Source: Rostratula benghalensis (taxonomy: Eukaryota; Chordata; Aves; Charadriiformes; Rostratulidae). From it: a stretch of DNA of 64,000 nt. The notes below the pieces were generated by a model, which saw nothing but the letters and a program-made list of their open reading frames with translations, made no database searches and was not told the origin of the DNA. Positions 1 to 64,000 of this stretch are shown piece by piece. The DNA is taken from contig VXAI01000039.1 of assembly GCA_013399305.1 (NCBI GenBank), positions 2,410,868 through 2,474,867 on the forward strand, read 5' to 3'. Each line of letters begins with the position of its first letter. The stretch's first letter is position 1. The translations under genes and the position numbers were made by a program.

Positions 1-1
1 T

Positions 2-871
2 GCACCCATTCCTAACTTAGTGGCCATGTCAATCAGAAGCAACAAGCTCAACAGTTTCTCCAGGGAAGAGTTTGAGTCCTTCAGGAAAATGGAGCTGCTG
101 GATGCCAGCGACAACAACTTCATCTGCTCCTGTGAATTCCTCTCCTTCATCCACCACCAGGCCAGGATAGCCCAGGTGCTGGTGGGGTGGCCAGACCACT
201 ACGTCTGTGACTCCCCCCTGGCAGTGAGAGGAGCGCAGGTTGGAGGCGTGCACCTCTCCCTGATGGAGTGCCACAGGTCCCTCGTGGTGTCGCTGATCTG
301 CGTCCTGGTGTTCCTGGCCATCCTCGTCCTCGTGGCTGTTGGCTACAAGTACCACGCGGTCTGGTACCTGAGGATGACCTGGGCATGGCTCCAAGCCAAG
401 CGGAAGCCCAAGCGAGCTCCACCAAAGGACATCTGCTACGACGCTTTTGTCTCCTACAGCGAGAACGACTCCGAGTGGGTGGAAAACATCATGGTGCGGG
501 AGCTGGAGCAGGCCTGCCCCCCCTTTCGGCTCTGCCTCCACAAGCGGGACTTTGTGCCCGGGAAGTGGATCGTGGACAACATCATCGACTCCATAGAGAA
601 GAGCCACAAAACGCTCTTTGTGCTGTCCGAGCACTTTGTGCAGAGCGAGTGGTGCAAGTATGAGCTGGACTTCTCGCACTTCCGCCTCTTTGACGAGAAC
701 AACGATGCAGCGATTCTTGTCCTCCTGGAGCCCATCCAGAGCAAAGCCATTCCCAAGAGGTTCTGCAAGCTGCGGAAGATCATGAACACAAAGACCTACC
801 TGGAGTGGCCTCTCGAAGAAGACCAGCAGGAGAGGTTTTGGTTTAATTTGAAAATAGCTCTAAAATCCTAG
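2..871 (+). CDS. TLR2: Toll-like receptor 2, C-terminal part (5' end outside window)
   Basis: TLR2 is a plasma-membrane receptor that recognises bacterial lipoproteins with a TLR1-type partner and signals through MyD88/TIRAP. The frame is open from the window edge, so the coding sequence is 5'-truncated; codon 20-22 (GTG) or the ATG at 26 is not the true start. Counting from base 20: a last leucine-rich repeat and an LRRCT cap with cysteines 36, 38, 63 and 84; a hydrophobic transmembrane helix at about 88-108; a basic juxtamembrane stretch (KRKPKR); and a complete TIR domain at about 139-283. TIR box 1 is YDAFVSYS. The BB loop reads RDFVPGK, with the signalling proline at 180. Box 3 has the FW pair near the C terminus. 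Stop TAG is at 869-871. No frameshift or stop is seen, so this part looks functional. Birds commonly carry two TLR2 copies; which one this is cannot be told. Confidence 0.95.
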
Positions 872-875
872 AGAC

Positions 876-881
876 ATTAAA
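876..881 (+). promoter_or_regulatory. ATTAAA polyadenylation-signal variant after TLR2 stop
   Basis: ATTAAA lies four bases after the TLR2 stop codon. If used, the 3' UTR would be extremely short. The next canonical AATAAA on this strand that I noted is at 2050-2055, beyond an antisense CR1. Which one is used cannot be decided from sequence. Confidence 0.3.
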
Positions 882-973
882 AATGAATATGTTCAATGTG
901 TACTCTGAAATGTTTCCATTGAATGTTCATCCCATTCCCTATTCTGTATCTCAAGCTTAGCTACTGTAAATTT

Positions 974-1476
974 CAGAGAATCGTTGAATGGTTACAGTTG
1001 GAAGGGACCTTAAAGATTATCGAGTTCCAATTCCCCTGCCATGGGCATGGACACCTCCCACTAGACCAGGTTGCTCAAAGCCCCATCCAGCCTGGTCTTA
1101 AACACTCCCAGGGATGGAGCATCCACAACCTCTCTGGGCAATCTCTTCCAGTGCCTCACCACTCTCAACAGTAAAGCCTTTCTTTATGGTATCTAATCTA
1201 AACCTCCCATCTTCAAATTTAAAACCCTTACCCCTTATTCTGTCACTACACTCCCTGATAAAGAGTCCCTCCCCATTTCTCTTCAGACACTGGAAAACTG
1301 CTATAAGGTCTCCCCCGAGCCTTCTCTTCTCCAGGCTGAACAACCCCAACTCACTCAGCCTGTCTTCTCGGAGAGGTGCTCCAGCCCTCTGGTCATCTTC
1401 GTGTCCTTTCTATGTTGAGGACTCTAAAGCTGGCCACAGTACTCCAGGTGGGGTCTCACAAGAGAGAGCAATTTTT
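974..1476 (-). mobile_element. CR1 LINE, 5'-truncated, antisense, just downstream of TLR2
   Basis: Read on the minus strand this is the 3' end of a chicken-repeat-1 non-LTR retrotransposon. The frame at 1349-1098 contains the CR1 reverse-transcriptase C-terminal motif [13 protein letters not shown] and the following [10 protein letters not shown] segment. The element ends at about 974 with the usual CR1 3' sequence (GGTCCCTTCCAACTG and a decayed ATTCT-type tail). It lies about 100 bp after the TLR2 stop, so it may be part of that gene's 3' UTR. Confidence 0.9.
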
Positions 1477-2249
1477 TTAAAGCAATAGCAACATAGAGAA
1501 TTAATGGTTAGGGATCATAACTTCATCTTCCTATTTTTGAGAAGGTAGTTATTGGAAGGTGGTTGGGTCTCGTGAGTATGGTGACAGTTAGTCACGGAGG
1601 ACTTAACAGAGGGCCTCTACACATAGGACTATCTGACTACCAGTCACACCATAAAGATTGCCATGGTTAGACCTTTCTGTAAATGGCCATTGGAAGATAA
1701 ACGAGTTACAATACTGCAGCTCTTAGAAAGAGGTAAGGGAAAATAGCTAACTAATCTTGTATTGCCTTACATTAACCAAATGAACAAACTATTTGGATGC
1801 CATTTTTCAGAATTTGCTGTATACAAAGCCATTATCTGACTTAAAATTCTCCTTATCTGCTGCACAACCTTCTGTGTTAAGAATTACAACCAGACACCAC
1901 TACCAATATATTTAATAATGAAACAAACTTAAAATATTGGTGCTTTCTTTTTTTAAAAGGGATATTCATAATAAGAAAATAAGTCCTATTTTTTCTGGCA
2001 CAATCTGCCCATTAAAGGCAGCAATGTTTTTAAATTCTAACTTTGACAAAATAAAAAAAATGCTTTAATAGCATCCTGTACAGTCTTGCTGTAATGCTAA
2101 AAGAAGCACTGTCATGGAAAAGGATATCTAGCACACTGAAGTTCAACCAACTAGTTTTCTCCAGTCTTTTAAAATTGTTTAATGACCATACATATTACTG
2201 TAGACAGGTAAATATCCAACGCTTTGCATTCTCACTAATATGCTGAGCC
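1477..2249. other. Intergenic spacer between TLR2 and the RNF175 remnant
   Basis: AT-rich unique sequence. It holds an AATAAA at 2050-2055 on the plus strand, a possible distal TLR2 polyadenylation signal. No coding motif was recognised. TLR2 and the RNF175 remnant point tail to tail across this spacer. Confidence 0.5.
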
Positions 2250-2388
2250 CTATTCTAGACCCATTGGGTAATTAATGCCTAGAACAATGCTTATAGCAAC
2301 TGATTGCCAAACCACCAGAGAGCAGATCCAGGCCAAAAGTTGTCCGTACAGTTCAAATGCATTCCTACCTAAACTATTGTTAAGGAAA
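2250..2388 (-). pseudogene. RNF175: RNF175 pseudogene terminal exon
   Basis: This block follows a good acceptor (TTTTCTCTCCAG) and stays open to a TAG at 2250-2252. It contains YGQLL, W.CSLVVWQ and GINYPMGLE immediately before the stop. The family ends YGQLLDWLRYLVAWQ ... GINYILGLE-stop. This is the least damaged piece: the natural stop is in the expected place and no internal stop is seen. The first 20-30 bases align less well. Confidence 0.87.
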
Positions 2389-3047
2389 CTGGAGAGAAAA
2401 ATGCAGCAATAGGAAAATTTCATGGTATTTTAGCCAGAATCAAAGAAAAATGGTTAGGGTAAAATTTTGAAATGCCTTCTTCACTTTCTTTTCTGTTGGG
2501 GTAAGGTTAAATATAAATATCCTCCTTACATATGGTTAAAGTAGGTTTCAAATAAGTAAGCCAAACTTTGCTTCCACTCAAGATGTAGCAGCAGATCTTC
2601 AACTATTATTTCATTTGCTAAAGGAAAAATGTTTACTAACTACTAAGAGAAGGGGGAAAACCAGCATTTGTTCTGAAAGTGGATTATATAAATTTTGTTA
2701 TTTCATTAAAGAGCAAAATCCACTGCATGGTCTTTCTGAAACTCTGATTTACATTCTTTAAAATGTTCCCCTCATTATAAAAATTATTTCCGGATGTCTT
2801 AAAATCAAGGAGGAAATATATACGCACTTTTCTATTCCTAGCTTTCTTGGGGTCTTAGATAAGATAAAGCCAATCAGAACTATCATCTTCCCTAAACATA
2901 ATTGTTCCTTAATAATAATTGGTTTTCCATTTATTTAAATGTGGCCATCTCATCCCTCCACTGCAGATCAAAACAAGTATTAGTAAGTAATCAGGCTATG
3001 GTTTAGAAAATCCAAATCAAAAGCACACGTGTTAAGGAGAGGATATA

Positions 3048-3122
3048 TGGGTTATTTAACATTCTCTTCAAACCAACTGCCTCAGCAAAGTATGGCCAAG
3101 TCTGGTTTTTGCCAGCATTGCA
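3048..3122 (-). pseudogene. RNF175: RNF175 pseudogene exon: second half of RING domain
   Basis: A 25-codon ungapped block reads CNAGKNQTWPYFAEAVGLKR followed by MLNNP. The family segment is CIVGKKQTCPYC followed by KEKVDLKRMFSNP. Both cysteines of the last CPxC pair are replaced (Trp and Phe). There is no internal stop, but the flanking splice sites are not recognisable. Confidence 0.85.
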
Positions 3123-3977
3123 TTAACCATGGAAGCAGAAGTCATTTTGTTATTTCATCAGGTATCATCAGGTGTACTGTTAAAGAATCTTTGAAATATA
3201 AACAAGGCCTGGTGCATACCTCTGCAAACCTGTCAAATTATCAACAGATACTTTTAATGACTGATTATGGATACTGCCTCATTTTATAGCTGAGGAGTTC
3301 AAAGTGACTTAAAATATTTTGAATATTTAGAATAATTTTAAAGTTCAATCCAATGTCCTGAACATCCAGACTGGTATTTATATTTTCCAGCTTACAAGAA
3401 GCCAGGAGACTTTTATGAACTGCAGAAGAGGGTGGTTACTATCGATGTTCCAGCATGTATTTTATACCTTTCTTTTTGGTTTCTGGAATGCAAAATGCAG
3501 AGTTGTTTGGTACCCTTGAGACACTGGGTCTTCTGTCAGGCTGAAGGCTACGTTTATGCCTTTGTTTGAGAAGAGTTCCACATCTGCCTTAAAACTACCC
3601 AGCAAGCACAGCCCCAGGCACAACTGGAGGAAATACTCTGCAGTACTCAGGAGCCTGAATTAGCAGACCCGACCAGTGGGTCGGCATGCCTGCTCTAATG
3701 GGCTGCCCAGCACACCCACACAGTCTGGGCACAAACCACCTGGAAGGCACATTAAGGCCTGAAACTACAGCGTTACGGCTACTCTTGCATCAGTTTGTCT
3801 ATCAAAAAGCTGCATGGACTCAATTTGTGTCGCAGAACTGAAATATATTTCATGTTCCCATTTTCACTTTTGTGCTATGTTGTTTCTGAATGTGGTTTCG
3901 TTTCCCCTTTTTTTTTTATGGTATTTATTTCCATTGTTATTATTTTTAATGCAGCATAAAAGAGGAGAAAACAACAA

Positions 3978-4136
3978 TTCCTTAATTGCATGGACATGAC
4001 ACACATGATTACAGGACAGCTGTTAGGTATTTTCAGTGATCCCTTCGTCACTGACATCCACAAATTTCTACCTGAAGGCTGCACAGATGTCATTGGACAA
4101 ATTTCTTGTCGGTATGCCACTGTTGTTGTTGTAAAA
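3978..4136 (-). pseudogene. RNF175: RNF175 pseudogene exon: first half of RING domain
   Basis: This reads FYNNNSGIPTRNLSNDICAAF, R, stop (TAG, 4068-4070), KFVDVSDEGITENT, stop (TAA, 4023-4025), QLSCNHVCHVHAIKE. The family has SGMPTKHLSDSVCAVC, FVDVSEEGIIENTY and LSCNHVFHEFC. The second cysteine of the first CxxC is Phe, and the cysteine after the HxF histidine is Ala, so the zinc site is broken even apart from the stops. No acceptor AG is visible at the expected upstream edge. Confidence 0.9.
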
Positions 4137-4787
4137 ATATCAAGATCAGGTTTACAGGAAAAAAAGAAACCAAAGAGCAACAAAATATTTGCTTAAAGAT
4201 GCACAAACATACTTTAAATGCCATCAAAGATAAGGACAGCCTGAAAGTAGCTACAGTTGTCATATTTTACTAGTATCAGGCTGTGCATAATGAAATAATA
4301 AAAATCTTATTGCTGATGCTAGCACTTTAGCAGTTGTCTGTTTGATTTTAAGTAACTGGGACACAAGGGAGTTGTGCTGAGATAGTCACCTTATTTGGAA
4401 AGGGAAGATTAGAGCTATAAAAAGGAAAGGGCAAGAAGAGCCTTTCACAGACTTTGGGGAAGTAAGAAGCTTGTCTTCTCTAGCAATTTGGAAAATTTTG
4501 TAGTCTCTTGTACGTAGGAACCAGCCTGTTGGAAACCGCAAATCAAGCCATGGCATATGTCACTGGCTACTACTTCATTGAGTCTGTCCTTCTAATGATA
4601 AGATTGACAAGGGAGTACAGCAGTCTGTCTGTGGCATAAGAACACCTCTCCTGAGGTTAGTTTACTGCAAGGGTATCTGGTAGACCTTATTCTCATGAAC
4701 TCAGGAGCACAAGAGATTTTCAAGAGCTCACTTCCAGTCCTGGCAAGTGGTATTCAGGATGCTGATTCCCAGCACTTAAACTTAAAA

Positions 4788-4901
4788 CATGGTGGAAACC
4801 ATGTAGTCAAAACAAGTCTCTGGAAAGTCTCTTCCCATCGCTCCATAGTAGAATCTTTAAAAAAAGTAGTATCACCAAAAATCCTTGGAGTCATCAGACT
4901 T
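4788..4901 (-). pseudogene. RNF175: RNF175 pseudogene exon: loop with GRDFPETCFDYM motif
   Basis: An ungapped 38-codon block (114 nt) aligns with the family segment that starts KPEDAMDFG. Here it reads KSDDSKDFW, a stop (TGA, 4872-4874), YYFF, a second stop (TAA, 4857-4859), then FYYGAMGRDFPETCFDYM and VSTM. The conserved segment is YYGVLERDFAEMCADYM. No clear GT donor follows; the expected GTAAGT position reads TTTTAAGT. Confidence 0.87.
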
Positions 4902-6558
4902 CTTTCATAAAACCACAAAAGAGTACTCAGGTGAGTCTGTTCTTGACCAAAATGCCAGAATAAAATATTAACAAGATTTTTTACTCCAGTTAGCTCCCAC
5001 TTCATTCAAACTGCAGGTTTAGTTTCATCTTCTTTTGCAGCACAGACACCCTCGTACTTGAAGTACCAGTATGCTTGACAGCAAGCAATGTTGAAAGTAG
5101 GCTATGAACTGCTTTTGGAGCTACTCAGTTCTGTTATAGGAAGGCCAAGCTGACACATGTTATTATAGAAAGAGACTTTGCTTAGGGTCTTATTCTGCAG
5201 AACAACTAGATGTATTTGTTTTGCAGAAGCACCAAGATCAGCCAGATCTCAATAAGGTGTAAGATACTAGTCAAAGAAATATCAACTTTCTGTAGCTGAA
5301 AGATCCCACTGTCCTCCTGAGTATAAAATTTCTCAGAATAAAACCTCGGCTAAATTGCAGCAAGCTATATTCAACCCCCTAGCCCGCTAACCCTGAACCC
5401 AATAGAGCCTGCAAAAATGTTAACATTTCTTATCATGTCTCTGAGATTATGTGTTACAGGTCTTGGGAGACTGAAACCTGGCTACCAAATACTCACAAAA
5501 CTGGACCTTACCAACATTAAAAACCTCTGTATCATTTCTGCTGCAACCGGGCACAAAGTAACAACCTTTAAAATAGAGCTAACAAATTTTGTAGTTGTAT
5601 CTTTAAAATACACCGGTGGGGGAGTTTAGCTGGTTAAATAAAATACCTCAAAAGAATAAAGCTTAACAGAATTGGTAACACAAGACTGTTAAGTTTCTGC
5701 CAAGAATTTTCCATCAGAGCTATGTACTTTTGGATTAATCAACTATACAATGTATGGGCAATAAATCTGACACTTAAAGGAACAGCTGATTTACGTATGT
5801 GTAGTATCTCCAATACCTCCAAGAAGTGTTGGACTTAGAGCAGATGCATTATATAGTTGATCTACATGCTCTTGAGGAATCGTTGGAATTTCTGGTCAGA
5901 CAGCACCTCTGAGTTCAATACAGTAGCTCTGGCTAGGCTGCAAGTCGGACAGAAATCCTGGACAAACATAAAGAAAATTAAAATTCTACCCAGGCAAAAA
6001 TTCCAGCTGGAGACTTATCTGGATATACAGTATTGTCTTTGGCTACAGTCAAAAAAAAAATAAAGAAGAGAACACCCTAGAACACCCTAGCAACACTATA
6101 GCCTGGCAGAGCAAGAAATCATAATTATCAGAAAGAATTCTAATGTGGTTTTGATATGAATGTGCTTATCTACTTTTATCCTATACATCAAGACTTTTTA
6201 TGTCTTGTCTCCTTCAGGTGATGAAGGACTGAGTATTAACTCAGAAGCTAAATCAGGGGATTAAATGAGTAAACACAGTGGCTGTATGAATTTTAAGGTT
6301 TTTCCTCCTCTCTTCACACCTCAAACACAAGTTGTAAAATGACTGAATATCAAACTTCAAGCCAACTGCAAGCCAACTATGCAATAAGAAAAATCAAGAA
6401 GTAAGAGAACCTACAGCCGCACAACATAAAAGGATTGCATATGTTGAGGTGGGTGGTAAAGAGATCAGCCTGGAACAATTTCATTGCAAACAAAGTAACA
6501 TCTACAAAATAGGAAATAATAACTTTTGCCAATCGCCATTTTACCTGAAGATACTTAC
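4902..6558. other. Former RNF175 intron
   Basis: AT-rich noncoding sequence between two RNF175 exon remnants. It contains a 10-bp tandem duplication (AACACCCTAG twice, 6071-6090). No repeat family was recognised. Confidence 0.5.
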
Positions 6559-6671
6559 CTAAAGAATAAATTAAATCCAATCCAATCACGGTAAACATGA
6601 TGGCTACATAACACACAATTCCAATTGCACTACTTAATCTATAGATCAGGAGAAATCATTTGTAGACCAAC
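6559..6671 (-). pseudogene. RNF175: RNF175 pseudogene exon: LVYK/FLLIY and membrane helix
   Basis: This block follows CCATAG and ends at an intact GTAAGT donor. It reads LVYK, then TGA at 6656-6658 in place of a conserved Trp, then FLLIYRLSSAIGIVCY and VAIMFTVIGLDLIYSL. The family has FLLIYK..YATGIVGY at this point. The frame downstream of the stop is still a clean hydrophobic helix, so the exon has decayed only a little. Confidence 0.88.
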
Positions 6672-6850
6672 CTATGGATAAGAGAAAGGAAAGGCTGCTC
6701 AAAACATTGTGTATTTTGCAGTGGCACAAAATATCGCATATGGATCTTCTACTGAAGTATTCATAAAAATTCAATAAGTTTTACACTTCTGTATTTCTCC
6801 CTTGCTTAAAGGTGAACAAAAATGGATGATACAGGGCAAAAAACCCTCAA

Positions 6851-6871
6851 AACCTTTTTTTTTTTTTTTTC
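6851..6871 (+). repeat. Poly-T tract
   Basis: Homopolymer run of T ending in CTTCAG. Simple low-complexity sequence. Confidence 0.8.
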
Positions 6872-7540
6872 TTCAGTCTTTACAAGAAATGGTAATTGTG
6901 AACAGATTGTTAACATAATTAAAACTATCAGTTAAGAATTGTGAAGGAGGGGAACATACGCCAGAACAGGACAAGAACAGGTGAAAACCAACTGAGGTAA
7001 GTTAGATATAGTCAAGTCAGTATACCACCAATGAAATTTATCTAAAATACTCAGAAGTTAGCAGAAACAATCTCTGAACCATTAGTAATTGACTTTACAT
7101 GCTCAGGGTAAAGAGGCGGAATTTCAAAAGACTGGAGGAGTAATAATACAAGACTTCTCTTTAGGAAGGCTGAGGGAGCTCTGAGGAAGAACTTCAGACT
7201 GTTGGGTATACTTACCAAATCAGGTTCTTCAGGCTCAATAATGGCTGGGATGACTGCTGATTGTAAGAGTCCGAAGCATGAAAAACCAAGATGGAACTGA
7301 CGGAAACTGACGGTTTAATTATTTTTCAATTGCATGTCATTCCTGATAAACACGAATTTAGATGAGCTTAGTCATTCTGCATTTGGAAGATTCTTTCAAA
7401 TTCAACTGCTAATGGCTGTTTTTGTAATCTGTGAAGATCTGTTCCAGGGAAATTTGCTCTTCTCCTTCTACAGGTTTCCTTTAAGAAGTAATACCTCAAA
7501 AATCCCCAAAACAAGGCAAAACCAACAAAAAAGGATATAC

Positions 7541-7696
7541 TGTGGTGTTCTTCCCCAGAGAAGCTTTAAGGTTGCTCTGAAGGTGAAGTAACTGGTAATA
7601 AATTTATAGCATTCCCAGCATGGACAGAGATCTTCAAAAGTAAAGTTTGATGGTGAATTAAAGAGGAACAACCCACATATACAGCAGCGTGACATA
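7541..7696 (-). pseudogene. RNF175: RNF175 pseudogene exon: transmembrane segment with MWVVPL and TFRAT motifs
   Basis: The exon follows an acceptor-like CAGCAG and ends before GTATAT. It reads YVTLLYMWVVPL, then a stop (TAA, 7658-7660) where the family has Tyr, then FTIKLYF and a second stop (TGA, 7634-7636) where a Trp is expected. An extra base near 7618 shifts the frame, after which FITSYFTFRAT and GRTP align with the family. The length of 156 nt equals the 155 nt expected plus the insertion, and the phase fits the next exon. Confidence 0.88.
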
Positions 7697-7884
7697 CTGC
7701 TGGCAAAACTGAGACAGGTCATTTCAAAGTAATGCCATCCTATGGTTCCATTTGGCATGGTTAGGTCTGATAAAAAGATTGCCAAACTGTAAAAATCATA
7801 CAAAAAAATGTGACCTGTACAGCATCTGACACAGGAGGGTTTTTCTCTCTAGAATAATGACGTTAGTCTGCCTTGCACCCTGTA

Positions 7885-7940
7885 AATTAGTAACTGTTCC
7901 AAGTTAGTAACTTGGAACTGTAATTAGTAACTGTTCCAAG
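7885..7940. repeat. 19-bp direct repeat overlapping a 13-bp inverted repeat
   Basis: AATTAGTAACTGTTCCAAG occurs at 7885-7903 and again at 7922-7940. Between them, CTGTTCCAAGTTA (7894-7906) is followed after one base by TAACTTGGAACTG (7908-7920), its reverse complement except for one position. The segment could form a hairpin with a one-base loop in the strict alignment. Confidence 0.85.
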
Positions 7941-8033
7941 GAATTAAACAATTGTAATTGGTTATAACACTGAGATACAACTCACTGTCCTATTCTTAAA
8001 AACCTAAACTGTCCATTGATAGAATTAATGCTA

Positions 8034-8078
8034 CCAAAAAAAAAAAAAAAAAAAAAGAAAAAAAAGAAAAAAAAAAAG
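8034..8078 (+). repeat. A-rich simple repeat
   Basis: A run of about 45 bases of A interrupted by three G residues. It could be the tail of an unrecognised retrotransposed sequence, but no body is recognisable next to it. Confidence 0.85.
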
Positions 8079-9920
8079 TTTTTCTAACTCAAATTATATA
8101 TGGTGACCACAGGACTGAAGCTCTGGGAACAAGTTTTCTGAAATCAGTGGCGGTAGTTTGGCCTATCAGCTGCTCTTAATAAATGTCCAAAGGCATATTT
8201 GGATGCATTAATTTGGGATGCTGTTCAGTCACATGACCACACTGCTGAAGGATTTTCTTAAAAATTCTTCCTACAGCACAGCAAATTACTGTAGCTTAAA
8301 CTTTTAAGCCTTTTTTTTTTCTTTTGAAAATTGAATGATGTTAAGTTTAATGGTGTGTATTTATTCAAATTGCCTGCAGTGATAAAATGCTCTACTTCTT
8401 TTCCAATAAGCAATATTTGAAACCCACTGTACGGTCAAAAGCCCTACAATGTCAGTTCTCTCTGTGATCACATTAATAAACCATGGATTTGGGATTGTGG
8501 AAGCCAGATGGTGGCAAAGATAGTGCCATCTAGAAAAGTGACTTTAGTATGTGTTTGTAGAGTTACCTCCTGCACCTTTACAGAAAGCTTACTGAAAAAG
8601 AAAAAAAAATCTGAGGGGGAACAGTTTTCAAATTTGGAGCAGGGTTATTTTTTAAAAGCAGACAAAAAGCACAATCCACCTAGAGTAAAAACTAAACAGG
8701 AAGATTAATCTCTTTCCTTAACCCAAAAAGGAGAAAGGAATGTGTGTTACCCCTTGTGAAACCTTACACAGTTTTTACATGGATTTCAAGAGAAGTAGGA
8801 CTGGATTACTCTTCTTCTCCTTTTTCAGGAGTAATTCTCAAAAAAAAAAAAAAAAAAATCCCCCCCAAACCCTAGAAAACATGCAACTATTAAGCAAACT
8901 GGTATTTCACAATATAAGTTTAAATAAATGAATAGAAAGATAACCATATAGCATCATTAGATCACACCACTGTTAGGCGCTTCTCTGCCCTGCTCCTGGC
9001 TTTACGGGACCACAATCTAGTGCTTGTGACCATAAAAGTGACAGAGCTACACTCGTGCTGTGCAGCCCTTCTGGTGTGTCACAGGTCAATGGTTCCTGCA
9101 TATCTCAAGTTGCCCAGGCTGAGGTCTCCTGGCCTTCATCAGAGGCCACCAAATGTTCCCCACTTCCTGCATGCCTCGCTACTGTCCAACGTGATCCCCC
9201 CTCCAATGTGCTTACGTACCATGGGTTGCTTTTTTTTTTTCTTTTTTGGTGTAGACTGAAAGCAAAATCTAAATTAGAGGCAAAGCCAAAACTGAATGGG
9301 CATACACCTTCAGTAATGGAGGTAGCTTCTAATACAAATCTCTAAGAGAGCTTTGCTATCACATTAGCTGCAAAATGAAATGCTAGCTAAAAAATAGTAT
9401 CACAACTGTCTGTCAGGTGATGGTGTTATCAGATCAATTGGTATATATCATTCACAGTAATTGTTTCAAACTTCCTTATTGATTTTTATGTCTTCCAGAT
9501 CGTTAATTTTAATACTATTAGCCTCTACATGAAATGCATGAGTATTTTGTCATGTAAATGAGGACAAAGATAGGAATTGAGTCATACAGATGAAAACCCC
9601 TGTATTGATTTATTATAAATACTGGAAGGTCACCATCTGGACAATTGCATAAAATAATACATCTGCATTGCTGCTAAATGGGAGCTTTAACATCTGGGTT
9701 ATATTATTTCAAATTTTCTTCATCCACCCATCATAGCAAGAGGAATTTCCTGACAAATCAGATTGCTGCCCAAAGGTAAAATGTTTTTCTCATTATCGTA
9801 CTTTAAATGAGCTCAAAAGGACCTAGAAGTGAAGTCAGCATCAGCGTCATAGACAACTTTCCCGTTTTCTAACTGTGCAGATTAAATAGGTCATACAAGC
9901 ATCAACTGAAAAATGCCCAC

Positions 9921-9990
9921 CTGTCCTCTGCTTCCCTCAATCTGAGCAAGTACTAATGCCTATCACCAACAAATACAACAGAAAAGCATT
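9921..9990 (-). pseudogene. RNF175: Possible upstream RNF175 exon remnant (AQ...WKQR region)
   Basis: Read on the minus strand, AAT GCT TTT CTG TTG ... GCT CAG gives NAFLLYLLVIGI and, after one extra base, VLAQ. It lines up over 16 codons with the family helix HAEMVLILIATLVVAQ. A GGGAAGCAGAGG stretch follows, resembling the WKQR codons after a deletion of roughly ten bases, and then CAG/GTGGGC as a possible donor. Position and order are right for the exon preceding 7541-7696, but identity is low, so this is tentative. Confidence 0.4.
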
Positions 9991-12900
9991 ATTCCACTAC
10001 CCTTTCCATCTTAAAGCATATGGCGAAAACTGCATACATAAAGAAAATAACAGTGTAATAATTAGATTTATTGTGACAGACTGACCTTACCAGAACTCAT
10101 TAACTTGGCAACGCAAGCTAACTGGCTCTCTAAAAATCTAGTTTCTTTTGATGTAGACATACTCAAATACTCAAAAACATATGCATGAAAGAAATAATAA
10201 ATCAGCTGTTTGGGTATTTTTAAGGTTTAAATTAATATGCTTATACTTGACAGTACATTGGAAATTGGCAGGAATTTCTATATTAAGTAAATCAACCAGC
10301 CTTATTTTCAGGATTTGCCTCATTATTTAGGTATAGAAATCAATGCTGTCATAACTATGCCGCTCCATTTTTCAACTATATGCCAAAGTAAGTTCTCATT
10401 ACATGACTGCCACATGATACAATATAGATAATCAGTAAAATGGGCAACCACCTATGGGACCAGAAGTAAGGCTTTTGTGTTTGAGATTGTTCTGAGACCA
10501 TGACAAATACAAATCTGCCTTTCTATCTCAGATGTTTAAAAATTTCTGTTATACCAGGGGAGAACAATTTTATCCACATATATCATATTTATTTAATTTT
10601 CATCAATGGACAGCTTCCAACAGCAAGCAAATTGCATTATAAGAATCGGCTGAGTACCTGACAGTCAGAATTTATTTTGGGAAAATACAAAGTCAAGAAC
10701 ACTAATAAGCTTTTTCCTTCCTTCCCCATTTTATATGCTAGACTCCTGCTTTTGAGTTAAGAAAAATAGATACGACAAGCTGGGACAGGATGATATCTCT
10801 GGCTAGAATTCTTTGTTGCCACCCATGCCCCAGAGCAAGTAAGACAACATGTAGTTGCCTCATTCCACTGAACTACAGAGCGAAAAGTTTGAATGGAGAA
10901 ATGAGAGTATTATCTCAACTCAAATGCAAAGCTATTGAAAATCACATTTTTGCAATGTGAATTAACAGAAGACAGGCCCTTTATTTATGTTTGAAAAATC
11001 TAAAATAACACTAACAAAATTCTCAAAAGTAACTGAGAAACAATCATTTTCTCTAATCCACTTCCTCATCATATGGAAGTTAACCCCAAACTTCCAGCTA
11101 CTACCTAGAAAAAAAATCCACAATTGTCAGAGTGGCCTACATTTTATTTCAAGCTTTCAGTCAGGACAAGACTTACTAGTAAAACCAGGGAGGTTTTTGT
11201 TTTGGGGTTGTTTTTTTTCTCTCTTCTCTATGGAGGGTTCACACCCATGTTACTTTATATGTAGCCATCTGGTGAAGGCCAATCTCTTCTGTTTTGCCAA
11301 AATTATCCACAGCTGAGCCTTGGTTCCTTTGCTGCAACTTTTTTTTTTTTTTTTTTTGCTCTTACCTCTTTGAAATAGGAGCCTTCCCTAACATTTTTTT
11401 TTCAGGAGACATTTTGCATTCTTGATAAGCCTGGGGTAAGGCTCTTTTGGAAGCTACAGGCTGTTGCTGTTCCTCTAGTAAGTAGTTGCTGCTTTTCATT
11501 TTTTTGGGTTTTTTTTTTGAGCAAGCTAATGAATGCTCTTTTCATGTAGGGTGGATTTTATGCTCCCTTTGACCTTCATTTCCTTTTTCTTTCAGAAAGA
11601 AACTAAACTTTTCTTTCTTATGTGTTTGCAAAGCACTTTGCAGGGGAAGAAGGGAGTCAATCACTGTAATCCTTTGCTTTATTTACACTAACAGAACTGT
11701 GCAATTCTCTGTGAGCTCTTGCTATGTCTGAGAACAGCATGAGTATCTAGAGCAGGGATGTATACATCCAAACACCCACAATGACCTTAGAGAATTGGAC
11801 AGAAAGATCTGTCAGCGGATGCTGCCTTCTAAGCCATGATATGTGATGGAAGACTGGCTCCTTATTTTGCTGATCTCTTGGGACAGAAAATAAAAAAGCA
11901 AGCAGGCTTTTCTCGGAGATAAGGAGCCTTAGGTTTACCCCTTCCATTGAAAATAATGTGTTCTACTTCTTCAGCTGACTTCCCTTCTCTTTTGCTCCTA
12001 AAGATGCAAGCATGTTGTGACAAACAGGATAAAGTGTTTGGCTTCTTCTCTTCAGTATTAGACACTGCTGTGCATAACCTGCACGTGAATTGTACGGGCA
12101 TAAACTGAGAGGTTACAAGCTGGATGGCAAGTAAGAGAAATGTGTAAGCAAGCAAAAGTAGAAGGGAGTTTCCTCTTTAGTGAGCATGTGGTTGTTTTTC
12201 AAATTTTGACTGATTTAAATGTTTCCTACCAAATCAAACAAAAATTATATGCACATGAACACAAGCATAATAACTGCCACCTGGAAGAACTGTCATGCAG
12301 AACTTTAGACCTGCCTCTACTTAAAGGAGCAGTAGATTTTATTTTTCCGTTTATTTTTCTGTCAAATAGACAATTTCCTGTATGCATTAACTAAGTACTT
12401 AAACTCTTAAATGTGATCACCTTTACAGTGTCTACTCCTAAATCAGGAGATTTCTTTATCTAATGCAACAGTGTACAAGCTTACGTCAGTTATTTTTCAC
12501 CCACCTTGTGTAAGGATCTCATTAGCCATTTGACTTTGGATCTTAACGTTTGTCCTATTTATTAATCCTCAAAGTACAGTGGATGAGATTTTGGCAGTTA
12601 CTGTACTGGTAGAAATTTGTAATTTTTACATTGCTGCATAGCATGCTTTTAAAGAAAGCAGGCTAATGTGATGAGGTCGATGGCGTGTTCAAAAACTATA
12701 CAAAAGTATCTGGATAGGAAGCATAAAAGCAGTTATAACAAAGTTGAAAGTGACAAACACCGAACATTCTGAAGTTACAGAACATGAGATAAAGGCAATA
12801 AGCCAGCTACTGACAGAGACCCGCTGTGAGTAGTGCTCACTATTATAAAGTAACTTCGTGCATAGATAGAAGGTAGGTGTGCGAATATATTACTCTCCCA

Positions 12901-13751
12901 ACTAAACAGCGCGTGAAGCGGAACTGCCAAAACTCAGTGCAAAGTGAACTTCAGCTTCTGGTGCTACTATTTTTACTGAAAGAGGCCCTGCTTCAGTTCC
13001 TCTTTTACTGGAGAAGGTGGCTGCACTGCTGCCACACAGCTATGCACTAAAAATTGAGGCCCCACCATGTTTCTCACACAGAAGTTTTGTTTGTTTTAAA
13101 ATGCACTGCAAAAACCATAACAAAGTGTTACTAAAGAGTTGTGATGGTTGTAAATGTACTAGAGGCTTCATAAATGAGACTAAATGCATTTAAAAGTATA
13201 TATTTTCCATACTGGCTATGACACTTTGTAGCTGTGACTGGCTCCTGTGAACAGTTGGGAATGAAGCTTCAGTTGCTGAAGACTGAATTATGTAAGTAAT
13301 AGGACTGTAACTAATGTAGGTTATTGGTATTTTGACAGATGTTAGTACACATTAACTAACTTTAAGTAATGCTAAGCAGGATAAAGCTAAAGCAACACAA
13401 ATTTCATGCTGCTTAGGCACCCACAAGCTTTCCCAGGCAGACAGGGACCTTCCCAGATGGCCATCATTGTGTGCACACTTAGAATTGAGGTGTGTTTCAG
13501 CAGTGATTCAGTACCAGTTTCATGCAAAATACTTTCAACGGAAAACAAAGACACGGACAGTCTGAGCTACTTCAGTATTCTGATCTTTATTATAAATGTC
13601 TGCGAAATCAGCAACACAAAAATTGATGGGGAAAAAAATACTTGAAAAGCTCTAAACTGAGATACTAACACGAACAAAAAATAATTGAATGATGCAGTAG
13701 GACTGGTATGGAATATAAGTTAAAGGGAAGAAAATGGTAAAGTATGTCATT
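9991..13751. other. Noncoding, AT-rich, no recognisable gene or element
   Basis: I saw no coding motif, tRNA or known repeat apart from T runs near 11339-11357 and 11510. The short open frames here have no family resemblance. Confidence 0.5.
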
Positions 13752-13942
13752 AATGGTCAGACATTGGAATAGGATGCCCAGGGAGGTGGTTGAGTTCCCA
13801 TCCCTGAATGTGTTTCAGAGTTGTTTAAATGTGGTGTTTGAAGATATGGTGTAGGGGAGGAATTTGTAGAGTAGGGCTGATGGTTGGACTCGATGATCCC
13901 AAGGGTCTGTTCCAACCTGAATGATTCTATGATTCTATATAT
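13752..13942 (+). mobile_element. CR1 3' fragment
   Basis: CR1-type 3' end in plus orientation: TGGAATAGGATGCCCAGGGAGGTGGT, then GGTTGGACTCGATGATCCCAAGGG and the ATTCTATGATTCTATA tail at about 13923-13938. It is severely 5'-truncated and has no coding capacity. Confidence 0.9.
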
Positions 13943-16900
13943 GATTGTTCTATACGTGCTCATGTGCTGTGTTTGCTCAGGGTTAGGGGCATGTGTTTAT
14001 CAAGGCAGAGAGCTAGTGACATGAAGCTAAAATCCTCAATGAGCTGTGCTTCCCGTGACTTGCTTAGACACTTCACCTGTATATATGTTGCCATGATGAG
14101 CATTTCATCGCTGTTCCTAAGTCTGTAAAGTATAGCTGAACAGCCTGCTGAACCTCTGCATTGCCATTTTATGCCACTGTGAAACTCCACTAACACTAAA
14201 GTTGTCATAGATCAGGTTGGTTTTATATCCCCTACTAAAACAGTTTCTGTGAATTGTAGCAAGGTTTCATTCCTTAGCGTTTAACAGACCTGTCAAATCA
14301 GGGAGTCTGAGGAGCAATTGTCAAGGGATAAAGTATTGATCATGACAGTTATTGATGTCACTGGTATTAAGAAGTTCAGTTACAAAACAACCGCATTTCA
14401 AACTACAGATGCCTTAGGGCACTCATCAGCTGAAGAGGGAAAAGCTAAGAAACTGGTGGTGTGCTTAAAACTCTACCTGAGATATTGTGTAATGAAAATT
14501 ATTTAACATTTACTTAACACTCACATTGCTTTTTAAGGACTGGTGCTTTCTGAGATGCCCAACTTTTTTTAAACTAGTGAATAGGGAGGTCAGGGGTGGA
14601 AATTGTGTGACACCAGTTTTCTCAGGACAGCAGAGAAGTCTGTGGTAAGGGAAAGGAAGTGAGCTGAAGCACTAGAAGCCCCAGTTCTAGCACCTTAACC
14701 GCAAGACCAGCTTTCTCTCTAATTAGGCATGTGCGTGAGTAACTTAGTGAGCCTTGGATTCTCCCAGTAAACCCCCTGTAGCTTTACTTCAGCTGGATAA
14801 AGGTAGTTATTTTGTTCTCCTACCTAGTCCATTATTAGACAGCTTTTTGAAAACTAAAAGCCTTTTCCTTAATGTTTAACCTACTAAAGACTAACCACAG
14901 CATCAGTATACATACACAGATAACAAAATACAAGTTATTTTCTCTTCCAATGTAAAAGCTGTTCCCCACCTGACCAAAAGCCATGACTTGCTGCTTTCCA
15001 CAGAGACTCAGCTGTCTTGCTAGATGTCAGCTCTCAAGAGTATGTCATGAGTCCCAATTGTTATCTGAGAGAAGTGATGTCTAACCACTTCCACTCCAAA
15101 ACTGCTGTCTTTCTGACAAGATACCCACCTTGTACAATCTGCAGTGTCTTTGCTTTCACTGAACAAGCATAATCTGAGCAAAAACCAAGGTTGCGACAAG
15201 AACAAGAACCTTCTCCATATGCATTGGTCGAAGCTGTAGTGCTTTGCATGTATCTTCTGATGTTGCAACCCGAAAACAAAATATGTGTGCTAGTTATGAA
15301 AACATAACAAAAGTCTAGATTGATTTGTTATACCTAGAGGTGAGAGTCAGCCTATGTATGAGAGACACTTTAGGAGGAAATTATAGTGTTGTTACTCAAG
15401 AAGATATAAAATAGCAAATCAGATAATAACATTTGGTCTTTGTAACTAGAACTATTATCCTGGAAAAGGAAATTTAGAGTAAAGTAATGGGCAGAGAGTT
15501 GGTTTTGTTTGTTTGTTTGTTTGTTTGTTTGTTTTCTAGTAACTCAGTCCTGAACATATAGCCATGGATACATAATGCCTACGATTTTTAAGGAGATATT
15601 TCATAATCACAGATCTGAGCCCCACATACTCTTTTAGCTCGAGGTAAATGCAAACCCAGAAGAGGGCTTAAATCCCTTTTTCAGCTTCCTTCCCTATAAA
15701 GTGGTAATTGTAGCTGGTATTTATAGTCCTTCTAAAGTTAACTAGAGCACTTAAGAAAGGAGGGGATTGTGTTGGAGCTATAAGTCAGCCTCCTTCATAA
15801 CTTAAGCTGAGTGAGCTTCTGTGTTAGAGTGGAGCCACCTGACTCTGTAGTAAGAACCTTGATTTTTCACCTGACCTTGACTCAACCTGGATGTTAGTTT
15901 CCCTCTGATCTGGAGCTTTCTGGGCCGACATTTCAGGACTCAACAGTACCTCCTGGCTTCTTCTCAGTGTACCCCAGCTGCATTCTGAAATGAAGCTAAA
16001 GAGACAGACATACACTGTCTCCCTTCCCCTTCCATGCTCTGGCCCCTGTGGGGAGAAACGCTGTGTATATGGCCTGGAAGGGGGCTGCAGTATGTTCTGG
16101 TTGATGCCTGTCCTGGACAATTTGCAGATCAAGACCTTGTGTAACACTGACTGATGGGCAGCAGTTACTCTGTTCAAACATGGCCAGTGTTAAATCAGTT
16201 GGAATCCAGATTTGAGCAAGGAACTATGCAAAAGCCTGAAGTTATTCTTTGCTGCTATAACCTGCTAGCCCATGTCAGCCAAATTTGAATCCAACTTTTG
16301 ACGTTGCAGATACAGGTTTAAAACCTGAGGTTCTTTCCCATCCCTTCTTGAGATGAAAAAGTGCAACAGTAGCCATGCTTTTTGCCATTTAAAAGCAAAC
16401 AAACAAAACCCAAAAGGCTACGTGATGGATGCTGTGCTCAGATGCTGGAGCACCAAAGCAGGTAGCGATACCAGTGTCAAATATCTTTCTTCTTGGGTTT
16501 ATGCAAGTACCACATAGAACCACATCTTCGCTGACAGCGTGCTTCTGTTAAAAGTACCTCGAAGCAGCTCGTCGGTGGGATGGACTCAGTGTCCTTCAGG
16601 CTGTAATCAAGGGTGCCCCCTTATGGGCAGCAGATCGGTGCTGGGCATGCTGGCAGATCAAGCTGGAGACAGTATGATTAATATGCATCTTCAGAAAAGG
16701 GAAGGCAGCAACAGGTAGATAACAAGCTGTTTCTATCCATCCCTCTCAAGCAGGCATTAAAATGATGGTTGAAGGACCATTTCTTTATATTAGACTTGCA
16801 AGGACAGGAAATATTATTTATTGTACCTAAAGGAAAACATTGTACTACAACAGTGATCTCAGTAATGATCACTATAAAGCTGTTCCCTATTTTGTTTTGC

Positions 16901-19900
16901 TGAGGAGCTGATTAAACTGTCAGAATAAAAAGTTCCAGTAAAACTTTTCAGGAAAAGAAAATTCTTTACTCGCTACGCTTCTGTGAACAAAATGTTACAG
17001 GTTTCTGGTATCGCTATAAAAGTACATTAAGGAAACAATCATTTAACAAAACATTTGCATGCAATATGTAAATTAACTTACTTAAATCAAATCGTTCCTC
17101 TGTTGATAATAAATCATTTTCCTGAAACACATTCAAAAGAAATATTATAACTTTGTGGTGAACAACAGCCAGATGAGTTTTCTTCTCTTAACCCTCACCA
17201 CGCTTTCCCAACCTTGAGTTGCTGGACAAGCCGTCAAGGTCCCTCTGCCCCTCTTGCCTGGAAACTGCTTAGAAACCAGCAGCTATGCCAAGGATGGAGG
17301 TCACACAATTTTAATGTCTGCAATGTACAATTGGTGTAGCTAACAAATTCCCTCAGGGTGACTGACCAACCAAGGTGGTGGACTACTCTATGGACCTACA
17401 GTCACAGCATAATTTCAGCCAAAAGGAACACCGGCAGTTATCTGGACCAATCTCCAATGCGGAACAGAGTGAAGAACATCAGGTTGCTCAGGGCTGAGTC
17501 CAGCTGAGTTATTTCCCTGCTCCTCTGAGCCTCCTGTGACCGTGAATTCTCTTTATATTCTTCAGTAAATGGGGACAAAATCACTGCAACAAAACTAGCA
17601 AGCTGAGGTTTAAATGAAAATTTTTAAATGAGGTGTGTTTTAGACTTAATCAAAAGGTTCTAGGTCTGATCTTTCAGCTACTCTAATTAGGCAGCTGTAC
17701 AGGTATACCATAAAGCTTGTGGCATAGCTCATTCGGAAAAGGCTGAAAAGGGGAATTTGAGAGTATTCAACAAAGTCTAAAAGTAGTATTTCTGGTTCCG
17801 AGCTGTTTCTATCAGAAACGGTTGTTATCGAGGATGGTGTTTAGTTCTTGTTTTTTCTTCAAAATCTTCCAATTCTGTAAATAAGTATTTAAATTTTCTC
17901 TAAAAATTATGAAAACTCAAAGGGATACATTTTCCCAATTTTTATGAGTGCTGGTTTTCAGCTGAAATGTCCACATTTGGTGATGGTGGCTGTTGTTCAT
18001 AGACCTTGAAGTGTCAAAGTGCTGCTTTACATTGGTTTTTGCAATGCATGTCTTAGCCCTATGGGTGATGTGCCCTTTCTTTTTGCACTGAGTACTGAGG
18101 GATATGCTGCGGTTTTGCTATCTGCCATCTAAAGTTACTTTGTGGCACTTTGTACTTATTTAAGGGAGAAACAGGGAATCCACATCACCATTCACTTGCA
18201 GAAAGATGTAGACTTTTAGAAGAATTTAAGTACCAAAAGATACAACTGCACCTAGAAGTAAATTTCAAGCCCATCTAGATGCCCAGCTGCCACCCTGATT
18301 TCTCAGCTCCTTCTGCCGTTTCTGTCAGAAAAAGTTTGAGGCAAGTGGCTTCTGATCTCTCATCTGTGGACACCGTGAGGATCAAACTGAGAGAGTAGGG
18401 GGTGTGTGTGCGTAATATTCTTCACTATACTTTTGCAGATTGAAGTAAAAGAGTTTTCATTCTAGTCTTAGTCAGCAAATACTGTAAAATGGAGACTTGC
18501 ACTTGCAGTTCATGTGTATGCTAATGTACCGTTACAAAAGCACTGGATGACACATCTGCAAACGGTAATCTCATTAGGGCTGAATTAAATTGCAGCAATT
18601 ACCTTATATAGCTCAAAGCAGAGATGCGTTTCAATTCACACTGCATTATTTATTTGTTTACCAGCTAGTAAGTAACTGAGAACTTGCAGATCCTGAAAAG
18701 GCATTCATATCGTGCTAATCAAAACTGATTTCTACTGGTACTCTGCAATAAAAATTGAAATACACTTGGGATTGAGAAAAGAGATATAAACTACGTTGTA
18801 CATGGCAACATTTTCACTCTGTAGCAATCTAGGGACCAGTTAAGAGGAAGGCTACAGGGCCTTAAAGATAAAAAGTGTTTTATTTCAAAAACAGCAGACC
18901 ATTTGCTAGTATTTAATTACATTCTATCAGTATACTTCTTCCCAACTCATTAAAGTAAAGAACTTGTACAAAATATTGACCCCTGTTTTTGTTGGTGGTG
19001 GTTTTATTTTTTTGCACCAACATATACCAATGATGACACTTTTAAGTATCAGCCTACCTGTGCCAGAATGTGGCAGTGGATAAAACATGGAAGCAAAATT
19101 GCAGTCCAAGCAGCCTTCTTAGCTTTATTTACGATACTGCATAGCCAAATGAATCCTTACATCTCCAAAGTCCTTCTTTAACCTCCTGATTGCTCTCCTC
19201 CTTCCCTGTGGCAGTGGCCATGGCTTGGTGATGAGGGCTGTCCTGTATTAGGTGGCTGTGCCACATGAGGCAAAGACCAGGGCAGTAGGTGAAGGCGGGT
19301 CACAGCAAGGCAGCTAAGGTGGGCTTGCTCCCTAGGGTCCAGAAGAACTGGGCAGGAGAGGTTACGGAAGGTACCACGAGATGCTGCAATTTCGGTACTG
19401 CAGTTCATGGTGCTGGGGCTGGGAGAATGAAGAACAAAAGTAGCCTATAATGGAGAAATACACTGTGTAGAGACAAATACTATGCAGCAGCACGGTGCTG
19501 TGGGTGTAAGAACTCTGAGGAACCCTGGCCAAGAAAGACAGATAGATGGGACAGTGAGGGGGGGGAGAGCTGCTGCGTGGTGTGGGAGCAAGGGAGAGCA
19601 TTATGGGTGCCAGCAGTGGGTAGAGGACAATGAAGCCCTGTTTTAATGTGTAAACAGACTAAGGTACCAAAGTTTTGTTTGGCCCCCAGGAAAAGCACAA
19701 TTAAAGGTTTCAGATACGGCTAAGGATTGCAACATTAGTGTGTAATGGATGACCAGCAAATGTTTGGCCATAGACATGACCTTGCCCTTGCCAGTGTCCC
19801 CTTAGTAGTGGCAAGGGGGACCTGGCAAGAAAGTGTTTGCTATGAATGGAAAAACTCCTGTCTAAACATAGCATCCATAGGCAGCAGACAGGGATAAAGA

Positions 19901-19914
19901 CTAGATACCATTTA
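13943..19914. other. Noncoding DNA with one tetranucleotide repeat
   Basis: No exon or known element was recognised. A (TTTG)n microsatellite at 15503-15535 is the only clear repeat. Confidence 0.5.
15503..15535 (+). repeat. (TTTG)n microsatellite
   Basis: About seven consecutive GTTT units. Confidence 0.9.
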
Positions 19915-19985
19915 GAATCCCAGAATCATAGAATTGTCTAGGTTGGAAAGAACCTTTAAGATCATCTAGTCCAACCATCCAACCC
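19915..19985 (-). mobile_element. CR1 3'-end fragment, antisense
   Basis: AGAATCATAGAATTGTCTAGG and the following GGTTGGAAAGAACC TTTAAGATCATCTAGTCCAACC pattern is the reverse complement of a CR1 3' end. Only about 70 bp are left. Confidence 0.85.
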
Positions 19986-20441
19986 TCATGGCCTCTTTTC
20001 TGGCTGCAGAGTAAAAAGTACCTATCAATGAGGTATAAACTAACATTATCTGCCAAAAAATTTGCAGAACAGGACAAGAAAATAATACTGGCTTAAAAGG
20101 ATGGCTTTTATGTGAGTAGAAACACTATTTTCTTGCAATAGTTCAGGTAAATCCTAGTTTATTTACATTAGAGTAAAATACGAGCTTCAGAGCAGACAGC
20201 AGATGTCCTGATGTGCGCTTTAATTTCCTCAGTTGCATGACTGAGTTTTGGTGTGTTTTTTTTTTTTAATCTTGAAAAAACAGTAATTTCACTAAATAAT
20301 TTTATCATTATAATTAATCTCATCTTTATTGCAATGTTGTACTGATTGCCTGACACCTATTGTCTTGTTTTAAAGTAGATGGTAAGATTGTTGGGGGGGA
20401 AGCCCATGTATTCTTAGTTATGCTTTAGCCACTAAGCACTC

Positions 20442-20458
20442 AAAAAAAAAAAAAAAAG
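20442..20458 (+). repeat. Poly-A tract
   Basis: Homopolymer run of about 16 A. Confidence 0.8.
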
Positions 20459-20789
20459 TATGTCTGGGCTTTTCCTATACTACTGCACACATAATGAAAA
20501 GTAATTATGAGTAATGCATAAAGTTGTATAGATGACTACTGTCTCACCCTGTGCCAGCTGGTGTAAAATCCTGCAAAAGCTGTAGGAGGGTGGGGAGAGC
20601 TTTAAAGTGTCTCGATGGCTCCATTTTCCAAGCGGGAAGGAAAATGGCGTTAGGGGGGGAAGGAGGGCCCAACAGCCTTGCTCCCCAGGAGCAGAAGGGT
20701 GGAAGGGTGCTGGGCCTGGAGAGGCAGGTGACGCCAAACCAGCAGGCTGGGAAACAGGAGTGGCCCTGCGTTTTGGGGCGGGAATGCTG

Positions 20790-21270
20790 GTTTAGAGGTG
20801 CGGGTTTCTCTCTGCCCCTTCCTAGGAAAGCCTGGGCCGCCCCCGAGGTCCCCGCTCCCTGAGGGGTAACGGGGCTGAAAATGCAGCTCCTGGCTGGACG
20901 GCCAGCGCCGCCTCTCCGTGAATGCACACACGCAGGGCTGCAGCCCGGCACCCTTCCAGCCACCCCCTTCCCTCTTTCTCTTTTTCCTCCCCCCCGGCCC
21001 CGCTGCGGCAAGGAAGGAGGTGCCGCTGCCGGAGTCCTCGGCCCCTCAGCGGCGGCGCTGGCGGGCGGCCATTTGGCGGAGGCGCGGCGGGGGCACACGC
21101 AGAGCCCCAAGATGCCGGCGCTGGGGCCGGAGGGTGCCGGGGCCCGCTGGGCTTTCACGTTCCCGCTCCCCCAGCCCGAGTCACGGAAGCGTTTTACAAA
21201 GCGTCTTCGAGGTTGTGTTGTGTTTTGTTTTGTTTTGTTTTGTTTTTCCCCCCCTCCCTCTGAGGTTTAG
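20790..21270. promoter_or_regulatory. CpG island without a recognisable gene
   Basis: A sharply GC- and CpG-rich block in an otherwise AT-rich region, densest at about 20880-21200 (for example CGGCGGCGCTGGCGGGCGG near 21050). Such islands normally mark a transcription start. No family-like exon was recognised on either strand. On the minus strand an ATG-GCC-GCC start lies at 21072 but stops after eight codons. Its position upstream of the RNF175 remnant makes it a candidate orphaned RNF175 promoter, or the promoter of a noncoding RNA. The long open frames here are a by-product of GC richness. Confidence 0.7.
21215..21247 (+). repeat. (TTTTG)n microsatellite
   Basis: Pentanucleotide TTTTG units at the edge of the CpG island. 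Confidence 0.85.
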
Positions 21271-21664
21271 TGGCATCGCTGTCGCCAGGCAGGGGCTGAA
21301 CGTTAGTGCTGCTCCGGGCCAGTCTCGGGGGTGGAGAGGGGAGCACCTTGCTTCACCTGCCCCAGCGCTCAGCTGGGTGTCTGCAGCCCAGACCAGTGGC
21401 CTCTCCCAACTCCACTACCCGTTCTAAACACAAGAGAGGACATACCTGTCTTTATTAAATACTCTCCCTGTTGTCTTTGCTTGGTGTGCCTGGTGAATGG
21501 TTGTGGGAAAGCAATTAAGATCCCTCAAACAGGCTGCTTGAAGCCTCCCAAGGCATGAGCTGATCGAACTTTATCATTGTTGGTGCCAGATAATGACTTA
21601 ATTTTGTTATCTAGTGCATGGTGTGGAGGTGGTATGTGGTCTCCCGGCCCTTTCTGAGTCTATT

Positions 21665-22152
21665 ATTGAGAACGTGGACCTGTTGGAGTCAGTCCAGTGG
21701 AAGGCCACAAAGGTGGTCAGAGGTCTGGGGCACGTCTCACCTATGAAGGCAGGCTAAAAGAGTTGGAGTCGTTCAGCCTGGGGAAGAGAAGGCTCTGGAG
21801 AGACCTTACTGCACCCTTCCAGTACCTAAAGGGAGCCTACAAGAGAGATGGGGAGGGACTGTTTGTCAGGGAGTATAGTGATAGGATGAGGGGTAATAAT
21901 TTCAAACTAGAAGAGGAGAGATTTAGATTAGTTCTTAGGAAGGAGTTTTTCACTATGAGGGTGGTGAGACACTGGAACAGATTTCTCAGAGAAGATGTGG
22001 GTGCCTGCCCCATCCTTGGAAGTGTTCAAGGCCAGGCTGAATGGAGCTTTGAGCAACCTGGACTAGTGGGATGTGTCCCTGCCCCTGGCAGGAGCTGAGA
22101 ATTCCATTATCTTTAAGGTCCCTTCCAACCCAAACCATTATATGATTCTGAA
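21665..22152 (+). mobile_element. CR1 LINE, 3' end, 5'-truncated
   Basis: The plus-strand frame 21697-22098 carries the CR1 reverse-transcriptase tail (YEGRLKELESFSLGKRRLWR, then KRDGEGLFVREYSDRMRG). It is followed by the CR1 3' UTR with AACCTGGACTAGTGGGATGTGTCCCTG and ends AACCATTATATGATTCTGA. The polymerase catalytic region is absent, so it is a dead copy. Confidence 0.93.
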
Positions 22153-24507
22153 GAGACAGCCACCCATACAATCCCAAGTGGCCATGCAGTGCTTCATTCC
22201 TAAGAGGCACGGGTGCACAGCATGGGGTTTGTACATGATCCTTCACTTTTGTATATACAGTCCTTCACTTCTTGTATGGTGCGAGGGCAGGTTTTCGTGT
22301 GCTTCTGTTGTATGGAGGGAGGCATACCAGGAGTTAGTACATGTCCACACGTAGCAGACATTAGTCCTGCTATGAAAGGAAGCAGGAGCTGACCCTTGCT
22401 GTGTGGCAACCCCTGCAGGAACCCAAGGACAGCCCAGCCTGGCCCAGCCCTGCACCAGTACTGAGCAGCTTAGGGCTGCTGGGGTTTGCAGCTGAGTGCT
22501 GTTTAGATACAGTGGCAATCCACATTACTCCCTGCTGTTTACAAAAATAATACAGTTGGTTGCATGTCATAATTTTACCCAGTTTTTAGTTTCTCTAATG
22601 GCCGTTTAACCCAGGAGAACAAAACCTTCACCATAAGCTTAAATCTCTAAGAGTTGTTATGTTATAAAAGTAGCAACTTTATATTTCCAAATATTCTTTA
22701 AAATGCAACAGCAGGATCTCTTTTAGCAAAAGTTGGAAGGCAAAAGCACATGTACCTCTGACAAAGCAGAAATATTCAAGGGAAAAAATGTATATATTTT
22801 TATCTCCTGTTTTCCCTTTCTTTGTTTTGTGTTTTAATAAGCAGCTGAAATGACACTAGGCAATAGAGAAACTTTTCTACATAGAAATAGTGCCAACGTT
22901 CAGTATGCACGTACTGTACCTTTCTAACAATTACCAAACTAGAGTCTTGGAGCATTTGGCAGAAATCTAATCAAACCTGAGGAGCTGTGCATGATAGTGT
23001 AATCTGAATCACAGCAATTTAAATGACGTGTAATTAACATTTGGGGCGGGTTTTTTTTTTCCACCTCAGTCTCTTGACAGCCAGGCAGCCCTGACAGTCA
23101 TTAGCTTTACCCCACCATTCAACAGAATGCAACAAATACTTTAAATTTTATTCTTTGAGCTCTCCCCCTAAAGACCTCTTTACTGGATCTGTCTATGTTT
23201 TCATAACCTTGATATACTTAAAAGGGTTGCTTTGGCCTTAAGAGGAAACAACTCTTTTTGGCTGACTAGGCTGGATTCTGGGGCTCCTGGGAAGCAAAAA
23301 ATAATGGATTTTTTTTTTTTTTTCTTCTTGGAACTTTTGTGGGGATGTCAGAACTGCTGAAGCTTCAGAGCAGGTCTGACAGACAATTTTGGCAAATTCT
23401 CAGCGTGATAACTACCATACAGTACTGTACTGGAAAGGAAAACCCATTAGGAAAATAATAGTAGATAGTATACTTTTTTTTATATCTCATGATACATGCA
23501 ATTTACGAAGAAAGTAAAATAAGATAAAAATACTCATTGGGTATATGGATAAAAAAGGTGGACATGAGCTGGTTTCACTATAAGCTTAAATCACTCAAAT
23601 ATTGTTCCCCTATACAGGCTATAAAATTTTGGTTTTCTAACTACCCCATAAAATGCAAAAATATTGAAAAGTTGAAAAGCTATTGCTTTTAGTTTTTCAT
23701 TTGCACTGGTTAAAATTAAAAGTGCAAATTTTAATGCACTAAAGCATGCATGTGCACCCTGTACTCTGTGCATTGTCTTTTTTATGCCCAGACTCTGGAT
23801 ATTGTCAGATAAAGAATGAACATTTTTATTTTCTGAAGGAGCTGCTCTTAAAAAGCAATTGTGTTTCTCTTCATATCTGCAAAAGTTAGTGAGGCAAACA
23901 TCTTTACTTCAAATAATAAAAATTCAAGATCTAACCCCCTTGTTCCCCAATGGCGTGATGGGTTTAGGAATAGAAAATTGTCTGCAATAACAATACAATT
24001 CATCTTAGTCAGTTTTAATTTTTTAGCCATTAGGATCCTTTTTTTTCTGGGTTTGGTTTGTTGCTGGTGGTTTTTTGTTTTGGGGGTTTTTTTTGTTTTT
24101 TTGGTTTTTTTTTTTTCTGAAAAAGGAAGTACAAAAATGCATATTTCATATAATTAAAATAGTGAGACCTTTATCATCCCAGGATTTCAGAATCTGGGTG
24201 CCAACGAAATGCTTTGAAAGCCTTGTGATGGACTCATGGTAGTTGTAACTCATATAGACTTGCACAACAGCACTGTCTGGCATCTGTCCCACTGTAGAAA
24301 TGGGAAAGAATCTTCACAGAGAAGCAACATTACTTTTGACTCCAGTGGTGTTTATGTTGTCTAATGCATTGCTGCTTTGGAATATGGTAGCAGAGAGTGG
24401 GAGAGTGCAGGGAAGGCTAATGGACGGCGCGGCCAGTGAGAGCAGAGTGCCATGCCCTTGCAAACTTAAAGTCTGGGATCCAAAGCAGTATGGAGTTGCC
24501 TTTCACA
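22153..24507. other. Noncoding DNA between two CR1 copies
   Basis: AT-rich sequence with T and T/G runs (23313-23324, 24060-24118). No exon, tRNA or known element was recognised. Confidence 0.5.
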
Positions 24508-24509
24508 GT

Positions 24510-25258
24510 ATTGTAGAATGATATGGGGTTGGAAGGGACCTCTGGAGATCATCTAGTTCAACTGCCTGCCAAAGCAGGTCCTCCTAGAGCAGGTTGCAGA
24601 GGAATGTCCAGCCAGGCTTTCAAAGTCTCCAGAGATGGAGACTCCACCACCTCTCTGGGCAGCCTCTGCCAGGGCTCTGCCAACCTCACAGTAAAGAAGT
24701 TCCTCCTCATGTTTAGATGAAAGTTCTTATGTACAAGTTTGTGACCATTACCTCGTCTTGTCACAGGGCACCACTGAAAAATGACTGGCCCCACTCTTGA
24801 TACCCATCCTTTAAGTATATATAGGTGTTGATCAGATCCCCCCTCAGTCTTCTCTTCTCCAAACTAAGACGACTCAAGTCTCTCAGCCTTTCCTCATAAG
24901 AGAGGTGTACTAGGACCCTAATAATCTTTGTGGTCCTCTGCTGTATCCTCTCCAGCAGTTTCCTGTCCTTCTTGAACTGAGGATCCCAGAACTGGACACA
25001 ATACTCCAGATGGGGCCTCACCAGGGCAGAGTAGAGGGGCATGGACACCTCCCTCAACCTCCTGGTCACACTCTTCTTGATGCACCCCAGGGTGCCACTG
25101 GCCTTCTTGGCCACAAGGGCACATTGTTGGCTCATGGTCATCCTGTTGCTCAGCAGGACTCCCAGGTCTTTTTCCTCAGAACTGCTCTCCAGCAGGTCAG
25201 CCCCAAACTTGTACTGGTGCAGGGAGTTCTTCCTCCCGAAGTGCAGCTCCCTACACCC
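24510..25258 (-). mobile_element. CR1 LINE, antisense, about 750 bp
   Basis: On the minus strand the frame 25141-24761 carries CR1 ORF2 sequence: [40 protein letters not shown] and LSLEKRRLRGDLI, the region after the polymerase palm. It runs into the 3' UTR and ends near 24510 with AGAATGATATGGGGTTGGAA in plus orientation. The active-site region is missing. It is the longest well-preserved CR1 frame in the window. Confidence 0.95.
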
Positions 25259-28200
25259 TTTTTTTTTTCAGGAAAGCTCAGAAAAGAGTAGCAGGACAGT
25301 AGAGAGCTGGAGGGGAATCTGGAGTTGTGCAATGGGGTGTTGCACTCAGTAAAGAAGATAACACAACTGGGAGATAACAGGTATATTCCAGTCAGAGCTG
25401 AAGCTGCTCTCCCGTGTAGGAAACCTGAATGGCACAGAGTTCACTGAACCCAAGCCCTTTACTACAAGCTCATCTTGTGGCTCAACATACTGAGTTTTTC
25501 ATCTTGGCATCTAAAGTCTCGGTCTTGCTATCACACACTGAAATTCATAGTGTGGCTCCCGCTGAAGGTGACAGGATGACTCACAGGAGTGAAGCGATGT
25601 GGCTCCAAAAGCCTTTGTGGCCTGGGCAAGGAGCACTCCAGCCTGTGGAGTACTGGGGAGGCAGCTGCTGACCGGCCATGGCATGTATGCAAAGCAGCTT
25701 GTGAGTCTTTGGACCCCTGGCATATGCTTTACGGTCTGGGTCACACACTGAAATCCGTGCCACGAAGCAGTCGTGTGCAAGCTTTAGTCTCGCCAAAGTC
25801 AAAGGGAATTAAACACATCTTCAAAGTTCAGCGTGTGCCCCAGCACGCCTGTGCCCAGGAGGCACATGGTCATTGTGCTGTCCTGCTGCAGGGAGGTGGT
25901 TTCTGCCTCACAACAGCTCTGAGGCAGCAGCAGTAGGGTAGATACTCGCCGCTGCATTTTAGCTGAGTTCGGAAGGGAGCACATTCCATCTGAATGTGGA
26001 TTTGGTTTTGCACCTCTGAGCAGCAACTGCCCCAAAGCTCCCAAATTTTCAAAGAGTTACATGGGGATTTATCCAGCCAAATCCCATTATAATCAATGGG
26101 AGCTGGGTGAATAATTATACTGCCGTTCTTTGTAAATAATGAGGAAGGTTGCTAGTTATTGCTGATTATGATGCTGACTTTTGTAGATATACATCCACGC
26201 GTCTATTAGGAATTGCACTTAGACCACCAGGTTATTTCACATATTGTTATAGTTTCCGTATTTACTGTGTGTATTGCTTCAAAGAGCCCAAGGTTGATGA
26301 CTTCTGGTCCACTGTGTTAGCAGTCCGTCTCCTCTCCATCTCCTGTTGTTTCCTTTCACAATCTGAGTAACAAAAAATGGTGGTGTAAATAGAGCTCCAA
26401 CAAAGAGGTCTGTTGAGCCTGTAATGCTCCCTTGAAAGGAGGCTGTCTCAGGGATGAATGGAATGGGCTCAGCCTAGCAGTAGCAGGGAAATAGATGACT
26501 TGGCATTGGAGAGTAGCAGCCAGCAGGGTGCATATGCCTAGTGTAGTGGCAAATAATGGTTAAGCTAGTCAGTTGAAGGGCTAAATGAGAGGACATTGTC
26601 TAACCCTGTAACCGTAACTAAATTGTAACCTGAAAAGAGTTTATAAACATCTGGCTGCTAGCCCATCTCTAAAGCTTAATAGCTAAATCTGAGGTGAAGA
26701 AATTTTTAAGGCTGCAGTTGAAATTATTACTTGGAAGTATTACCGTTTTAAGGAGATTAATTGAATTTCAGGATTGTAGAGTGTATTAAATTTTATTTTT
26801 AGCATCTCTACTGAGTTTTCCAATTAAATTAGTTTCCACAAAATCAACATTTATGATTGATGTTGCTTCCATTTGGAAATAGACACTCATTTGGAAGCAC
26901 ATTTTAGTTTCATGACATCTTGCTGCTGATTTTATAGCTCTGCTCAGTATTCCATACAAAATTCTAATCCAGTGGTATACCTTAGCTTCACTATTTATAT
27001 ATTTTTTCAGATGCTTATCTGTTTAATGGAGTGTGTGACACCTCTGTATCTTTTATTCCTCACAAATTTAGGAGTGCAGGAGCACACTTCCCTGTATGGT
27101 CCTATTTTATTTTAATATTGCTATTTGGTGACAATGAAAAGCTGGTTAGACTAATAAGCATGTGACCTCCTCTGCAGACTAGCTTTTCAATCTCTTTATA
27201 GCTTCCATTATTAATAGGACAGCATCTATGTGCTCCACATTTGTGTTGCAAATACTTACAATAGTTGGAATCATTTTCTAATTACTTAAACAATGCGCTG
27301 TAGCAGCACCAATTGAAATTCCTGTAGGCTACAAGCTTGCTAATTGTTTCCTTTAGTAAACCTAATTTATAGGGCTGTGCAAATAGTTGCTGGGTTTAAA
27401 GTATTTTGGCAGCTGAACTGAAAAAATAAATGTTATGGACTGAATGGAAACTTCATTTCTTTTAGAATTGTCAGCACAGCAACAAGAAATTATTTGAGGT
27501 TACAGAAACATTTTTAAACACCTGGCAAACTGTTTCATTTGGTTTTCAGGTATATTTAATAAAAGCAAAGGGCTGGATCATAAACATGAGAGGGAAGTAG
27601 TCCCAGCTCTCCTGTTTTATCCACTGGTTAAGTGAGGAGGGCAATTTACCTGGGATGTTAACAGCTTAAATTCAAGACTCCAAGCTGCTTCAGGTTTTTA
27701 GTAAGGTTCACCTAACACTCAGATGAAGGTCTTAACACTGGAAATGAGGTTTTCTGGGATGGAGCTCTGTTTCTGGATTGTGCCTAGATTGAAAAATAAC
27801 CCTAATGCATCAAGCAAGCCAAATCTGAACTCCTGGGTCCAATTTCTTGTGCTGGATCTTCTCTGTTCACGAGTCTGATGTGGGGGCAATGGCACACATC
27901 TTACAGGGGCAAGAGGGAGGCTGAGGATTGGAGATGGGCTCTGACCCCTCTACTTCATGTTCTCCCACTGTTGTGCAAAATGCATAACCTAGTCATCAGG
28001 CCATAAGCTTATTCTTTCTCTGATTTATTCTGTAATTTTATATGATTTGGAAAAGTTTCAGTAGGTAAAAGTGAGAGTGAAACACCCAGCATACTCCCCG
28101 TTCAAGTGTGTAGCTACCAAAATCTCTGGTTACTGGTTGAGCTCTTGATCTGAACTGGGACATGGAGCACAGAGGGGAGGAGAGGACAGATTTAAACCTG

Positions 28201-31200
28201 GATCTTCCACAGCCTAGGCAAATGTTCGCCATCTTGTCTTACATATCTATTTGCCTGTGCATGAGTGGGTATAGATAATGCCTGTGTCTGTGCAAGTCTG
28301 CTACCAAAACTGGAATTTTTAATTTCCAAATTGTCCACTCCCAACTTTGGCAATGAAAAAGAAACAGCAGTAGGTGAATTTCCCCAATTTATTTGTGTCA
28401 TCCAAACCAATAAACCATTTAATGAAAAAAGTTCAGCCAGCTGTACTTGTTAAAGGAATTTTTCATAGTGTGAAAATTGATGAAGATTTTGGGTTTTCCA
28501 TTTATCTGAAATTGCAATCAATACTGTAACTTTTATAACATTTTTTGAAGATGTTCTTGCTCTGGAAAGTCTTTGTGCAATATTGTACATTCAGGGCAAT
28601 TTGTTTTTCCTGTTTTCTAGTATTTTTACTGTCTCTGGAGTAAAATAAGGTACTAGCAAGGTCTTATTTTTCAGTCTTTCTGAAAGCTATGCATTTTTCA
28701 TCATCCTCTTTTTTTTCCCCCCCCCCCTGTTCTTTAAAATACTTACATTTTAGCAATCTCAGTTAAGAAAATTAGTTTTTTCTCCCCACTGTTTTTTTTC
28801 CAGACCAAATAAGATTGACTCAAAGATACATGTGCTATGTCTTTGCTGCTTTACTCTGAATGCCTCCAGAGGAAACTAAAATATGAAAAGAAGGCATTTT
28901 CCCAGGCACAGACCTAAGCATCTGCAAGCTTTGGTCATTCAGGTTCTCAAGGTCAAGTCTAGCAAATCTAACTCTTCCCAAAGATGAATATTTTCTTTTC
29001 CCCAACCCCTGCTTTCCTCCCCATCTGCAACTTCCCTGCTAGCTGTAGCATTTATACCATAACCGGAGAATAAGCATGAGATGTCTGGCTAACAATTCCC
29101 TTCTGGGGTTAAGCTAGCAGCAGACGACTTGAGGACTATGCAGGCCCCTGTCCTAAGCTGGGAGTTTGCTGTGACCTGTTGTTCCCTATCTCTAAAGATA
29201 AACTTGAAGAACCAGCCCTCCTCTGCCTTCCCAGGGATCTGCTCTCTTATCTTTAGTAGTTGCTCACCAACACGTTTATCTGTCAAAACCCTCTCCGCTG
29301 CCCTAGCAACAAGCATCCAGGCTCTTTTCCAGCTGACATAAGCTTCCTGCCACCTCCTGATGACAAGTGCTTCCAACATTTCCAGCTGTCAGACTTTCAG
29401 CATCTGCTCCACATGTCACCAGGCTGACTTTGCTGAGCCTCAGGCAGCTTTGCATTCTGCCAGTTGCCTGATGCTATATGGTGAGAATTATTTCATCCTG
29501 ACAACAGTCACTTGTCCACCTCTTTATGTGCTGAACCAGTGACAGTCAGGGTTGCTGTTTTTGGTTTCCAGGTAGCTTCTGTTGTTGCATTTATATGCCA
29601 GTTTATGTTTTATTCAGACTTAGTCAGCTACTGCATTAATACTATTTTAGAGCGGTGGCTTCAGTATAGGGCTCCATTAAAAGTGCTTCTCTTTGAATTG
29701 GAGTTTGAGCAGGAGTGCCTGTTCTGAATTGTTGTCCTTAATTGATATATAGCATGACCTTTAGAAAATACTCTTACTGTTAAAGAGTCAGACTTTTCAA
29801 AAGTAGTCAATACTGGATTTACCCTGCTTCTATTAATGTATGTGGAATCTTACTGCTGATTTCCCTAAGACCAGCTCTAGGACATCATTTCACACTTCAT
29901 AAAGTCTACCTAGAATGTATGTTGGTACCAAATTCCCTGGCAAATCTTGTCTTCTTTGCTTTGTTAAAGCTCTGTTTCTGCCCTGTCCTCTCAGTAGAGT
30001 GTCAGAAATGGAATACATCAGCCAGATGAGAATCTCCAACTGCAGTAGATTATGCCATTACATTATTCACCAGCACCTTCTTCTTATCTCTTTCTCGAGT
30101 GCTGCTGTGTGTAAAGTTTTCCACAAGCTCTTCTAGATCCTTTTGCTCCCTAAGAGGATCAAAGATAGAATGAGTGTGGGAGACAGGCAAGCAGGAGAAG
30201 AGCTCAGCTGGCTAATACAGCAAACCTTGGGTGCTTGGGGCCTTGGGTGCTTACCATAAGGCTGCAAAGGTGTATTTTTCACATCCAAGATACAAGTGCA
30301 CTGAGCTGTGCCCTGCAGATGGTCATGAGGCTGCCATCTGAAGGGGTCCAGTCTGCTGCTGTCCTGCCCTGCAGGAGCTCACAAAGCCAGAGCAACACAC
30401 CAGCTCTTTTTTCTTGCTTGCTGTGAGGGGCAGATCCCCAGGGGACCCCTTCACGTGCTGGAGGGACAGGCTACACAGAGATGAACTCAATACTGCAAGC
30501 TCTTCATAGCCCTCACCATCCCAGCAATTCTACTTGGTGCTTGGCAAGCCACAGCAGCAAATGGAGACTGAGCCTGCTGTAACATACTTGCTTCTATGCA
30601 AATACCTGGTCTAAGGGCCTGTTTTTAGGATGCAGTTTGTGTGAGCTACCTTCCCACCATCACCCCCTCCCCATGCATTGGGTGGTGCAGCTGTGGGACT
30701 AGGTTGGTCTTCTCCACAAACCACTCACCGTATTTAGCTGTTCTTACTCAGGGTTGATTTGGGGTTGAGTGAAAGAGCTGAGATGACAACCGTGTGCCTT
30801 GTGTGATTGGCACCTCTGCCTCGAGGAAGGTGGTGGGAGCATACAGCTGGGTGGTCAACAAAGCGGAGCCAACATGGAGTGGCTCACATTTAGATACAGT
30901 ATGCATGCATTAATTATAGTTATTGTTAAGTGAGCTTCCCCCTAAGATAGGGTGTGGCATTCTACTAGCATAGGAGATGTATTATATTGTAACCCATGCT
31001 GTAGATGTTCTAATGATGTCTAATCTAATGTTCTAATGATCCTTTTGAGTTTCATATGGGAAAAAATGCAGTGTCTCTTCCATTTTCCATTTTGAGAAAT
31101 CTCAAGAAAGACCCTTTGTTAACTATAACTATATATGACTGTATTGCTGACTTTTATATTACTACTCCTTGTTACATGCTAGTTAGTTGCAGCAGTTGCC

Positions 31201-34200
31201 AGGTAAGTTTTAACAGCTAATACACTTTTCTGCTCTATTTTGTGGTAGAAAGCAGTGTTTCAAGAAAATACTTTCTTAATCATCTACTTAATGTAGTAGT
31301 ACCAAGTTGAGAAGGAAGGTAGTCCTTCCAGCAAGATTTCTAAAGCTTGGTTCTGGATTGAGGAACTGATTACCCCACAGTGTTTTCTCGTAATGGTAGC
31401 ACTAGCTTTAGAATTCCAGAACTCTCTCTGTAAATCATACATTCTAGTCAAGTGATGGAACAGAAAGGTTAAGATAATTTTAACATTTCACAGGTGTAGG
31501 ACAGATTATGATACTACTACTTGCTAGTATTTTCAACAGTCTAGATCCCATTTCCAAAATCCCTGAGTGCCCAAGTACATTAAACTCTCTAAGGGTATAT
31601 GTGTTGCAGCCAAATGTTTAAATATATGTGGGTACCTCAAGCATTTAACAGGATTTTAAATATGCCTTCTTATGTTGCTTCCAACAAAGGTTAATTTTCC
31701 AATATTGTGGATGTTACTTAAAAATCAAAACCCAAGAATACTTTGGAAATTGAGCTTATGCTTTAATTGAGCTATGAGTTTCATAGACTCTTTTGAAAAC
31801 GTGTGCTCCATGTAAAAATCCCCATTGTGTGAAAAAATACCACCATTCATATCACTGAGATGATTAGTGTTACAATTCAAAGAATGTAACTAAAGTACTG
31901 GAAATTTTTCCCATATTGAAGAATCCAGCATCTGAAGAAAACAAAACGACCATGTGAGGCTATAAGATTATTTTAAAAATAGTTTTCTTTCCTGGCTGAA
32001 AATCAATTTTTGCCCCCTTCCAATTCTTAAATTACAGTGTGTTTTCTTGCCTTGCCTGATTATTTTTTTGAGGGAGAGTTGCTCTAGTTTCTGAAACTCT
32101 ACCTCTCAAAACTCTTTTGCCTTGCCTATTACAATTAGGCTATTGTTTTGCTTAGGAAAGTGGCCTGAGTTAATTCAGGTTTGTGCCTCAGAGTAAACTG
32201 AAATGATTAATAGCTCTGTGTGTGCTTAATGATGTGAGCCCTGCAGCCCCTAAAGCACCTGTCTCGGTGTGTAAGCAGCCAGGGTTCACTATTGTGCATG
32301 GCTGGAGATTCACATAACAAAAAAGGCAATTAGACAATGTTAGGGTTTTCAAGCAAACTAACAATGCAGGGAAACTGCCAGGGGAGGATTAGTTATCTCT
32401 TGCCTGATAAAAGCCGGTATCAATGAAACACTTGTAAATTGTTCTTCCGTAGTTGCTCCATATGGAATGTTTAATGTCTAATGAAGACTGCCAGGGTTAA
32501 ACTCTGAAAACAAAGACCTGGGAAGCTGAAAGTGTGCTTAAATTAGCATTTCTGCTACTCTTTCAGATCACTCCTAAATCTGCAAGCTGCCGCTAATTTC
32601 GGCCGTGATTCTAATGGCAACCTGTTGTGTCCAATCACGAAATACTCCATGATTTTAGCATCGTCTTTGTGGATCTAAATTTACTCCAAAAAGATGTTCT
32701 GCATTGTTTGGGTTTTGAAAGAGCTGCATTAATAGAATTGCATCATTATGGGCCTCTGAAGTTGTATATGCTCTTTCTTGTGCCTGTTCTGTGAGACATT
32801 GAGCATGCCTCCTAATTTACGCTGGCCTTTCTGGCCGGACAGCTTCTCTGTGTCTGCAGTAATTGGTTTTGAAGTTTGCTCCATCAGCTGCTTTGTGATG
32901 CAGCTTTCTGCATTCATTGGTTATTTTGATCAGTCATGAGAGCGATGGGCTGGCTGGCTGATTGCTGAGGTGTTCCTCCTGGCTGGGTGACAGGCTTGCT
33001 GGCTGACCTCGGCCAACTGGCATTAACTCTGCTGGGGGATAGTGGCTAAGATTTTCCAAGGCATCTAGGTGATTTAGGAGCCCACAACTCACCCTGAAGG
33101 GGGTTGATGCATTTGGAAAATGTTACCGTATTAAATTTACCCCAAAGGGATATAGTGTAGGCTAATTTATGTTTGTAAGACAGCTTGGGGTCTTGGATTC
33201 CTGTGATGTGAGTATCTTGCACTTTCTTCTTCGTACAGAGGCAAACAAGATCCATTCCTGTGGCTGTTTCATCAGACAGTCGGGCTGTACTGAATCTACA
33301 TCTGCTGATAAGAAAGCAACTTCTAGATAAATCATAAAGGCATGTCTCTGAAGCCTAGAAATAAGAACTTCTGGCTCCAACAACAAAATCCTGGGCTGCT
33401 CAACCTAAAGGAAGGCCGCCCAGTGCTCTGGTAGCAATCAGTGCATCGCCCTGTCTCTGCCATTGCCAGCTGTGGGCACATCACAAGGGTTCACAGGGCT
33501 TTGGTAAGGATGGCAGCTGGCCACAGAAGCAATAAAAATGGGGCTGCCCTACCAGCTGCATGGGGGTTGCTCATGCCCCAGCAAGCACCTGGGGGACACT
33601 GAGGCAGTCCGTTCTTGAGTCTTGGTGGCTCTACTCTTGGCTGATGCCCTCGATGGCTGAAAGGGAGGTAGTAAGACATCCGGAAGAAGGTTGAGAGAGG
33701 TGTACCATGGAACCAAGTGGGGAAACACAGGGCTATAACAATGAGGCTGAGATGTGCATAAGGCCTGGCCATGCAAGGGAAGGCGTGCTTTATCTCTGTG
33801 TTCTTCATATATACTATATTCTTTAAATATGCTTACACTCTCCTGCTGTAGAGTAGGAAGAGTGGCCACGCCGGGGGCGACCAGCATGTGTCTGTGGTGC
33901 TCCTTGTGGCATCTAACTGCCCCCCCCCTCTTCACAGAAAATCATTAATTAAATGTAAATGCCTCTCACTGAATTTCCCGCATGGGTCTTTTTATGTCTT
34001 AAGCTGGTCATTAGGATTTTTGTGGCTTGTGTGTAGTTGTACTGCATGAGTTCTTTAATAAACCATACCAAGGGTGAAAGTCTCTGTATGAGAGGGGCGA
34101 GAGGGGGGGCTGAGTGGCTTCTCTGTGGGTGACTGAAGTGAATGAGAAGAGAGGGAGAAAGGAAAGGATTAAGAAGTAATTAAAGGATAGAGGGAATGAT

Positions 34201-34371
34201 AAATAAGGAAGAAAGGAAAAGACTGGAGGAATATTGCTGATGGGTTTTAAATTTGAGCAGTCATTTTTTTTACACACTGAGGGGGAAGAAGCTGTTGGAG
34301 AGAGCCTTGGTCGCCATTATGCTTTCAAATTATAATCAAAGTGCTTCCTTGATTATACACCATTCTGATTG
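25259..34371. other. Long noncoding stretch
   Basis: No exon, RNA gene or family-level repeat was recognised over about 9 kb. It contains a T8/C11 homopolymer junction near 28710-28728 and a GGCTGGCTGG-rich patch at 32948-33020. Parts such as 26.75-27.0 kb and 32.2-32.9 kb are rich in TAATT-, GATA- and SOX/TCF-like words and could be regulatory, but I have no comparative evidence. Confidence 0.45.
34138..34235 (+). repeat. Purine-rich (GGAA/GAGA) low-complexity tract
   Basis: About 100 bases of mostly A and G on the plus strand. This is a low-complexity polypurine sequence; the minus-strand open frame across it (Phe/Leu/Ser-rich) is a compositional artefact. Confidence 0.7.
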
Positions 34372-34592
34372 CTGTGGTCTAGTGATTAGAGCATAAAACA
34401 TGGAGACAAAATATGCTGCTTTTCATGACTGTAAAGGACTTGCTGGGTGGTTTTGAATGAGTTATTTCACTCCACTATACCTCATTTTCCTGATCTGCAA
34501 AATAGGGATATTAATGCCTATTTTTGTGAAGGCAGTCTGAGAAACTTAAATGGAAACTTCTGTATAAATGTCAAGTATCATTATTATTGTTC
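34372..34592 (+). mobile_element. MIR-like core-SINE
   Basis: This matches the order of MIR landmarks: a tRNA-like head TGGTCTAGTGATTAGAGCA (box-A-like), a middle GAATGAGTTATTTCACTCCAC, the core TACCTCATTTTCCTGATCTG then CAAAATAGGGATATTAATGCC, and a 3' end GTCAAGTATCATTATTATTG. MIR elements are ancient amniote SINEs, so this would be an old fossil copy. The consensus was recalled from memory and not aligned. Confidence 0.8.
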
Positions 34593-37500
34593 TTAAACTA
34601 ATCCATTGTAGTCAACTGCTTTTATAGTTTTTTGTGAAAGCAAATACAATGGGAGCCACATAATTGGCTGCCTAACAATGTTGTTTTAATTAGAAGACAA
34701 CAAAAAGTGTCTGAAAAATGCAACAGTGGGTTGCCTTTTTCATCAACTGCAGAAAAAAAAAAAAAAATCTTCTAGAACTGAACCATACAGTACCAGGTGG
34801 TACAGTTACTTTTTATTATATGCGACACACTGATCAGAAGTAACAGGCTCAGTTAATTTTTGGTACATGTTTGGTTCACTATTTGCCTGGCACAGTCGAA
34901 GATTTTCTGTTATTGTTGAGCAAATAAGAATAAGTATACATTTTTCACATTGTTATATGTTTACTTCTTTGCCAGCATCTGAGAGATGAAGTTTCCTCAG
35001 GCTGTTGTTTTAGAATCCTAATTTTCTGTTGAATAATTTTTAATGTCTGGTTTGTATGCCTTGGGAAACAGATTACTATCACAAACACTGATGCTCTCTC
35101 TCCTTGGTGAGGTGCATATGGACAACCTTTTAATACGGTGCTGTTAGGAAAACGTGATGGAATTAAATTGTGAAAATGTGATCCTCATTACTCTTCACAT
35201 TTGCCTAAATCCTGTTTATCTGAAAGGTAATCCTGCCTCTGCCAATTCACCCTGAGGGTAGATAGTCCCAGTGGTTCAGCCCAGGGCCACAAGCAGAAGG
35301 CTTTATGGGTAGGGGTATGCTGTTCAGCAGGATACTTTTAATCCAGGAGGTTGATTATTCTTGTAAAACTGAATATTTGCCAGTCTACTTTGTTCTTTTT
35401 TTTCCTGAATCTATCCTGACTGGAACAGGATTTTGCTGGAGTAGCAGTGTTTGTTTTGTGGTGGAGGAAGGGGAATGTTTGGGGGTTTTTTCAAGACGGA
35501 GTGATGTTGGTCATAGGTAACGTGTCTTCATACATCTAAGTGATTTAGCAAAAATCTATTCTGTAGATCTTGGCCTTAACATGACCCCAGAGTGAGTAAC
35601 TTGTGACCTGTCTGTCCTCATCAGCATCAGTGCTGTTGCCTACTAGAACAGCCCAATTAAGATAATTTTATGGTTGCTGTAGGAGGAGTTAGTATCTGTA
35701 AGGCAGGCTGAGTGGAGCAGTCCTGGCTGTTCGGTTTTGATCCCCAGAGACTGCAATGCAACCACTGCCTCTTTCAAGTGCGTTCCTCCACCAGGCAGCA
35801 CAGCACAAGCCCATTTTCTGTAGTTCATCTTCAGCCAACTCCTCTTTATCTGAGAGCTCGTTCACACTAAAACCAAGGCTGTTCAGGGACAGTGATTGCA
35901 TTATATGCTGAGCAAGATGGGTAGAATGATGTGACATCTGGATGCTGATAGCTCTATAAAGTGATGGACATAGTGCTGGTATTAAAATAATTACACCATA
36001 GCATGAAAAATCTCTAATCTGCTTCCTGTGAAGCCAGCTCCATTCTGAAAAGTTTTAATGCCATTAAACAGCCAGTTTGGAATGGGGCTTTTTGTTTGGT
36101 TGTTGTTTACTATTGTTGTTGTTGTTGTATTTTGAGGGTATTTGTGAGGACTGGTTGTTTTTTTTTTCTTACTCAAAGTCCAACTGTTCTTTTGAGTGCA
36201 TTAAGACTTCGTGAGAGGGCAGACTATTATTTTTCTAGAACAAATTTGACATGTTNNNNNNNNNNNNNNNNNNNNNNNNNNNNNNNNNNNNNNNNNNNNN
36301 NNNNNNNNNNNNNNNNNNNNNNNNNNNNNNNNNNNNNNNNNNNNNNNNNNNNNNNNNNNNNNNNNNNNNNNNNNNNNNNNTCTAGTGTCGGACTTGCATG
36401 TTGTCTGTGTATGGTTAGAATAAAATGCTGTCCTTAGGAATATTGGACTGCTTATCCTCTCAGTGAAGCTAAGAGGAATTTTTTTATGTGTGACAGCACT
36501 GTGAGGCAAGATTCTTTTTCAGGATGAAATACAATAAAATTCTAGCATGTAATGCTCTTCATCAGAAAACATTGGTAAGAACAATGCTAAATACCATTCC
36601 TCCAGTTACACTATTAAGTAGGTTTTATTTTCTTTCTTGGTAAGAATAGCAAGTGTACATACACACAAAACATGCCTTGCTCACCATTCCGAATTGCTAG
36701 TTGCAAATGAGACTTTTCTGTCTACTTTTGCACTCCTTAGATGTCTTTTTCAACTGTAAGAAATGGATAAATGGATTTGATACTTAAACAAATGGTCTCA
36801 CTGCAATTCCACATCAGCAAAAAGCAGAGTCTTCTAAGATGAGATGAAAATACAGGTGGTCGAACAAAGGAGCCACAGAAAAGTCTTCATCTTGAAAAGC
36901 TCAACAGACACATGTTAAAATGAGTTGACTGAACCTCAGTCCCGTGTCTAGAGCGTTCATCTTTGGGGAAGTGAGGTCCACTATGTTTGTTCTGATTGCA
37001 GTACTAGATGCTTCCTCGTACTTTTCTGCTGGTCATGTGGGGTGGAAGGCCAAGGCTTTGCCATGACAAAGCCCAGTTGGACAGCTTTCTCCCACTTCTC
37101 CCGAAAGAGATTGAAGTGAATATAGACCAAGACAATGGGTAAACTATGATGTAAAGTTTATATACAAGAATATAACATTTATCTGGAGTATTTACAAGGT
37201 TAATTAAAGCAATATTTTACAACTCTTTCAGGTTAACCACTAGGTATATTACAGCTATAGATGGTTTAATTTGTAAAATAATAAAAAAACTCCCATGTTG
37301 CATTCAGATCAATCAGCTCCAAAATTTACTCATTTTTTCTGCAAGAGAAAGGCTTAGACTTGTGGAAAATAAAATGTGAGAATGGTTAAATGCTCTTACT
37401 GGTGCCTATGTATCACATGCAAGAGTTGTAACATGACCTTTATAATCTTAATATAGATGGCAAGGCATTTCACCTTGGTGAAAGAGTCGTGCCCACTGTG

Positions 37501-37640
37501 ACATGCCAGTCACACGTGGCTGTCTTTCTCTGCATCTCCTACTTTTGCACAACAAACATGCATGTATACAGAGAAGCAGCAATATAAATGAACCAGCATT
37601 ACCAAAATGAAGAGGGAAAAACCTCAGACCAAAGTCACGA
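34593..37640. other. Noncoding DNA downstream of SFRP2, with assembly gap
   Basis: Apart from the gap at 36256-36380, this is unique AT-rich sequence with short homopolymers. A longer SFRP2 3' UTR could extend into it from the right. No exon was recognised. Confidence 0.45.
36256..36380. other. Assembly gap (125 N)
   Basis: Run of undetermined bases. Nothing can be said about its content; the flanks are ordinary noncoding sequence. Confidence 1.
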
Positions 37641-37650
37641 TTGCAACCAT

Positions 37651-37671
37651 TAAAAAAAAAAAAAAAAAAAA
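37651..37671 (+). repeat. Poly-A tract
   Basis: Run of about 21 A on the plus strand (poly-U in the SFRP2 sense, if the 3' UTR reaches this far). Confidence 0.8.
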
Positions 37672-37729
37672 GCAGCTTTAAGCGAGATACTTTAATACTT
37701 CCCAAAAATAGTCATGATTTTTTTTTTTT

Positions 37730-37735
37730 TTTATT
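37730..37735 (-). promoter_or_regulatory. Possible SFRP2 polyadenylation signal AATAAA
   Basis: TTTATT on the plus strand is AATAAA in the SFRP2 sense, about 170 bases after the stop codon. It adjoins an A run in the sense strand, so it could be fortuitous. Vertebrate SFRP2 3' UTRs can be longer. Confidence 0.35.
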
Positions 37736-37746
37736 ACACTTTAACC

Positions 37747-37754
37747 TATGTACA
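37747..37754 (-). promoter_or_regulatory. Pumilio-type motif in SFRP2 3' UTR
   Basis: UGUACAUA in the mRNA sense matches the Pumilio consensus UGUANAUA. It lies about 155 bases after the stop codon. Function is inferred from the motif only. Confidence 0.3.
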
Positions 37755-37907
37755 AAAATGGAGGGCTCCCTCCCCTCTCGGGGAGTGATCACCATGTGTC
37801 ATGCCCATGGTGTTTTGAGGCTCAGAGGGGCCGAAGCAAGAAGGTGCAGGAGGCCCGGAGAGCTCGGGACAGAGGTGGCCTGCTCCCAGCAGCCAGAGCC
37901 GAAGCCA

Positions 37908-39968
37908 CTAACACTGGAGTTTGCGGATACTGCGGGAGAACCGCTTGAAGGCCCGCTGCCCTTTCTGCCACCGCTTCAGCGAGGTGATCACCAGTTCCCC
38001 AGCTTGCTTTTGCCCCATCACCAAGTAGGGGACATTGATGTCGTTCATCTCATCGCAGGTACATTGAAGGCCACCTTTGAGCCAGAGCACGATCTTCCTC
38101 AGATCCCTTTCCGTCAGCCCATTCAGCTTGTAGATGGTCTTGCTCTTTGTTTCGGGGGTGATCTTGGTATCCCCATTGATGTAGGCAATCTCCTTCACTT
38201 TTATCTTCAAGGCTAATAGAGTGAGGGGAGGGGGAAGTGGGATGAGGGAGAGAGGGAGAGAGATTGAGAGGTTTTTTCCCATTAGTGCACATAAAGAGGA
38301 CCTGGGGAGGGAGGTGCTCTATTGCTAATTAAACTGTCAGGGCTGACAGAAGAGGCAGCAGGTGGCTCCATTTCTAAAGCCACAAAGGGCATGCAAGTCA
38401 TTCCAGTTTGAATCAACCTTAGGGTTGAGGTTTTAGGGGTTTCTTTTCTCTTCTTGCCCCTCCCCCTCTTTTTCCTTCCTTTCTAAATTAATATTTTCTT
38501 GGGCTTTTCTTCTGTTTGCAAACAGAGAGAGGGCAGATTTGCTACATTAAGTAGCACTCTGTTGTTTGGGGTTTTTTTGCTGGGAGAAGACAGCCTTCCT
38601 GAAACTAGAGTTTGAAGGGGAGGTGGGGAGGCGAGTACCTAGAGCTAATCTGAAACTTGATCTCTGCTGTGGCTGAAAACTTCTAAACTTAATTTATTAG
38701 GCTGGAGAGGATTTTGGGCAAACCTGTAAGGAAATGATATTTCACATGCATTGTTTTTTTGAAAGAATAGATCCCGCGGAGGGTGTATTTGTCCAACAGC
38801 TGCATTCGATTTGGTAAAATAACTAGGAGGGGGATACAGGGCTCTGTAAGAATCTGTGGGGCATGTTTAGCTTTAGGAGGATTTATCTGAGTGCAATTTG
38901 CCAGGCCAAAGCTAGTGGTTGTTTTGACAATTATGTCCCACGGTCATGGTTTCAGGTTTTGGGTGGTGGATTATGTTTTTTTGTAAGAAAGACTTTTCAG
39001 TTGTTGTAGATATTTATATTACAAATATGTTTCCAGGTATAAACGTTGACCTGCTATAAAAGGAATCCCCTCCTTATTCCCTTTTCCTCTCGAGACGCTA
39101 ATGTGCTGGTCAGTTGTCTGTGTTGAAGGGGGTTTCTTGTCCTCTTCTAACCCCAGATCTTCCCATTAAGTTTGTATCCCCAATTGTCTGTGCGTCACCT
39201 TCTCTGTCAAATGATATATAGAACTCCATTCTTAATCTGTAGAGAATCTTTCTTACGATACATGAGATTGGTCATACAGACCTTTCTCATACGTCTAAAT
39301 GAAGCTTTGCTCTACTTCTCCCCGGGTAATAGTGGGGTTTTTTTCCCATTTTACTTTCTATTTTACTTTCCAGCAACATCCACTTAAAGAGCACTACTTT
39401 GGAACAGCAAACAGAAAGGGGACTATAAAAAGGGCCACTTCTTATTCTGAGATGGAATTTTATATTTCATGACCTAATGATCAGATGGGTCCATCTGCAG
39501 ATAAGACAAAGCCCTGCCTTTATTCAGGCATATATCTCTCTGACTGCACTGGGACTTTTCTACCTGATCCTCAACTCTAGAGTTTCAACGGATGGGGCTC
39601 TGCTTCCACTTACCAAAGTCATTTTTGCAGAGGTTTTCCACAATGTCGTTGTCGTCCTCGTTTTTGTTCTTGCAGGCATCGCAGACCTTGGGTGCTGGAA
39701 ATGCAAGGGACAATCCCCGTCAGGCTCGGGGAGAAGGGAACAGCAGGTGGCGTTGGGAACCCTTCGGGACTCGCCCTGCGCCTTCATCCCTCCTCTGTGT
39801 CCCCCCCCCCCCGGCCTCAGCCCAGGCGCTGCCCGAGCACTTTGGTGCGCCTTACCTTGTTGCAGACCCCCTGGAGGGGGGGGCACGGTGTGTTTTTAAG
39901 GTCACACCTAAACCAAAAGGTGGGTGGTTTTTGTGTGGAGGGTTTTTTTTGGGGTTTTATGGGTGTTG

Positions 39969-39999
<31 letters not shown>

Positions 40000-40856
40000 C
40001 GGGGGAAAGAGTAAAGAGACGGAGGGGACACGACAGAAAACACCCGAACCCTGCGCTTCAGCGGTGATCTTTGCAAAGGGAGGATGTCTGTCCCCGCGCC
40101 GCTCGAGTCCGGGGTCCCGGACTTCGCCTTTGGGGATAAGGACGGGCAAAGGCCGGGGGCTGCGGGCCAGTGCCAGTTCCCCGACGGTGCCTGCGGTTTC
40201 CCCGGTCCCTTCGGGAAAGCCTCCTGACCTGCGGCCCTTTCCCCGGTCCCTCCCGTGCTGTAAAGGACGGGAGACAACCTCCGGTCCCCTGCAGAAACCC
40301 GGGGAGGGACTCTGGGGGGGCTCATCGGGGGGCAGGTGCTGCCGTCCCGGGGAACCCTCTTACCTTCCCTGGTGACCGGGAGGATGTGATCGCTGCTGGC
40401 TAGCGGGATGCAGAGGTCGTTGTCCTTGGGGAAGCGGCTGCAGTCCAGCATGTCGGGCCAGGGAAAGCCGAAGGCGGACATCACCGGGGCGCAGCTCTCC
40501 TTCACCTCCTCGCAGAGCGAGTGGCAGGGCTGGATGATCTCGTCCAGGTCGTCGATGCAGACGGGGGCGAAGAGGGAGCAGAGGAACTTCCTGGTGTCGG
40601 GGTGGCACTGCTTCTGCACTAGCGGGATCCAGGTGGAGGCCTGTTCCAGCACCTCCTGCACCGTCTCATGCCCCAGCAGGTTGGGCAGCCGCATGCTCTG
40701 GTACTCGATGCCCCGGCACAGCAGCATCGGGGCGGGGATGGGCTTGCAGTTGGAGCGCTTGTAGGAGAAGTCGGGCTCCCCGAAGGGGAAGAGCCCGGCG
40801 GCCGAGCCCATGCACTGGGACGCCAGCAGGAGCAGGGTGCAGAAGCGGCGCTGCAT
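37908..40856 (-). CDS. SFRP2: Secreted frizzled-related protein 2, three coding exons
   Basis: SFRP2 is a secreted Wnt-pathway modulator. Coding exons on the minus strand are 40856-40364 (493 nt), 39694-39614 (81 nt) and 38212-37908 (305 nt), totalling 879 nt or 292 residues, close to the human 295. Donors are GTAAGA and GTAAGT; acceptors are TTTCCAG and TATTAG; phases agree. The start MQRRFC gives a signal peptide of about 21 residues. A frizzled cysteine-rich domain follows with ten cysteines (37, 47, 84, 93, 100, 111, 115, 122, 139, 149). A short linker leads to a netrin-like domain with cysteines 169, 172, 187, 242, 244 and 292, ending RSIRKLQC. The frame stays open upstream of this ATG, but only this start places the signal peptide at the N terminus and has an A at -3. 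No defect is seen. Confidence 0.97.
38213..39613 (-). other. SFRP2: SFRP2 intron 2
   Basis: 1401 bp between coding exons 2 and 3. It holds a TATAAA-like word near 39423 and T/C-rich stretches near the acceptor. No nested gene or known repeat was recognised. Confidence 0.8.
39695..40363 (-). other. SFRP2: SFRP2 intron 1
   Basis: 669 bp, GC-rich toward exon 1 (the CpG island continues into it). It contains two long homopolymers on the plus strand: C12 at 39801-39812 and T27 at 39969-39995. A read-through of exon 1 stays open across much of this intron, giving a 426-codon frame that is not the gene product. Confidence 0.85.
39969..39995 (+). repeat. T27 homopolymer in SFRP2 intron 1
   Basis: Uninterrupted T run (A run in the SFRP2 sense). 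Confidence 0.95.
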
Positions 40857-41043
40857 TTTGGGGCGCAGAGGAGGAAAAGGGGGGCGAGGGGGCTGGCGAA
40901 AGATTTGGGGGGGCCGGGGTGGCGGGGCGCGGAGCGGGCGGCTGCCCTCAGCCGCAGGCAGCGTCCCCCAGCCCGGGCTCCTGCCTGCCAGACGGAGACG
41001 GAGGGTCTGAGCGAGATGTGGGGGCAACCGGGAGTTTTCTGGA

Positions 41044-41060
41044 TTTTTTTGTATGCAAAT
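41044..41060 (-). promoter_or_regulatory. SFRP2: Octamer plus TATA-like element of SFRP2 promoter
   Basis: Sense-strand ATTTGCATACAAAAAAA combines a perfect octamer (ATTTGCAT, 41060-41053; ATGCAAAT on the plus strand) with a TACAAAAAA box. It lies about 40 bases upstream of an initiator-like TCAGACC at 41010-41004. This would give a start site near 41008 and a 5' UTR of about 150 nt. Placement is typical, but the start site is inferred. Confidence 0.5.
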
Positions 41061-41111
41061 GGCAGGGGGAGCGGGGGCTGGGAGGAGCCTGGTGACAGCC
41101 ATCCAGAAAGG

Positions 41112-41116
41112 ATTGG
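41112..41116 (-). promoter_or_regulatory. SFRP2: CCAAT box of SFRP2 promoter
   Basis: GACCAATCC in the SFRP2 sense, about 105 bases upstream of the proposed start site near 41008, which is the usual CCAAT position. Confidence 0.45.
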
Positions 41117-41353
41117 TCACTACTTTCTCGGTCTGCTTTGGCTCAGGGGGATTGTCTTTTGGCAGGAAATCCTTGCAAGAAACGTTACGGCGCGAGCACG
41201 GGGAAGGGGGGAAAGATCCCTGCGAACAAAGAGCCACGAAAGCCCGAGTTGCTCCTCGGCCCGGCCGGCGGAGAGGGGCCGCTCTCGGGCCGCGGGTAGC
41301 TGGAGGTGAGCTCAGCCGCTAACACAGCTACTGCCAAGCGGCGGGACCCCCAC

Positions 41354-41379
41354 CCTCCTCCTCCTCCTCCTCCTCCTCT
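41354..41379 (+). repeat. (CTC)n trinucleotide repeat upstream of SFRP2
   Basis: About eight CTC units (GAG in the SFRP2 sense), roughly 350 bases upstream of the proposed start. Confidence 0.9.
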
Positions 41380-41779
41380 CCCCGGGGCCCCCCCTGCCCA
41401 CGTTTGGTGCTTCCTCTGCCAGAGGACGCACGATGTGGCCGGGCCGGTTCCCCAAGCAGGGGGTGAGGCTGTCTGTTCCCTCAGCCCCCCGGGGGGTGTC
41501 TGGCACCTCCACCCCCTCCCCGCGATGCTGGCAGGGCTCGGCTCGGCGCTGGAGGCGCAGGCAGCGGCTGGGGGGCTGCCGGCTCTCCCTGGTCCCCTCC
41601 GGCTCGGCTGCCCCCAGCCGCCGGCGGCTGCCCTGCGGGGCCATCGTTCCCTACGAGGAGGCGGGGGCTGCGATGGTCCCCGACCCTGCAGACCCCGGCT
41701 GGCCCCCGAAGGCCAAATGGGGATTTCCCCGGGTGGGAGCATCCAAGTGTTTTTGAAAACCTGGCACGTTTTTCTGAGG

Positions 41780-44700
41780 CCAAAAGCGTGGGCCTGGCTC
41801 TGCACAGTGTAGGCATGTCCCTTTCCTTTTGCTCCTGTCTTCACCTACAAACTCCCTTAAAGAGTTATGTTTGTGTTGATTTACCACAAGGGGAAGACAA
41901 CAGGCAAGGCACTGGGATCCCAAAACAGCTTCAGTGCAATTTGGATTTTTTTTTTATTTTTAGTACTATTATTTATGAGATTATTATTGAAAAGACTAGG
42001 CCTGTGTAGTATCGTTTTGTGGTAAACCACATTCATTAATCAGCTACTGAATATATCTCCTTACAGAGCTGTTTTATGGGAAGCTAGCCTTAGCTGTGAT
42101 GTAAATTGTAAACTGCAGGATCCTTGTACGTCCAGTGTCCAGACTGGGCTTTCCACAGCTTCAGGTCACTGCTTGTGGATAGGAAAGTGGTGGGACTTGC
42201 AGCATCCCCCCAGGTGCTCGAGTGGCCACAGTGCTGGCCAGTTCAGGAGGGCTGTTGTCACACACTGAAGCCAGTGCCAGCTCCTTCAGAGGAGGTTTCA
42301 GGATCTTTTCCAGCGGGTCGTGCTGATGGATGTAATCTCCCTGCAGGCTAGTTTATCTGTTACTTGAAGTTGTTTCATACCTGCAAAATAAACATCCTGA
42401 ATGTCTAATATCAGTTGTGGAAGTGAAAAGTAATTTCTTTTTTACAGTTTGACATATTCTTCCCATTTATTATCTGTGTCCAACTTCTTCCTTTAGTTAG
42501 TAAATCTGTAAGCATTTGGCCTCAGTCATCTTCCACGGCATTGAGCCCCTCCAATGACTTATGTGCCCATTTTTGGCCTGTTTTGCCAAGTGCTGAGGAT
42601 TGCCAGAGGCTGTAGCTGTTGCCACTTGCAGGAGGTGTCTCTTCTAGCTCTCAGTGCTGGTCCCACTGGCCTCTGTCCCCCAACATTTCTTCAGTGGGAG
42701 GGGACCTACCAGAATGTTTGCTCTTACCCTGAATGGCCAGGCTATTAATCAGGTCTTTATAAAATCGACAAGCTTGTGGTTTGTTTTTCTCACTCCATTT
42801 TTCACCGCTGCTCATTTTTTGAAGTGACTGACATCCCTTCAGGTAGATCTCAGTATGATCAGAAGACAATTTGCCTGCTCCATAAATTGCCGGTAGCCTT
42901 GTACACTGCTTTCCACACACCCAGCTGGCTGGTGTGTGTGGAAGCAAGGACCTAAATCTGAAGAGACGAGGGACAATAACCATTTTCTGTGGTGGAGGAT
43001 GAGACATTTCCGACATAATGTTTGCTTGTTTGTTTCCAACCTGTAGGAAATAAGGAGGAAAAACATACTTTTCCCTGGGATTAAGCTTTGATTTGAAACA
43101 AGACTTTATGAGACTTTACTATTCCCATTTTTAATCGCTCTTGGTGAACTCATTTACTACAAATTTGAAATGATCTGAGACCATGTAAAGAAAACCAGCC
43201 CAAACCTGCAGCCCCAAGCAATCGTGACTGCACGTGCTCTGATCCCTTGGCTGGGGAAAGTGACAGGGTGGGAGGCTGCTGTCAATGCTCCTTGCTGCAG
43301 ACTCGGGTATGGCTTTCCCGGCCTGCGGACCGGAATGCCGTTTGCAGTCAGTGTGGTTTAGCAGAGCCCGTGCCAGTGTCTTCAAGGGGCAAGGGGGGTG
43401 GAGGAGGAGGAGACACTCGTGTGGCCATCTCCGTGGGGGATGTAGGTCCTTGCAGTATTGGGTGGCTGCTGAGGTGAGGGAGATCTTGCAGCTTTGCCTT
43501 CCTGGGCTGGCCCATCTTCTCTTCCCCCAGGGATGGGGCTGGCTCTGAAAGGTGGTTCTGGACAGCCCCTGGGGAGCCAGTCTGTGTGTTGGGCTACCCC
43601 AGGTGCAGTTACCTTCCTGGGCTGTTAGGGCACATGTCCATCCATTCCGGCTGGAAGATAAGGGCACTGAGCACTCCCACCCCAGGAAAGGTGGGGGGAC
43701 TGGAGGGTTTGGGCACCCTCTCAGATAAAGTCCTGAGCAACCTTGTCTGGCCAGTGGGAGAACCAAGCGTGATGGCACTCTTAAAATACAGTGGTGTTTT
43801 AAGATATATTTTAATTGTTTTAAAGGAGCATAGGCTTTTCACTTCCTGTAAATTCATCAAGTGGCATGGAAAGTTAAGCTTTTTTAAACCCCTGAAAGTA
43901 GCATAAGCATTTAAGCCATGTTAGATGCTTAAAGCAATATAAGCTGTTAAAATGCCTTTAATCTTTAAGTGCTTAAATCACCTTAAATCTTGGGAGTTAG
44001 GTGAGAGAATGAGCTGCCTTGGGGAAAAAGACGACCCGGTCCCCAGTCCTTCCTCCCCCAGGTAACCTGGGAGGCTTGATTCAAGGCTGTGTCACAACCT
44101 CTCTCCCCTTCCTGAAGAAAAATCTGAGCTTTTAACCCCTGGGCAGCCCATGGTTGGTTTCCCACTGTAGAAGATGGGAAGACTGGGACAGGTTATCTAT
44201 CACACTGAGAGAAGCGATTTGTGGAGGGAGGCATGCACTCATGGAGGGCAGTCAAGCCTTACCCAGCAAAAAGCACCCACTTTTCTCAAGCAGGTAGATC
44301 CTGCTTTCACCTCTGAAGGGAGTTCAGCTGCATGGGCCACTCACTGGTGTGAGTAGCCAGGCCAGGCAGGTGAGGGGTAGGTGACCTCAAGGGCTTGGTA
44401 AACATAAACCTGAGGCTTGAGGAATCATCCTCTTCCACCCACCACTCACTTCCAACTAACATTTTGGTTAGTACTATCGAAGAGGAATGAGAAAGCTCTG
44501 GCTTCTTAGCTCGTTCTCTTCAGCCCATAAAATGGCAGTGATTGGGACAAAACTGGCTTTCTCCCCGTGATGAAAAAAGTCATATGAAAAGGTCTGCTAA
44601 CCTTTAAAAATGGGCTCCAGCATCACACTACCAAAGTATTATTGTATTATTACAATTTGAATCTTTCAATTGCACTTGATGGGGGGGGGGGGAAAAGGAC

Positions 44701-47700
44701 TGCACAGGTTTTGACGGGAGGCAGCTCAGCAGCAGATCCCTCCTGAATCTGTTTCGGTGGCTGATAAGGTGGAATTTAACATTTTCCAGATCCGGGACTG
44801 GGCAAAGATCTTGTTTTCTGTTACCACAACATTTAAAAGCTCCATAGTCAAAAGCTGCATGTGCTGTAGATCTATCTTCCTCCCCCCTCCCTGATCTGAA
44901 AGGAACCCTAAAAAAATAATTTATTACTTTATTATTTTACTTTCCATTTGCAACACTCCCTGAAACGCAGCAACGAATGCCAGGTGTGAGTGAGTGGCTC
45001 CAGCTCCCAGGGTGCTGAGCCTGTGCCTGGGCGGCACAGGGTGCTCCTCAAGGTTGAAAATCATCTTTGGACTATGGAAGAAGAACCTCTTGGTGGCGCC
45101 TGTGCACACACCATGTCGGTTTTTCCCTTTGCCCAGTGATACTAGATGTCGATCTTCCAATGCACTGTTTCTGCTTGCTGCCGGTTTTCTCCAGAAACGC
45201 TGGGTTTGGGGACTGAAACTCTAGACCACCTTTAATCAGGGTTTGATGTCATGAGGAGGAAAGATCAAACTGGGACTGATTACTTTCAAATGGAAGCAAA
45301 ACCAAGTCACAAGGAGTTTCCTAGGGTTTTTTATTTTTATTTTAGTGGTCATACCCCAATAATTTCCCTGCATTTAGTATCTTAAAATTTTCAGGCAAGT
45401 TTTTCAGACTCAGAGCGTTTTCCATAGGAGCATTATTAAATATTATTCCAAGTTCCTGCTTTTTAATGTTGCATTGTACTTCCCTTATATTAAGTGGTAA
45501 ATATAAGTACTTGGATGCTGTATTATACACACACACACACACATATATATATGTATATAAATCTAGGTTTATTTGCATGCTGGTGCTTTAGCAAGTTATG
45601 ATCCTTCAAATTTATCTGACATACATCTATATCTGGCTACAGTTTTTGTCATGGTGAGCATTTTTGCTCATGCAGGATGTCTGTTTGTGATTAAGGTTCC
45701 CTTTATTATCTGCCTAATCTAAGTGCTGGATGACAATTGAAGATAGCAAAGACCATGTCCTAGAGGACTCCAATTGCACAGTACCTGGTGTTCCTCATGT
45801 ATTTTATTTGAAATGTTACAATGTTATATATCTTTCCTTTCTTCCCCCTAGCTGTTGTTTGCAGACTGGTAGTAGCTAGCACCTTGAGCAGAGAGCAGAG
45901 CCATGCTGTGTGAGCCATACAGGGTGCTTATGCCCAGGGGTTTGGGCTCTGGGTAGGACACAGAAGCTGCAGAATGGAAGAAGGGAGAATTGCTGCCTGC
46001 GCCTGGGAAGGGCAGCACGGAGCAGAAATACCGCCGTCGTTGGCCATAGAGAGAGTTTTGCTGTTGTTGCTGATCATAAGGGGTCTAGCTCCAAATTTTA
46101 CTCCCCAAATCAGTAGACTTCAGCCATCTGCCTTCAAGGTTGCTGTCGTACTTTCCCTGATGAGTGGCCAAAACTGTGGGCGTGTGGTTGGGCTTTGGTG
46201 CAGGTCTACATGCTGTTGGGTCATGTAGTTCTGCTGATGCGTGGGCAAAAAATAGCCATCTCTCTGCTGCTGTGGTGCTTAACTGAGAAAATGACTATGA
46301 TGGGTGTGAAGGAGAGGTGGGTATATAAACTCATTTTCAGAGCCCATTGCTACTTTTAGGGGAATGGTCAGGTTTGCAGGTAGATAGCTAGTCTAATGGC
46401 CTCAAGGTTTGGACATGTGTTACTTGTTAAGGGAAATTATTTTTAAATAATAATTTGTAGTGAAACATTTTTTAAAATGTGAAATCAAGAGAACCTGTTG
46501 CCCAAAGTTAGGCTGTTTAAAGCTTTATTAAACCAGATTTAAAATAAAGCAATGAAACAGTCAGATCAATCTTACATCATGATCAAATCAACAAATTAGT
46601 CTCTGTAATGTATTGGAGCTAAATTACAAAGTGAGTTAAATAATCAACCTAGTAGGCACATAATCAGTAGTTAAAATGTATTTACAGACTATAAAGTTGG
46701 TATTTCCAAATATTAAAAACATCCAGATGTTTGAGGCCAGTTCTGAAGAAGCTGACCCAGAAGCCGTTTGGGTGACATGGCTCACAATGGTATGACATCT
46801 GCAGTTTTCAGGAAGTTCAGAAGCAGCAACAACAGTCACTCTAACATGTAGTCATCAGCAAGGAACATGTTCCAACTTTGGGTCATCCTCTCCCATAGTT
46901 TCCTTCCTCTACTATTCTCCTGCTTTCAAAGTAGAATTTACAGTTTTACCTTCCTGAACTTGACACACCAAAGTAAACCTGGGAAGCCTCCTAAAGAAAT
47001 CCCTGTCTGAAATATATTTTAAACACTGTCTTCTTCCCCACATGTACTTTTTTCCTCAGCACATGCGAATGCTTGCATGTAACGTAGGCAGGGATAAGTT
47101 TTAGAACCACCTGGTTATTTATTACTTTGGCTTTTTACATACCTTTACTTATTAATTTGTTTCTATTCTTTTGATAGTCTCAGCTCTCCGTTGTTTGTGT
47201 GACTAAACCATCTCAGCCTCCCTCTTCCTAAACATGGATTTCCTCACAACAGTTTTCCGATCTGAGGCTTGGTTCAATCAAGTTCCAACCCTAGCTAGTA
47301 GCGCTCAGTCTAGTAATTAACCTTTCTGTTCTGCAGGCCACTGGGGTCAGAGCCTGGGGCCTCGGCACTCCACCAGCCATGATGACTCTACCCAAATATT
47401 TTGAGCTGAACCACGAACCCTCGTGGCTGAGGCAGTAGCTGGGAAGGGGAGTGGGTAAGGCAGGGGAACAGCATGCTGAAGAAGGGTGTAATGCCTTGCT
47501 GTGCACCAGCTTGGCTTTTTTGTCTGCAGAAAAAAGAGTCTGCTGTCCCACTCCAAAACTTACTGTGGCTTTGCTGAGGTAGAAGTCCTGCTTCTGATCA
47601 AAGGGGCACTTCTCTGCAATTAGCAGGGCTCTTCATGTATTGAATTTATACTGCAGCAAGAGAGGAGTGACATGGATATCAGGAAAAAGGATTTTTGTGC

Positions 47701-50700
47701 TTTTCTCCTATCTCATTATCTTAATTTCCTTCTTGAGAGATTGTGATGTGCTAGAGCAGCAGCTTTGTTCGACAGAAAGCTGGCTTGCCAGTTGTATTGT
47801 GGACCTTTATTCAGATACTCTTGGGTTTTTTTAATGTGATATAAAAGTGCTGCAGGCTGAAACTCATCAGGGAATTAAACCTTGCCAACAGATCTGACCT
47901 TGGGATCCAAGCTGTTGAAGTTTGGTTTTCTGGTCTGGATGAAACTGCTAATTTTGAGGGAATTGAGTGTCTCATGACCCATGTTCCCAACTAATGTGCA
48001 GCTGCCCTGATTGACTGCCTCCAAGGAAAATTCAGATTCATGTTTGGAAAAGGAGATGAGAATACAATTCTCCGGTTTACTTGGGTAATATTTTTTCCCC
48101 TTAGGGTTTCAGGACAAACAAGGTTTGTTTAGTCCCTGTAAGTAATGCTGTAGCAGAGAGTGTCTTAGGGTCAGAATTAATATTTATGTCTGTGAGTAAA
48201 TGGTGAAATGATGTTGGTTTGAGTAGTTCTATAAACACTGAAAATGAAGGCACTGTGGTTTACAGACATGTCTCTTTTGCTACTTAATAATGTATAGAGT
48301 TACATATTTGGAGCCTGCAAGCCTTCGCACTAAAAAAGATGAACAAACCTGATTTGGCACAAGTTGTATTAAAAATGATGTTTCAAATATCACAATAAAC
48401 CCATAAGAACAGTAATATTAGGCGAGATCAGAGTTTCCCCTTACCCTGGTATTGTCACCTGTGTTTTGTTCTTTTTTCCTTTCTTTCCCTAAGGTCAATA
48501 GGCCTCTGTGAGCATTTGGATTTCACCTGGTGCTGTGTTGCACAGTCAGCCGGGGTGTGCACTTAATAAAAGCGGCTAATCCTGGGGTCGGTCATTAGCC
48601 AGCTTGAGAGTTAGAGCATCTTAATGTGGCCAAGCATGCAAACAGCTGCCTTTCCCTCCTCCCCGCTCTGAGCTTTTGTACATGCTGAGACCCTATGTAC
48701 ACAGCAGTTTTCTGACAAAAGTCACTTGCTGGTCAGGATAGCCCCAAATTTACAGACAGCCTTCCTAGGGTGTCAGCCTTCCCCACCCCAGGGAAATACA
48801 AGGCATGTGATGTCCCCAGGGTGGTGAAGGTGTCCTGCATCTGCCTGATGGGGAGCCTGCAGACACAATCTACTCTGCTCCAAGTGCACATCCTCTCCTA
48901 ATTATTTCCAGTGACAGGGTCAGCGACCTTGCCCTGCTGTTACATCATATAATTGACCATCTTAACGGGTACGTTTCTCCTCTGCCTAGTTCAAAAAGGA
49001 TATCCTGACAGTTCCCAGGGAACTTTTGTCCCTTCCCCAGAGGCCCCCTCCCCGTGCAATTCAGGATTCCTCCCTCTGCTTTGTGTCACTGGCTGTGGAC
49101 GGTTTATGGCACTGTTAGCCTCCCCTTTTTACTATAGAAATACCATTTTCTAAACGTGGCTACTAAAATCTGTGGTCAAAATGGCAAAAATGAGGAGGGG
49201 AACCTTAGGGGAATTCAGGCCCCAGTGAGGGGTGGTACTGGTTAATGTCAGCCTTGGCTGTTTGCTCACACTGACTGTGCTGTGGCACTGAAGATGATCT
49301 GGTTTTGGTTCACCTGAGATGTAATTAGCCCACTAAATGATTGGAAGGATGTCAGGAATGCCTGACGTCTGCATGCCGGGGTCTGTAACTGCAGTTCCCT
49401 CATGAAGACATGCCAATCTCTGCCCAGATTTGGGGATTGAGACATAGCTGTACATGGGGGACAGGGAAGAGTCCAATTTGCATAGAAAATTGTTTTTGTT
49501 GTTTGGCTATACACTGGTCTCCATATCTATGGCCCGGAGTTCCCGAGGAGGGCTTTTGCATTATATCTGTGTTGCCTGGTGTAATTGTACTTGTAGCATT
49601 TATTTTAATATCCTTCTTACTCCTGCTCTGAGTGGGGCCAGCAAGACTGAAAAGAATCTGTGTAGCTCGTCTGACTGCAAAGGGAAAATAATAGGGCTTT
49701 AAAAAGTAATCTCATTGGATATAATCATCTGTGCTTTTGAACTGTTTTGACAACAAATTTTCTCCCCCCCCACCCCTTGCTATCTACCAGAGTTCCAGAC
49801 ACAACTGAACTCACTCCTTCTCACTAAAAACCAGAGCAGTCCTGCAGCACATATTTCATTAAGGGGAAGGGAGGGAGTAGGTAAAAAAAAAAAGCCTAGT
49901 AGAAATAAATATATATTATGGTGTTCAAAGCATTCTTTTTTCCCCCTTGAAGTATTTCTTAGACCAATTATGTGAGAAATTCATTATATGTGAGGATTTT
50001 GTAATAGCAAAGTGAATTAGCTGTTTGCAGACCTGCTCTCCTCTGTAAATGGGAACATGCCATATGACAGTGAGCCAGATTTTACTGTTCTAGGCATTAC
50101 TGATATAGCTGTTTATTCTCTGAGCCTGGAAGAGATCCAGCAGGATTTAGTTTTATGAGGTTTAATGTAAAGGTGTTGTATTTCATGAGATGAAATCATA
50201 ACACAGTGGGTTTGCAAGAATTCTGAAAGATTATTTTTTCAGAGTGTTGGCAAGCATGATTCTCCTGTGAATTACGTGTCTAAAAGAGAAATATAGATCT
50301 TCTTTCATTGGGTTGAAATGATAACTAATCCTTAATCCTTCCTAGATGGTCTGTGTCATTAATGCTGGCTATGCATTTAGAATGTGTGCAGGTAACAGCT
50401 TTAATTCTGTAATGTTATGCAATGTGCAGCTGTGCCTATAGCTGTAGGAGCTAGGCACGTATTTGAAACGCCTGCTGTTATTTTTGGGATATTGGGGATA
50501 TCTGAATTTTGGTGGTGGTTTTTTTCTGAGACCTCTTGATTTCGTGAAGAAGAGAGAGGAGCATCTGGCATCTCTGATCTATTTATAGTTGTGGAAGACC
50601 TATTGATATTAACTGTACCTGTAATATGTTCATGAATACATATCTTATGCTTGAGGAGGAGATTTTCCTTTGACTATTTGATTATGGAGAATGATGACTA

Positions 50701-51224
50701 TTGAGTAGTTTCTTCATATGTTGCCTCATACGTTAAGCAGATGAGATCACACTGATTTAATGGTGTCAATTCCCAGCTACTTTTCTCTGCTTTACAGCAA
50801 TGTGTGCATATGTTCCCTCTTTAACTTGCTGCCTTCTGGGAAAGCAGAGGGGTATCTCTATGAAAGAGAGACAGGGCTGGGAAAAACCTGCCTTCTGCTT
50901 TCAACTTTGCTTAATTCTGTGTGATTGTGAACAAATCATTGCATTTCTCTGTAGATGTTTTGTTTTCTGGTTAAGGGGGTTATGAGATTGTTAGAGCCAA
51001 TTCACTAATACTCATATGGCACCTCAAGGCTCTTTGAGCCTCCTGCATCATCAAGCTCTGTCGCTGCTGTTGTTATTATTATTATTATTTTGCCCAGCAT
51101 GCAGGGACACTCAGCCCTGTTACCAGTCTAAGCAAGGTTCAGGTTTGGCTGGACAAACTTCATTGATAAAGCAAAACCCCTCAGTCATGCCCTTTTAGAT
51201 ATTCTGCATGTGAGGGAAATTTGC
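41780..51224. other. Gene-free region upstream of SFRP2
   Basis: No exon or known transposon was recognised over about 9.4 kb. A G12 run (44681-44692) and a CA/TA microsatellite (45527-45560) are present. A compact unique block at 48530-48670 with TAATCC and CATTAG words could be a distal regulatory element, but this rests on appearance only. Confidence 0.45.
45527..45560 (+). repeat. (AC)n(AT)n microsatellite
   Basis: About eight AC units followed by AT units. Confidence 0.9.
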
Positions 51225-52596
51225 ACCTTGATCCCCTGATCAAGAAGTAGATGAGGCTCTCAGCTGGGAGAAGCCTCATGTTCCCAGGCCCTGGTCCTCA
51301 TGGGAGACTACAACAACCTCCATATCTGTTGATGGGACAATAGAGCAGGGCACAAGCAATTGCAGGAGGTTCCTGGAGTTCATTGACAATAATATTCTGA
51401 TGCAGGTGATCGAGAAGCCAATGAGTGGAGATGCTCTGCTGGACCTTATTCTTGTAAATAAGATTGGGCTGGCTGGGAACATTTAGGTCAGGGGCAACTT
51501 TGGCTGTAGTGACCATGAGATGGTGTTCAGGATCCTTATAGGAAGAAACAAGGCAAATAGCAGGACCATGGCCCTGGACTTCATGAGAGAAAACTTGAGC
51601 CTATTCAGGAACTTGCTTGGAAGAATCCCATGGCATATGACCCTGCAGCTGAATGGGGTAGAGGACTTGGTGACAAAGGACGCAGAAATGCCTGAGGTAC
51701 CCAATGCCTTCTTCAGCTTGGTCTTTGCTGGGGCCAATTCTGTTTCACCTCTTCTTTAATGACCTGAATGCTGAGACAGACTGCACTGTCAGAAAGTTTG
51801 AAATAAAGTGTGTTATCACCTCAGGTGATGCAAAACTGGGAGGAGTGGTTGATAGACCAGATAGTTGTGCTGTCATTGAAATAGATCTTGATAAGATGGA
51901 TAAAAGGGCCATAAGGATCTCATGAAGCTCAGAAAAGCAAAATACAAAGTTCTGCACCTGAGGAAGAATAACCTCAGGTATCAGGGTTGTATTCTGGGCT
52001 GCATCAAAAGAAGTGTGACCAACAGGTCGTGGGAGGTGATTCTACCTCTCTACTCTGCCCTCATGAGACCCCACCTGGAGTACTGTGTCCAGCTCTGGAG
52101 TCCTCAACATAGAAAGGACTTGGAGCTGTTGGAATGGGTCCAGCAGAGGGCCATGAAGATGATCAGAGGGATGGAGCACCTCTTCGATGAAGACAGGCTG
52201 AGAGAGCTGGGATGTTGAGCCTGGAGGAGAGAAGGTTCTGGGGAGACCTTGCTGAGGCCTTCCTGTATGTGAAGGGAGCCTACAGGAGGACTGGAAAAGG
52301 GACTCTTTGTCAGGAAATGTAGTGACAGGACAAGGTGTCAGGGCTTTAAATTGGAAGAGGGGAGATTTAGATTAGATACCAGGAAGAAATTCTTTACTGT
52401 GAGGGTGGTGAGACACTGGCCCAGGATGCCCAGAGAAGTTATGGATGCCCCATCGCTGGAATTGTTTAAGGCCAGATGGATGGGGCTTTGAGCAACCTGG
52501 TCTAGTGGGAGATGTCCCTGCTCCATGGTAGGGGAGTTGGAACTAGATGATTTTTAAGGTCCCTTCCAACTCTAACCATTCTATGATTCTATGTTC
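51225..52596 (+). mobile_element. CR1 LINE with internal deletion, about 1.4 kb
   Basis: The longest CR1 copy. It starts within the ORF2 endonuclease C-terminal region (TGGTCCTCATGGGAGACTAC; frame fragments CSDHEMVF, FRNLLGRIPW). It jumps from the FFSLVFAG segment straight to the polymerase segment GPILFHLFFNDLNAETDCTV, so most of the fingers and palm are deleted. The catalytic FADD motif is degraded: KF then EIKCVITSGDAKLGG. It continues through MRPHLEYCVQLWSPQ to the 3' UTR and a typical ATTCTATGATTCTATG tail at 52580-52595. Frameshifts and stops are frequent, so it is inactive. Confidence 0.93.
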
Positions 52597-53292
52597 AGTG
52601 CATACTGGGGACTGACCATCTGGAAAGCAGCTTGGCAAAGAAGGACGTGGGGGTCCTGGCAGATACCAAAGTGACTATGAGCCAGTAATGGAAGGAAGGC
52701 TAACAAGTATCATAGGCTGCATTAAGGAGTATTGCCTGCTGGTGACCTGTTTGGCAATGGAGGTGATCCTTCTGCTCTACTCGGCACTTGTGAGACCACA
52801 GCTGGAGTACTGTGTCCAGTTCTGGGCTTCCTGGTATGAGAGAGACATGGATGTACCAGAGACACTGCAGTGAAGGGCCATGAATATCATGAAAGGACTG
52901 AAGCATTTCTCCTATGAGGAAGGGAGCGAGCTGGGTCTGGAGAAGAGAAAGCCCAGCAGGATCTCATCAATGTGTACAAATACCTGAAGAGAGTGCGCAT
53001 AGAGGATGGAGCCAGGCTCTTTTCAGTGGTGCCCAGTGACAGCACCAGAGCAATGGGCACAAACTGAAACACAGAAGGTGCCATCTGAACATAAGAATAA
53101 ACTTTTTCTACTGTGAGGGGCAGAGGTTGCCCAGAGAGGTGGTGGAGTCTCCATCTTTGGAGATACTCAAAATTTGACTGGACATGGTCCTGAGCAGCTT
53201 GCTCTAAGTGGCCCTGCTTGATGCTTGAGCAGGGGGATTGGACAAAGTGACCTCCAGAGCTCTCTTCTAACGTCAACCAATCTGTGAGGCAG
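52597..53292 (+). mobile_element. Second CR1 LINE directly adjoining the first
   Basis: It starts immediately after the tail of the preceding copy with CATACTGGGGACTGACCATC and AAGAAGGACGTGGGGGTCCT, a CR1 ORF2 segment. It continues through [24 protein letters not shown] (frameshifted) and a 3' UTR ending near 53285 (CGTCAACCAATCTGTGAGG). It is in the same orientation but differs in sequence from the first, so it is another subfamily or an older copy. Confidence 0.88.
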
Positions 53293-54465
53293 TGTGTTTT
53301 TAAAGCCACAAGGAGTATGGCTGCATGGGACAGATGGAGCCTGCAGTACCTCAAGAGAAACTAGTTGTTAGAAATCTAGAGTCACTGTTCTTGAGCAGTA
53401 TAATTGGCTGTGGGTTTTGAGGTTTTGGAATACCATGGGTACATGGACTCGTATTCTGAGAGCACATAAAACATAGCGGTGAGCATCCCCTGGTAAAAAT
53501 AAAACAATCAAGCTAAAAGCCTGCCTGTCTCATAACAACAACATGACGAAACATGAAATGTTCTTTACCTTGGAATTCCAATTTGCTATGATTTATTTTG
53601 CCCGTGTGTAATCAGAAATAGCTGCTCCATCAAAGTAGGGAATGCAAATAGAGATGAGGTCAGAGTTCGACACAAAAGTGATATATGAGCTGGAGTCAAG
53701 GAGGAATCCTGAGTTCCCAGAACAGAAAACATGCTGTAAATAATGTATTTTCTTCAAGGCAAGAAGAGTTGCAAATACTTCAAATTATTGGTTATAGGGG
53801 AAAGCAAAAACTTGATTTCTAGCAGGTAGCTAGTGTCAGAGCCATCATTTTTCTACAGTGGCAATTTAGAAGAACAAGTTGTTGTGGTCTGCTGTTAGGT
53901 TTTTCAATTTTCCCTGGTTGGTATACTAGAAGGTGAACTGCTACAAGTACAATTACACACATTCATTAATAATGAAATTAAATTAAAATGAAAGGCATTA
54001 ATTCAGGTTTGGGAGTTTTTTCGTAGGCCTGAGAGGAGGATTTGACTACGAAAATACTGGGAGGGGTACAATAGTTTTCAGAAACTAGGTTCTGCTCACA
54101 AAAAAAAATTACTTTAAAAGTATGGAAAAATGCTGCATCTTCCTCTGCTGTGGTGTTGAAATATGTAGGGCTTTGGAGGAGATGAAGCCTTCTGATTGTG
54201 CTGAATCCAGTCCTTACCCTAACAAACCTTCAGGCCATTTGTTCATAATGCATGCTCCAGCTAAATCCCCCAGCTCCCTTGGTAATGGCACCCTTTGGAC
54301 ACAGTCTGCCATTTGTTAAGCACTTTCCTGCAAGGAGCTCTTTTTTATTACACTGAATTGCTCAAGCTTTGCTGGAAATCCCAGGTTTTGTCTGTGTGTA
54401 TGCGCATGGATATACTTGCAATAATTCCTGTGTTTAACGGTTCCCCTGTGTGTGTGAACATATGT

Positions 54466-54565
54466 GTGTACGTCTGTGCTGTGTTGCATATACCTGTATT
54501 CTGGTTGTGTGGTTGTATCTGTGTGCTGGCTGGGTGCATGCATGTTCATGCACACACACACAGAG
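54466..54565 (+). repeat. TG-rich low-complexity tract ending in (CA)n
   Basis: TGTGTG-rich sequence followed by CATGCACACACACACAG. The TG and CA halves are mutually complementary and could pair. Confidence 0.6.
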
Positions 54566-57500
54566 GAGAGGTTGAATGCGGGAGTTGTTTTCTTCCCATT
54601 TTTCACAGCCACAGGATACTCATACTCATCTTCGTTGCAACTTACCTCCACCATTGTTTCCCTTCCATTTCGGGGGAAGGGAGGGTGGAGAAATAAATTT
54701 TAATTTTTAATACAAACATGCACAGAGATCTGTTCCTGAGCAGTGTAACTGGCTTTCCTACCAAGTGTTCTACATCCCCTGCAGTAATGCCAGCTCCTTT
54801 CATCGCACTTCGCCTCCCATCTCCCCTGCCCTCCCTCTGCCCCAGAAGGAAGAGGCTGCTGTGTGGAGGCTCCTGCAGCTGCTGTTAGCACTGCTTTGGG
54901 TTTCTGTCCCCTGCTTAGCTGCCAGTCTTCATATAGATATGTAGTCTCTTGGGCTGCTACCCTTTTGTCAAAAGCTAATGCAGTTCACCAGTAGGGAAAA
55001 AAAATTAGGGGGAGGAAGTGGAGATGCCTTCTCTGCTACTGTGTAAGCAGCATTCCTTTAAGGAATCAGAGTAAAATCTAGGGTTTTGAGTCAGCAAGGT
55101 CAAGGGGCAGTCAGTGTGGTGGTGTAGAAGGAATCACTGCTGCACAAAATATAGGAACTATAGTTGCATTACTGTTTACTTACTTATTTTTTTCATTCTT
55201 TCCCGTTTTTTTTTTACTCTTAAGATTTGTTTGCTTGTCCTAGCAATGAATCAAAGAAAAATCAGAAGGTTAAATAAGTGGCATATGTTTTTCTTCTGTA
55301 ATTCATCAGCTTTTCCATTGCAAGACAGTCCCAGACTTTTGGAATCCATCTGTTCAGTTACTGTAAACCTGGGTTTCGCCCTCCTGTTGCCATAACAATT
55401 CACTCCGCAGGAGCAATAGGAGCTGGAGTGATTGATGAGATCTCAACTTACTATCCTCATTCAGCCAAGGAAGAACACAGTGCTGGGATAATTGACCCAT
55501 CATTTCAGAGCAACACGTAGGAAGTCCAGCAGATAAAAGACACTTTGCATCTGATTATAATTTCTTACAGCAATATTTCTCTGGTGGAGCTGCACTGACT
55601 TGAAGCTGGGTTTACATGGGTATGTATGTGAATTCAAAATCAGGCTCCTTTATTTTAGCTGACATAAAAGTAAGGAAGAAGTTGCTAAAGACAATCATAA
55701 TTCCTCAAGTTTGGCAGTAATATCTTGGATAGTGTCTGTGGCATAAGGGAGGAGCCATGGATGATAATACTGAATGGGTACTTTATCCCCCAAGGTTTAA
55801 TACAGAAATCATTTTGACTGTAGTAGCGCAAGGCAAATCAGAGCAGGTGTGCTCAGGAAAATAATTCAATTTAATTTAATTCCTATTATAGCAATAGACA
55901 CATTGGGCAAGACTAAACATGGTGTTCTGGTTGTGACCTGTGTAACAGGAGATGATGAATGAGCTGGAAGTCTCAGCTCCTTCTCCTGTTTGTGAATTGC
56001 TTTTTTTTTTTTTTTTTCTTTTGGAGTTACTTCCCTTTCTTCCAGCCATTTGCCTTTGCCTTCCTGGCTGTATTATACAAAGTGTATTCACTACTGTATC
56101 ATACAAAGAAGAGCTGTCAGTCTGCTCTGCTCACAGCCCTTCCTTCAGAGTAGCAGGTAGTCTATTTCTGGTCATTCCTCCATAAACACCAGCTAATAAA
56201 GCCCCATCACTGAAAAGGGGTGATACGATTCTGTGTAGAGGTTTCAGTGAGCTTTGCTTGGTTTTGATCCCCCATATTTGCATGGTGATACAGAGGCTGC
56301 AGTCAGTGTCACGGGAGGAGGGGGGGTCCTGAGTTCCTGTATATGATTTGTGGTGGGTTTTATACAAATCACCATCTGGCTTCGTGAAAAAGGTAACAGG
56401 AAACAAAAAACATATTCATATGATGCCATTTCCCCCCAGTATGCCCTCCAATAGGATGGCACCAGCTATGATGTAAAATTAGGGATTTCAGGCCTGATCT
56501 CAAGTTCTGTGTTGCACTTCCAAGAAGAAGTGGCCCTTCTACATGTCTAGCCATGCTGGCCATCAATTTCAGTGCCAGAGCTTCATAGGAAAGGTATCAT
56601 GCCTTTCCCAAACTATTCAATGTAGATCACGTACCTCTGCAGACTTTTGGTAGAAGCCAAAGGGACTGCCTGTATTGATTTACTCATGGGGCTTGGAGAG
56701 GGCTATGGGAGCCGGCCTGAACCTCCGCTCAGTAATTTCTTGGACTCTGCAGGGGAATGTAAGCGAGTATCTGCCTGGAGGGAGAGGGAAAAGCAGGGTT
56801 TTAAGGAAGATCACAATCTGAGTTCTCTTCGATCTGTGAAACTAATACACTTCTTATGCAGAGCACCTCTAGCTGCGGGGTTTTCACTTCCCCCTTGCTT
56901 CCTGGGAAGATGTCTGGAGTGTTTTCTTTATGGTGCAGCCTGCGCAAGGTTCTGTTGATGAATAGGTAATGTTCAAATTTTATATGAAAATTAGTGCAAT
57001 TATCTCTCAGAGCTAGGGGGAAGGCCAACACGTCCATCTATGATCAAATACACATGGTTTCATTTTCCACTCCTCTGCATGCACAAACTTTAATGCTTTT
57101 TCAGTTGTACTCTTGTAGAAGTTGCTGTATGAGCCATGCAAGCTTTTCGATAACTGAGACTAGCACATGATCCAGTGTTAATGAGCCACTGAAAACTGGT
57201 GCAATTTTTGATACAGAGTCCAGGTGCAGTGCCTTTGGAAGCATGATACAGCTGCTTGAGTTTAGGTTTTAATTTCTACAATGTGCTAATGGAAGAAATT
57301 AGTTCTTCTAAATATTGGAGAATACATCTTTGGCTAGCAGAAATTCTTGAAACCGGTTTCTCTTTGCAAACCACACTCTGGTGATTCAGACTGAAGAATG
57401 CTTTAAGCCTTTTGTCTGTAAGGTACAAGTCTTATGTAGGCTTCTGTTTTAATTTACTGCACTTGTATGCAGGTTTTTCAAACTAGTCACAGTGGTCTCT

Positions 57501-58085
57501 TATAAATCACAAGAAATAGTCCACCCTCAATACCCTTTCCAGCCCTACACAATGAGTCAAGGCTTGTCAAAGACCATTTTAGAAATCTTGAATAAATCTG
57601 ACATTATGTTGAGACAGCTGTTAAATATATTTCTTTTTTCCCCCCCAGGTTTCCTTTCCCTCACTATGAACAATGCAATTGGTTTAGTGCTATTTTTAGC
57701 CTGACTTTTCATTTCAGTCATATGTATTCCTACCTTCCATGCACACTTAAGTTAATTTATTCTAACATGAAAAATACTGAGAAAGTCACTACCCCACACA
57801 AAAAGATTTTTACAAGCTGAACTGGAGGCTAGCTGTTGCGCATATACACTCCAGATGCCCAAGCCCACCATTAAAGGAGTAAAATCTGATTTCAGGGTGC
57901 AGTCTGACTCTTGTGCATGTCTTCCCTGAAAACAAATGTCTCTTCAAAACAAAAATCTCAGCAGATGTGCCTGAACTAACCCTGTCTCTGAGGGCAGTTT
58001 GTTTCAGTGTGCAGAAATGAGAGTGGAAGTCTGCTGATCTTACTACTTGTTTCATAGGCTTTTACAGAGCGTGAGAGGGTAGAGG

Positions 58086-58140
58086 TGGGGGGTGTGTGTG
58101 TGCGTGGTGTGTGTGGGGTTTTGTGTTGGGTTTTTTTTAA
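58086..58140 (+). repeat. (GT)n-rich tract
   Basis: GTGTGTGTGTGCGTGGTGTGTGTGG followed by a T run, just upstream of a CR1 copy. Confidence 0.8.
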
Positions 58141-58221
58141 GAAAGCTGATAGTGAAAATCAGAGGCGTCCTGTTCATCAGTGATAACCCAGATAACTAAT
58201 GACAGGACTTGAGGGAACAGC

Positions 58222-58470
58222 CACAAGTTGTTCCAGGGGAGATTTAGATTAGATGTTGGGAAAAACTTTTCCTCCCAAAGAGTGATCAGGCACTGGAATG
58301 TCCTGCCCAGGGAGATGGTGGAGTCACCATCCCTGGCGGTGTTCAAGAAGAGTTTGGATGACGTGCTACAAGACATGATTTAGTAGCTTAGTGGGTAGTA
58401 TTGGTGATAGGATGGTTGGACTAGATGATCTTGTAGGTCCTATCCAACCTTGTGTTTCTATAATTCTATG
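58222..58470 (+). mobile_element. CR1 3' fragment
   Basis: CR1-type 3' end: GGGGAGATTTAGATTAGATG, GCACTGGAATGTCCTGCCCA, GGTTGGACTAGATGATCTTG and a TTTCTATAATTCTATG tail. It is about 250 bp with no coding part; the subfamily differs from the 51-53 kb copies. Confidence 0.9.
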
Positions 58471-61400
58471 TCTCTCTGAAGTTGTTTGAGTTGTGCTCTT
58501 CAGTGACAGCATGACTGGATCGTGCTTAGGCTGGCGATAACCTTCTCCTTTCCTTTGCAAGCACTGATTTCTGCTCCTGGTTCTCCTTTGTAGGCTGGCC
58601 CAGAGGTGAGAATTTCAAACTAGTGTGGTGGTGCACATGGAGAGAGATACCTGCAGTCTCCCAGAGGTTTGTTTCCCAGCACCAAACCACTTTTGTTCTT
58701 CTATCAGGAAACGAGCTCTTTTGCTTGAGGGCAAATATGCACCCACCGAACTCAGGTAGTTGGAGAAGGACTCATGTTGTTAGGTGATGTATCAGTGACT
58801 GATGCATTGATAGTGGTGACTGGTAGTGAGTTGGGAATGGGACAAATGTGGTGGGTCACAGTAAGCCATCTGTGCTGGTAGTTAAATGTATGGTACGCTC
58901 TGCTTTCTGCTCCTAAGTAGAGCAATAGCATCACTAGCTTGGAAAAAAAATGGAGAACTGTAACTCCTCTATTGTTGCCCTTCCAAAAGGGATTAAATAA
59001 GACAATAACAAATAATATTCAGAGCGTATGGGTCTGTCTTCAATTGGAGTTTAAACAAAGAGGTCTAGGCTTTTTAAGTGCCTCCTCAAATGTGCAGCAC
59101 TCTGGAAATGTTTCTTGCCAGAACATCCCTGGCATTGCAACAGACGGTGCTTCTTCCCCGGGCAGTGGTGGCTGGAGCTGGCATGCTGTGGCAAGCGAGG
59201 GAGACAACGTGGTGGTGGTGACCACCCGTTGCTGCTGCACTGCCCCTCTTACAGCATCATGGCTTGGTGTGTGGGCAGTTCTGTGTGTGCGTGCTGGCTG
59301 GCTGCAGGTGCATGTGGTGTGGGCCAGCACCACGTTATGGGGGAGCACCTGTGCCCTCGGCCACCACTGCAGCCCTGTTCCACTGGCGGGGATGCAGCCC
59401 CTGCACCCTGGGAGGAGGAGGGCTGGGTGCTGGCTGGCTCCCACGTCAGGGGATGGAGCAAGGGCCTTTCAGGAGGTGGTGGAGAAATGCCAGTCACCAA
59501 AGAGAATCACAAATCTAGGGAAGTAATCAAAGCTAGACATGAGAAATTAGGTTTTGCACCTAATCTGGTCATTTTGGGGGTCCTTTTTTTCCCTGTAGAC
59601 CACAGAGGTGAGCTTGCCTGCTTTTTGCCCGCTGTCACCCTGCTTTCTGCACTACAGTGCGTGCTTTCTGTGATACCTAAGGAAGCGTGGGAGACTTAGA
59701 CATCATTTGTGTTGTGTCTATGCCCTCACAATTATAAACTGCCTGAGATCAGAGGGAATAAATCCTTTCCAATTAGAAAGCTTTTTAATTGCACATTCTG
59801 ACTAATAAACATCTGAACTGCAGATGTGGTAGTGTAGGTGTACCTGTTGCCTGGACCTTTTCTAGCATTAATTGCCCTGACAATTGCTGGTCATGGTTAT
59901 GCATCTTAGCTATTTCTGAGGATAAAATAATGCACCTTCTCTTTGTTCCTTCTCTATTAATGGAGTGTAGATATGTCAGCCCAGTTAAAAAATCAAATTT
60001 CTGTTTGAGCTACCATCTTAAGCTCTGTGTTTACAACTGCAGAACAATGTCATTTGCCTATTGTATGCTTTTAAAGACATGTTTCTGCAGCCACAAATAC
60101 CAGAATTCAACATTTTAACTAAGGAAAGCCTTAAGTTCTGGTGAAAATGAAAAATAGAGCCCCAGCAATTCACAAAAACACAGCTTATACAAAACTCAGA
60201 TGTCTTTGGATGCCAGTAGGTATCAAGATCAGGCATCAGTGCTTCTATGATAAATCTCAAATTCATTATTTCTACTTCTAGAAACAGTTTTGGACACAAA
60301 TAGAAACTCTGGATCCTAACTCTGAAATCTGAGACTATCTGGCATCAGCTCAAACTTTAATGACTCAACATCTCTTTGTTCACACCAGTATCCCAGGGCA
60401 AAATAGCCCCATATGAGGCACTTTTAACTCCAAAATCATATCTTAGTTTCATGGCCATGGTAATGACTGAAGTAGCTGATTAGTAATGGCCATCCCCTTT
60501 CTGTTTCCCCTGACCTTGATTCTCTCTTGAATACAGTTTATAACTTCTTTTTTTTTTTCTTTCTTTCTTTCCATTTGGCTTTAGAATAGTACTGCATCAA
60601 ATGCTAGCCATACTCTTTTGTCTGAGGCCTTTCATGAAGCCAGGACCTCCATGCTGTGAAACTCTGACCCCACTATGGTCCCATCTGCAATGTGGTTTGA
60701 TCTCTACCAGTCTCTTGCTCTCTGCCCACTGCACAGTTGTGTCTGTGTGTGTTTGAGGGGTTGAAGAGGGGGAGGACAGGGACTGTTGTTTGAAACCTAG
60801 TCTTTTCTCACTCTCTCTTTTCTCCCCATCACCCTAAACCCTGTTCACCTTGACTCCTTAACAGCAAAATTATCCAAGGCAATCCAGCACAGGGCAATGC
60901 TGCTTGTGAATGAAAACCCACCTTTTATTAATGTTAAGTCTTTCTCTTACTATGCTAATGTCTGGAAAGTATTCTGTAGATAGGCCACAAATTGCTTTAG
61001 AATATTTTCTTTGTATTATTTTGCTCTCTTCCCCTGGATCAGCAAGAATATGGTTCAAATATTAATTTTATGGTGTGTCTCTCAAGAGTGGAGTATAATG
61101 TTCAATTATGCATTCCATCTGCAAGGCTCTGGATGCACAATCCTGCATTAAATAAAAAAAAGTCAATGTGTTTTAAAGAAGAAACAGAAAGAAACATAAA
61201 AGCAATGGAAGAAGAGCCTTCCATTATGCTTGACTTTGTGTAAAAGCAGAGGGAGCTGTATAAACCAGACAGAAGTCAACTGTTTTAAAAATGGAGTCAA
61301 TACATTATGTCATGCTATTAAAACCTTCCTGCAAGATACAAGTTTAGAAGTAGAGCGATGCCTCAGATAAATATACTGGAGACCTTATGATGCACACATT

Positions 61401-64000
61401 TCAGACACTCATTCCACACACCCATACACACATGTAGGGGTGTTTGTTCCACTTTGCTTCCTAAGTCCCTTAAAACTCTGCCTCTGGAAAGTGTTCTTGT
61501 GCTGTGAGGCATGGGAAGTGTTCTAGTGGCTGTAATGCATTCTCTTTTCCTTTGGATTTTTCTCTACAGCAAGAAAACCTGGACAAGGCTGTGGCTTCTC
61601 TCTCTGTCTAGACACATAAAAGTGTAATTAAGTCTGAATCCTTTTCCTCTTACTCAGGGTTGGTATTTCGGGGTGACACCTGCTTTGGAGTCAACTGGCT
61701 ATTCTTATGTCATTCAGCATGGTGGAAATTTCCTTGATGACGTTGCCCAAAATACTGTGTGTCTTCTCTGGAGCATCTCCGGTTTTCTCATGGTGTTTTT
61801 CTATGTGGGCTGGGAGATATTGGTGGCTGTGGAACTCCTTACCGTGGGAGCAGCTGCAGCCAGGCTCTGGACTTTTCTTGGATAACGAGGAGATGTGGTA
61901 AAGGACTCTGTTGAGCACTGGGGCTCTAAAGCGCTGCAGATTGAGGCAAGACAAACACAGGGCATTGCTTAGCTTGGAATTCAGAGGGAGGGAATGTCTT
62001 CAAAGTGGGCCTAAGCACAGAAAGAGATGGTCACTCTTCAATGCAGATGCCTGGAATGCCACCGAGAATGGGTGGGCAAGCTCTGGAGAGGCAGAAGCCC
62101 CATGAAGCCTGTTCTCTGCTCTCCTCTTGGGATGACAACCCAAGCACTTCTCTGTGTGGGTGCTCGGCCATTCAGGTTTACTAGAAGGAGCATTTCAAGT
62201 ATTCCTCCTCAGCGTGTCTGCTTTTTTCAGGAAAGTGTACTGCTTCTCTCTTTGGCACCTCACCAAGCACTCTTGGCAGAGCTGTCAAATGTGTCATTGT
62301 AATGGGAGGCCTCTTTGCCGTGGTTTGAGCAGCGAGAGCTGGCTGGGAAGCACGGGGCCGGGCCGAGGAGGACTGGTTGCAGAGAGCTCTCAGCGGAAAT
62401 CCTTTGACTCTGGAACTTGTTTGCTCTGGCAAACTCCCTGTGCCTGTCTGGACACAATGAGGGTTCAAGACACATGGCTTTTGTTTGGTTTTCCTGGAGG
62501 GAAGGCTTTGCTTTTCATTTGGCTGAATTTCTGGGTGGTAGAGAAAGAGGGAGAGAGCGAGCATGCTTCAGGCTGCATCGATCTTTGCCTTGTGTGAGGG
62601 TGATACCAGCGCTTTTTGGTGACCTTTTACTTTCTGCATCAGATGTCAGAAGCACAGAGATAGGCCCTTCATATGCCTTTGTAAGAAACAATGAAACAGA
62701 GCTTAAGGCCCATGGGGAAAATGCAGGTTTTCCCCATTCCTTGGCTGCAGGTGGAGATCAGATTGATGCTCTCACTCTGGAGCTCCCAGCAGCCTCTAAC
62801 TCTTCTTCTACCACCCCTGGATCTTCTTCCACAACGTCACACAGCCCTGACCCACCTGAAATGCTCTCAAGCTGTTAGGAGAGGGAAGGAATTGGAAGTT
62901 GTGGTGTGCAGAAAACCTCAGGAGCTCCTGGAGAAAGAATTGCCTGAGTACAGGAAAAATTACTTTTAAGGCAACACACTCTGTCTCTATCATAATGTTA
63001 AGGGATGGTGAGAGTGGCTTTGACTCTGCCCTCCTGAAAACTTGTTTATTTGTGAAATATTCCCACATGAAGCAATGCTTGTAATTGTACAGTAGTCCTG
63101 AGAACTGAGAAGATGAGACACTTTTATTTATTTATTTAATCCACGGATCTAGGAAAGACCCTAGTTTTTAAAAATGCTTTGAAATGATGCTGTGCAAAAA
63201 ATGAGAAGATACACAAACTGGAATGCACTTTAGCATCAAGTCTGATCATTTTGTCTTTCCAAATCAGATCTGCCAGATCATAGATCACTTCAGTATACCT
63301 TAGAGGATGCGATGTGAGGAAGCACTTAATTGACTTAAAGAGCACAATGAAGAGCTCTAGTAAGCTATCACAACCTCTACCAGCCAGAGATGTTGCAGAA
63401 AAGAAATGAGTAAGAAGTGTGATTTCAGGAGCACCACATGAAAATTGGCTGAAGGCTTGCCTATTCTCTGAAGGTTGCAAATGTACAGCTCTTAAACACT
63501 AAGGAGAAACAAAAGTCCTAAAATTTGAGATTCATTTTCCCCCAAAGCACTTTAGCCTCTGGAGAAGGACTTCAACATCAGCCTTGAGCACTGAACACTA
63601 GGGCTGGATTGCTGACCCTCTGAAATCAGTAGGGGGTCTTTCACTGGTTTTGTCACTTCGAGCAATGCATCTCCAAATCCTCAGAAGTCAGATAAAAACA
63701 TGCAATAACTGCACCTTCCTTCATGTAACAGCTGGTGTGATTCTAGCAAGTTGCACAAGTTGCTTTAAGCACACTTCTGTTTCCTTGAGCTATGCTGTGG
63801 TTTTCCTGGAAAAATTTGTACGTGAGATCACAGCCTCTTCTGAACCAAGTGGGTGCTCCCAGTGTGCTAGCACTTCATCGGAAAATACAGAAATGGGAAA
63901 AAAGTAGGAAGAGATTAAGTGACACCAGGGGAAACTATGAAGGTGCACCATGCACCCAGTAAAGTCTATCCAGGGAAAAGACAAACAGCCTTGGTAGTGT
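58471..64000. other. Noncoding DNA to window end
   Basis: No exon of the expected next neighbour (DCHS2 in human) or any known element was recognised. A (TTTA)n run lies at 63123-63138 and a T/C-rich tract at 60549-60575. A GC-richer patch at 59150-59460 gives open frames in several phases but no protein-like motif. Confidence 0.45.

Follow-up and report, generated by a model that had tools for sequence, protein, structure and literature searches.

In the genome of Rostratula benghalensis we identify the remnant of the ubiquitin ligase gene RNF175, lying between TLR2 and SFRP2 in the 64,000-nucleotide stretch of DNA that we analysed (hereafter the window; contig VXAI01000039.1, positions 2,410,868-2,474,867 of the forward strand, assembly GCA_013399305.1). 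With high probability it represents the ancestral RNF175 of a neognath bird (most likely a neoavian one) that decayed in place to a unitary pseudogene. A preliminary description made from the letters alone had already proposed a pseudogene here, and its status as such is confirmed by nine in-frame stops, frameshifts and losses of splice sites and zinc ligands; it had also placed the loss in this bird lineage, and here the loss stands but the lineage was drawn too narrowly, because 14 neoavian models are no longer constrained and have derived changes in common with the window. The features recognized are as follows, with the exons numbered after the RNF121/RNF175 layout:

1-871, plus strand: 3' part of TLR2 with the TIR domain, its frame open to the stop codon (PDB TLR2 TIR match, E 3.8e-83; Pfam TIR); upstream flank.
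2250-2364, minus strand: RNF175 exon 8 remnant, with stop TAG in the native place (2252-2250) and a short deletion near its start.
3045-3146, minus strand: RNF175 exon 7 remnant, with stop TAA 3125-3123 and CPYC changed to WPYF.
3996-4136, minus strand: RNF175 exon 6 remnant, with stops TAG 4070-4068 and TAA 4025-4023, one codon missing and CAVC changed to CAAF.
4788-4901, minus strand: RNF175 exon 5 remnant, with stops TGA 4874-4872 and TAA 4859-4857.
6558-6673, minus strand: RNF175 exon 4 remnant, with stop TGA 6658-6656 in place of a conserved tryptophan; the acceptor AG and a GT donor are kept.
7540-7693, minus strand: RNF175 exon 3 remnant, with stops TAA 7660-7658 and TGA 7636-7634 and a 1-bp insertion at about 7617-7607; the GT donor is kept.
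15126-15274, minus strand: RNF175 exon 2 remnant, with a frameshift at about 15226-15225 and stop TGA 15158-15156; the GT donor is kept.
20701-21500, no strand assigned: CpG island (by CpG observed/expected ratio) upstream of exon 2, the expected site of the RNF175 promoter and exon 1.
37908-41318, minus strand: SFRP2 pieces (Pfam), with an NTR-domain frame at 37908-38318 and an Fz-domain frame within 39957-41318; downstream flank.

The window was searched with tblastn using human RNF121 and then the RNF175 model P0095 of the kiwi Apteryx mantelli, and both queries returned collinear minus-strand blocks. Over positions 1-36000 P0095 gave nine HSPs with E from 1e-13 to 3e-6, all below 1e-4; 100 dinucleotide shuffles of the same region yielded no HSP below 1e-4 (best 0.023), and chance similarity can thus be ruled out. 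The remnant consists of seven minus-strand blocks in exon order from 15274 to 2250, the first being exon 2 and the last ending at the native stop codon, with block-by-block identities to P0095 ranging from 19/34 to 34/48. The six minus-strand blocks previously noticed between 2250 and 7696 are recovered by tblastn in the order proposed, as exons 3-8, but the remnant reaches beyond that interval, with exon 2 at 15274-15126.

Lesions were called from a frame-aware alignment to the kiwi and penguin RNF175 models, a check of the kind that the preliminary description had recommended with mammalian and reptile proteins and which returned seven disrupted blocks, and from direct reading. The nine in-frame stops are spread over six of the seven blocks (1, 2, 1, 2, 2 and 1 in exons 2 to 7); stops had been reported in four of the six blocks first noticed, whereas we count five (exons 3-7), the sixth, exon 8, carrying instead the short deletion near its start. 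Frameshifts are present in exons 2, 3 and 8, that in exon 3 corresponding to the single-base insertion already described, with a probable further one near the 3' end of exon 4; the two stops of exon 5 are alternatively readable as two compensating frameshifts. At exon 7 both the acceptor AG and the donor GT are missing from their expected places, and its splice sites look lost, while GT or AG is retained at several other exon junctions. The introns, also noted at the outset, are indeed kept, the seven blocks being distributed over 13 kb. Even when the frame is read through, other residues occupy three of the eight zinc-ligand positions of the RING (two in exon 7 and one in exon 6), and the window hence lacks the full set of eight that marks an active RING E3 ligase. 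As far as the sequence allows one to judge, the locus presumably makes no working protein today.

The principal question of identity concerns RNF121, which PMC4232610 describes as closely homologous to RNF175. In that study TNF-receptor NF-kB activation was not overtly affected when RNF175 was silenced, in contrast to RNF121. At 11 diagnostic columns, defined by comparing 11 RNF175 with 9 RNF121 proteins, the window displays the RNF175 state seven times, the RNF121 state never and some other state four times, bearing out the identity first proposed. Summed tblastn bits amount to 345-410 for seven RNF175 models (kiwi 377; the lowest sum belongs to Sphenodon, an incomplete model) versus 341-342 for two RNF121 proteins. 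RNF121, though the paralogue of the remnant gene, differs from it in having no match in the window at any of the 11 columns and in being conserved in 18 bird models. The exon 3 frame had no match in PDB.

The genomic context agrees with this assignment. Downstream lies a minus-strand gene with Fz (E 1.4e-30) and NTR (E 4.6e-9) domains, which we take to be SFRP2 among the SFRPs; no middle exon was located between its NTR and Fz pieces in the window. The TIR, Fz and NTR matches thus uphold the earlier placement of the remnant, which runs antisense to TLR2 in the interval between that gene and SFRP2; human RNF175 has the same position. Given the diagnostic columns, the bit sums, the introns and this position, the remnant is the orthologous RNF175 locus, not RNF121. 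A processed or RNF121-derived copy was considered and is ruled out by the introns, synteny and diagnostic columns. The combination of synteny and retained introns, in a copy with disabling coding lesions, is what leads us to read the pseudogene as unitary.

The CpG island stands apart from both recognized genes, TLR2 and SFRP2, and has an observed/expected ratio of 0.60 over 20700-21500 compared with 0.19 and 0.23 in two other stretches. Exon 1 of RNF175 was not found in the window, with a bird exon 1 reference absent from the comparison, and the minus-strand ATG at 21072 within the island opens just eight codons. One could envisage that the protein is dead and that the locus is still transcribed from this old island as a noncoding RNA, a proposal compatible with a unitary pseudogene, to which we would give some weight while doubting it. 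It draws on the isolated position and raised CpG ratio of the island, and on the expression of about 65% of the 48 rodent unitary pseudogenes in a study whose figure legend names RNF175 (PMC3580494, in its excerpted text). Against this, the same legend sets RNF175 aside as having no constitutively expressed exons; the island could belong to a different transcript; none of the Rfam families reaches its gathering score anywhere in the window; and for STK33, the nearest precedent in birds, PMC4509753 reports that it is not transcribed.

Bird RNF175 models were collected from three protein searches, taking the best 120 of 896, 838 and 740 matches, respectively. At least 15 were recognized, and all 15 were used: kiwi and 14 that we class as neoavian (Eudyptes, Spheniscus, Aptenodytes, Nipponia, Theristicus, Ciconia, Sula, Morus, Scopus, Balearica, Aramus, Uria, Aquila and Sarcoramphus). 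No fowl, duck, songbird, parrot or pigeon RNF175 was recognized among the matches listed, which does not show absence; a chicken entry named RNF175 is RNF121 by sequence. Gene prediction had been expected at the outset to leave the locus blank; in these other birds it is annotated, as 'RING finger protein 175', seven of the 14 models bearing the label partial, four that of LOW QUALITY and three no such label. Some read into introns, and the partial or LOW QUALITY ones may contain annotation errors. The kiwi model, a prediction and the sole palaeognath row among the matches listed, is open over 316 residues, with eight extra residues at the last junction.

As a reference for constraint we used 193 columns that are invariant in 12 non-avian RNF175s (fish, mammal and tuatara; turtles were kept apart), at which these 12 score zero by construction and 0-3.3% when each is left out in turn. 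Without masking, kiwi is changed at seven of these columns (3.6%), the 14 neoavian models at 11.5-22.5% and the window at 53/183 (29%); once badly aligned stretches are masked, the corresponding values are 7/190 (3.7%), 11.0-21.8% and 50/172 (29%). In a gene free of constraint the ratio of change rates at invariant and variable columns approaches 1; kiwi has a ratio of 0.30, the 14 neoavian models have 0.53-1.09 and the window has 0.89. As a control, RNF121 under the same mask shows 0-2.4% change at 186 invariant columns in 18 bird models, and within one species, Sarcoramphus papa, the masked counts are 0/184 for RNF121 versus 17/155 for RNF175. Unmasked, the RNF121 control (11 models) spans 0.5-19.4%, inflated by odd isoforms, an inflation which the mask removed. 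Judged from these protein models, all 14 recognized neoavian RNF175s show loss of constraint and the kiwi shows little. Public bird RNF175 proteins, in 14 of the 15 cases recognized among the matches listed, are probably readings of a decaying locus.

The timing of the loss was approached through a tree and through shared changes. The comparison with other birds, which had been suggested at the start, was made with proteins only and not with DNA, shared stops or frameshifts falling outside it; within that scope it found the 14 neoavian models relaxed and the kiwi nearly constrained. In the tree the window and the 14 neoavian models form one group (100/100) with kiwi outside it; the stem of this group measures 0.088 changes per column, and no end branch in the tree is longer than that of the window (0.30). 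The placement of the window inside the group is weak, being near Balearica and Aramus (87/76) and Uria (88/95), i.e. crane, limpkin and guillemot, and a tree that keeps the 14 models together to the exclusion of the window is not rejected (AU p 0.314). We then scored 17 sites at which most of the 14 models differ from the residue found in at least 90% of the non-avian references; two of these (278 and 279 in kiwi numbering) look misaligned next to an intron read-through and were left unused. The window carries the neoavian majority state at eight sites (I40V, F87S, F94L, R116Q, K252N, R293C, A297V and M199I), of which M199I also occurs in kiwi and the other seven do not. It is ancestral at three (K81, K154 and F241, which are changed in 14/14, 11/14 and 12/14 models to K81R, K154E and F241S) and has another or no state at the remaining six, the two misaligned sites among them. 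The derived changes in common and the 100/100 grouping imply that the loss of constraint predates Rostratula benghalensis, and the relaxation probably began before the sampled neoavian lines parted. Since the window is without K81R, K154E and F241S, which are common to most of the 14, part of the decay appears to be separate; much of it was probably later and particular to each line.

These data bear directly on the proposal that the loss is recent and confined to this lineage, with other neoavian birds keeping a working, faster-evolving RNF175. The long end branch of the window and its three ancestral residues would fit such a history, as would the retention of all eight RING zinc ligands in 10 of the 14 neoavian models; however, ligands are gone from the other four (Morus, Scopus, Balearica and Aramus), every one of the 14 is changed at sites invariant in the 12 references at nearly the variable-site rate, 11 of the models are partial or LOW QUALITY with some reading into introns, and at eight of 17 sites the window agrees with the majority of the neoavian models, even if one of these states is also found in kiwi. 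We therefore regard a loss restricted to this lineage as distinctly unlikely.

Another possibility is that the window copy is pseudogenic while an intact RNF175 persists elsewhere in the same genome. This is highly improbable: the remnant has introns, ordered exons and the place between TLR2 and SFRP2 that human RNF175 occupies, such that any extra copy would be the one elsewhere, and no well-conserved neoavian RNF175 was recognized among the matches listed (best 120 of 896, 838 and 740). The chance that sequencing or assembly errors have disfigured a working gene is negligible, for although a run of 125 N lies at 36256-36380 of the window, lesions cross all seven blocks while the neighbouring TLR2 and SFRP2 keep open frames, making poor base quality unlikely, and invariant columns carry replacements almost as often as variable ones.

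The decay of an ancestral gene in place thus remains our preferred reading, and a plausible course for it would be relaxed selection first, followed by neutral decay. Constraint was probably relaxed on the branch to Neoaves or Neognathae, after its split from the kiwi line, with disabling mutations then accumulating, in part independently from line to line. The paralogue RNF121, strictly conserved in birds, could have covered any shared ubiquitin-ligase role, and its continued conservation would explain why neutral decay of RNF175 was tolerated. A broader scenario, speculative and rather improbable as a whole, would have RNF175 held under constraint from sharks to kiwi and freed from selection a single time, on the stem of the neognaths or of Neoaves. 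Throughout Neoaves the gene would now be dead or dying, and turtles would be losing it in a separate event, as rodents did, with its CpG-island promoter outliving the gene and still making a noncoding transcript in birds.

With these results a ubiquitin ligase would join the genes that a large share of living birds seem to have given up, and the start of its loss is placed before the sampled neoavian lines parted. The results also serve as a warning that public bird proteins named RNF175 are probably for the most part not products of a maintained gene, and render the idea of redundancy testable: with RNF175 gone, RNF121 should carry the shared role. Among the open-licence PMC papers listed (titles and the starts of abstracts) we found no report of RNF175 loss in birds.

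The kind of event is already known, with unitary pseudogenes in print that include RNF175 in rodents and STK33 in neognaths. In rodents, 48 unitary pseudogene loci were defined by requiring rodent disabling mutations and conserved neighbours, and the excerpted text of that work names the same gene, RNF175, in one figure legend without detailing its lesions (PMC3580494); the rodent loss is a separate event from that described here. The word 'chicken' has no occurrences in PMC3580494. STK33 offers a parallel in birds: PMC4509753 reports it as readable in palaeognaths, whereas all 28 neognaths examined there have only a remnant, its exons bearing indels and stops. It is a different gene, and its case was built on 28 neognath genomes and some RNA sets, in which a shared exon deletion was found, whereas the present RNF175 comparison has one palaeognath and no fowl or duck among the matches listed. 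That palaeognath, the kiwi, provides a further counterpart of the remnant: P0095 matches the window block by block and yet differs from it in being an open predicted model, altered at a mere 3.6% of the invariant columns.

The penguin RNF175 models P0162 and P0166 carry N-terminal residues that match the window intron 5' of exon 3 (7758-7717, minus strand), with P0162 starting MQNGTIGCHYFEMT where the intron counterpart reads MPNGTIGWHYFEMT; such starts in intron sequence fit the expectation for annotated pseudogenes. Within the remnant's exon 4 block a tryptophan codon reads TGA (window 6658-6656), and this same tryptophan is the residue absent from two LOW QUALITY models, those of the ibis Theristicus (P0163) and the turtle Macrochelys (P0121). 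A stop at the tryptophan position was perhaps stripped out of both records; the residue X had no occurrences across the 170 proteins checked. The chicken entry named 'Ring finger protein 175' (P0118; UniRef A0A8V0XCQ8) displays 92% identity to the conserved paralogue RNF121 at 78% query coverage, and looks to be misnamed.

Across the three turtle RNF175 models (P0121, P0126 and P0139), 5.8-8.6% of the columns invariant among 12 non-avian RNF175 proteins, turtles kept apart, are changed. Two of the three bear the LOW QUALITY label, and a RING zinc ligand is missing from one, that of Pangshura. RNF175 may have been relaxed separately in turtles.

Two further features lie in the window:

Window 20701-21500, upstream of the RNF175 remnant as read on the remnant's strand: CpG island
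Window 36256-36380, between the RNF175 remnant and SFRP2: run of N, 125 bases

Pieces at window ~975-1460, ~21660-22150 and 24761-25267 are, by resemblance, presumably CR1-like repeats, the last giving no match in a Pfam search. No coding gene was recognised on the CpG island (20701-21500), for which a promoter, relic or live, is a candidate role.
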